A DNA stretch of 35,262 bases from Pseudomonadota bacterium (GTDB lineage: Bacteria > Bdellovibrionota_B > Oligoflexia > Oligoflexales > CAIYRB01): positions 1 through 35,262 of the forward strand of contig JAPLFY010000097.1 of NCBI GenBank assembly GCA_026390435.1. The letters run 5' to 3'. The translations under genes were made by a program, and so were the position numbers. Under the pieces are notes generated by a model. It searched no databases. It was given only the letters and a program-made list of their open reading frames with translations, and was not told the origin of the DNA. The first letter of the stretch is position 1. Each line of letters starts with the position of its first letter. Below are positions 1 through 35,262 of the stretch, in pieces.

Positions 1-545
1 AGGCGACTCATACGTTCCCGCGCCAAGCGACGGTCGACCTCAATTTGCTTTTCGCCCATGCCGCGCTGGACACCACCCCCGCGCTGCCTTTCCAAGTGGG
101 ACCAAGCGCCGGTCATCCGCGGCATTAAGTATTCCAGTCGAGCAATTTCAACCTGCGTCTTAGCTTGCGCCGTGCGAGCGTGCCGGGCAAAAATTTCGAG
201 GATGACACTGGTTCGATCCTGAACTTCGCAGCCGGTATGTTCCTCTAGATTGCGTACTTGCGGACCAGACAAAGTGCGATCGAAAATCAATAACTTAGTG
301 CCCAGCTCCTCGGCTAGCTGTTTGATCTCGTCGACCTTACCCTCGCCGACAAAGAATCTAGGCGTGACTTTCTGCCGCTTTTGAATCACCCGACCGCCGA
401 CCTGGATCTTCAAAGTCGCCAGGAGTTGAGTCAGCTCCGACAAGTCCTCGCTGAGAGTGTCATCTTCTCCAGCTAAAAGCACACCCACGATAATGGCAGT
501 GCGCAACTCTGGGGGACGCGCTTGGTTGGACACTTCACGGTTCAA
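1..545 (-). CDS. hflX: GTPase HflX, N-terminal part (3' end outside window)
   Basis: Ribosome-associated GTPase of the HflX family, which splits or rescues stalled ribosomes. Only the N-terminal part lies in the window. The visible protein carries the HflX N-terminal nucleotide-binding domain (segment FFVGEGKVDEIK, then LLIFDRTLSGPQVRNLEE) and the start of the helical middle domain (QVEIARLEYLMPRM, then the glycine-rich GGGVQRGMGEKQIEVDRR). The G domain would lie beyond position 1. I chose the TTG at 545 because GGAGG sits six bases upstream; a GTG at 533 is the alternative. It follows the short miaE gene after about 30 bases on the same strand, so the two are probably co-transcribed. Family assignment is secure from the motif order. 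Confidence 0.9.
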   Translation of the reverse strand, partial: MNREVSNQARPPELRTAIIVGVLLAGEDDTLSEDLSELTQLLATLKIQVGGRVIQKRQKVTPRFFVGEGKVDEIKQLAEELGTKLLIFDRTLSGPQVRNLEEHTGCEVQDRTSVILEIFARHARTAQAKTQVEIARLEYLMPRMTGAWSHLERQRGGGVQRGMGEKQIEVDRRLARERMSR

Positions 546-578
546 AGCAAACCTCCGGCAGGCACAGAATGGCTAAAA

Positions 579-1076
579 CTAGCTGATGATGTCGACGCTG
601 TCACCCAACATATAATGTCCGGCTTCCGATTTATAAAGTCCGCGGTAAAAAGCCTGCAACTCAGGCTCATGGTCGAGCTTTCTACTAAGTAGATAAAAAC
701 GCTCGCAACTGCGCGCCTCGATCAGAGATGAGACCAGAATACGGTCCAGCAAGCGTTCATTGGGTTGGGTGCGCACGGCAGTCAATAGCTGGTTGACGTA
801 AACATCCTTGTCGTCCGGCCCAAGGCGCAAGCCACGCTTTAAAAGGAGCCGGTGCACCTGCCCAAAGTGCTCTAGTTCTTCACGGGCCAGAGTCACCATG
901 GTCTCCACTAGGAGAGGCTGATCGGCGTGCCGGGCAATGAGCGATAAAGCCGAGGCCGCAGCTTTCCGCTCACAGCAGGCATGGTCCAACAGAAAGGCGT
1001 CAAAATTAGCACAGACCAGCTCGGCCCAGCCCTCGGGCGTGGCACTCAACAAAGGTAGTTGCTCTAACTCACTCAT
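579..1076 (-). CDS. miaE: tRNA-(ms2io6A37)-hydroxylase MiaE, C-terminally short
   Basis: Ferritin-like di-iron monooxygenase that hydroxylates the isopentenyl group of ms2i6A37 in tRNA. The carboxylate/histidine ligand motifs are visible in order: DHACCERKAA, EELEHFGQV, EARSCERF and SEAGH. The product is about 165 residues, shorter than the roughly 190-200 or more usual for the family: it stops eight residues after SEAGHYML, where homologues continue with another helix. The downstream gap to hflX is too short to hide the missing part in another frame. The start is the ATG at 1076, with AGGGG eight bases upstream; a GTG at 1085 is in frame but badly spaced. All metal-ligand motifs remain, so activity is possible. 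Truncation is seen directly; its effect is unknown. Confidence 0.88.
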   Translation of the reverse strand: MSELEQLPLLSATPEGWAELVCANFDAFLLDHACCERKAAASALSLIARHADQPLLVETMVTLAREELEHFGQVHRLLLKRGLRLGPDDKDVYVNQLLTAVRTQPNERLLDRILVSSLIEARSCERFYLLSRKLDHEPELQAFYRGLYKSEAGHYMLGDSVDIIS

Positions 1077-1228
1077 GGTCCGCACCCCTAGCCTATACGA
1101 TCAGCTTCGACCAGCCAAAACTATGACGCAACCCCCCTTGCTCTTTAGCCGAGGTAGACGCTATCTTAAAGCGATAGCACTATAGACGATCCGAGCAGTA
1201 AAAAAAGCCGCTAAGCGCGAGGCAAACC

Positions 1229-1675
1229 ATGAAAACGGCATTTTTTCAGTTGATATCTCTGGGACTATGGTTAAGCAGCTGCACCGCGCACGACGCGGCG
1301 ACCAATGAGGCCGAACAGCTTGAAACCACCAAGCCAAACGTTGAAATATTTCGCTGCTTAGCCGGTAATGGCTCGTATCACCCGCTTATTATCATCGAGC
1401 GCGAAGAGAGTGATGCTGACAGCCCAGACGACCGCGACGACGACAAGTCCGTCCGCATCCTATTTAGCGCTACCGACACAGGGCTCCTGGGCACCTGCGA
1501 CACGAGCGGCAAAGACGATCCGAAAAAGGCGAAATTCGTCTGCAAGAGCAGCGATCAGTCCATCTTCCTAACTTGGCCTGCAGCCGATGCTAAATCTACA
1601 GCAACGGTGAGTGTAGAGGAAAAATGGCTGCTCGGTATGCGGCGGTACACTACGAAATGTCAGGCAAAAGGTTAA
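1229..1675 (+). CDS. predicted lipoprotein, unknown function
   Basis: A 148-residue protein with an N-terminal signal sequence (LISLGLWLSSC) ending in a lipobox, so Cys18 is the likely lipidated residue. The mature part is hydrophilic and contains an acidic stretch (EREESDADSPDDRDDDK) and three further cysteine-containing segments (FRCLAG, LGTCDTSGK, KFVCKSS), which may form disulfides in the periplasm. I do not recognise a family. GAGG is placed eight bases before the ATG. The gene converges on the lipoprotein at 1679-2632, leaving only three bases between the stop codons. The upstream 150 bases, divergent to miaE, hold no promoter I would defend. Confidence 0.7.
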   Translation: MKTAFFQLISLGLWLSSCTAHDAATNEAEQLETTKPNVEIFRCLAGNGSYHPLIIIEREESDADSPDDRDDDKSVRILFSATDTGLLGTCDTSGKDDPKKAKFVCKSSDQSIFLTWPAADAKSTATVSVEEKWLLGMRRYTTKCQAKG

Positions 1676-1678
1676 ATT

Positions 1679-2632
1679 TTAGCGAGCGCTCTGATCGTAC
1701 TGAAATTTAAAGAACTTTGCTGCAGTGGCCTTCACTTGTTCGGTGATCTTTGCCGGCTGACCTTTGTCATCTGCAGAAATTCTCGCAACAATTACCTGAT
1801 ATCCCTGACCGTCTAGATCGAAAGCTGCCGTGAGCACCTGGTAATTCTTCACCGCGGAAGACGAGGGCGAGGGCTGCTTGAAAGTGGATGAGTAAAGGTA
1901 CAGGCCAGTGCCGAGCTCAAAGTGATCTTGTTGGTAAGTATATCCGGTTTGGATAGTAACAAGGCCGCTCTTCACAGACGACGGGGCATCGATCACCCAG
2001 CCGCGCTTCCACCCCGTATCGGAATTGCTAGCAACAGCCGTTATTTTTACGGTACCCGGTGTCGGGCCCTCGGCTCTTATTTTTGCTGTCTCCGTCGCTT
2101 GATCGCCATCGGAAGGCGCCACCCGGGTGTGATGATCCTTAACTCTGATCGGCATCTTAATTGCGATCGCATAGAATGCGCTGATCGTTTTATTGGCAGC
2201 GGTCACTGGCTGCACTTCCACCGGCTGGACTTCACCAGATCCAGTATAAGCTTTGGGGATCAGTTGATTAACCAAGAAGGCTGTACCCAGCCCAGAGCTA
2301 CAAAGTGTGCCAAATAAAGAAGACAGCGATTGGCTCGCGACATCCGTACCAGCAGCCGCCTTACACCATGCAGTCGTCGGTGATGGCTTTTTGGGGTCAG
2401 CATCGGCCACCGGGGTGTTGTCTATATTGGTTTCCTCTTCCACGTCGGACCCTGTACTACAGTTAGTCAGGCAAGTTTTCGGCTTTTTTACCGGACTAGT
2501 CTTGCCGCTTTTCGGCGCCGGCGAGGTCTCTGCGGGCGAACTGCAAGCAGTTGCTGTAGCCAAAAGTGCCACCGCAGAAATTAGGACTACAAGTTTTGAA
2601 CTCGACCTAAGCAGCATTTGGCGGCTTCCCAT
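1679..2632 (-). CDS. predicted lipoprotein, unknown function
   Basis: A protein of about 317 residues with a signal peptide (KLVVLISAVALLATATAC) ending in a lipobox, followed by a low-complexity Ser/Pro/Lys/Thr linker typical of exported lipoproteins. The rest is a predicted globular periplasmic domain with beta-rich character; four cysteines occur soon after the linker (CLTNC, WCKAAA, GTLCSSG). No family is recognised. The start is uncertain: the ATG at 2632 is used here, a GTG at 2656 extends the frame upstream, and an ATG at 2617 would give the most usual 25-residue signal peptide. It lies downstream of nadK on the same strand but behind a terminator, so it probably has its own promoter. 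Confidence 0.65.
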   Translation of the reverse strand: MGSRQMLLRSSSKLVVLISAVALLATATACSSPAETSPAPKSGKTSPVKKPKTCLTNCSTGSDVEEETNIDNTPVADADPKKPSPTTAWCKAAAGTDVASQSLSSLFGTLCSSGLGTAFLVNQLIPKAYTGSGEVQPVEVQPVTAANKTISAFYAIAIKMPIRVKDHHTRVAPSDGDQATETAKIRAEGPTPGTVKITAVASNSDTGWKRGWVIDAPSSVKSGLVTIQTGYTYQQDHFELGTGLYLYSSTFKQPSPSSSAVKNYQVLTAAFDLDGQGYQVIVARISADDKGQPAKITEQVKATAAKFFKFQYDQSAR

Positions 2633-2707
2633 GGAACAGAGGAATTGCTTGGGCACTGCGCCCTAGCTTCCCCCGTATCGGCAGGAACACTGCGAAACTT
2701 TAGGAAA

Positions 2708-2745
2708 AAAACAAAAATTCACATAAAGTCATTAGATTTTATGTG
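2708..2745 (-). terminator. probable intrinsic terminator after nadK
   Basis: On the minus strand an 8-bp perfect inverted repeat (CACATAAA / TTTATGTG, plus-strand 2720-2745, ten-base loop) is followed by a T-rich run of five and then seven Ts broken by one G. It lies 44 bases past the nadK stop and before the lipoprotein gene at 2632. The stem is AT-rich, so strength is uncertain. Confidence 0.6.
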
Positions 2746-2788
2746 CTTATAAACAACGCGCCAGCGCAGGTAAGGGTCGTGAGCCCCG

Positions 2789-3685
2789 TTAAGCCATCGT
2801 CAGTTTGGTTGCCCAGCCGCGCACAAGTTGGACCGGCGGCGCTGCAGAAAACTGCACCTTATCACCGTAGACCAACTCAATGACGCCATGTTGGCCGTCC
2901 GTGGCGAGTATTGCCGATTGGCAGCGATTTTCAATCTCAAGGGGAGTTTTACTTGGGTCAAACAGCCCACCCTCAATGCTGGGGCTGTCGTGATCGAAGC
3001 GGTAAAGTTCACGCACACGAAACTGAAATAGCGCGTCATCGACCGGGCGCCGTTCGCCGCCAGCAGCCAAAATCGCCGCCGTGCTGCCAGTTGCTGTTGC
3101 CACCCAGATGCCACTCGATCGATGGACCTCTTGCTGGTGGCCAAGCGTGATTTTATAACGCGTAGTAGCGGCAGGATTGGCATTGGCATAAAGGAAGTCG
3201 TTTAGCACCGGCGATGTCTCGACGACATCTCCGACGTCGACTCGAGATACCGATGCCCTAAGCCTATGCACTGACGAACTTTGCAAGGTGCCTGCAGCAA
3301 TGGCCGCAACCAATTCTTCGACTTGAGTCGGACTGGCGCAGCACAAAAATCCCACACTCATGAGTGACGACCGAATCCCGGCAATCAAGCCACCTTGCGC
3401 CAGCTGATGGGATGCCGCAAGCAGTGTGCCGTCGCCGCCAACAGTGATCACGATGTCGTAGGTTTTGCTCCACGGCCGCGGAAAGTCCCGGCTGACCTCA
3501 TCCCAACTCAACCCAGCGGCCGTCAGAGCTGCCCGCAAATGGCCGAGCGTTTCGTAATGCTCCGCGTGGGCCACCTGCAGGCGCGTCAGAGCATCGCGCG
3601 GCACGAGCCCCTGCCTCACCTTGGATTCAATCAAGGCGCCATGGAGCTCGTAGTTAGTCGTTTTCGTGACAATCAGGACGCCCAC
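2789..3685 (-). CDS. nadK: NAD kinase (NADH-kinase-like subgroup)
   Basis: ATP-dependent kinase making NADP(H) from NAD(H). The diagnostic GGDGT motif occurs in DIVITVGGDGTLLAASHQL, and the substrate-binding glycine/serine motif in SSGIWVATATGSTAAILAAGG. The segment NDFLYANANPAATTRYKI replaces the usual NEVV-type motif, and the arrangement resembles the plant NADH kinase (NADK3) branch as I recall it more than the E. coli enzyme. The start is set at the GTG at 3685, preceded by a GGGGG stretch and five bases past the ppiD stop, giving 298 residues, the normal family size; a longer frame would overlap ppiD. It is cotranscribed with ppiD and closed by the hairpin at 2708-2745. Confidence 0.88.
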   Translation of the reverse strand: MGVLIVTKTTNYELHGALIESKVRQGLVPRDALTRLQVAHAEHYETLGHLRAALTAAGLSWDEVSRDFPRPWSKTYDIVITVGGDGTLLAASHQLAQGGLIAGIRSSLMSVGFLCCASPTQVEELVAAIAAGTLQSSSVHRLRASVSRVDVGDVVETSPVLNDFLYANANPAATTRYKITLGHQQEVHRSSGIWVATATGSTAAILAAGGERRPVDDALFQFRVRELYRFDHDSPSIEGGLFDPSKTPLEIENRCQSAILATDGQHGVIELVYGDKVQFSAAPPVQLVRGWATKLTMA

Positions 3686-3689
3686 AACG

Positions 3690-5303
3690 TCAGCCCCCGG
3701 ATTTGCCCGTAGGTTTCTGCTCGTCGAGCGCAAGTAAATCAGGATTTAGCCAGACCTTCGACTTCTTCTCGAGATCCGCCTCGGCTTTCTTTGAAAGCAG
3801 AGTGAACATCGTTGTCCCATCTTGGTAGGCTGCACCCTGCGCCAACTGTTTACGCTTATCGGCAGTTAGTTGACTCAAATCTGGCTCTTTGCGGCTCTTC
3901 AGTTTGAGCACGTAGTAGTTACCGCGGATATCTAGCACCCGTGGGAATAAGTCCCCAGGCTGCTTCAGGCCAACCAATGCTTCGGAGACTTCGCCGCTGG
4001 AGCCGATTCCAGGCAAGTAGCGGGCATCTGCATTGACTTCACCGGTGGCTGCCCAGCTAACCTGGTACTGTGCGAGCAGGGCATCGATCGGTTGCTGTGC
4101 TTTGATCTGAGCAAAAATCCTATCAGCAGCCTCTTTAGCAGCCAGCGGACGCCGCTCTTTAAGCAATAGATTTTCAGCAATCTGCCGCTCAGCAGCTTCC
4201 AGCGCCAAGTTAACGGCCGCTTTCGTGTCCTCAACCTTGATAATGTGGAAACCAAAGGGGGTCTCTACGACTACGCTGATGGCACCCTTTTGCAGAGCAA
4301 AAGCAGCATCCGAAAATGCCTTGTCCATGGCCTCACGATTGAACCAGCCGAGATCACCGCCGCTGGTTTTGCCATTTGGTTCATCCGTATTTTTGCCAGC
4401 GAGGGCAGCAAAATCGGCACCGGCCACTAGAACGGCTGCCAAAAGCTCATCCGCGCGCTTCTTTGCGGCATCTTTTTCCCGCTGGTTGGCCTCAGGCGTA
4501 GCATTGCGAGATCCCTTATAGCCGACCAGAATATGACGCGCCTTGATCTCATCCGGACGCTTGAATTCCGCAGTATTCTTCTCATAATATTCTTTGACGC
4601 GGGCTTTACCAGCGGGGTCAGCCAACATCTTTTCCACATCTGCAGCCACAACATTAACGGCCATCTTCTGCGGATCTAATTTCAGGTAGTCAATATTAAG
4701 CTTGGTCTCACTCGACCGGTAGTCAAGTTCGGCCGCTTTAAGTGAGACGTAACTGCTGTCGGCGACAAAACGCCTCAGCTTTTGCACGGTGACTCCGCGC
4801 CGGATATCTTCGAGAAAGGCTGATTCTGTATAGCCATTGCTGTCTAAGTAGCGCTTGAAAACTTCATCAGAAAATTTGCCGTCCTCGCCCTTGAAGGCTT
4901 CTTCGCGGGTCAGCAGTTGGACGATCTCGTCGTCCGTGGCACGCAGCCCAAGATCGACAGCCTTCAAATAAAGCGCACGCTCATCGACCAGTTCACGCAG
5001 CACGCTCTGAGCAAGCCGCAACTGACCTGGGTCAAAAGCGTCTTGGTAGATCCGCTGATACTGACTGTATGCCCGCTGATAGGCCCTCTGGAACTCAGTC
5101 CGGCTAATCTTTTCGCCGCCCACGGTGGCCGCCACACTCCCGCCGCCACCGCCGCCACCGCCGAATTTACTGCCGGTTGGATCGCAAACCCCAAAAAAGG
5201 TCATTGCTCCAAGTGCCGATAATAACACGGCATATGTCCAAAAATTCTTGGACAGTTTATCAGCTTCGACTCCATTTAGGGCCTTATTTTTCATGCGAAA
5301 CAT
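3690..5303 (-). CDS. ppiD: PpiD-like membrane-anchored peptidyl-prolyl isomerase/chaperone
   Basis: Periplasmic folding factor anchored in the inner membrane. A short cytoplasmic N-terminus is followed by one transmembrane helix (about residues 20-40), an unusual eight-glycine run right after it, a SurA/PpiD-type N-terminal chaperone region (about 60-200), and a parvulin rotamase domain (about 250-355: ARHILVGYKG through GFHIIKVED). The C-terminal part is helical. The overall design and 537-residue length match the SurA_N/PpiD group, though E. coli PpiD is slightly longer. The ATG at 5303 is used; an ATG three codons later is possible. nadK begins five bases after the stop. The gene is divergent from mreC, with about 150 bases between. 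Confidence 0.85.
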   Translation of the reverse strand: MFRMKNKALNGVEADKLSKNFWTYAVLLSALGAMTFFGVCDPTGSKFGGGGGGGGSVAATVGGEKISRTEFQRAYQRAYSQYQRIYQDAFDPGQLRLAQSVLRELVDERALYLKAVDLGLRATDDEIVQLLTREEAFKGEDGKFSDEVFKRYLDSNGYTESAFLEDIRRGVTVQKLRRFVADSSYVSLKAAELDYRSSETKLNIDYLKLDPQKMAVNVVAADVEKMLADPAGKARVKEYYEKNTAEFKRPDEIKARHILVGYKGSRNATPEANQREKDAAKKRADELLAAVLVAGADFAALAGKNTDEPNGKTSGGDLGWFNREAMDKAFSDAAFALQKGAISVVVETPFGFHIIKVEDTKAAVNLALEAAERQIAENLLLKERRPLAAKEAADRIFAQIKAQQPIDALLAQYQVSWAATGEVNADARYLPGIGSSGEVSEALVGLKQPGDLFPRVLDIRGNYYVLKLKSRKEPDLSQLTADKRKQLAQGAAYQDGTTMFTLLSKKAEADLEKKSKVWLNPDLLALDEQKPTGKSGG

Positions 5304-5455
5304 CAGCGCGGCGTCTCCACAGCTAGACGGTGATTCTGACAGGCATTCCTCGCAACATTTTGCTAACGCTGCTTAAGCTGTAGCACATTTGCTAGGTGAT
5401 GATAAAGTGAAAGGCTAGAGACTTCATCAACTGCCATGGGAAATGGATCGCGACC

Positions 5456-6343
5456 TTGGGTGACCATTCAAAAAAAATCTTGGCCATGGCCCTGCTCGTC
5501 GGCGCTTTGCTGGCGCCATTCGTCTTTTTCTCGACGCCGATGAAGGCCTGGGAAAATCCCCACTCAGCGCTTTTGGTACTGCAGAATGCCATGTACCCGA
5601 TCGAACGACTTTGGCAAGTCGCTGCCAGCGGTGTCAACCATACATGGCAGCGCTACATCGGCCTAAGCGATGCCGCCAATCAAAATTTAAACCTAAGGTC
5701 ACAGCTTGCTGCCATGCAGTCTCGGATTATGGATTACGACGAACAGGTCCAGGAGACTGGCCGTCTGCGCAAACTGCTGGGATTCTCTGGCCGCTCCGAC
5801 AAGCGCCTGATCGCTGCAGAAGTCATCGGCCATAACGAACTTGGCCAGTTTGAATCGATTCGAATCACACGCGGTAGCTCCGATGGAGTGCGGGTAGGCA
5901 TGCCCGTCGTGGCGGCCGATGGCGTGGTCGGCAAAGTCATCCGCACCGGCATGCATTTTTCTGACGTCCAACTGCTTGTCGATCACGACTTTCATCTCGA
6001 TGTACTGCTGCAGCGCACGCGTGTCCGCGGGGTCCTCTCAGGTGCCGCCCATACGCACTGCACTCTGCAGCTGCACAAACGAGTGGAAATCAGGATTGGT
6101 GACACCCTCATTACTTCGGGAATCGTCGGTGGGTTTCCCAAAGGTTTGCCTGTAGGTCGGGTCATGCGCATCACCTACGAAACCGACAACGTGGCCCAAT
6201 CCGTCACAGTCGAGCCGTGGGTTGATCACAACCGGCTGGAAGAGGTCATGATTATCTTCAGCCCCGATCCAGAGCTTGAAAAAATCGCTAATGCCGCCGG
6301 CCCCAAATGGCTGGATGAGGCACTTAATATGCAAGGTCGGTGA
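5456..6343 (+). CDS. mreC: rod shape-determining protein MreC
   Basis: Bitopic periplasmic scaffold of the elongasome that contacts PBP2 and MreD. It has an N-terminal membrane anchor (residues about 8-25), a coiled-coil stretch (about 65-105), and the paired beta-barrel MreC domain with recognisable segments ITRGSSDGVRVGMPVV, GVVGKVIRTG, QLLVDHDFHLDVLLQRT, and GDTLITSGIVGGFPKGLPVG. The length of 295 residues is normal. The best start is the TTG at 5456, but its ribosome-binding site is weak; no in-frame ATG lies nearby upstream. A run of eight A residues (5470-5477) sits four codons into the frame. mreB, normally upstream, is absent. The stop overlaps the mreD start by one base. Confidence 0.9.
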   Translation: MGDHSKKILAMALLVGALLAPFVFFSTPMKAWENPHSALLVLQNAMYPIERLWQVAASGVNHTWQRYIGLSDAANQNLNLRSQLAAMQSRIMDYDEQVQETGRLRKLLGFSGRSDKRLIAAEVIGHNELGQFESIRITRGSSDGVRVGMPVVAADGVVGKVIRTGMHFSDVQLLVDHDFHLDVLLQRTRVRGVLSGAAHTHCTLQLHKRVEIRIGDTLITSGIVGGFPKGLPVGRVMRITYETDNVAQSVTVEPWVDHNRLEEVMIIFSPDPELEKIANAAGPKWLDEALNMQGR

Positions 6344-6906
6344 TGGACCAAACGCTTGGCCGTCTGCGTACGGCCTGGATTCAAGTCAAGCCCCTACTCA
6401 GATTTCGCCCGGTCAGCGGCTACCTCTGGCTGGATACGATTATGCTGCTGTTAGTCGGCACACTCCACCACACCTTGTTGCCGTCGATCACCCATGGCGT
6501 CTTTGCCATCGATCTGATGACGCCGTGGCTAGTCACAACACTAGTCTGTGAGACCTTGACGCGGGGCTTATTCCTCGCAGGCATCGGCGCTCTCATACTA
6601 GAGACTCACTCAGCAACGCCGGCCGGCTTCTACCTATGCACTTATTGGGTGATTGCAGTGGCGATCCACTTATCGCGCAGCACCCTATCGTGGCGCCATG
6701 CCATGCCGTGGGCATTTACCTTCGGCCTCAGCCAACTCTGGGTCGTTTTTTTCGCTACTTTCGTCTTGGCTGTCAACGCCGGCTCTTCCATATTTACCTG
6801 GATGTATCTGCGGGTTCAGTGTGAAACCTTGTTGACCGGTTTTGCTCTAGGAATGCTCTTTTGCCATCGCTATTTGGCTACTGGCATAAAAGGCGAGGAC
6901 GGCTAA
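6343..6906 (+). CDS. mreD: rod shape-determining protein MreD
   Basis: A small, very hydrophobic protein of 187 residues with about five predicted transmembrane segments, located exactly where MreD is expected between mreC and the PBP2 gene. MreD sequences are poorly conserved, so the call rests mainly on hydropathy, size and position. The ATG at 6343 shares its first base with the last base of the mreC stop codon (TGATG), indicating translational coupling; a GTG one codon earlier is less likely. Confidence 0.82.
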   Translation: MDQTLGRLRTAWIQVKPLLRFRPVSGYLWLDTIMLLLVGTLHHTLLPSITHGVFAIDLMTPWLVTTLVCETLTRGLFLAGIGALILETHSATPAGFYLCTYWVIAVAIHLSRSTLSWRHAMPWAFTFGLSQLWVVFFATFVLAVNAGSSIFTWMYLRVQCETLLTGFALGMLFCHRYLATGIKGEDG

Positions 6907-8819
6907 TGCGGCGCATCTTTCAAGCTGAGCGCCGGATCGTAGAAAGTCGCTTTCTATGGGTCAACATGCTGTTTCTGGGCGTCACCGGACTGCTCCTGAT
7001 ACGTCTATGGTACGTCCAGATTTACAAGGGTGACCTCTATAAACGCATCGCAGAAACCAATCGCATCCAATACATCGAATTGGCTGCGCCAAGGGGTTTA
7101 ATCTTCGATCGTAACGGGCAAGTCGTCCTCGGTAATCGCCCTTATTTCGATTTAGTGTACGTGCCGCAATTTGTCAGAGACACGCAGACGACATTTAAAA
7201 TTTTGGGCCGGCTCTTGCACATCCCTGTTCATGCCTTCGAACGTCGCCTTTTTATGAGTCGCGGACAGCCCAAGTATTTGCCAGTCAACCTTAAACGAAA
7301 CCTGTCGCTACACGAAGTAGCGACCATCCAATCAAACAAAATATTTTTACCTGGCATCGATATATCAGTCGCGCCCAGGCGTGATTACAAGGTGGATACA
7401 CCGTCACACATGGTGGGATACCTCGGCGAGATCGGCAAAAACGAACTGACCGACAGTGGTAAAGACGGTGATAGCCCCTATAGGGCGGGCGACTTAGTCG
7501 GCAAACAAGGCTTGGAATCACGCTGGGAAAAGTACTTGCGCGGTAAACGCGGCCACCGACTGATTCAAGTTGATGCTTTTGGCCGGCAAGTCGAGGCTTC
7601 GAATAGAAGCGGTATAGAATTACCCCTGGTTCCTGCCCAGGCTGGGTCGGATTTAGTGCTGACATTGGATATGGAACTGCAGCGCATCACTCGTGAGGCC
7701 TTTCGCGGTAAGAATGGCGCGGTGGTCGTTCTGAATCCACAAAGTGGCGAAATTCTCGCGATGGTCAGCGAGCCTGGTTATGACCCTAACGTTTACCAGG
7801 GCGGCTTGACCGAAGAAATGTACCGCTCGCTTGTCGCTAACCCATTCAAACCCTTTTTGGATAAGACTACAGGCGGCGTCTACATGCCTGGCAGTACTTA
7901 TAAGGCCGTGGTTGCTTTGGCTGGCCTGGAAGAGGGCGTCATCAATGCCAATACAACGTTCTTCTGCCCGGGCCACTATACCCTGGGTGGGCAGACCTAT
8001 CACTGCTGGGAACACGGCGGCCACGGCAATGTCAATTTACGCCGTGCCCTCATGAAGTCCTGCGACGTTTATTTTTACAACGTCGGAGTCGAACTCGGGG
8101 TCGACCGCATCGCTAAATATGCACAAATGCTAGGCCTAGGTGCAAAAACCGGACTACTACTTAATTTTGAGCAACCCGGATTGGTACCTACCACCGCGTG
8201 GAAAAAGCTAACTTTGCATTTACCTTGGAGCACGGGCGAAACTCCAAGCGTCGCTATCGGCCAGGGTTACGACGGAGTCACCCCACTCCAGCTGGCTAAT
8301 TTGTTCGCCACCATAGGCAACGACGGCAATTTGTGGCGTCCATTTTTAGTCAAACGAGTGATCAATCCAATCGGCGAAACAGTGCTCATGCAAGAGCCCG
8401 AATTAGTGCGCCGCATAGACAAAATCAAGGCCGAAAATTTCCGCTTGGTAAAAGAGGGCCTGATGGCCGTTGTTATGGACAAAGAAGGTACCGGTAAACA
8501 CGCTGCGGTACCGGGAGTCACCGTTGCCGGCAAGACCGGATCTGCCCAAGTGGTTGGACTCAGTAAAAATATGGGCAAGACGCAAAGAGATGTGAGTATG
8601 AACTGGCGTGAGCATGCGCTGTTCGCCGCCTTCTCCCCTGCGGACAACCCAGAAATTGCCATTGCGGTGGTCAGCGAACACGACAAAGTTTCTGGTGGCG
8701 GGCGCTCGGCTGCTCCCATTGCAGGTAAAATTCTTCAAGCATTCTGGGATCTTAAGAAGCAACGCCAGCTGAACATCGGGCGCAGTGATAAGGCCGGACA
8801 AGCTGATGTCCAGCGTTGA
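6906..8819 (+). CDS. mrdA: penicillin-binding protein 2 (elongasome transpeptidase)
   Basis: DD-transpeptidase that crosslinks peptidoglycan during rod elongation. An N-terminal transmembrane helix (about residues 20-38) precedes the pedestal/dimerisation domain containing the class B signature APRGLIFDRNG and LVGKQGLESRWEKYLRG. The transpeptidase domain carries all three active-site motifs: STYK with the nucleophile at Ser330, SCD (in MKSCDVYFYNVG) as the SxN-type motif, and KTG (in VAGKTGSAQVVG). The length of 637 residues is normal. The ATG at 6906 overlaps the mreD stop (TAATG) and has GAGG seven bases upstream; a longer frame from 6861 would overlap mreD. rodA, the usual partner, does not follow. 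Confidence 0.95.
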   Translation: MRRIFQAERRIVESRFLWVNMLFLGVTGLLLIRLWYVQIYKGDLYKRIAETNRIQYIELAAPRGLIFDRNGQVVLGNRPYFDLVYVPQFVRDTQTTFKILGRLLHIPVHAFERRLFMSRGQPKYLPVNLKRNLSLHEVATIQSNKIFLPGIDISVAPRRDYKVDTPSHMVGYLGEIGKNELTDSGKDGDSPYRAGDLVGKQGLESRWEKYLRGKRGHRLIQVDAFGRQVEASNRSGIELPLVPAQAGSDLVLTLDMELQRITREAFRGKNGAVVVLNPQSGEILAMVSEPGYDPNVYQGGLTEEMYRSLVANPFKPFLDKTTGGVYMPGSTYKAVVALAGLEEGVINANTTFFCPGHYTLGGQTYHCWEHGGHGNVNLRRALMKSCDVYFYNVGVELGVDRIAKYAQMLGLGAKTGLLLNFEQPGLVPTTAWKKLTLHLPWSTGETPSVAIGQGYDGVTPLQLANLFATIGNDGNLWRPFLVKRVINPIGETVLMQEPELVRRIDKIKAENFRLVKEGLMAVVMDKEGTGKHAAVPGVTVAGKTGSAQVVGLSKNMGKTQRDVSMNWREHALFAAFSPADNPEIAIAVVSEHDKVSGGGRSAAPIAGKILQAFWDLKKQRQLNIGRSDKAGQADVQR

Positions 8820-8885
8820 CCATCCATCGCGGTGATACTACTTTGACATCAAGATTCAACCCAGGATGCTTAGGGGGTCATTAAA

Positions 8886-9305
8886 GTGATCCAGTCGAAA
8901 GCCCCATCGGAAGTGAAGAGTACGGAGCAATTAGGATTTCTTCTGGGGAAGAGTATCCTCCTCATCGATGATTCGGCTGATTTGTGTTTACTGTATCAGC
9001 GGATCATGGAGACCGAGGGCGCCGTGGTCACAACGACAACCACTGCCCAGCAAGGCATCGCGCTGGCATTAACGCGCAATTTTGATTTAGTCGTCATGGA
9101 CATTGAAATGCCAATTATCACCGGTCTGGAAGCAGCATCTATGCTGAGACGGGCGGGGTTTAATCGGCCGCTCGTGGCATTAAGCGGCCATTCTGATGAC
9201 GACCACAGGCAAGCCGCCCTGAACTCCGGCTACGATGGTTATCTGTGTAAGGACGGCGATACCCTCAACTTCTCTGAACGCCTCAGGCCTTGGTTGGGCT
9301 GCTAA
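8886..9305 (+). CDS. single-domain response regulator (receiver only)
   Basis: A 139-residue protein made of one CheY-like receiver domain with a 22-residue N-terminal tail. The full phosphorylation set is present: acidic pair in LLIDDS, phospho-acceptor Asp72 (VVMDIEMP), Ser100 (VALSGHS) and Lys122 (LCKDG). There is no output domain, so it would act by protein contact or as a phosphate shuttle or sink. The GTG start at 8886 has an AGGGGG element eight bases upstream. The 3' end overlaps the convergent purC by 23 bases. It lies directly behind mrdA but with a 66-base gap, so linkage to the shape operon is not certain. Confidence 0.85.
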   Translation: MIQSKAPSEVKSTEQLGFLLGKSILLIDDSADLCLLYQRIMETEGAVVTTTTTAQQGIALALTRNFDLVVMDIEMPIITGLEAASMLRRAGFNRPLVALSGHSDDDHRQAALNSGYDGYLCKDGDTLNFSERLRPWLGC

Positions 9306-10290
9306 TCATAGCTAACAGATCGACCAGACCCGGACCGTTGGTTTGCAGAGGCTTACCCACTAAAGTCTCGGCGACCTTTAGATAAACTGATGCTAACTCA
9401 ACCAGTTGCGCCGTAGGCACCACGGGTACTTGGCCTTCGCCACTGAACCCTTGCGCCAATAGGTAACGGCGGACAATTTCTTTGTCCAACATGTCGGGAG
9501 TTGCCCCTGCTGCTAAGCGCTCGGCATAGGTCTTAGCCAACCACAAGCGGCTTGAGTCAGGCGTGTGAATCTCATCGATGACCTTAATCTCGCCAGATTT
9601 GGTGCGACCAAACTCGTACTTGGTATCGACCAGCAACCATCCTGAACGCTCAAGCACGGTCTGCCCATGGGCAAATAACCGCAAAGCCTTAGTGCTAATC
9701 TCGTCCCACTCTGCTTGGCTCACCACGCCTGCCGCTATCAGCTCAGCGGGGGACGTGTTTTCATCGTGCTCAAATGCCGCAGCTTTAGTCGTCGGCGTAA
9801 TGATATTGCGCGGTAATTTGCCGTAAGGCTGCAGAGCGTCCGGCAAGATTTCACCGCAAAATAAGCGCTCCCCCTTGGCATAGGCACGCTGCATACTGCC
9901 CGCCATATAACCACGTACCACAACCTCGACTTTAAACGGAGTGGCCCGCTCGACACGAAGCACTCGCTCATGTGGTCGACTGAGTAGATGCGTTGGCACC
10001 ACTTTCTTGGCTTCACTTAGCCAAAACTCAGAAATCTCGGTAAGTATGGTGCCTTTATAAGGGACCATACCAATGAGCTTATCGAAGGCCGTCAGTCGAT
10101 CGGAATGGACGATCAGCAACTCATCGCCAACCGTCACCACATCCCGCACCTTGCCGGTGTAGGTTGCGTGATCCCGCGCCGCTAACTCAGCCCGTTGATC
10201 AGCCGTCAAACCGCCGTAACAGTGGGCCTTTAGGGTTGCACCTGAGGGGTCACTTGCGATGTCAGTGAGAAGGTCTTTGAGTGCTGGCAT
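9283..10290 (-). CDS. purC: phosphoribosylaminoimidazole-succinocarboxamide synthase
   Basis: SAICAR synthetase of purine biosynthesis, ATP-dependent joining of aspartate to CAIR. Recognisable family segments are GKVRDV near the N-terminus, SDRLTAFD, VVRGYMAGS, PTTKA, LVDTKYEFG and VIDEIHTPDSSRLW. At 335 residues it is of the longer, yeast-Ade1-like type rather than the roughly 240-residue E. coli type. The ATG at 10290 is preceded by an AGGGGGG stretch; a longer frame from 10335 adds residues that do not resemble the family. The 3' end overlaps the receiver gene at 8886-9305. Confidence 0.95.
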   Translation of the reverse strand: MPALKDLLTDIASDPSGATLKAHCYGGLTADQRAELAARDHATYTGKVRDVVTVGDELLIVHSDRLTAFDKLIGMVPYKGTILTEISEFWLSEAKKVVPTHLLSRPHERVLRVERATPFKVEVVVRGYMAGSMQRAYAKGERLFCGEILPDALQPYGKLPRNIITPTTKAAAFEHDENTSPAELIAAGVVSQAEWDEISTKALRLFAHGQTVLERSGWLLVDTKYEFGRTKSGEIKVIDEIHTPDSSRLWLAKTYAERLAAGATPDMLDKEIVRRYLLAQGFSGEGQVPVVPTAQLVELASVYLKVAETLVGKPLQTNGPGLVDLLAMISSPTKA

Positions 10291-10436
10291 GCGCCCCCCT
10301 GAGTTGGTGATTCTCGCCGCGCCGCCAGCCGCCACGCGGCAGTGGTCAACGCAACCTTCGTGAATGAGAGACGAAATAATGCATCAGCGCGGGGACGTCA
10401 ACGACCAGATGGAATTGGCACAGGATAACAAGCTTT

Positions 10437-10468
10437 GATCACTACGAAACTATAGTTTCGTGTTGATC
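10437..10468. promoter_or_regulatory. 32-bp operator-like palindrome
   Basis: The centre is a perfect 18-bp palindrome, ACGAAACTATAGTTTCGT (10444-10461); outer arms GATC(A)...(T)GATC extend the symmetry to 10437-10468 with two mismatched pairs. It lies in the divergent region between purC and the NtrC-family gene, 147 bases before purC and 82 before the regulator. Perfect dyads of this kind are typical binding sites for a dimeric regulator. Which gene it controls cannot be decided; an ACGAAAC half-site recurs at 12689 before the receiver gene. Confidence 0.6.
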
Positions 10469-10549
10469 TTAACTGAAAAGACCTACATGACATGGTCGTC
10501 CTAAATTTTTGCGACAAGACGGTGAAGACGAGTTACGCTCGCGCCGTGC

Positions 10550-11971
10550 ATGGCATCCACCTCAAGAAGCTTGAGTAAAACAATGGCCGCAGCCAAGTAC
10601 ATGGGTCGTATTTTGCTCGTCGACGACGACGAGTTGGTGACGCAGTTTTACGAGACCTTTCTGACTGCTGCAGGATTCATCACTCATACCAGCCGTGATC
10701 TCAAATCAACCAAAGAACTATTAACCCAGTACTACTTTGACGCGGTGCTGCTCGACCTACAGCTGGGTCATGAAGAGGGAACGAACGGCTTACCATTTAT
10801 CCTGAAAATGACGCCTTCGACTAAAGTGTTCATTCTCACCTCATACGGTTCGATCGAGCGCGCGGTCGAGTGTATGCGACGCGGTGCCACTGGATTTTTT
10901 GCCAAAGGTACTGAGCCTGAGAAGATTCTGGCGGAAATTAACGCCCATTTGACGCCTCCTTTTAAAGAATCCTTTCAACTTACGGCAGATCATCGGAAGG
11001 CTCTCGGACTGGTTGGCGAAAGCAACGCCATCAAAGAAATGCTGACGATGATCGACAAGATTCGCAAAGTCGACTCGACTGTCCTCATTCTAGGCGAATC
11101 TGGTACCGGTAAAGAGGTGGTGGCTCGAGCTATCCACCAAACTTCGCTGCGCGCCACGGAACGTTTTAACGCCATCAATTGCGGTGCGATTCCAGAACAG
11201 TTGCTTGAGTCTGAACTATTCGGCCATCGCAAGGGCAGCTTCACCGACGCTAAATGTGATCGCAAGGGAATCTTTGAAGTGTGCTCCTCCGGCACACTGC
11301 TGCTCGATGAAATCGGCGACATGCCACTGGCGTTGCAGACCAAACTGCTGCGCGTCCTGCAGGAAAGACAAGTAACACCAATTGGCTCCAGTACACCGAT
11401 CAACATCAGTACTAGGGTTATTGCGGCGACGCACCGCGACATCTTAGACGAAGCAAAAAGCAAGCGCTTCCGCGAAGACCTCTACTACCGTTTATCGGTG
11501 GTAGTGATCCGGATTCCACCGCTGCGGCACCGAATTGAAGATATTCCGCATTTGACGAATCATTTTTTGGAGCAGTTCAACCAGCGTTTTGCCAAGACGG
11601 TGCGGCCACCCAGCCCCGCTGTGCTGGCGCGTCTGATGGCCTATGATTGGCCGGGCAACGTGCGAGAGCTCCAAAATGCAATTGAGCGCGCAGTGGTACT
11701 ATCTATCGACGACGAGCTGTGTATCAACGACGTGTTCCAGCACCTAAATCTGAAAGCGGGTATCCCGGCACCAGAGGAAGGCCTAAACAGGTCAGTATTT
11801 GTATTGCCGCTTACGGAAGCGAAGCAGTGCTTCGAGAAGACCTATATAGAGAATCTGCTGCACTTGAGTGGCGGTAATATTTCTGAAGCTGCACGCATCT
11901 CAGGACGCTATAGAGCAGACATCTACCGACTCATGAACCGATACGGCTTCGACAGAGGGAGCTTTCGTTAA
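10550..11971 (+). CDS. NtrC-family sigma-54-dependent response regulator
   Basis: Phosphorylation-controlled activator of sigma-54 RNA polymerase. Domains in order: receiver (about 19-135) with VDDDE, phospho-acceptor Asp69 (LLDLQL), ILTSYG and FAKG; AAA+ domain (about 150-375) with Walker A GESGTGKE, Walker B LLLDEIGDM, and arginine-finger region FREDLYYRL; C-terminal Fis-type helix-turn-helix (about 425-470; GGNISEAARISGRYRADIYR). The sigma-54-contacting GAFTGA loop reads GSFTDA (229-234), keeping Phe and Thr but changing Ala2 and Gly5. The ATG at 10550 lacks a clear ribosome-binding site; ATGs at 10583 and 10601 are alternatives. The HPt gene starts at the very next base after the stop. 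Two sigma-54 promoters lie downstream at 12377 and 14219. Confidence 0.93.
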   Translation: MASTSRSLSKTMAAAKYMGRILLVDDDELVTQFYETFLTAAGFITHTSRDLKSTKELLTQYYFDAVLLDLQLGHEEGTNGLPFILKMTPSTKVFILTSYGSIERAVECMRRGATGFFAKGTEPEKILAEINAHLTPPFKESFQLTADHRKALGLVGESNAIKEMLTMIDKIRKVDSTVLILGESGTGKEVVARAIHQTSLRATERFNAINCGAIPEQLLESELFGHRKGSFTDAKCDRKGIFEVCSSGTLLLDEIGDMPLALQTKLLRVLQERQVTPIGSSTPINISTRVIAATHRDILDEAKSKRFREDLYYRLSVVVIRIPPLRHRIEDIPHLTNHFLEQFNQRFAKTVRPPSPAVLARLMAYDWPGNVRELQNAIERAVVLSIDDELCINDVFQHLNLKAGIPAPEEGLNRSVFVLPLTEAKQCFEKTYIENLLHLSGGNISEAARISGRYRADIYRLMNRYGFDRGSFR

Positions 11972-12325
11972 ATGCCGGACGTAGATCCTCCGACAACGGA
12001 AAGTGACGGCGAAAGAGTCGTCCAGCCCCCCGCGCAATTACGCTCTCGCTACGCTGACCATCAATTACTTGGACCGTTAGTAGTTGAGTATGTGGCGGCA
12101 CTGCCGGAAATTCTCGCACAAATCACCCGCGCTTTTGAAGCCAACGAATTCGCCGAATTAAAGCGCCTTTGCCATCGGGTTTGCGGCGAAGCGGCGACAT
12201 TTGGCTTCGAACAGCTTGCGCTCGCGGCTAGAAGACTCGAAATAGCTACTGCACATAGCGACCTTGAAGACTTACGTGATGCACAGTCGTCCCTCATGGA
12301 CTGCAGCCGACGGATTGCGGTTTAG
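11972..12325 (+). CDS. HPt-domain phosphotransfer protein
   Basis: A 117-residue helical protein whose second half is a histidine phosphotransfer domain: RLCHRVCGEAATFGFEQLA, with His68 in the place of the phospho-accepting histidine of the HxxKG motif (here H-R-V-C-G). The first 25 residues are polar and Pro-rich. The ATG directly follows the stop codon of the NtrC-family regulator, so translation is coupled and the two probably act together in one phosphorelay. It is followed by a gene-free stretch of about 450 bases with a sigma-54 promoter. Confidence 0.78.
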   Translation: MPDVDPPTTESDGERVVQPPAQLRSRYADHQLLGPLVVEYVAALPEILAQITRAFEANEFAELKRLCHRVCGEAATFGFEQLALAARRLEIATAHSDLEDLRDAQSSLMDCSRRIAV

Positions 12326-12376
12326 CTGCTTTCGTCCTTGTTTCAAAATCGCAGAAGTTAGAGAAATCGAAAAAGT

Positions 12377-12392
12377 TGGCACACAGATTGCT
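12377..12392 (+). promoter_or_regulatory. sigma-54 promoter
   Basis: TGGCACACAGATTGCT matches the -24/-12 consensus (TGGCACG-N4-TTGCW) at every position except the G after TGGCAC, with GG and GC separated by exactly ten bases. Transcription would begin near 12403, about 50 bases past the HPt stop. The nearest annotated gene on this strand starts 380 bases on, with structured sequence in between. Confidence 0.72.
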
Positions 12393-12402
12393 AAGAGGAA
12401 AC

Positions 12403-12535
12403 CACCGCTAGGCAGGCACAGTGATCCCCTCACGAACAAACCTGTCACCAACCGCCTAGCGAAATGAATCCGTGGGAGCCTATTTGGCGATCCGCGTTGG
12501 TGTGGGTGGTGCGTTCATGGCGCACCACCCACAAT
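12403..12535 (+). ncRNA. candidate sigma-54-driven small RNA or structured leader
   Basis: The segment beginning at the predicted sigma-54 start can fold into a long-range stem (CGCTAGGC 12406-12413 with GCCTAGCG 12454-12461) enclosing a small GTGA/TCAC hairpin (12421-12433), and ends in a 13-bp perfect hairpin at 12501-12533. No convincing ribosome-binding site or reading frame fills it. It could be a free RNA of about 130 bases or the 5' leader of the receiver gene at 12784. The end is a guess, since no T-tract follows the last hairpin. Confidence 0.4.
12501..12533 (+). terminator. strong hairpin, possible terminator
   Basis: TGTGGGTGGTGCG (12501-12513) and its exact reverse complement (12521-12533) flank a seven-base loop, a very stable 13-bp stem. 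No run of Ts follows on either strand, so it may be a processing or attenuation structure or a transcript end stabiliser instead of a classical intrinsic terminator. Confidence 0.45.
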
Positions 12536-12612
12536 GCATTTAAGGGCCTCTCATCCGCACCTATGTATGATGACTACATGATCTGTCATAACTGTAACTA
12601 ATCACCATCATC

Positions 12613-12630
12613 TGTAGGATTTTTCCTACA
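12613..12630. promoter_or_regulatory. 18-bp palindrome resembling a GacA/UvrY-type box
   Basis: TGTAGGATTTTTCCTACA is a perfect dyad (7-bp arms, 4-base centre). Its form TGTAGG-N6-CCTACA closely resembles the TGTAAG-N6-CTTACA site of the GacA/UvrY group of NarL-type regulators. As RNA it could also form a hairpin. It is 154 bases before the receiver gene at 12784 and downstream of the sigma-54 promoter at 12377. No NarL-type regulator is encoded in the window. Confidence 0.45.
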
Positions 12631-12666
12631 ATAACTGACGCCACCGAAACAGACTGGCCGGCCAAT

Positions 12667-12750
12667 ATGCTAGCTGACGAGGTTCAAGACGAAACTGAAT
12701 ACATGGAATGGATTTTGCAGAGTGCCAAAATGACCCATGTTCATACGTAA
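12667..12750 (+). CDS. possible 27-residue small protein
   Basis: An ATG-to-TAA frame encoding an acidic peptide beginning MLADEVQDETEYMEW. It lies in the leader of the receiver gene at 12784 and ends 33 bases before it. There is no convincing Shine-Dalgarno sequence (only GGCCGG at the right distance) and nothing to compare it with, so it could be a chance frame or an upstream regulatory peptide. Confidence 0.2.
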   Translation: MLADEVQDETEYMEWILQSAKMTHVHT

Positions 12751-12783
12751 AGATTCGCGACGACCAACAGCAGGAGACGCATC

Positions 12784-13248
12784 ATGTACTGGTTAGAAAA
12801 CAACCTTAGAGAGCAGAAGGGTCTTATACAACCGAGCGTGATCCTTTATCGTAAAAAGGGCCTTCTGCTAATTGACGATGATGAGTGGTTCCGCTCATTA
12901 TTTCGCCTAATATGCGAGGCCCAAGGCATTCCCGTCACTGCGTATGCGTCACTCGCGGACATGCCTTCATTTGCTTCGCTCCAAGACTACGATGTGGTGA
13001 TTCTCGACTATTATCTTGAGTCCTTTAAAGGACCCGAGATAGCTGAATACATTGACGTGTTCTTTGATGATCTGCCCGTCGTGGTCATTAGCGGTGCGGA
13101 CATCAGCGCGACTGAGCGCCAAACTTGGCCCCGCTGTATCCGAAGCTTTCAGTGTAAAAAGGAGGGTGCACACTCCATCCTAGAAAATGCTCTTGAGCTG
13201 CTCAACGGAAATTGGCTCCCTAAAGCACAGGCTGCCAACCTGAATTAA
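12784..13248 (+). CDS. single-domain response regulator, paralogue of 13299-13799
   Basis: A 154-residue receiver-only protein. Active-site residues: DDDE at 31-34, phospho-acceptor Asp75 (VILDYYLES), Ser103 (VVISGAD) and Lys125/126 (QCKKEG). It differs from standard CheY proteins in the region after the acceptor, where the motif KGPEIAEYIDVF replaces the usual MPxMdG loop; the next gene has the matching RGDELAEYLDMF. These two proteins are therefore close paralogues with an unusual beta3-alpha3 loop and alpha3-alpha4 face. AGGAG lies seven bases before the ATG. No output domain is present. The partner is probably one of the two local HPt proteins. Confidence 0.85.
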   Translation: MYWLENNLREQKGLIQPSVILYRKKGLLLIDDDEWFRSLFRLICEAQGIPVTAYASLADMPSFASLQDYDVVILDYYLESFKGPEIAEYIDVFFDDLPVVVISGADISATERQTWPRCIRSFQCKKEGAHSILENALELLNGNWLPKAQAANLN

Positions 13249-13266
13249 TCATAGGAGTTCATTAAG

Positions 13267-13296
13267 ATGCTGAGCCAGATACTCGAGGAGAAATAA
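13267..13296 (+). CDS. nine-residue leader ORF coupled to the next receiver gene
   Basis: A tiny frame (product MLSQILEEK) has its own AGGAG nine bases before the ATG and stops two bases before the start of the receiver gene at 13299. The two Glu codons before its last codon (GAGGAG) are the ribosome-binding site of that gene. Such an arrangement suggests translational coupling between the two receiver genes. The peptide itself need not have a function. Confidence 0.4.
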   Translation: MLSQILEEK

Positions 13297-13298
13297 AA

Positions 13299-13799
13299 AT
13301 GACTACGAACACAGCTAATTCCAAGATTCAGCAACAGCCGCCACAAGATAAACTGGTCATCTTCGATGATGATCCCTATTTTGGAGCATTGATTTCAGCG
13401 ACTGCACGCAATTTCGGCTTTGCCCCCAATTATTTCCAGTCGCTCTACGCAATGGGAAATTTCGCCCGCATCAAGGACTATGACATCGCCATCATTGATG
13501 TTTATATGGACTCGATCAGAGGCGATGAGTTAGCAGAATATCTCGATATGTTTGTCGTCCAGGTCCCAGTCGTACTCGTGAGCGGTAAAGATTTTAACCT
13601 GGAACACCAGAGCGCGGAATGGCCCTCGTCAGTGCGTGCGTTTATTCACAAGTCGGAAGGGCCATACCAGATTTTAGCTACTACGCGCGCCGTGCTCCAG
13701 CGTGACCGGCTGTTAAAGCGCCTGGCTGCAGGCGGGCATCCCCACGGGCTCGGTATTGTTAGTGATCTAGACCAAGCATCGCCAGGTGGCATAGCCTAG
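13299..13799 (+). CDS. single-domain response regulator, paralogue of 12784-13248
   Basis: A 166-residue protein with one receiver domain: FDDDPYF, phospho-acceptor Asp67 (AIIDVYMDS), Ser95 (VLVSGKD) and Lys118 (IHKSEG). Like its neighbour it has the RGDELAEYLDMF segment after the acceptor. The N-terminal 17 residues are Gln/Asn-rich and likely flexible; a 45-residue C-terminal extension is basic then glycine-rich. GAGGAG is eight bases before the ATG, inside the leader ORF at 13267-13296. Its last 41 bases overlap the convergent HPt gene, so the two transcripts are antisense at their 3' ends. Confidence 0.85.
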   Translation: MTTNTANSKIQQQPPQDKLVIFDDDPYFGALISATARNFGFAPNYFQSLYAMGNFARIKDYDIAIIDVYMDSIRGDELAEYLDMFVVQVPVVLVSGKDFNLEHQSAEWPSSVRAFIHKSEGPYQILATTRAVLQRDRLLKRLAAGGHPHGLGIVSDLDQASPGGIA

Positions 13800-14094
13800 C
13801 GATCTGCTCCAACAGAATACTAGCCTTAGTTAAATCAATGCCGCCCTTGAGTTCATCCTCTAACGTCTGCGCCAGGCTACCAATTTGCGGGTAGCCGTAG
13901 CCGCCAGCAGTGCCCTTCAAATCGTGACAAACTTTCGCGGCAGCAGCGACATCTCCTGCGCCGAGTGCAACACGCAGCCGCTCGACATATTTGGGCAAGT
14001 TGTCCACGAAAGCTGGCAGGATCTCCGCAATTAATTCGTCATCAGCAAATAGTGATTTTATCGGAAAACTATCGTTTTGAAGATCCGAGATCAT
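13759..14094 (-). CDS. HPt-domain phosphotransfer protein
   Basis: A 111-residue, all-helical histidine phosphotransfer protein with the classical motif KVCHDLKGTAGGYGYPQIG; His57 is the expected phospho-acceptor and the GTAGGYG segment forms the conserved turn beside it. It is a stand-alone HPt protein, so its donors and acceptors must be separate proteins, such as the nearby receivers. AAGGA is eight bases before the ATG. It is divergent from the OmpA-family lipoprotein gene and overlaps the preceding receiver gene by 41 bases at the 3' end. Confidence 0.88.
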   Translation of the reverse strand: MISDLQNDSFPIKSLFADDELIAEILPAFVDNLPKYVERLRVALGAGDVAAAAKVCHDLKGTAGGYGYPQIGSLAQTLEDELKGGIDLTKASILLEQIARLCHLAMLGLDH

Positions 14095-14218
14095 ACGCTC
14101 GTTCCTTTTTATGAGATGGGAACAGTCATATGCATGCCTTTCGGATGCACGAATTACCGCATTACCTCAGATAATTTTAAAGTGCACTATGCAAAATATT
14201 AAGGCTCTTCGGGTAAAT

Positions 14219-14234
14219 TGGCATTCCGCTTGCA
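14219..14234 (+). promoter_or_regulatory. sigma-54 promoter of the OmpA-family lipoprotein gene
   Basis: TGGCATTCCGCTTGCA keeps TGGCA, the ten-base GG-GC spacing and TTGCA of the sigma-54 consensus. The start of transcription would be near 14246, 35 bases before the ATG at 14281. An interrupted repeat TGCAT-N9-ATGCA (14131-14149), about 70 bases upstream, is a possible activator site. Confidence 0.7.
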
Positions 14235-14280
14235 GTGCGACTGGCACTGACGAGTGCAAACACATACTTCGAGGTACTTT

Positions 14281-15648
14281 ATGCAACAGATTCGGAAGAT
14301 GCAGGCTGTGGGATACATATCGCTGATGCTGGTTTCTGCAGGTTGCCAAAGTGTCCCCATCGAGCAACTTCCTGCCAATGCTGATCCTTCTGCTGAAATC
14401 AGCAGGTTAGAGGCCGGACGTGAAGCGGCTCTAGCGGACCAAGCGGACGTTTTAGCACCAGATAGTTTTAAAGAGGTCAGCGAGCACCTCGCCGAAGCGA
14501 AGAGATTGCGCACCAGAAATGCTAGTAATGAAGCGATTCTAGAGAGTGTTGCTGGGGGTCTTGCCTACCTAAAAAAGGCTGAGGAAGCGACTAAAGCTGC
14601 CCAAGACGTAATGCCTGAAGTTCTGAGCGCACGCCGCGCCGCCCTTTCCGCCAATGCACGGGAATTCGATCGCAAAGGCTTCGAAAAGGCAGACAAAGAA
14701 TTGCGAAGCATCGGTAAAGATCTCGAAGATCGCGATAAGGCTTCAGCCTTGAAAAAACGGCTCGAATTACAAAAAGAATTTGCTGCAGTTGAATCAAATT
14801 CACTACACACCTCTGTGACAGGCCCAGCCAAGCATACGCGGGATGAGGCTATGCGCGAAGGAGCGCAAAAGTTTGCCTCGAGAACCCTGGCAGATCTTGA
14901 CGCCAAACTAAAAGAGGCTGATAGCTACGTTACGGTCAATCTGAAAGATAGAGCAGCTCTCGAAAACAAGGAGGGCGCTCTTTTAAAGAGTGCCGACCGC
15001 CTTGTGAGAATCACGCGCGAATCTAAAGCTTTAAATGCCGAAGATGGAGAAGCGATCGCGCTGCAGCGTGAAACACAAAGCGAACGCCTTGCTAGCGAAC
15101 GAGCTGCCCTTAAAGAAAAGCAGATGGAATTGGAGGAAACCACCTCCGAACTTAAGCAAACCGAGCAGACAGCAGCGCAACTTGCCGCAAACGAAGCCTT
15201 CCAAGACAAAGTGAAGGCCGCGCAACATCAATTTTCATCGACTGAAGCTCAAGTGATGCAACAAGCTGGCAAGGTCATCGTCCGACTGACTGATCTAAGG
15301 TTTGCCGTCGGACAGCACGGCCTTAACTCGTCACGCTTTGGCATGTTAAACCGTGTGTCGGAAGTCATAGGTACCTTTGCCCCGGCCGAGGTCGTAATCC
15401 AAGGCCACAGCGATGCCACCGGCAACGCGAAAGCAAATAAAGAGCTCTCACTAGCTCGCGCTGAAGCAGTGAAAGACTACCTCCAAGCACAGCGCACAAG
15501 CCCTGAAGGTAAGCCCTTGACGCTGCGCGCTGAGGGACTCGGCGATCAACAACCGATCGCTTCAAACAAAACTGCATCCGGACGCGCGAAAAATCGTCGC
15601 GTCGATGTAATCATAGTTCCGCAAAGTCTCCCCACAGTAGCCCACTAA
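14281..15648 (+). CDS. OmpA-family peptidoglycan-binding lipoprotein with coiled coil
   Basis: A 455-residue outer-membrane-type lipoprotein. The signal peptide ends in the lipobox VSAGC. The long middle part (about 30-340) is rich in Ala, Glu, Lys and Arg and predicted to be alpha-helical or coiled coil. The C-terminal OmpA domain (about 340-450) contains VVIQGHSDATGNAKANKELS, the LARAEAVKDYL helix and GRAKNRRVDVII, which hold the diaminopimelate-binding Asp and Arg. The protein probably links the outer membrane to the cell wall across a long helical spacer. The ATG at 14281 has GAGG six bases upstream; an in-frame ATG at 14254 would add residues before a normal signal peptide. Controlled by the sigma-54 promoter at 14219. 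Confidence 0.88.
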   Translation: MQQIRKMQAVGYISLMLVSAGCQSVPIEQLPANADPSAEISRLEAGREAALADQADVLAPDSFKEVSEHLAEAKRLRTRNASNEAILESVAGGLAYLKKAEEATKAAQDVMPEVLSARRAALSANAREFDRKGFEKADKELRSIGKDLEDRDKASALKKRLELQKEFAAVESNSLHTSVTGPAKHTRDEAMREGAQKFASRTLADLDAKLKEADSYVTVNLKDRAALENKEGALLKSADRLVRITRESKALNAEDGEAIALQRETQSERLASERAALKEKQMELEETTSELKQTEQTAAQLAANEAFQDKVKAAQHQFSSTEAQVMQQAGKVIVRLTDLRFAVGQHGLNSSRFGMLNRVSEVIGTFAPAEVVIQGHSDATGNAKANKELSLARAEAVKDYLQAQRTSPEGKPLTLRAEGLGDQQPIASNKTASGRAKNRRVDVIIVPQSLPTVAH

Positions 15649-15665
15649 GCCTCCCCGGCACAGCA

Positions 15666-15702
15666 CGCCGTCTATTGTCACAAAAAGTGATGCTAGACGG
15701 CG
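15666..15702. terminator. probable bidirectional terminator hairpin
   Basis: CGCCGTCTA (15666-15674) pairs with TAGACGGCG (15694-15702), with further TCAC/GTGA pairing inside around an A5 loop. It lies between the convergent ends of the OmpA-family gene and panE. Only a short T-rich stretch (TTGTTT) follows on the plus strand. Confidence 0.55.
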
Positions 15703-15708
15703 AGTTGT

Positions 15709-16623
15709 TTACTCTTGAACCTGTAATTGTCGATGCAAGCTAGTTAACAAGGGAAAGCGACGCGTATCTTTTGCCAGTCCCGCCAAGTAATCAGACTCGG
15801 TCGGGCGGCCGAGGCGGACATCACGCGCCATGGAGTTCTCATTGTTGGCTGTAGTGTCGACGAGTCGTAACAACACTTGATAGGCCTCATCTTTCGCCAT
15901 CGGCCAGTCACCCCACAGAGTTTTACCGAGGTCCCACGCCTCAGTAAACACTGCCGCTAGCATCGGTAAATCAGCCAATATATCGCCGTTGCATGGCAAG
16001 TGCCGCGCCGCCGCCAGCGTGTTAATTACAGTATTGAACAGCCACTTACGCCGATGCAGCCGGCCAATGTTTTGATGCCACTTAAAATATTTCGGCAGCT
16101 CTCTCAGAATGCCCAGCTCTATGGGTAAAGGCTCACCAACTAAGCTCGGTGCATCAGACCAGGCTCCGACCGCGAATTCACCAGTCTGAGAGCGCCATGC
16201 GTAAGACCGGTCAGCAACGACACTGATGCCAAACGTGCAATAACCCAGGCGCCAAATTAAGTCTGGCCGCAACTTGGCAGCCTCCGTAATCTCTGCGTAG
16301 ATCGCGCCGTTACCAAAAGACCACACCGGTATCGACTTCGGCAGGTCGCGAGTGCGCGCAAGAGCCGAGGCTAAATCAAACGCCTTTACCGCGACAATTA
16401 CCAGCTCAACTCCGGCAATATCAGACTGGATATTTTCATTAACTAAAGGCGCACTTTGAAGTTTGGATATGCTGTCGCTATTGCCGCTTATTTGGGCGTC
16501 CATCGCAACCGGCCCGCTGCGTCCGATAAAGCGTGAAACCAGCCCAAGAGGTGCCAGCAGACCAGCGATTGCCACCCCAATGGCCCCGTCGCCAATTACA
16601 AGCACTTGCCGTGGTACCTTCAT
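15709..16623 (-). CDS. panE: 2-dehydropantoate 2-reductase (ketopantoate reductase family)
   Basis: NADPH-dependent reductase of the PanE/ApbA family, which makes pantoate for coenzyme A. The N-terminal Rossmann motif is GDGAIG (11-16). The catalytic lysine corresponds to Lys193 in RRKWLFNTVINTL, and the C-terminal helical domain has the family motif NSMARDVRLGRPTESDYLAG with its substrate-binding serine. The length of 304 residues is normal. The ATG at 16623 is preceded by GGGGGAG; an upstream in-frame extension to 16689 lacks family similarity and is unlikely to be translated. Some family members act on other ketoacids, so the exact substrate is inferred. Confidence 0.85.
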   Translation of the reverse strand: MKVPRQVLVIGDGAIGVAIAGLLAPLGLVSRFIGRSGPVAMDAQISGNSDSISKLQSAPLVNENIQSDIAGVELVIVAVKAFDLASALARTRDLPKSIPVWSFGNGAIYAEITEAAKLRPDLIWRLGYCTFGISVVADRSYAWRSQTGEFAVGAWSDAPSLVGEPLPIELGILRELPKYFKWHQNIGRLHRRKWLFNTVINTLAAARHLPCNGDILADLPMLAAVFTEAWDLGKTLWGDWPMAKDEAYQVLLRLVDTTANNENSMARDVRLGRPTESDYLAGLAKDTRRFPLLTSLHRQLQVQE

Positions 16624-16752
16624 CGCTCTCCCCCTTCGTTGTGCCGTGCCTGTCCAAGATTTTTCTATCTTATCTTGGTAGCTTAACAAAATCGCTTTTC
16701 TTTCCCTTTAAGTCGCATCACCGACTTGACGATAGAACTTTGGGAGGAGGCG

Positions 16753-18015
16753 ATGACTAATTCACAAAAATCTCCAAAACTGGTACAGAAATCGGACAAG
16801 TCGGCTGAATTCAATGAGACGATCGTGATCTCAGACGACCAATCCTGGATTTGGGAGCTCGCTACCAGGCAGTTGAGCCAGCTCGACATTCCGCATGTGC
16901 GACTACCGTCCACCGTCCCGTTGCGCCACAGTTGGGAAAGATTTCGCCGCGCTAAGCATATGATTATCCACTGGGAATGCACCAACCGCAGTGGTGGGGC
17001 GATTGTTGAAGAAATTTTGAGTATACAGCCGAATTTTGACATCGCTAGCCGAGTGATTGTTTTGACAACTCACCCAACGCATGAGGATGTCGTTCAATTT
17101 GCCGAACTAGGAGTCACACGCATCGTCCGCCTTAGGCAGCGCGAGCAAGAACTCGCCGCTGCGGGACGCGAGCTCGACATGCACCTAACGGCAAGTGCAG
17201 CTCCTAATCCAACGGAAGAACTGTGGCGAAAACTGCAGAGGATTTGCGACAGCTTATCACCCGAAGCGCCGAAAGAGACCCTGCTATATGTCGAACAGCA
17301 CCTCGCTAAGCTAGCAGCTGGCGGACTGACCGCGCGCTATCACGATATTGAAGCCAAACTTCATGCGGCGAAGGGTAACGAACAGGCTGCAGTAGCAAGC
17401 TGGCATGAGTCCTTAGACAAGAATCCAAAATTCTACCGAGCCTACGATGGTCTGATTGCGCTTTATAAGAGGAATGGAAAATTGGCCGAGGCATTGGCTC
17501 TGCTACAAAAATTGCAGACCTTATGCCGGCAAAGCACGTCACGACTGGTGAGCATGGCAGAAATTCATATGAAGCGCCAAGATTTCGACCACGCGGAATT
17601 CTACTTTCGCTCAGCCCTCGAACGTGATGCTTACTGCAGCGGCGCCCTGAGTGGGCTTGCAGAGCTGCGCTTCCACGCTGGCGACTTGGAGCAGGCTCGC
17701 AGCCTGCTCTCACGCTCGCAATTAGTGCATCGTACCGCGAGTAACTTAAACCAACACGGCGTCGAGCTTGTGAACCAACGCAAATATAAAGAAGCTTTAG
17801 AGCATTACACAAAAGCGCAGTATGTACTGCCGCAGCAGGATAAGAGTGCTCTGCTCTTTTATAACATCGGACTTTGCTACGCCCGCTGGGGGCAAGCGCA
17901 GATGGCCTGTGAATTCCTGCGCATCGCTCTGATCAAGGATCCAATGTATAAAAAGGCGCAACGGCTTCTGGCGCGACTCCAGAGTGCTTTGGAGCCCGCG
18001 CCACAAGCGGCCTGA
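16753..18015 (+). CDS. degenerate receiver domain fused to TPR repeats
   Basis: A 420-residue cytoplasmic protein. Residues about 20-135 follow the receiver fold pattern: VISDDQSW, then MIIHWECTN where the phospho-acceptor Asp should be, VIVLTTHPT and GVTRIVRLRQRE. The acceptor Asp and the conserved Lys are missing, so it is a pseudo-receiver that cannot be phosphorylated in the usual way. The rest (about 165-410) consists of TPR-type helix pairs, for example FYRAYDGLIALYKRNGKLAEA, AEFYFRSALERDAY and LFYNIGLCYARWGQAQ, a protein-interaction scaffold. The ATG at 16753 has GGAGGAGG upstream. It is divergent from panE, with about 130 bases between. Confidence 0.8.
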   Translation: MTNSQKSPKLVQKSDKSAEFNETIVISDDQSWIWELATRQLSQLDIPHVRLPSTVPLRHSWERFRRAKHMIIHWECTNRSGGAIVEEILSIQPNFDIASRVIVLTTHPTHEDVVQFAELGVTRIVRLRQREQELAAAGRELDMHLTASAAPNPTEELWRKLQRICDSLSPEAPKETLLYVEQHLAKLAAGGLTARYHDIEAKLHAAKGNEQAAVASWHESLDKNPKFYRAYDGLIALYKRNGKLAEALALLQKLQTLCRQSTSRLVSMAEIHMKRQDFDHAEFYFRSALERDAYCSGALSGLAELRFHAGDLEQARSLLSRSQLVHRTASNLNQHGVELVNQRKYKEALEHYTKAQYVLPQQDKSALLFYNIGLCYARWGQAQMACEFLRIALIKDPMYKKAQRLLARLQSALEPAPQAA

Positions 18016-18047
18016 CCTAATTTTGGCAAAAGAGCCACAGCTCAGCA

Positions 18048-18431
18048 TTATGCCGTTTTATTGATACTCGATTCGTCTGCTTGATAAGTTGGCGGCAACT
18101 TACGCGCCTGGCGCACTAAAAAAGACTGCTGGTTGCGCAGGTATTGGACAATATTATGACTGGTTGGATCGGTCTTCAGACGATCAATCTCGGTCTGGAT
18201 ATCGTTGATCCGATCCGTGTCGTTGTCTTTTTGATAGATTTGGTCGAGGATCTCATTGAACTGCAGCTTCTCAGGCTCACTTAGCCCAGTGGTATTAGTG
18301 TAGCGATGATACTTATTGACGGCCAGCGGCTCTGTGCTGACGACAACGTTACCATCGTCCTTCTTCTCCATGACCACGCCGGGCTCCGTGTAGATCCCGG
18401 ACTTAGGAACTAGATCGCCAATGTGCGCCAT
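18048..18431 (-). CDS. unknown protein, paralogue of the adjacent 18449-18826 product
   Basis: A 127-residue protein without signal peptide. The N-terminal part looks like a small beta domain (HIGDLVPKSG, NVVVSTEPLAV), followed by a conserved helical region (GLSEPEKLQFNEILDQIYQK, RINDIQTEIDRLKTDP, IVQYLRNQQ). The same blocks in the same order occur in the neighbouring gene, marking a tandem duplication. No family or catalytic motif is recognised. The start ATG at 18431 has AGGAGAGG upstream. The gap to the paralogue is only 17 bases, so the two form one operon and the products may act as a heteromer. Its 3' end converges on the pseudo-receiver/TPR gene. Confidence 0.7.
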   Translation of the reverse strand: MAHIGDLVPKSGIYTEPGVVMEKKDDGNVVVSTEPLAVNKYHRYTNTTGLSEPEKLQFNEILDQIYQKDNDTDRINDIQTEIDRLKTDPTSHNIVQYLRNQQSFLVRQARKLPPTYQADESSINKTA

Positions 18432-18448
18432 GATGGACCTCTCCTAGG

Positions 18449-18826
18449 TTAACGAACGTTAAATTCTTCGAGCTTAAATTCGCGAGGCTTGATGTTGAAT
18501 GTATTCATAAGGTGCAGCATTTCGGCACGAAGGTAGCGCGACAGATCACGATTGTGCGGATCTTGATCTAGTTCATTTAGTTTTAGTTGCATCTCGCTCA
18601 CCCGCTCACGCGGATCCTCGGTCTTCTCTTTGATCCGATCTAAAATGTCGTAAAGGCTGCTGCGCGTCTCCTGACTCATGCCGTTGATGTATCCGTGCCG
18701 CATCTGCTCACGCACCACCTTGGGCTCACTCTGCAGCACCAATTGACCGGTAGCCGGGTCACGATCCTTCACCGCGGCCGGTAGGCCGGACCGCAGAAAG
18801 ACGGCATCTCCGATACGGATGGACAT
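18449..18826 (-). CDS. unknown protein, paralogue of the adjacent 18048-18431 product
   Basis: A 125-residue soluble protein. Blocks shared with the downstream paralogue are IGDAVFLRSG, QLVLQSEPKVV, NGMSQETRSSLYDILDRI, RVSEMQLKLNELDQDP and LSRYLRAEML. The two proteins can be aligned over about 100 residues with one single-residue gap. The C-termini differ. Function unknown; the helical half could mediate dimerisation. A GAGG element is seven bases before the ATG at 18826. A sigma-70-like promoter lies 47 bases upstream of the start. Confidence 0.7.
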   Translation of the reverse strand: MSIRIGDAVFLRSGLPAAVKDRDPATGQLVLQSEPKVVREQMRHGYINGMSQETRSSLYDILDRIKEKTEDPRERVSEMQLKLNELDQDPHNRDLSRYLRAEMLHLMNTFNIKPREFKLEEFNVR

Positions 18827-18872
18827 GGTGACCTCAAGGGCTGACGCAACGGACTACTGGCGGGATACGATA

Positions 18873-18901
18873 ATTCTAGCAATTGCGGGGGAATGATACA
18901 A
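18873..18901 (-). promoter_or_regulatory. sigma-70-type promoter for the paralogue pair
   Basis: Reading the minus strand, TTGTAT and TAGAAT are separated by 17 bases. The -10 has five of six consensus bases, the -35 three. The expected start is about 40 bases before the ATG at 18826. Confidence 0.4.
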
Positions 18902-18979
18902 CCCATTGATATTAGGAATAAATTTCACCACCCACCCGGCAAAAATAGCCCTGTCCCACAGCTCGCAGCGAAAAAACCC

Positions 18980-19006
18980 TCAAGTTTTATCAAGTAATGC
19001 CGAAAG
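18980..19006 (+). promoter_or_regulatory. sigma-28 (FliA-type) promoter
   Basis: TCAAGTTT - 11 bases - GCCGAAAG, compared with the FliA consensus TAAAGTTT-N11-GCCGATAA: seven of eight and six of eight positions with exact spacing. It is 62 bases before the ATG of the unknown gene at 19069. This links that gene to a flagellar or motility-type sigma factor, by inference. Confidence 0.6.
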
Positions 19007-19068
19007 GGTGAATATAGTGGGGAGGTTGCACAAAGGACTGCAGCCCGCTGATTTAGCAAGAGGCGTTT

Positions 19069-19431
19069 ATGGGTACCGTCACAAATTTATCAAACTACAA
19101 GAGAAAATCCCGAAAGGTATTCCTGGCCAAGCACGGTGCGCGCATCGACCGTATGGTAGAGGGGTTCCTGAGGTTAAACGTGGATTGCGACTTCGTCCAA
19201 TTGGCCGAAGACTACCAATCTGGTCAGCAGGGGCTGGACTTGCCCTCCTGGGACTACATCCACTTCCGCGAGATACTGGCGGAGGCACTAGATCAGGTTT
19301 TTGGCAATGCCCTTTATGACCAACTCAGGATGCAACCGTGGTTTGATAGCAGCCTGATTCGAAGGGATGAAGTGATAGACCTGTGCCTGAGCACCTACGT
19401 ACTGGGTCGCTGCAACATCGCAGCTAAGTAA
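19069..19431 (+). CDS. unknown 120-residue protein under a sigma-28-like promoter
   Basis: Small soluble protein with a basic N-terminus (NLSNYKRKSRKVFLAKHG) and a mainly helical body (RIDRMVEGFLRLN, DYIHFREILAEALDQVFGNALYDQL, EVIDLCLSTYVLGRC). It has no signal peptide or transmembrane helix. The family is not recognised. AGAGG is located five bases before the ATG at 19069. It stands alone between divergent and convergent neighbours, with its own sigma-28 promoter, so a role in motility or a late flagellar-class programme is a reasonable but untested guess. Confidence 0.65.
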   Translation: MGTVTNLSNYKRKSRKVFLAKHGARIDRMVEGFLRLNVDCDFVQLAEDYQSGQQGLDLPSWDYIHFREILAEALDQVFGNALYDQLRMQPWFDSSLIRRDEVIDLCLSTYVLGRCNIAAK

Positions 19432-19448
19432 AACCTAGCACGTCAGGT

Positions 19449-19470
19449 TGGTCACTTGCGAAAGCGACCA
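19449..19470. terminator. hairpin with GNRA loop between convergent genes
   Basis: TGGTCACTT-GCGA-AAGCGACCA: a nine-base stem with one mismatch closed by a GCGA tetraloop, between the stops of the unknown gene (19431) and rpoZ (19499). No T-tract follows, so a terminator role is inferred from position. Confidence 0.35.
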
Positions 19471-19498
19471 GGCTCTGGTTAGGGCACAGCAATTTTGC

Positions 19499-19759
19499 TC
19501 AAGTATTAGCTGCTGAGCCGATTTTTTTGCCTTCCGGCTTCAACTTGGCCCGGGTGACTTCACCCAACTCTTCGGGAATATGAGCCGTAATCAGGCCTTC
19601 CGCGATTTCACGCAGGGCGGTGACGGCTAATTTATTTTTTGATTTGATCAACGGCTCGTCTCCGGCCATCAACTGACGCGTGCGGGTTGCCGCGACGGTA
19701 ACCAAGGCAAAGCGGTTTTCTAGTACGTCCAAACAGTCTTCAATAGATACCCTAGCCAT
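19499..19759 (-). CDS. rpoZ: RNA polymerase omega subunit
   Basis: Small RNA polymerase subunit that supports assembly of the core enzyme. The 86-residue protein shows the omega pattern: N-terminal MARVSIEDCLDVLENRFALVTVAATRTRQL, then KNKLAVTALREIAEGLI. Typical length. GAGG lies nine bases before the ATG at 19759. It is transcribed alone here, without the gmk or spoT neighbours seen in many proteobacteria. Confidence 0.95.
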   Translation of the reverse strand: MARVSIEDCLDVLENRFALVTVAATRTRQLMAGDEPLIKSKNKLAVTALREIAEGLITAHIPEELGEVTRAKLKPEGKKIGSAANT

Positions 19760-19818
19760 AGATCAGTGCCTCGATGCTGCGGTGGAAGCTTATGGTTGGC
19801 GTTAAAGCTGGAAGCATG

Positions 19819-19836
19819 TAGCATGCCGCCATGCTA
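19819..19836. promoter_or_regulatory. 18-bp palindrome upstream of the metalloprotease gene
   Basis: TAGCATG-CCGC-CATGCTA, a perfect 7-bp dyad, preceded by a partial direct copy (AGCATG at 19813). It lies in the divergent region between rpoZ (start 19759) and the gene at 19909. It may be an operator or an RNA hairpin. Confidence 0.35.
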
Positions 19837-19908
19837 TGATTAAGCCCTCGGAGCCACGACAGTAACCGCAAACGACCGGGGATTCAAGTAGATATCTGGA
19901 GCGAATGA

Positions 19909-21471
19909 ATGGCACCGCGACGAGGTTCTGACTGCACTAAACTCGGTTGGCTAGGCGTTATCGTCCTGTCCACAGGCTGTGGTCAAGGCCAGCGCCGGAT
20001 CGACACGACGCTGCCAACTCCAGTGATGCAGCCTATACTCTCGCTATCGCCACCGGCCAGCTACACCTTAGCCGATGCTGAATGCCAAAAAGGTCCGGGC
20101 CTACGGCAGGTTACCGGCAGCGAAATCCGGTCTTGGCTGGGCCCAAAGACCGTCGCTATCGCAGCTACTTTGGCAGGTACCAACAGTGAGCAGTCGCTCC
20201 GTGACCAAGCGATCAGTGGTACCACCTATGCCGACCAGTATTCGCGCTCTTGCGATTATAGCCTCGGCGCTACTCGCGCTTGCGCGGACGCAAGCGGCCG
20301 CGAAAAGTACTGGCTGGAATCGGGCTCAGGTGGGGCCCTGCGCATCTGCAAAGACCGCTTTGCCTACCCACGCTTATCTTACGAGGCCGTGGCACTAACC
20401 AGTCTTTATCACATCCAAAAGGCACGCGAGCGTTACCTCAGTGTTGTGGCGGCGACATCTGCTGCAGCACCGGCGCCTGTGCGCTTGTCCATCTTGGCAG
20501 AGTTCATCACGGACACGGCAAATTACCCAATCAAGGACGCTACCGGCGCCAAAAGTGGCACAGTGCGTAGCTACGTGACTGATAACCTAGCTTATTTTCC
20601 TGACGCGCAAATGATCACCGTCTTTCCCGTCAGAAAAAATGAAGCTCAGGCAATGCCTGGCTTTTTCTGGGAATCGGCGTTTGTGCTCGGACATGAGTAC
20701 GGACACCACATCGACTACACTCGGCACGGCCAGGTTCTCACCAGTGTCGGGCTAACATGGAACCCGGTCGCCCACGGTTTTAGCGATGCTCTGTCCGAGT
20801 CAACCTTTGGCAACAACTCCAGTGAGCGAGCTAGAGCAGCGGGCGCGATGGCCGAGGCTTTCGCCGACTTACTCGGTTTTTATTCGAGTGGTGCCGATGG
20901 TAGTTCCATCACCGGCCTGCCCTATATTGGCCGCGACCGCAATGTTCTGAACGGCACATTTCGCAGCGGCAGCCAAAAAATCTTAACGACGGAGCGCGCG
21001 CTGGCGCTTTTAGGTCGTCAAAGTTCGACGGCAGGCTCGGCAGGCTCAGCAGGCTCGGCAGGCTCAGTCGACTCGGTGGATTTCGGCGACATTCACGCCG
21101 CCGGCGCGGTGATTGCGTATGCCGTAGATTTAGTGTTCGGCGAGCTTTTGCTAGCAGATCCAGCACTAACGCCGCGCAGTACCGAAGAGACAAATCAGCG
21201 CTATGATTTAACTCTAAAGTTCATGGACGCCCTGACCCAGGGCCTCGCAAAGTTACACCCAGATGCCGATGCTGATTCTGAAGACTTCACCGTTCTGGAA
21301 CCACTGACACAAGCACTCACAGAGGTCAGCACCGCTTATTTGATGACCAATGCGCCAAGCTCCACCTCCGTAGGTACCGCCGACGCGATTAAAAAAGCCG
21401 TATGCCAAGTCGCTCTGACTCAGCTACCGGCATTAAAGTCACCACCGTTTGCAAAGGATGACCACTGCTGA
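19909..21471 (+). CDS. zinc-metalloprotease-like lipoprotein
   Basis: A 520-residue exported protein with a signal peptide ending in a lipobox (VLSTGC). The zinc-peptidase signature HEYGHH begins at His262 (HExxH), and AEAFAD at about 315-320 supplies a likely third ligand Glu and the typical second-helix Asp, as in gluzincin-type peptidases. The stretch before the HExxH helix (ITVFPVRKNEAQAMPGFFWE) is consistent with an edge strand. Four tandem Ala-Gly-Ser triplets (about 375-386) form a flexible insert. Substrate unknown; lipid anchoring puts it at the inner or outer membrane surface. GGAG is seven bases before the ATG. The stop overlaps the start of the TPR/barrel gene (TGATG), so both are coupled. 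Confidence 0.75.
   Translation: MAPRRGSDCTKLGWLGVIVLSTGCGQGQRRIDTTLPTPVMQPILSLSPPASYTLADAECQKGPGLRQVTGSEIRSWLGPKTVAIAATLAGTNSEQSLRDQAISGTTYADQYSRSCDYSLGATRACADASGREKYWLESGSGGALRICKDRFAYPRLSYEAVALTSLYHIQKARERYLSVVAATSAAAPAPVRLSILAEFITDTANYPIKDATGAKSGTVRSYVTDNLAYFPDAQMITVFPVRKNEAQAMPGFFWESAFVLGHEYGHHIDYTRHGQVLTSVGLTWNPVAHGFSDALSESTFGNNSSERARAAGAMAEAFADLLGFYSSGADGSSITGLPYIGRDRNVLNGTFRSGSQKILTTERALALLGRQSSTAGSAGSAGSAGSVDSVDFGDIHAAGAVIAYAVDLVFGELLLADPALTPRSTEETNQRYDLTLKFMDALTQGLAKLHPDADADSEDFTVLEPLTQALTEVSTAYLMTNAPSSTSVGTADAIKKAVCQVALTQLPALKSPPFAKDDHC
21031..21066 (+). repeat. four-copy 9-bp in-frame tandem repeat
   Basis: The unit GCAGGCTC(G/A) occurs four times in a row, alternating G and A at the ninth base, and encodes Ala-Gly-Ser four times within the metalloprotease lipoprotein. 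Copy-number change would lengthen a linker without altering the frame. Confidence 0.8.
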
Positions 21472-23222
21472 TGAAGCAACGCCGCCACCGCTCACTGCGC
21501 CCGTTACTACTGACTCTGATGGCGCTTATGTCCTTGATGGCCCAGCCGGCAAAACCAGCAGCTGCCGAAACTGAGCTAGCTCAGGCGAAACCTCGTCGCA
21601 AGCCAGCTCCTGCACCAGCATTCAATTTACGCGGGACTCTTGACACGGCGAATCGTTTTTACGAGCTCGGTCGCTACAACGATGCCCTATTCGGCTACAA
21701 CGCGATCATCCAGCGGTACCCAGATCACACTGCAGCCTTGGTCCAAGCAGCTAAGATTTATTATCGCCTGGATCGCTATAGTGAAGCGGCGACCTACTTC
21801 GGTCGCGTAGCACTGGCCGAATTAGATCCTGAGACCAGCTACGAATACGGTTGGACATTTTTCAGCCTGAAGAACTATGACCTCGCATTGCGCGGCTTTC
21901 AACGCGTACCGTCGGGCCACTCACTGTCAGATCTTGCCAATTACTACGGCGGTATATCAGCGATCAAAATCAAACGCTTTGACGTTGCCGAAGACATGCT
22001 AGAAAAAGCCCTAGTGCTTCCCGATAAGCTGGCCAAGAGCCGCGCACTTTATCTCAAACACGTGCAAGCTCTTCGCCTACTGCATCAGCAGCACGAACTG
22101 GCAAAAGAGCGCGAGTTGGAGCGAGAAACGATCGCTATCGCGACACCAAAGAAACGCGTCAAAACTGAAGCAGAGCCGACACCACTCGCGGACCTCGTGA
22201 GTGTGAACAACTATCAAGGCTTCAAATCGGTACAAAAGAACGCCAATTCGCAGTACTTGGTCGAACAACAATCCAGTAGCCGCGGCGGCGACGCCCGCAA
22301 CACGTTCAACGCCAAAATTGCCACTCTCAATGTGTTAAGTGGGTCGCAGGTAACTCTACCGTTTCGCCAAGGTCAAACACAGGGTCAAGGCCAGACCAAA
22401 GAGCGCCAAGGCGCTGTCGGCTTACAGTTCAATCTGGGCATCGAACACCGCGATCAAACCGGTATCGAACAGACAGTTTGGGCGGACGTCAGTGATCAAA
22501 TGCTCGCACGCCAGCTCAGTACCCGCTTAGGAACTAAAGCGGAAATTTACGGCAAGGCAGGCGCAGAACCTTGGCTAGAATTGCCGCTGGGCAGCAATTT
22601 ATGGTTCGACATCGGTGGCGAAATCAACATGGCGTTCGGCGACTTCGATAAATCAAAGAGCTTCGGCTATCACCGGGGCTTTGCCGATCTGCGTGGCCGC
22701 TACGGATTTGGTACTGTTTACTTAAGTGGCGCTTACCGCGATCTCTTTGAAGTCAATGACCAGCAAATTATGCAGGGCGGTGGCGGCACCCTCGGCTTAA
22801 GCTCGGAAGTTGCAACCAAACTAACGATGGTTACAGAACTCGAGCACCAACTACTGAATTACTTCAACGAAGGTGAGTTTCTCGACGGACCAGACAATAT
22901 CAGCAGCCTAAACCTAAATGCGACGCAGCTCCTGCCGCTCAACCTTAAAATTCGTGCCGGCGCTAAATATCAGCTACAGAATAATTATTTGCTTCATAAC
23001 GTACCTAATTACGCCCAGCTTAGCGCGGACGGCCAAAATGTGACCGGTAAGGCCTCGCTGGAAGGCTCACCACTACCCTTCATCTCTCTTGGGGTTTCGG
23101 CCCTTGTGAGTTCCACGACTTGGCAAGTGCGTGACCAGGCGACTAAGCCAGCGTTTGAGCAGTCGGTACCAACTTACACTCAAGAAGTGAATCTCTGGGC
23201 GGCCGTCAATCTTCTCTTTTAA
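21471..23222 (+). CDS. exported TPR protein with C-terminal beta-barrel-like domain
   Basis: A 583-residue protein with a signal peptide (hydrophobic stretch to about residue 32). Residues 55-220 contain TPR repeats (ANRFYELGRYNDALFGYNAI, AAKIYYRLDRYSEAATYFGR, YEYGWTFFSLKNYDLALRGF). A Lys/Thr-rich and Gln/Gly-rich linker (QGQTQGQGQ) leads to about 270 residues of alternating-hydrophobicity strands ending in the aromatic LLF, as expected for an outer-membrane barrel. TPRs would lie in the periplasm. It follows the metalloprotease gene by a one-base overlap, suggesting a shared task, for example processing or export of surface proteins, but this is inference. No named family recognised. Confidence 0.72.
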   Translation: MKQRRHRSLRPLLLTLMALMSLMAQPAKPAAAETELAQAKPRRKPAPAPAFNLRGTLDTANRFYELGRYNDALFGYNAIIQRYPDHTAALVQAAKIYYRLDRYSEAATYFGRVALAELDPETSYEYGWTFFSLKNYDLALRGFQRVPSGHSLSDLANYYGGISAIKIKRFDVAEDMLEKALVLPDKLAKSRALYLKHVQALRLLHQQHELAKERELERETIAIATPKKRVKTEAEPTPLADLVSVNNYQGFKSVQKNANSQYLVEQQSSSRGGDARNTFNAKIATLNVLSGSQVTLPFRQGQTQGQGQTKERQGAVGLQFNLGIEHRDQTGIEQTVWADVSDQMLARQLSTRLGTKAEIYGKAGAEPWLELPLGSNLWFDIGGEINMAFGDFDKSKSFGYHRGFADLRGRYGFGTVYLSGAYRDLFEVNDQQIMQGGGGTLGLSSEVATKLTMVTELEHQLLNYFNEGEFLDGPDNISSLNLNATQLLPLNLKIRAGAKYQLQNNYLLHNVPNYAQLSADGQNVTGKASLEGSPLPFISLGVSALVSSTTWQVRDQATKPAFEQSVPTYTQEVNLWAAVNLLF

Positions 23223-23246
23223 TCGCAACAGCGGGGAGGCGACACG

Positions 23247-23738
23247 ATGCCCGATCGGGAATGGCTCAAAAACCTAGCTACGGCACGCCTGACCGAGGGC
23301 GGCTGGGAACCCGCTGACGCACAGGCTGTAAAAACAGCGATCCTTCGCCGTATAGACGACACAGTTGAGGACCTAAAACTACTGGCAGAAGATTATGCCG
23401 ATGCGCTGACGGAAATCAGTGGCGCTCGGCTCAACGTGCGCGTGCTGCCATTGGCTCCGTCTGAGCAAGCAACAGGAGGGGGCTTCATGCTCCTTCTGGA
23501 ACGCCATCAGATGACAGTGGTATTGCGCAATCAAGTCTTGGAAGCGGAGCTGGTCACTGTTCAAAGCTTCGAGCGGCAGTCGCATGGGCACATGCGTTTT
23601 ATTCCTAGAGCGGACACATTTGCTACCGTGCTATGGCAAACAGATAACACCTTGCTTATGAGCAGCGACCTGATTATTAAAAGATTGTTCGAACATTTAA
23701 CGCGGGCAACGCGCATCGGCGCATCTGGTGAGGACTGA
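23247..23738 (+). CDS. unknown 163-residue protein
   Basis: Soluble, mixed alpha/beta protein without signal peptide. The N-terminal half is helical (WLKNLATARL, DDTVEDLKLLAEDYADALTEIS), the rest strand-rich (LLLERHQMTVVLRNQVLEAELVTVQSFE, HGHMRFIPRADTF). No catalytic motif is evident and I do not recognise the family. GGGGAGG is seven bases before the ATG. It sits between the TPR/barrel gene and the small gene at 23743, all closely spaced, in one likely operon. Confidence 0.7.
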   Translation: MPDREWLKNLATARLTEGGWEPADAQAVKTAILRRIDDTVEDLKLLAEDYADALTEISGARLNVRVLPLAPSEQATGGGFMLLLERHQMTVVLRNQVLEAELVTVQSFERQSHGHMRFIPRADTFATVLWQTDNTLLMSSDLIIKRLFEHLTRATRIGASGED

Positions 23739-23742
23739 ACAC

Positions 23743-24042
23743 ATGCGGATTTCCTTCGCTGAGACCGACAGGCAGAAAGTGTTAGGCAGTATTAAGGACG
23801 CACTTGGACAACGCAAACTGGCAGAGATGCTTGATTTTAGTGTCAGCCCCGGCAGCCTCACCGTGACCATCAGGCAGCTGGGCACATCGGTACTCAGCTT
23901 CAGCGAAAAAAGTGTAGCCGCAGGCCTTGAGTACACGTTATCGAGCGAGAAGATTGCTCTGACACACCGCGCCTTCAAAGGCGAAGTGACGGAAAAAATC
24001 ATCAAAATCATCGAGAAAGCTGGCGGGCAAATCATCGGATGA
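23743..24042 (+). CDS. unknown 99-residue protein
   Basis: Small protein starting MRISFAETDRQKVLG, with a helical N-terminus, a central strand region (GSLTVTIRQLGTSVLSFSE) and a C-terminal helix rich in Ile/Lys (EKIIKIIEKAGGQIIG). No known motif. The ATG at 23743 is five bases past the previous stop and has GAGG nine bases upstream. The final four bases overlap the start of the NAD(P)HX repair gene (ATGA), so translation is coupled. Confidence 0.65.
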   Translation: MRISFAETDRQKVLGSIKDALGQRKLAEMLDFSVSPGSLTVTIRQLGTSVLSFSEKSVAAGLEYTLSSEKIALTHRAFKGEVTEKIIKIIEKAGGQIIG

Positions 24043-25682
24043 GTCATAGCGAACTGGATATCGTCGGGGATTATGTGTGGGATGCTGACTTTGCTCGCGC
24101 TGTTGATCACAGCAGCACGGAAAGTTTCGGCATTCCAAGTCGCGTCTTGATGGAGATGGCCGGTCGCGGCGTCGCCGACGCAATACTCGACCTCGATGTC
24201 GACGCGGCCGATGGGACACCGATCATAGTCCTTGCCGGCCCTGGCAATAACGGCGGTGACGCCTTAGTTGCCGCGCGTTGGCTGGCGGAGGCTGGGTGCG
24301 AAGTTCACACATATTTGGTGAGCGAAACCGCTGACGCTAAGTTAAGCCCACTCGCAGATGCCCAGCTGACCTGCCTGAGAGCTGCAGGTTACGCGGTGGA
24401 AAATTATCGGCGAGGGGCATTAGGACGCTTCAAAAGGGCCGAGCCGATCGTAGTCGATGGCGTCTTAGGTCTCGGCATAAGCCGCCCCCTAGATCCCAAA
24501 GGTCTGATCTTTGCCGCCCTGGCGGAGGCCGCAACACTCGGCAACCGCACCACCATAGCAGTCGATATTCCGAGTGGTCTAGACGCCAACAGCGGAGCGA
24601 TGCAGCAGATTCCGCTCAGAGCAGACTTAACGGTCACCTTTGGCGGCAAAAAAATCGCGCATGTGATCGCGCCCGCCCGCGACGACTGCGGCGAGGTCAT
24701 GGTCATAGATATCGGCTTTCCCTCTGCTGCCATCAGCAGCGTCGCGGCAAAACAACCGCCACCTTTTATCGTCCCCGATGGGCGCGAACTCATCTTGCGG
24801 AATCCGTGGGCAGATCTCAAGCGCAGCGCACACAAATACGACCGTGGCCACGTTTTGGTCATCGGTGGTAGCCCAGGCAAGACGGGCGCCCCTCTACTTG
24901 CTGCTATGAGTGCTCTGCGCTGCGGTGCTGGATGGGTCACTGTCGCAATGCCTGAGTCAGCCCTTGCGACCCTACGCGGTGATGTACCCAGGGAGCTAGT
25001 CTTTGAAAACTTGTTTAACGGCGAAGAGCTAAACTCACTTGCTTTAGCAAAGTTTCTGACAGAACGTCGCGTCCGCGCCGTCGTGATCGGTCCAGGTTGT
25101 ATGACTAGCCCGCTCAATGCCGCCGTAGTCGCTGAGTTAGCAGCATTTACTAGTACCGGCGACAATCTGGTGGTCCTCGATGCCGGCGCCGTACACGGAG
25201 CCTTGCCTCTACTTACCGGTGCCGACCTCGATAGCCGGAGCTGGCTACTCACCCCGCATCCAGGAGAGTGGCAGCAGCTGAGTAAAACGCCGCCGCCAGC
25301 ACCTCTAACGAATGCCGCGCTGAAAAACACACGGGAGATCGCCGAAAGCCTCGGGGTTACTTTGCTTTATAAGCACGCCACACCGATCGTGGTCACCGGC
25401 GAGCAAAAGCTACCTGCATTTGTCTTAACCGAGGGCGGAATAGCACTCGCGCGTGCAGGCTCTGGAGATTTACTCGCAGGTGCGGCTGCCGCGCATGGTG
25501 CAATTGGGGTGAGCGCAACACTATCCGTGCTCAGGGCGCAGACCGTGATTGCTTGGGCAGCACGCCTGGCGGCTGACAAGCGCGGCGAACACGCAGTTCT
25601 AGCGCAAGATATCCTGGCTCACATCGGCCAGGTGGTACATGCGGCAGAAGCAGCAATGGATGCTGACGAGGATGACGGCTAG
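24039..25682 (+). CDS. nnr: bifunctional NAD(P)HX epimerase / ADP-dependent dehydratase
   Basis: Metabolite-repair enzyme that restores hydrated NADH and NADPH. The N-terminal YjeF_N domain (about 1-225) has the epimerase motif LAGPGNNGGDA and the substrate segment VDIPSGLDANSG. The C-terminal ribokinase-like domain (about 245-535) has VIGGSPGKTGAP, GPGC, LTPHPGEW and the catalytic GSGDLLAG. The length of 547 residues is slightly above the E. coli enzyme and all main motifs are kept, so both activities are likely. The ATG overlaps the preceding stop. It converges on the rhodanese gene, with 11 bases between. Confidence 0.93.
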   Translation: MSHSELDIVGDYVWDADFARAVDHSSTESFGIPSRVLMEMAGRGVADAILDLDVDAADGTPIIVLAGPGNNGGDALVAARWLAEAGCEVHTYLVSETADAKLSPLADAQLTCLRAAGYAVENYRRGALGRFKRAEPIVVDGVLGLGISRPLDPKGLIFAALAEAATLGNRTTIAVDIPSGLDANSGAMQQIPLRADLTVTFGGKKIAHVIAPARDDCGEVMVIDIGFPSAAISSVAAKQPPPFIVPDGRELILRNPWADLKRSAHKYDRGHVLVIGGSPGKTGAPLLAAMSALRCGAGWVTVAMPESALATLRGDVPRELVFENLFNGEELNSLALAKFLTERRVRAVVIGPGCMTSPLNAAVVAELAAFTSTGDNLVVLDAGAVHGALPLLTGADLDSRSWLLTPHPGEWQQLSKTPPPAPLTNAALKNTREIAESLGVTLLYKHATPIVVTGEQKLPAFVLTEGGIALARAGSGDLLAGAAAAHGAIGVSATLSVLRAQTVIAWAARLAADKRGEHAVLAQDILAHIGQVVHAAEAAMDADEDDG

Positions 25683-25693
25683 GCTACCAGCTC

Positions 25694-26227
25694 TCAGTAA
25701 CGCGCCATCGCCGTGTCCACTTCGACCGCCCAGAGGTCGACGCCGCCGGCGAGACTGGTCGCTGTCTCAACTCCTTGTTGGCGGAGGAACAGCGCCGCAC
25801 TTAAAGAACGCACCCCGTGGTGGCAGATGGTGACAACTTTCTTAGCCAGCCGCAGTTGCGGCAATAGCGCAGGATAGTTAGCCTCAGTCAGCAAGATGCT
25901 GTCAGGGAGGTGACAAATATCGTACTCCCACCGTTCACGGACATCGACGAGAACTGGACGAGCAGGATCACCTAATGGGCTAGCCGCTAACAGATCCTGC
26001 AGATTTTTAGGCGCGATCTCAATTCCTGCACTCATCTCAATGATGCTCCTAAACTTGGCGGTGACGGTGCCCTGGTCTTGCCCTATCATGGCAGCGACGT
26101 CTGCAATGGTCTCTGGGCGCTTTGCCTCTGGCTGCAACCACGGCGGAGGCACATTAAAGATCTCGTCGAGGACCATATCTAAGTGGTGAATTGGCAGATC
26201 GGCTAGGCGAGTTTGTGGATCCAACAT
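25694..26227 (-). CDS. rhodanese-domain protein
   Basis: Single-domain sulfurtransferase-like protein of about 177 residues. The rhodanese fold is visible from LVDVRERWEYDICHLPDSILL to the active-site loop CHHGVRS (Cys135) and SLAGGVDLWA. The first 80 residues form a separate helical segment (ETIADVAAMIGQDQGTVTAKFRSI) of unknown role. The persulfide-forming Cys is present; the loop length matches rhodanese rather than Cdc25 phosphatases. The ATG at 26227 is chosen because AAGG is upstream and it keeps clear of the divergent gene at 26277; a longer frame to 26302 would overlap that gene. Confidence 0.82.
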   Translation of the reverse strand: MLDPQTRLADLPIHHLDMVLDEIFNVPPPWLQPEAKRPETIADVAAMIGQDQGTVTAKFRSIIEMSAGIEIAPKNLQDLLAASPLGDPARPVLVDVRERWEYDICHLPDSILLTEANYPALLPQLRLAKKVVTICHHGVRSLSAALFLRQQGVETATSLAGGVDLWAVEVDTAMARY

Positions 26228-26276
26228 GCTTGCCTTCGGTTCATCAAGTACTTGAGTTGTCACGATGGAGAGCCCC

Positions 26277-26804
26277 ATGCAAATGCCGCAATCAACAGTC
26301 ATACCCTACGGCGACAAAACGCCAGACTTAGGTGCCAATGTTTTTGTCGCCAGCGGTGCCAGACTCATCGGCGATTTGGTCATCGGCGACGACAGCAGTA
26401 TTTGGTTCAATACCGTAGTTCGCGCCGATGTTCATTACATCAGAATCGGCGCCCGAACAAATATCCAGGATAACTCTACCGTTCATGTCACCAGCGGCCG
26501 CTACCCTTGCATCATTGGCAACGATGTAACTGTTGGTCACAACGCCTTGCTACATGCCTGTACTGTCGAGGATTTTTGCCTAATCGGCATGGGGGCCATC
26601 ATCTTGGATGCGGCCGTCATTGGCCGAGAATCGCTAGTAGGCGCAGGCGCCCTGGTCACTTCGGGTAAGACGTTTCCGCCGCGCTCCCTGATTATGGGCT
26701 CGCCGGCACGGGTAGTCCGCACCCTTACGGACAAAGAAGTCGAAGGCTTGCATGAGTCTGCGGCGAATTATGTAGGCACTGCTCGCAGCTACATGCCCAG
26801 CTAA
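26277..26804 (+). CDS. gamma-carbonic-anhydrase-family hexapeptide protein
   Basis: Trimeric left-handed beta-helix protein of the YrdA/PaaY/CaiE group. Hexapeptide repeats are obvious (IGDLVIGDDSSIWFNTVVRADV, IGARTNIQDNSTVHV). The three metal ligands are probably His70, His88 and His93 (STVHV, GHNALLH). The C-terminal GSPARVVR segment is a family marker. The 175-residue length is normal. Real carbonic anhydrase activity cannot be assumed; many members have lost it. GGAG is six bases before the ATG at 26277; an ATG at 26265 is possible. Confidence 0.9.
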   Translation: MQMPQSTVIPYGDKTPDLGANVFVASGARLIGDLVIGDDSSIWFNTVVRADVHYIRIGARTNIQDNSTVHVTSGRYPCIIGNDVTVGHNALLHACTVEDFCLIGMGAIILDAAVIGRESLVGAGALVTSGKTFPPRSLIMGSPARVVRTLTDKEVEGLHESAANYVGTARSYMPS

Positions 26805-26900
26805 TCGGACTGTGATCTGCGCGGCTCAATCTGGCCATGACTAGCCCCCTCCGTTACTACCCAATATTACTGATATAAACGAATTTATTGTAAATTAGCC

Positions 26901-26928
26901 TAAAGCTTTCCCCTCGAAATACCGATAA
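26901..26928 (+). promoter_or_regulatory. sigma-28-like promoter before the lipoprotein cluster
   Basis: TAAAGCTT, 12 bases, ACCGATAA: seven of eight matches in each half to the FliA consensus, but the spacer is one base longer than the usual 11. It is 61 bases before the ATG at 26990. Confidence 0.4.
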
Positions 26929-26989
26929 GCCTGTCAGCACACAACATCACAGTCCAAATCTCATAGAGTTTGATCTTGGGGGGCCACAT

Positions 26990-27682
<693 letters not shown>

Positions 27683-27779
27683 TAGCTTTGGCAGACAGCA
27701 ATGTTTCTTGGGCGAAGATCAACTCATGAATCAGCACACACAACAGTCCATAATCAGCGATAAGCCTTGGAGGTCTCTG

Positions 27780-28439
27780 ATGATACGCCTGGCCTTGATA
27801 CCACTAACTGTCAGTTTCCTGAGCCTTTCAGCCTGCAGCGATCCGAGCAGCGCACCAGCGCCCGTCACGGCGAAGGCAGAAACTAATGCTAGTACTAGCG
27901 GCTCGGCTGGCAACAAAAAGCTAGGTGCCAACGATCCACTCGGAGCCCTTTTTGGTAGCGATGAACAAAAGAAGGCGGGCGAGACTAGAGGGCAGCTCGT
28001 GGGTCAGCTAAATAATGAAGTAGCCACCCTATATGGTCGTTTAGAGAACGCGAAAAGAACCTGCTTCGGATTTCAAAAAGAAATAAACAGTTTGCAGACC
28101 AAGATGATTATGGACCTTGGCACCAAAACCTTGGCAGGTGGGGCTGTATCAGCGATTGGGATCGGCGCCGACGGCGCAGCAGCGGCAGCTCTTGGCGATG
28201 GCAAGAGTTCGTCTATCGGCGGAGCCATCGGGTCGGCCGGAACAGATGCCTTCAAATCTTTGGGAGAAGGCGTAAGTGGTGACATCAATAAAGCCGACAT
28301 CAAAGACGGTGTTGCTTCAATCAGCGGTGTGATTGGCAACAACATGAGTGATTGCTTCGCATACAGCAAGAACCTCATGACTACAATCGCGCAAAAAACG
28401 GCGCAAATCAACGACATGAACGCTCTCGGTACGGAGTAA
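27780..28439 (+). CDS. lipoprotein 2 of a three-gene set
   Basis: A 219-residue protein with a clear signal peptide and lipobox (MIRLALIPLTVSFLSLSAC). An Ala/Ser/Pro-rich linker leads to the block NDPLGALFG shared with lipoprotein 1, a helix (QLVGQLNNEVATLYGRLENA), a Gly/Ala-rich core (AGGAVSAIGIGADGAAAAALG), then a Cys-containing helical end (IAQKTAQINDMNALG). Two Cys (RTCFG, SDCFA) flank the core. The start at 27780 is supported by GGAGG six bases upstream; longer frames from 27726 or 27642 lack ribosome-binding sites. Function unknown; clearly related in plan to lipoprotein 1. Confidence 0.78.
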   Translation: MIRLALIPLTVSFLSLSACSDPSSAPAPVTAKAETNASTSGSAGNKKLGANDPLGALFGSDEQKKAGETRGQLVGQLNNEVATLYGRLENAKRTCFGFQKEINSLQTKMIMDLGTKTLAGGAVSAIGIGADGAAAAALGDGKSSSIGGAIGSAGTDAFKSLGEGVSGDINKADIKDGVASISGVIGNNMSDCFAYSKNLMTTIAQKTAQINDMNALGTE

Positions 28440-28492
28440 CAAAAACTTACGCATAAAGTTTAGGAAGATCGACGATTTTGGGAGGACACAAT

Positions 28493-29143
28493 ATGCGATA
28501 CCAAATAAAAACAAAAATCTTAGCGCTGACCACAGCGGTGAGTTTTAGTGTCACAGCTTGCAGCAGCAACGATTCCGTGCAGGGACTTAAAACCCCATCA
28601 GCCTCGACAGCGCAGTTCGGCTCAGTATCGACGGATAATGACGGAGAAGACGACCAGGATCAGGCTCTGAGAGACGCTTCGGCAGGCTCAAATTCAGATG
28701 CTCTATCTCGCGCCAAAACGATGGACGACCTGAATCAGCAAATCAATCGTGACTACGCGATGCTTTCGTTAGCAGAAAAAACTAAGGTCGAACTAGAGGT
28801 CAAACTAGCTGACGTTAAAACTAAAAAAATCACCGCCGATAGCGGTGCTGTCTGGGGCCAGGGCATTGCTGCAGCCGGCCTCGTCGCGCTGGGCATCACT
28901 GCAATCGTTTTGACTGGTGGAATAGCAGCCGCAATTATTCCGCTAGCTGGAGCTGTGGGCGCTGGTGGGGTAGCAGTCTCGTCGGGAATATCTAACGCTC
29001 AAACTGCGGACCAGGTTGCAAAAATAACCAAAGAGATCACCACTGCGCAAGTAGAAGTAAACAAGAAAATCGAAGAATTAAAAGCAAAAATCGCCCAAGA
29101 ACAAGCTCAACAAAGTGAACTTATCAAATCTGGGGCGAACTAA
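28493..29143 (+). CDS. lipoprotein 3 of a three-gene set, with long hydrophobic core
   Basis: A 216-residue protein with signal peptide and lipobox (VSFSVTAC). An acidic linker (DNDGEDDQDQA) is followed by a coiled-coil helix (about 70-110), a 45-residue hydrophobic Gly/Ala-rich stretch (about 118-165: GIAAAGLVALGITAIVLTGG and onward) able to form a membrane hairpin, and a second coiled coil rich in Lys/Glu/Gln to the end. This helix-hairpin-helix plan is reminiscent of alpha-pore-forming proteins, but no homology can be claimed. GGGAGG is seven bases before the ATG. The stop codon lies within the target duplication of the IS element. Confidence 0.78.
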   Translation: MRYQIKTKILALTTAVSFSVTACSSNDSVQGLKTPSASTAQFGSVSTDNDGEDDQDQALRDASAGSNSDALSRAKTMDDLNQQINRDYAMLSLAEKTKVELEVKLADVKTKKITADSGAVWGQGIAAAGLVALGITAIVLTGGIAAAIIPLAGAVGAGGVAVSSGISNAQTADQVAKITKEITTAQVEVNKKIEELKAKIAQEQAQQSELIKSGAN

Positions 29144-29146
29144 TCT

Positions 29147-29173
29147 TAAACTGCCCCCATTAACTGGTGATGG
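29147..29173 (+). repeat. left terminal inverted repeat of the IS
   Basis: Begins TAAACTGC and contains TTAACTGG at its centre; matches the right end (30153-30179, reverse complement) at 22 of 27 positions. Confidence 0.85.
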
Positions 29174-29185
29174 AGATACCTATAG

Positions 29186-30079
29186 TCAGGTCATCATGAG
29201 CGGATTTTTAGCCCTAAAAATCAGTTGATTGTGCCACCAGGCATAGAGATGAACCAGGCAGCCCAGTCGGTCCACGCGCTTGGTGGTGCACCATGTGCGG
29301 CGACTGAGCCGCTTAATGCGGTCACGAAACATCGCGCATGTATGATTCAGCGTAAAAAGTGGGTCGCGACCGCCCCGCTTGAGTTCGCCCTGTCCCACGA
29401 CGCAGCCTTTGCGACCTTTATAGGTTTCATGTTTCAGCTGTTTTCCAAATATTTTCCTCACGTAACCAGGGTAACGCGGGCATTTATCCGACTTGAGCAA
29501 AGTGACTGCCGGGCAAAGCCGATGCACTTCACTGAGGACTCGGCGCATAGTTTCGGGCCGGTCATCCTGTCTTTTGCCGTAGCGTTTTCTCGCTATAGGC
29601 GCAAGTTTTCCCTTTGCAGGCATCACTGCGACCTCGGCCGCAATGACGCACCGATTGGCAGCGTTCACAGCAATGGCGATCGCGACTGGTTTGCATTTTG
29701 AGTGCTCGAACGTTTCCATTTCATCAAATATGACTGTTTCAATCGGCGCGGACTTAGCAATGTCATCAGATGAGCGCGCTAATAGATGCATCTGAGCTCT
29801 TGCACCAAGGCGCACTAATTTATTTGCGACTGTGGTTTGCGTGCATCGGAGTGAGCGTGCGCAGCCCCTCTGAGAGACTCCTTCCATGAGCAGGCGCATA
29901 ATTTTTTGGGTCAAATGGGGCTTACGTTCACGGTAGGTTAAGGCACCGGTTTGCGCAGAGAATTTGCGCTTACAGGCACGACAGCGGTACCTCTGGACCC
30001 GCTTTATATGACCAACAGCTCTTGGGAAAAATCCGTCTTTTACAACGCGACTCTTAGGATCTTTACAATGTGGGCACAT
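29186..30079 (-). CDS. IS1-family-like transposase
   Basis: A 297-residue single-frame transposase. An N-terminal zinc ribbon (CPHC ... CRACKRKFS) is followed by a helix-turn-helix (GVSQRGCARSLRCTQTTVANKL), as in IS1 InsA, and by the catalytic core of InsB type: IFDEMETFE with the first Asp, KSDKCPRYPGY with the second Asp, and FRDRIKRLSRRTWCTTK near the end. The position aligning with the third acidic residue of IS1 (Glu in IERN) is Asn (LNHT). No frameshift is needed, unlike classic IS1. GGAG six bases before the ATG is part of a hairpin. Both terminal repeats are present, so the copy looks complete. Confidence 0.85.
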   Translation of the reverse strand: MCPHCKDPKSRVVKDGFFPRAVGHIKRVQRYRCRACKRKFSAQTGALTYRERKPHLTQKIMRLLMEGVSQRGCARSLRCTQTTVANKLVRLGARAQMHLLARSSDDIAKSAPIETVIFDEMETFEHSKCKPVAIAIAVNAANRCVIAAEVAVMPAKGKLAPIARKRYGKRQDDRPETMRRVLSEVHRLCPAVTLLKSDKCPRYPGYVRKIFGKQLKHETYKGRKGCVVGQGELKRGGRDPLFTLNHTCAMFRDRIKRLSRRTWCTTKRVDRLGCLVHLYAWWHNQLIFRAKNPLMMT

Positions 30080-30087
30080 AACTTTCT

Positions 30088-30105
30088 CCGCCGATTTATC
30101 GGCGG
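30088..30105 (-). promoter_or_regulatory. hairpin covering the transposase ribosome-binding site
   Basis: CCGCCGAT-TT-ATCGGCGG is a perfect dyad whose minus-strand copy runs into GGAG, the Shine-Dalgarno sequence of the transposase. Transcripts entering from outside would fold here and hide part of the site, a known way for IS elements to limit transposase synthesis. Confidence 0.5.
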
Positions 30106-30152
30106 CTGTTATGGCTCAAACTCGCTCTGATAGGAAACGACATCAGATTGCT

Positions 30153-30179
30153 CGATCCCCAGTTAACGGTAGCAGTTTA
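30153..30179 (-). repeat. right terminal inverted repeat of the IS
   Basis: Reverse complement begins TAAACTGC and includes TTAACTGG; 22 of 27 positions match the left end at 29147-29173. Confidence 0.85.
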
Positions 30180-30218
30180 AATTAATCTTGTTATTCACTT
30201 GTATCAAATTTACCAAAA

Positions 30219-30980
30219 TTACTGCGCAGCAACACTGGAATTGCCGCTAATTAGAGCGCGAGCTAGCCATGCTTTGACTGGTATAGAGAGTGCACTAATA
30301 GTGCGGCTGCCTTGCTCTTCTGGATAATAAAACGATACGGTGTCTGCAATCATGCGAGTGTCCTCATGTGCCGTACCGAAACGGTGCGCATTGGTCAATT
30401 CATGCACATAAGCTTGACGTTCAGCAGTGCCTGTTCCGTCCAAGCCGACTAAATCCATTAAATAGATAGCTAAGAAATTCTGCTGGCAGTGAACCTCGAC
30501 CTCGTGCGCGATAGTCGAGCCGAGTAGCGCCCAGCTACTGAATGCTGCTGGACCAATAGTCACTTTGGCTTTGTCCATGAACGGTGATCTGGTGGTTAAA
30601 CCGCGGTCCTGCATACCAGTATCGAGCATTGGTGCGTCAGCACTACTGGGTATCTCGATACCGTAGATACGCATGGCTAAATCGATACTTTCCTGGGTCA
30701 CCGGGGGCGGACCCACAGGAGCACTGGCATCTACTTGCGCAGCGGCGTGTTCAAAGGCGCGCTTTTGGCCGAGTTCATGATGAGCATGAAACAGCACAGC
30801 GACGATGGCGCCTGTGGCGAAGACGACGCGGTAATGAGTGATAAAATTACGAGACCATGCCGATAGCAGGGGGGGGGAAGAAGAGGACACATTCAACTCC
30901 ACAACAGCAACAACAGGAGGAGGGGCAACAGAAGGCAGCAAGAGGACAACGTAGACGAGGGCTATACCGAACTGGACCAC
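30219..30980 (-). CDS. membrane protein with zinc-peptidase-like HExxxH motif
   Basis: About 253 residues. Two hydrophobic N-terminal segments (IALVYVVLLLPSVAPPPVVAVV and VVFATGAIVAVLF) suggest membrane anchoring. The C-terminal domain has STIAHEVEVHCQQNF, then GTAERQAYVHELTNA about 20 residues on, a pattern like metal-dependent peptidases (two His plus Glu, then a Glu-containing helix), though the spacing HExxxH is not the classical HExxH. Similar layouts occur in Rhs-associated toxin domains, as I recall. The GTG at 30980 has no clear ribosome-binding site. A C9 run inside the N-terminal coding part could cause frameshifts. Family and function unproven. Confidence 0.5.
   Translation of the reverse strand: MVQFGIALVYVVLLLPSVAPPPVVAVVELNVSSSSPPLLSAWSRNFITHYRVVFATGAIVAVLFHAHHELGQKRAFEHAAAQVDASAPVGPPPVTQESIDLAMRIYGIEIPSSADAPMLDTGMQDRGLTTRSPFMDKAKVTIGPAAFSSWALLGSTIAHEVEVHCQQNFLAIYLMDLVGLDGTGTAERQAYVHELTNAHRFGTAHEDTRMIADTVSFYYPEEQGSRTISALSIPVKAWLARALISGNSSVAAQ
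30869..30877. repeat. nine-base G homopolymer (C9 in the coding strand)
   Basis: The tract lies about 35 codons into the membrane protein at 30219-30980, between the two hydrophobic segments. Gain or loss of one base would shift the reading frame upstream of the putative peptidase domain, so it is a candidate phase-variation site or an assembly weak point. Confidence 0.85.
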
Positions 30981-31113
30981 TACTGTTTCAGCAGTGGCTC
31001 ACTCAGACATAGAGCAACAACTGGGCCAAACCCCAGGGCTCACGTAAATTAAGTCATATTTGATACTTAGGGGTACGGGCACGACGAGGCTTAGGCACCC
31101 GATGTTTGTGCAT

Positions 31114-31152
31114 CTGTCAAAAAATTAGTCATGCTGGTCACAAAATTGACAG
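31114..31152. promoter_or_regulatory. interrupted inverted repeat CTGTCAA...TTGACAG
   Basis: Seven-base arms separated by 25 bases, in the gap between the uvrA stop and the membrane-protein gene, both on the minus strand. The left arm reads TTGACA on the minus strand, a perfect -35 hexamer, but no good -10 follows at 17 bases. It could be an operator or the end structure of the uvrA transcript. Confidence 0.25.
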
Positions 31153-31161
31153 CTCATCAAC

Positions 31162-33705
31162 TTAGCCAGGGATTCCCTGCCGCACTAGTTTACCACCAGC
31201 AGCAGCTGATCCTGGCCCAAGCTCAATCGACCAATCCGCGGCCTGGATCACCGCTTCGTTGTGTTCGACGGTCACCACTGTTGCGCCCCCGGTGACTAGA
31301 CGGCGCAGAATCACCAGCAAACGCTCCACATCGGTAAAGTGCAGCCCAGTGGTCGGCTCGTCTAGAATCAAGACCGTGCCGGCATCGATCCGACGCGCCA
31401 GATAAGGCACTAATTTAAGTCGCTGCGCTTCGCCACCCGAGAGGCTGGCGCTCGGCTGTCCCATTTTTAGATAACCAAGGCCCAGCTCCACGGCTGGAGT
31501 AAGTCTTTGGACAATTTTACGATGAGTTTTGAAGTGTTCAAGGGCCTCATCGAGGGTGAGTTCAAGTACTTCGCCAAGCGATAAGCCTAGATAACGCACA
31601 CCTAGCACGCTGGATTGAAAGCGCTGGCCCTTGCAGACGGTACAGCGCACCCGCGCGTCAGCCAAAAAGCGCATCTTTAAGCTAAGCTCTCCCCTACCCT
31701 TGCACTCGGGACAACGCCCACCCTCGACCGACAGAGAAAAAGAACGCGCCGTTAAGCCCATCACCTGCGCATCACTTTGCGCGGCGTAAAGATCACGCAA
31801 CTCGCCAAGGACATCAAGATAGGTCACGGGCATACTGACGCCACTTTTTGCAATCGGTCGCCGGTCCACTAAGTGCACCGCCGTAGTGGTCTCAGTTCCT
31901 GTGAGGCGCTTGCAGTGTAGCCACTGCTTAACCGACTGCCCCTTACCTAGATTAGCGGCCGCAGCGGCCAGCAAATTAGGATAGAAAGTTTGCAACACGA
32001 GGCTGCTCTTTCCGGCACCTGAAACTCCCGTGACGACACTGAACGCACCGGTAGGAAAACGCACACTGCTGACCTGGAGATTGTGCCGATGCGCTCCCTC
32101 TATCACGATAGCTGGCCCTGTGCTGCTTATGGCCGTTACCGCTTTGTGCTGCTCCTTGGCCGACTCAGCTAAATGGCGCGCCGTCAGCGACTCGCGGGCA
32201 AATCGCGGTGCCTCTTCCGGCTTAAATTTAGCCATGAGGCGGCCACCACGCATACCACCGCCGGGCCCTAAATCGACGATCCAATCAGCGGCACGCATTA
32301 GTTGTTCGTCATGATCTACGACCAAGACGGTATTACCGTTGGCAGTCAAACGACGCAGTGCAGCGACTAATTGATCCAGCTCGCGAGGATGTAGGCCTTG
32401 GCTCGGTTCATCCAGCACATAAAGGACCCCGCGCAGATCCTCGACTAGAATTCCAGCCAACTTTAACCGTTGCGATTCACCGCCAGATAAGCTGCGCAAG
32501 CGCCGCGACAACATCAAATAACCTAGCCCGATGTCAACGGAGCGCCGAACGGACGTCAATGCCTCGGTGGCGACACGCAGCAGCGCTGGATTAGCAGCTT
32601 TATTAGCGACTAGTCCATCGAGCCAAGCGGCTAGATCGACCAACGGCATCGTTTGTAAACCGTGTATTGTTTGGTCTTGCACGCGAATGGCTGACAGACT
32701 CGACGTCAGTCCCGTGCCAAAGCAATCAGCACAGGCATCATCGAGGCCAATTCTTGCGCGCAGCGTTAAATCACCGCTGGAATCTTCCTCTTGATCGGCT
32801 TCACTAGCATCGCCGAGTCGTGATGCATCGTAGCCCAAACCTCGGCAGCTTTTGCATTGGCCCAGCGAATTCGCGGAAAAATGCCGCGAATCTAGTCGCG
32901 GCCAGCTAAAGCCGCAAACCGGACAACCACCAGCGGCGGCAAAAGTCTGCGATTTATCAGCGTGCAGTTCGCCACGGGCATCGCTAACGGAGACGTCAAC
33001 AAAACCCTGGCCCTCGGCCAAGGCTGTTTCAATACTGCGCTTTAGTCGCGCCTGGGCTTCAGGCTTCACCTTCACATAATCAACAATGATCTTGATGGTG
33101 TGCTTGACGTCTTTAGCCAGACTCGGCACGGGAGTTAAGCTAAGCACTTGGCCATCGATGCTGGCTTTCGCAAAGCCGCGTTCCGCAAAGCTGGTCAACT
33201 GCGCCTTAAACACCCCTTTTTTCGCGGTAACAACCGGTGCACAGATGGCTACTGTTTGACCCGCATGTGCGGCCAAAACATGCTCACACATGGCATCGGC
33301 CGTCATCGCTGCCGTGGCTAGATTATGCTCGGGACAAAGCTGCGTGCCGAAGCGCGCAAAAATCACCGCCAACAGCTCACTCAGGTCCGTAATCGTGCCG
33401 ACTGTTGCTCGTCGTGATGGCGGCGTCTCATTTTGCGCGATGCTGATAGCGGGCGAGAGTCCACTGATAGAGCGCACAGCTGGGCGCGACGAGAGATCGA
33501 GAAATTGCCGCGAATAGTGCGAGAGAGTATAGAAAAAGCGGCGCTGAGACTCAGCCAAAATCGTGTCAAATGCGAGCGAACTCTTACCGGAGCCGCTGAC
33601 CCCAGTCACTACGGTCATGGTGCCGCGGTCGATAGAGATATCGAGATTCTTGAGATTATGCTCGTTCGCTCCACGAACCTCGATTGTGGCTGCCGCTGGG
33701 GTCAT
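31162..33705 (-). CDS. uvrA: UvrA-family excinuclease ATPase, short form
   Basis: DNA-damage recognition ATPase of nucleotide excision repair or a close paralogue. Two ABC cassettes are present: first Walker A GVSGSGKSSLAFDT with LRSLSGGESQRLKL and VLYVLDEPSQGLH; second GVSGAGKSSLVLQT with ASLSGGEAQRLKL and VLILDEPTTGLH. The C-terminal zinc module CPECKGRG...CTVCKGQ is intact, and the UvrB-binding region (about 130-240) seems present. It has 847 residues against about 940 usually: only about 35 residues separate CKSCRGLG from CADCFGTG, so the damage-contacting insertion domain is essentially missing. The ATG at 33705 overlaps the pdxA stop (ATGA) and has GGGAG upstream. Confidence 0.85.
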   Translation of the reverse strand: MTPAAATIEVRGANEHNLKNLDISIDRGTMTVVTGVSGSGKSSLAFDTILAESQRRFFYTLSHYSRQFLDLSSRPAVRSISGLSPAISIAQNETPPSRRATVGTITDLSELLAVIFARFGTQLCPEHNLATAAMTADAMCEHVLAAHAGQTVAICAPVVTAKKGVFKAQLTSFAERGFAKASIDGQVLSLTPVPSLAKDVKHTIKIIVDYVKVKPEAQARLKRSIETALAEGQGFVDVSVSDARGELHADKSQTFAAAGGCPVCGFSWPRLDSRHFSANSLGQCKSCRGLGYDASRLGDASEADQEEDSSGDLTLRARIGLDDACADCFGTGLTSSLSAIRVQDQTIHGLQTMPLVDLAAWLDGLVANKAANPALLRVATEALTSVRRSVDIGLGYLMLSRRLRSLSGGESQRLKLAGILVEDLRGVLYVLDEPSQGLHPRELDQLVAALRRLTANGNTVLVVDHDEQLMRAADWIVDLGPGGGMRGGRLMAKFKPEEAPRFARESLTARHLAESAKEQHKAVTAISSTGPAIVIEGAHRHNLQVSSVRFPTGAFSVVTGVSGAGKSSLVLQTFYPNLLAAAAANLGKGQSVKQWLHCKRLTGTETTTAVHLVDRRPIAKSGVSMPVTYLDVLGELRDLYAAQSDAQVMGLTARSFSLSVEGGRCPECKGRGELSLKMRFLADARVRCTVCKGQRFQSSVLGVRYLGLSLGEVLELTLDEALEHFKTHRKIVQRLTPAVELGLGYLKMGQPSASLSGGEAQRLKLVPYLARRIDAGTVLILDEPTTGLHFTDVERLLVILRRLVTGGATVVTVEHNEAVIQAADWSIELGPGSAAAGGKLVRQGIPG

Positions 33706-34700
33706 GTCTTCGGGCTCCCGCATTGCTCTAAGTAGGCCGCTGCCAAAGTCAGCGCTTGGTCCATGCTGGCCGATGACGCTCGATGCTGCAAGTAAAGATC
33801 GGCGGCCGGACCATGGTCCGGAGATGCGCGGAAATGCGGCAGGCCGCCAGAAATATTCACTGCATTGTCAAAATGCACCGTCTTCAGTGGGCCAAGGCCC
33901 TGGTCGTGGTACATCGCTAATACTGCTGTAAAGTCGCCGTTATAGCCGCGGTAGAAGGCAGTATCTGCGGGCAGCGGCCCAGTGATCACGGCACTGTCTC
34001 CCACCGTGCGGCGCACTTCTGCCAGTGCCGGCCCGATCACTCGCACTTCCTCATCACCAAAAAGCCCCTGATCGCCGGCATGGGGATTTAACCCACAAAC
34101 ACCGATATGAGGCCGTTGAATGCCGAGTATTTGGCGCAGGCTTTGAATTAACAGCAGCGTCTTAGCCACAACTAAGTCCTTCGTTATAGCGGCCGACACG
34201 TCGCGCAGAGCTAGATGATTAGTTACTAATCCGACTCGTAAGCGGGGACCGGCCAAGATCATGATGGCGGCTTGACCCCAAAGGTCGGCAAAGAATTCCG
34301 TTTGGCCTGGGTAACGAAATCCAGCGGTAGCCGCCGCGTGTTTATCAATTGGTCCTGTGACCACAGCTAGTCGGGGCACATGACTGACGTCCCGGAGCCA
34401 GTTAAGAGCTCGCACGCTGACTCCGCCGCGCGCAGCGGGGCTTAGACTTTCTGCCGGACCAGCATCGGCCGCACTGCCAACATCGACAAAATAAAGTCCC
34501 GGCCCACTAATCTCGTCGGCGCTAGAAATCAGCTGACATGACAATGCCGGCAAGCCGAGACGCTGCGTTTGATCACGCCACTGCCAGGCGCTACCCACCA
34601 ACACCACCGGCCAGCGTTTGGTGTGCTCAGAGCGTAATAATAGACCCGCGAGTAGCTCGATAGTGACCCCAAATGGGTCGCCTAGGGTGATCACCAGCAT
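33702..34700 (-). CDS. pdxA: 4-hydroxythreonine-4-phosphate dehydrogenase
   Basis: NAD-dependent oxidative decarboxylase of pyridoxal phosphate synthesis. Family motifs are TNHLALRDVSAAIT, GLNPHAGDQGLFGDEE and AMYHDQGLGPLK, holding the metal-binding His and Asp residues. The usual N-terminal GDPAGIGPE reads GDPFGVTIE here. The 332-residue length is normal. GGAGG is six bases before the ATG at 34700. Coupled by a four-base overlap to the uvrA-like gene. Confidence 0.93.
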   Translation of the reverse strand: MLVITLGDPFGVTIELLAGLLLRSEHTKRWPVVLVGSAWQWRDQTQRLGLPALSCQLISSADEISGPGLYFVDVGSAADAGPAESLSPAARGGVSVRALNWLRDVSHVPRLAVVTGPIDKHAAATAGFRYPGQTEFFADLWGQAAIMILAGPRLRVGLVTNHLALRDVSAAITKDLVVAKTLLLIQSLRQILGIQRPHIGVCGLNPHAGDQGLFGDEEVRVIGPALAEVRRTVGDSAVITGPLPADTAFYRGYNGDFTAVLAMYHDQGLGPLKTVHFDNAVNISGGLPHFRASPDHGPAADLYLQHRASSASMDQALTLAAAYLEQCGSPKT

Positions 34701-34804
34701 CAATGTCCTCCTTGCGTCGCCTTACTGGCTTAACTTAGACGACAGCGCTAGGACAAGACAAAGCGGCTTGTCGGCTAAATCTGTGGGTGTAGCCTAATTG
34801 GGCC

Positions 34805-34819
34805 GCACCCTAAAGGTGC
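34805..34819. other. small hairpin in the pdxA/higBA divergent region
   Basis: GCACC-CTAAA-GGTGC, a five-base stem with a five-base loop, lies midway in the 168-base gap between pdxA and the HigB remnant. Possible operator or remnant; nothing else in the gap is convincing. Confidence 0.2.
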
Positions 34820-34868
34820 CTGGTGAGCTACGGGCCAAATTGCGTACACTGCCATAGGCCAACCACCA

Positions 34869-35009
34869 ATGCTGCGTCCTCATCCACTAAAGGGCGGCCG
34901 CAAAGGGGAGATAGCGATTGATATTCTGGGTAAAACGCATCCGTGGCGTATTGTGTTCAAGTTTAATTCTGGAAAATTTCTCGACGTCAAAATCGAAAAT
35001 TATCATTAG
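34869..35009 (+). pseudogene. HigB-type toxin remnant (C-terminal half)
   Basis: A 46-codon frame encoding the C-terminal half of a HigB/RelE-type mRNA interferase: HPLKGGRKGEIAIDI, then THPWRIVFKFNSGKFLDVKIENYH, ending in the typical YH. Full toxins have about 92-100 residues, so roughly 45-50 N-terminal residues are missing. The frame stays open upstream to 34827 but has no toxin-like start. Twelve bases separate it from the antitoxin ATG, the standard HigBA order. It may be an inactivated toxin beside a surviving antitoxin; a short functional variant is less likely. Confidence 0.65.
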
Positions 35010-35021
35010 GAGAGTCACTAC

Positions 35022-35262
35022 ATGGCAATTAAAGCAAATCCAAATCCCAGTCATCCTGGTGAAATATTAGCCGGTATTTATCTCGCAGAGCGAGGCATTA
35101 ATCAGACCGATCTTGCGAAAATGCTTGGCTGCACACACGCGAAGGTAAATCAGATTATCAACGGTAAGCGTGGTATCACGCCAGAATTCGCCATTCAGCT
35201 GGAGCGCGTTCTCGGCACGAGCGCTGAGATGTGGGTCAACTTGCAGGCTGCTTGGGATCTAC
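35022..35262 (+). CDS. higA: HigA-family antitoxin (3' end outside window)
   Basis: XRE-type helix-turn-helix antitoxin of the HigA/VapI group. The visible 80 residues include PSHPGEILAGIYLAERGINQ, the recognition region TDLAKMLGCTHAKVNQIING and the LGTSAEMWVNLQAAWDL segment diagnostic for the family. AGGAGA is eight bases before the ATG. Such antitoxins usually repress their own operon through palindromes before higB. The C-terminal end, typically about 20 more residues, is outside the window. Confidence 0.92.
   Translation, partial: MAIKANPNPSHPGEILAGIYLAERGINQTDLAKMLGCTHAKVNQIINGKRGITPEFAIQLERVLGTSAEMWVNLQAAWDL

Follow-up and report, generated by a model that had tools for sequence, protein, structure and literature searches.

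A candidate sigma-54-dependent small RNA gene beside a GlrR-like activator in an uncultured lake bacterium

Introduction

The gene order luxO-luxU-qrr1 places a small RNA gene next to those of an activator and its phosphotransfer partner. The Qrr RNAs of Vibrio are sigma-54-dependent and are under the control of the NtrC-type regulator LuxO and its partner, the HPt protein LuxU (PMC10162802). In Enterobacteriaceae, glmY adjoins qseEGF and encodes a small RNA driven by the neighbouring sigma-54 activator QseF/GlrR, the consensus site of which is TGT-N12-ACA (PMC6075780), and in Pseudomonadaceae, crcZ is a separate sigma-54-dependent unit downstream of cbrB (PMC8871633).

Here, we describe a locus of comparable layout on contig C97 (35,262 nucleotides, analysed in full and referred to as the window) from the 4.28-Mb genome of an uncultured lake bacterium. 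With the GlmY system it shares a GlrR-type receiver-AAA+-HTH activator, a sigma-54 promoter, a (candidate) small RNA gene beside the activator operon and TGT-N12-ACA sites at the locus. It differs in the adjacent HPt gene, in the location of the activator-type sites, which do not lie upstream of the RNA promoter, and in the regulator itself, for which GlrR/QseF (NCBIfam PRK15115) is the best-scoring family but at 376.5 bits, far below the 763-bit equivalog cut-off. As with Qrr, an NtrC-type activator, an HPt protein and a sigma-54-dependent RNA would occur together; however, the regulator falls short of the LuxO cut-off (318.8 versus 800 bits), the HPt protein has no match to the NCBIfam LuxU family and the RNA is present in a single copy. 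As with CrcZ, the RNA would form a separate unit 3' of an NtrC-family activator gene, but CrcZ, to which it has no sequence relation, is a decoy for Crc/Hfq, whereas Hfq was not detected here. Searches of Rfam at gathering and relaxed thresholds, covering GlmY/GlmZ and Qrr, yielded nothing above chance.

The comparison set comprised six genomes of the genus, namely, that of the window (G000) and five genus mates (G001 to G005), along with a relative from the same family (G006); the near relatives are assemblies from environmental samples.

Results

The activator and HPt genes are followed by the sequence TGGCACACAGATTGC (Table 1), which had been predicted to be a near-perfect -24/-12 element and is in fact the sole zero-mismatch instance of TGGCAC-N5-TTGC in the window. 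Matches with two mismatches occur in the window at chance level (45 observed versus 44 expected). Across the six genus genomes, TTGGCACN5TTGCW was found at 52 sites, compared with 1 for the reversed control pattern, so the exact match at 12377 is very unlikely to be fortuitous. This enrichment, together with the presence of RpoN in all five genomes tested, indicates that the site is very probably a genuine sigma-54 promoter, as judged from its sequence. The element is identical in G002 and reads TGGCAT-N5-TTGC in G004 and G005, overlapping the 3' end of the activator ORF in the latter two; it scores high in each of the four genomes that carry the RNA, despite differing sequence contexts. A -24/-12 promoter with GG-N10-GC spacing directly 5' of the RNA is what a sigma-54-dependent small RNA gene should display. 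A search for the promoter string in viral contigs found none.

Table 1. Features of the locus and of its counterparts in related genomes. Positions without a prefix refer to the window.
Feature	Position	Strand	Remarks
Sigma-54 activator (receiver, AAA+, Fis-type HTH)	10550-11971	+	best NCBIfam match GlrR, below cut-off
HPt phosphotransfer protein	11972-12325	+	PF01627, E 1.4e-10
Sigma-54 promoter, TGGCAC-N5-TTGC	12377-12391	+	GG 12378-12379, GC 12390-12391; predicted start ~12403
Candidate small RNA, ~140 nt (~75-80 nt in G004/G005)	12403-12545	+	fold z, G002 identity, covariance-model matches
Stem-loop 1, CGCTAGGC...GCCTAGCG	12406-12461	+	G000/G002 only
Stem-loop 2, CCGTGG...TCCGCG	12471-12496	+	conserved in G000/G002/G004/G005; TCCGCGTT invariant
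Alternative extension of terminal hairpin, terminator-like	12494-12537	+	GCGTT 12494-12498 with AATGC 12533-12537
Terminal hairpin, 13 bp, perfect	12501-12533	+	12 pairs conserved, 4 changed on both sides
Enhancer-like palindrome CTGTAGGATTTTTCCTACAA (12612-12631), preceded by degenerate copy CTGTAACTAATCACCATCAT (12592-12611)	12592-12631	.	
Weaker sigma-54 element of receiver gene, TGGAATGGATTTTGC	12704-12718	+	GG-N10-GC kept in G000 to G005
Stand-alone receiver protein, neighbouring transcription unit	12784-13248	+	
Sigma-54 element of OmpA-family gene (starts 14254), TGGCATTCCGCTTGC	14219-14233	+	element there in all six genus genomes
Activator without receiver domain	L039:6478-7482 (-), L040:5858-6835 (-)		G004/G005
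Minus-strand ORF in place of RNA, 122 aa	L036:4629-4997 (-), L038:5493-5861 (+)		G001/G003

The predicted RNA (12403-12545) has a folding energy of -62.1 kcal/mol, which corresponds to z = -4.8 relative to 200 shuffled sequences. As proposed originally, the transcript would open with a long-range stem, formed by 12406-12413 and 12454-12461, and run into a perfect 13-bp hairpin with arms at 12501-12513 and 12521-12533. The latter, listed in two loop registers, is unique in the window as a perfect short-loop hairpin of at least 10 bp, and shuffled sequences contained none. The original description is accurate; the end of the segment had been set at 12535, and the RNA probably reaches ~12545. The terminal hairpin can be extended by a pairing that shares GCG (12494-12496) with stem-loop 2 and sits just 5' of a T-rich stretch. 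In the four genomes, GCGTT pairs with AATGC, GGCGC or AGTGC, with all cells paired and each pairing located just before a T-rich stretch, which favours termination at this point. Because the extension competes with stem-loop 2, the structure may still act as a conditional terminator. In G000 the hairpin is followed by a weak U-tract (ATTTAAGG), in G004 and G005 by TTTT or TTTTT; the terminator scan did not list the hairpin.

No convincing gene occupies the segment, in agreement with the original prediction, and the next one downstream begins at 12784. The one notable plus-strand ORF, of 45 codons from an ATG at ~12464, is hardly credible as a short protein-coding gene and was rejected as such: its frame is open in G000 and still open in G002, but G002 has ATA in place of the start codon, G004 and G005 have no matching frame, and the differences between G000 and G002 mostly spare the RNA pairs. 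Thus, the segment holds a compact conserved RNA structure and no conserved ORF, as would a sigma-54-dependent small RNA gene. Elsewhere in the window, an ORF at 26990-27682 contains a low-complexity (SG)n stretch.

DNA similarity finds the segment only in G002 (92%), and synteny adds G004 and G005, where the promoter and hairpins are located between a GlrR/NtrC-type activator gene and the receiver gene; the RNA is thus found at the same place in three of the five genus mates. Downstream of the sigma-54 element, G004 and G005 carry a stem, CCGCGGAA...TTCCGCG, and then a 12-bp hairpin, GTGGGYGGCGTA...TACGCCRCCCAC. Covariation is supported by four sequences, which represent two close pairs: in their alignment, 18 pairs are formed in 100% of cells, compared with 24-56% in slid controls, and 4 of the 12 pairs of the terminal hairpin have changed on both sides, with pairing kept in every cell. 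The retention of the fold in close relatives while the letters change suggests that the segment probably encodes a small regulatory RNA. Between the two species pairs, conservation of the RNA does not extend beyond stem-loop 2 and the terminal hairpin.

Within the closer pair, the RNA is 93.7% identical between G000 and G002, compared with 81-86% for two of the surrounding spacers and ~82-83% for third codon positions of the neighbouring genes. Seven of the 9 differences in the RNA fall at unpaired positions; of the paired ones, one turns a G-U into an A-U pair and the other breaks the innermost base pair in the terminal hairpin. So few changes at paired positions have a probability of 0.047 by chance, a pattern which is supportive of the predicted fold but not strong on its own.

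A covariance model gave strong matches in four of the six genus genomes (G000, G002, G004 and G005), at a single place in each, and the single copy led us to reject a dispersed repeat. In the 43 genomes of the order that were searched, nothing convincing was found beyond these four, the further matches being a weak one and the reverse strand of the palindrome itself. Weak matches of an earlier model in G001 and G003 fell in a shared, protein-coding-looking stretch, and other weak matches were judged unconvincing. In G006, a sigma-54 element followed by a hairpin (GCTACCAC...GTGGTAGC) was observed at L041:9454-9600 (+), with the next gene starting at ~9603; this is possibly a comparable RNA or leader of unrelated sequence.

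G001 and G003 retain the activator, HPt and receiver genes and lack the RNA. Absence of the promoter and stems from relatives that keep the neighbouring genes had been named as evidence against the original prediction, and this is partly what was found: the conservation expected of promoter and stems holds for G002, G004 and G005 and fails for G001 and G003, with stem-loop 1 confined to G000 and G002, so that conservation is patchy within the genus. The gap in G001 and G003 holds a minus-strand ORF of 122 codons, with 84% protein identity between the two species and a sigma-54-like GGGCAT-N5-TTGC element upstream. The product has a hydrophobic stretch near its N-terminus. The 3' half of the ORF is antisense to the HPt gene, suggesting that the true gene may be shorter.

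The receiver gene has a sigma-54 element of its own, TGGAATGGATTTTGC in G000 and G002, TGGTATGAAAGTTGC in G004 and G005 and TGGAACGATTCTTGC in G001 and G003, at ~80 nt from the start codon (60 nt in G001 and G003). In G000 to G003, a TGTAG-N8-CTACA palindrome begins 72-91 nt 5' of this element; no convincing counterpart was found at the G004 and G005 locus. The palindrome fits the GlrR/QseF consensus, the same family that gives the best match to the activator. In G001 and G003, it also occurs 101 nt 5' of the element of the OmpA-family gene, which possibly belongs to the same regulon. Genus-wide, the combination of such a palindrome with a sigma-54 spacing motif occurs at control level outside the locus. 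Given the separate promoters, the palindrome and the GlrR match, we interpret the receiver gene, the OmpA-family gene and the RNA as adjacent but distinct units under sigma-54, with the terminal hairpin as the probable 3' end of the RNA. Between the receiver gene at 12784 and the OmpA-family gene, the 3' ends of a further receiver gene (13299-13799, +) and an HPt gene (13759-14094, -) overlap by ~40 bases (13759-13799).

These observations bear on whether the segment is a small RNA gene or a regulatory leader of the receiver gene, both of which had been proposed. The first proposal is strengthened by the conserved location, promoter and fold, the last with compensatory changes, in G002, G004 and G005, and we consider a stand-alone small RNA gene under sigma-54 at 12377-12545 the probable explanation, with the adjacent GlrR-like regulator as its most likely activator. 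The second, in which the receiver operon would have 12377 as a distal sigma-54 promoter, with stem-loop 2 and the extended hairpin acting through their shared GCG as a conditional terminator for read-through into 12784, appears unlikely. It would account for the conservation of both the terminal hairpin and the mutually exclusive stem and for the location of the RNA, where present, always directly 5' of the receiver gene (only ~190 nt away in G004 and G005). However, each of the six genomes provides the receiver gene with an element of its own, and four also with the enhancer palindrome, which favours a separate small RNA; furthermore, G001 and G003 manage without the RNA, and a 3-nt overlap between alternative stems could easily arise by chance.

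Somewhat less likely still, the hairpin may be a mere intrinsic terminator of the activator-HPt operon, with a weak or idle sigma-54 element and a functionless RNA. In all four genomes that have the hairpin, it does lie 3' of the operon end, and between the species pairs conservation is restricted to stem-loop 2 and the hairpin. Such a terminator would nonetheless explain neither the high-scoring promoter, maintained in four of four genomes in differing contexts, including overlap with the activator ORF in G004 and G005, nor the conservation of stem-loop 2 with its invariant TCCGCGTT, which goes beyond what a terminator needs.

Discussion

If the segment is indeed a small RNA gene, the sigma-54 form of RNA polymerase would occupy the promoter at 12377, and an AAA+ enhancer-binding protein would open it. 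The adjacent GlrR-like regulator, probably fed by the HPt protein, is the likely and natural candidate for this role. Transcription would begin at ~12403 and halt at the 12-13-bp hairpin, which could grow to 17 pairs if GCGUU paired with RRYGC immediately 5' of the U-rich stretch, and the released RNA would be ~140 nt long, or ~75-80 nt in G004 and G005.

Strict and relaxed searches for the TGT-N12-ACA palindrome 5' of the RNA promoter in the four genomes found nothing convincing. The sites precede the receiver promoter (G000 to G003) and the OmpA promoter (G001 and G003), and in G000 the nearest palindrome is found 222 nt 3' of the -12 element that belongs to the RNA promoter. The RNA may act downstream of the phosphorelay, as had been suggested. 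In G004 and G005, the activator starts directly with the AAA+ domain, the divergent neighbour being only ~210 bp away, and the receiver domain has been lost jointly with the HPt gene that would follow; because these genomes keep the RNA, placing it downstream of a phosphorelay does not apply generally. The G005 activator carries an in-frame TAG.

By default, the RNA would probably base-pair with mRNAs encoded elsewhere, and would do so without Hfq: searches for Hfq and ProQ detected neither. CsrA is present, and a role as a CsrA sponge is unlikely given the single GGA motif in the RNA. The invariant UCCGCGUU is, from its conservation, the best candidate for a seed. A crude base-pairing check against the start regions of the genes in the window gave no meaningful result (best z -1.5), the program having scored long bulged duplexes.

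If it works as argued, the candidate RNA would function like GlmY, CrcZ and Qrr while standing outside their sequence families. More tentatively, the activator, HPt and small RNA genes might form a module that arose independently and is comparable to LuxO-LuxU-Qrr, in a lineage without detected Hfq or ProQ, with an RNA that ends in two mutually exclusive hairpins and whose place in G001 and G003 has been taken by a small-protein gene, divergently transcribed and with a sigma-54-like site of its own. The genus would offer a natural series on how such a module is assembled or lost, from the RNA with HPt, through the RNA without HPt or receiver domain, to the absence of the RNA, and the locus bears on how small RNAs might act where Hfq and ProQ are not found. 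It would add a lineage to a recurring design, known from GlmY, CrcZ and Qrr, in which the gene of a sigma-54 activator lies beside the small RNA that it probably drives.
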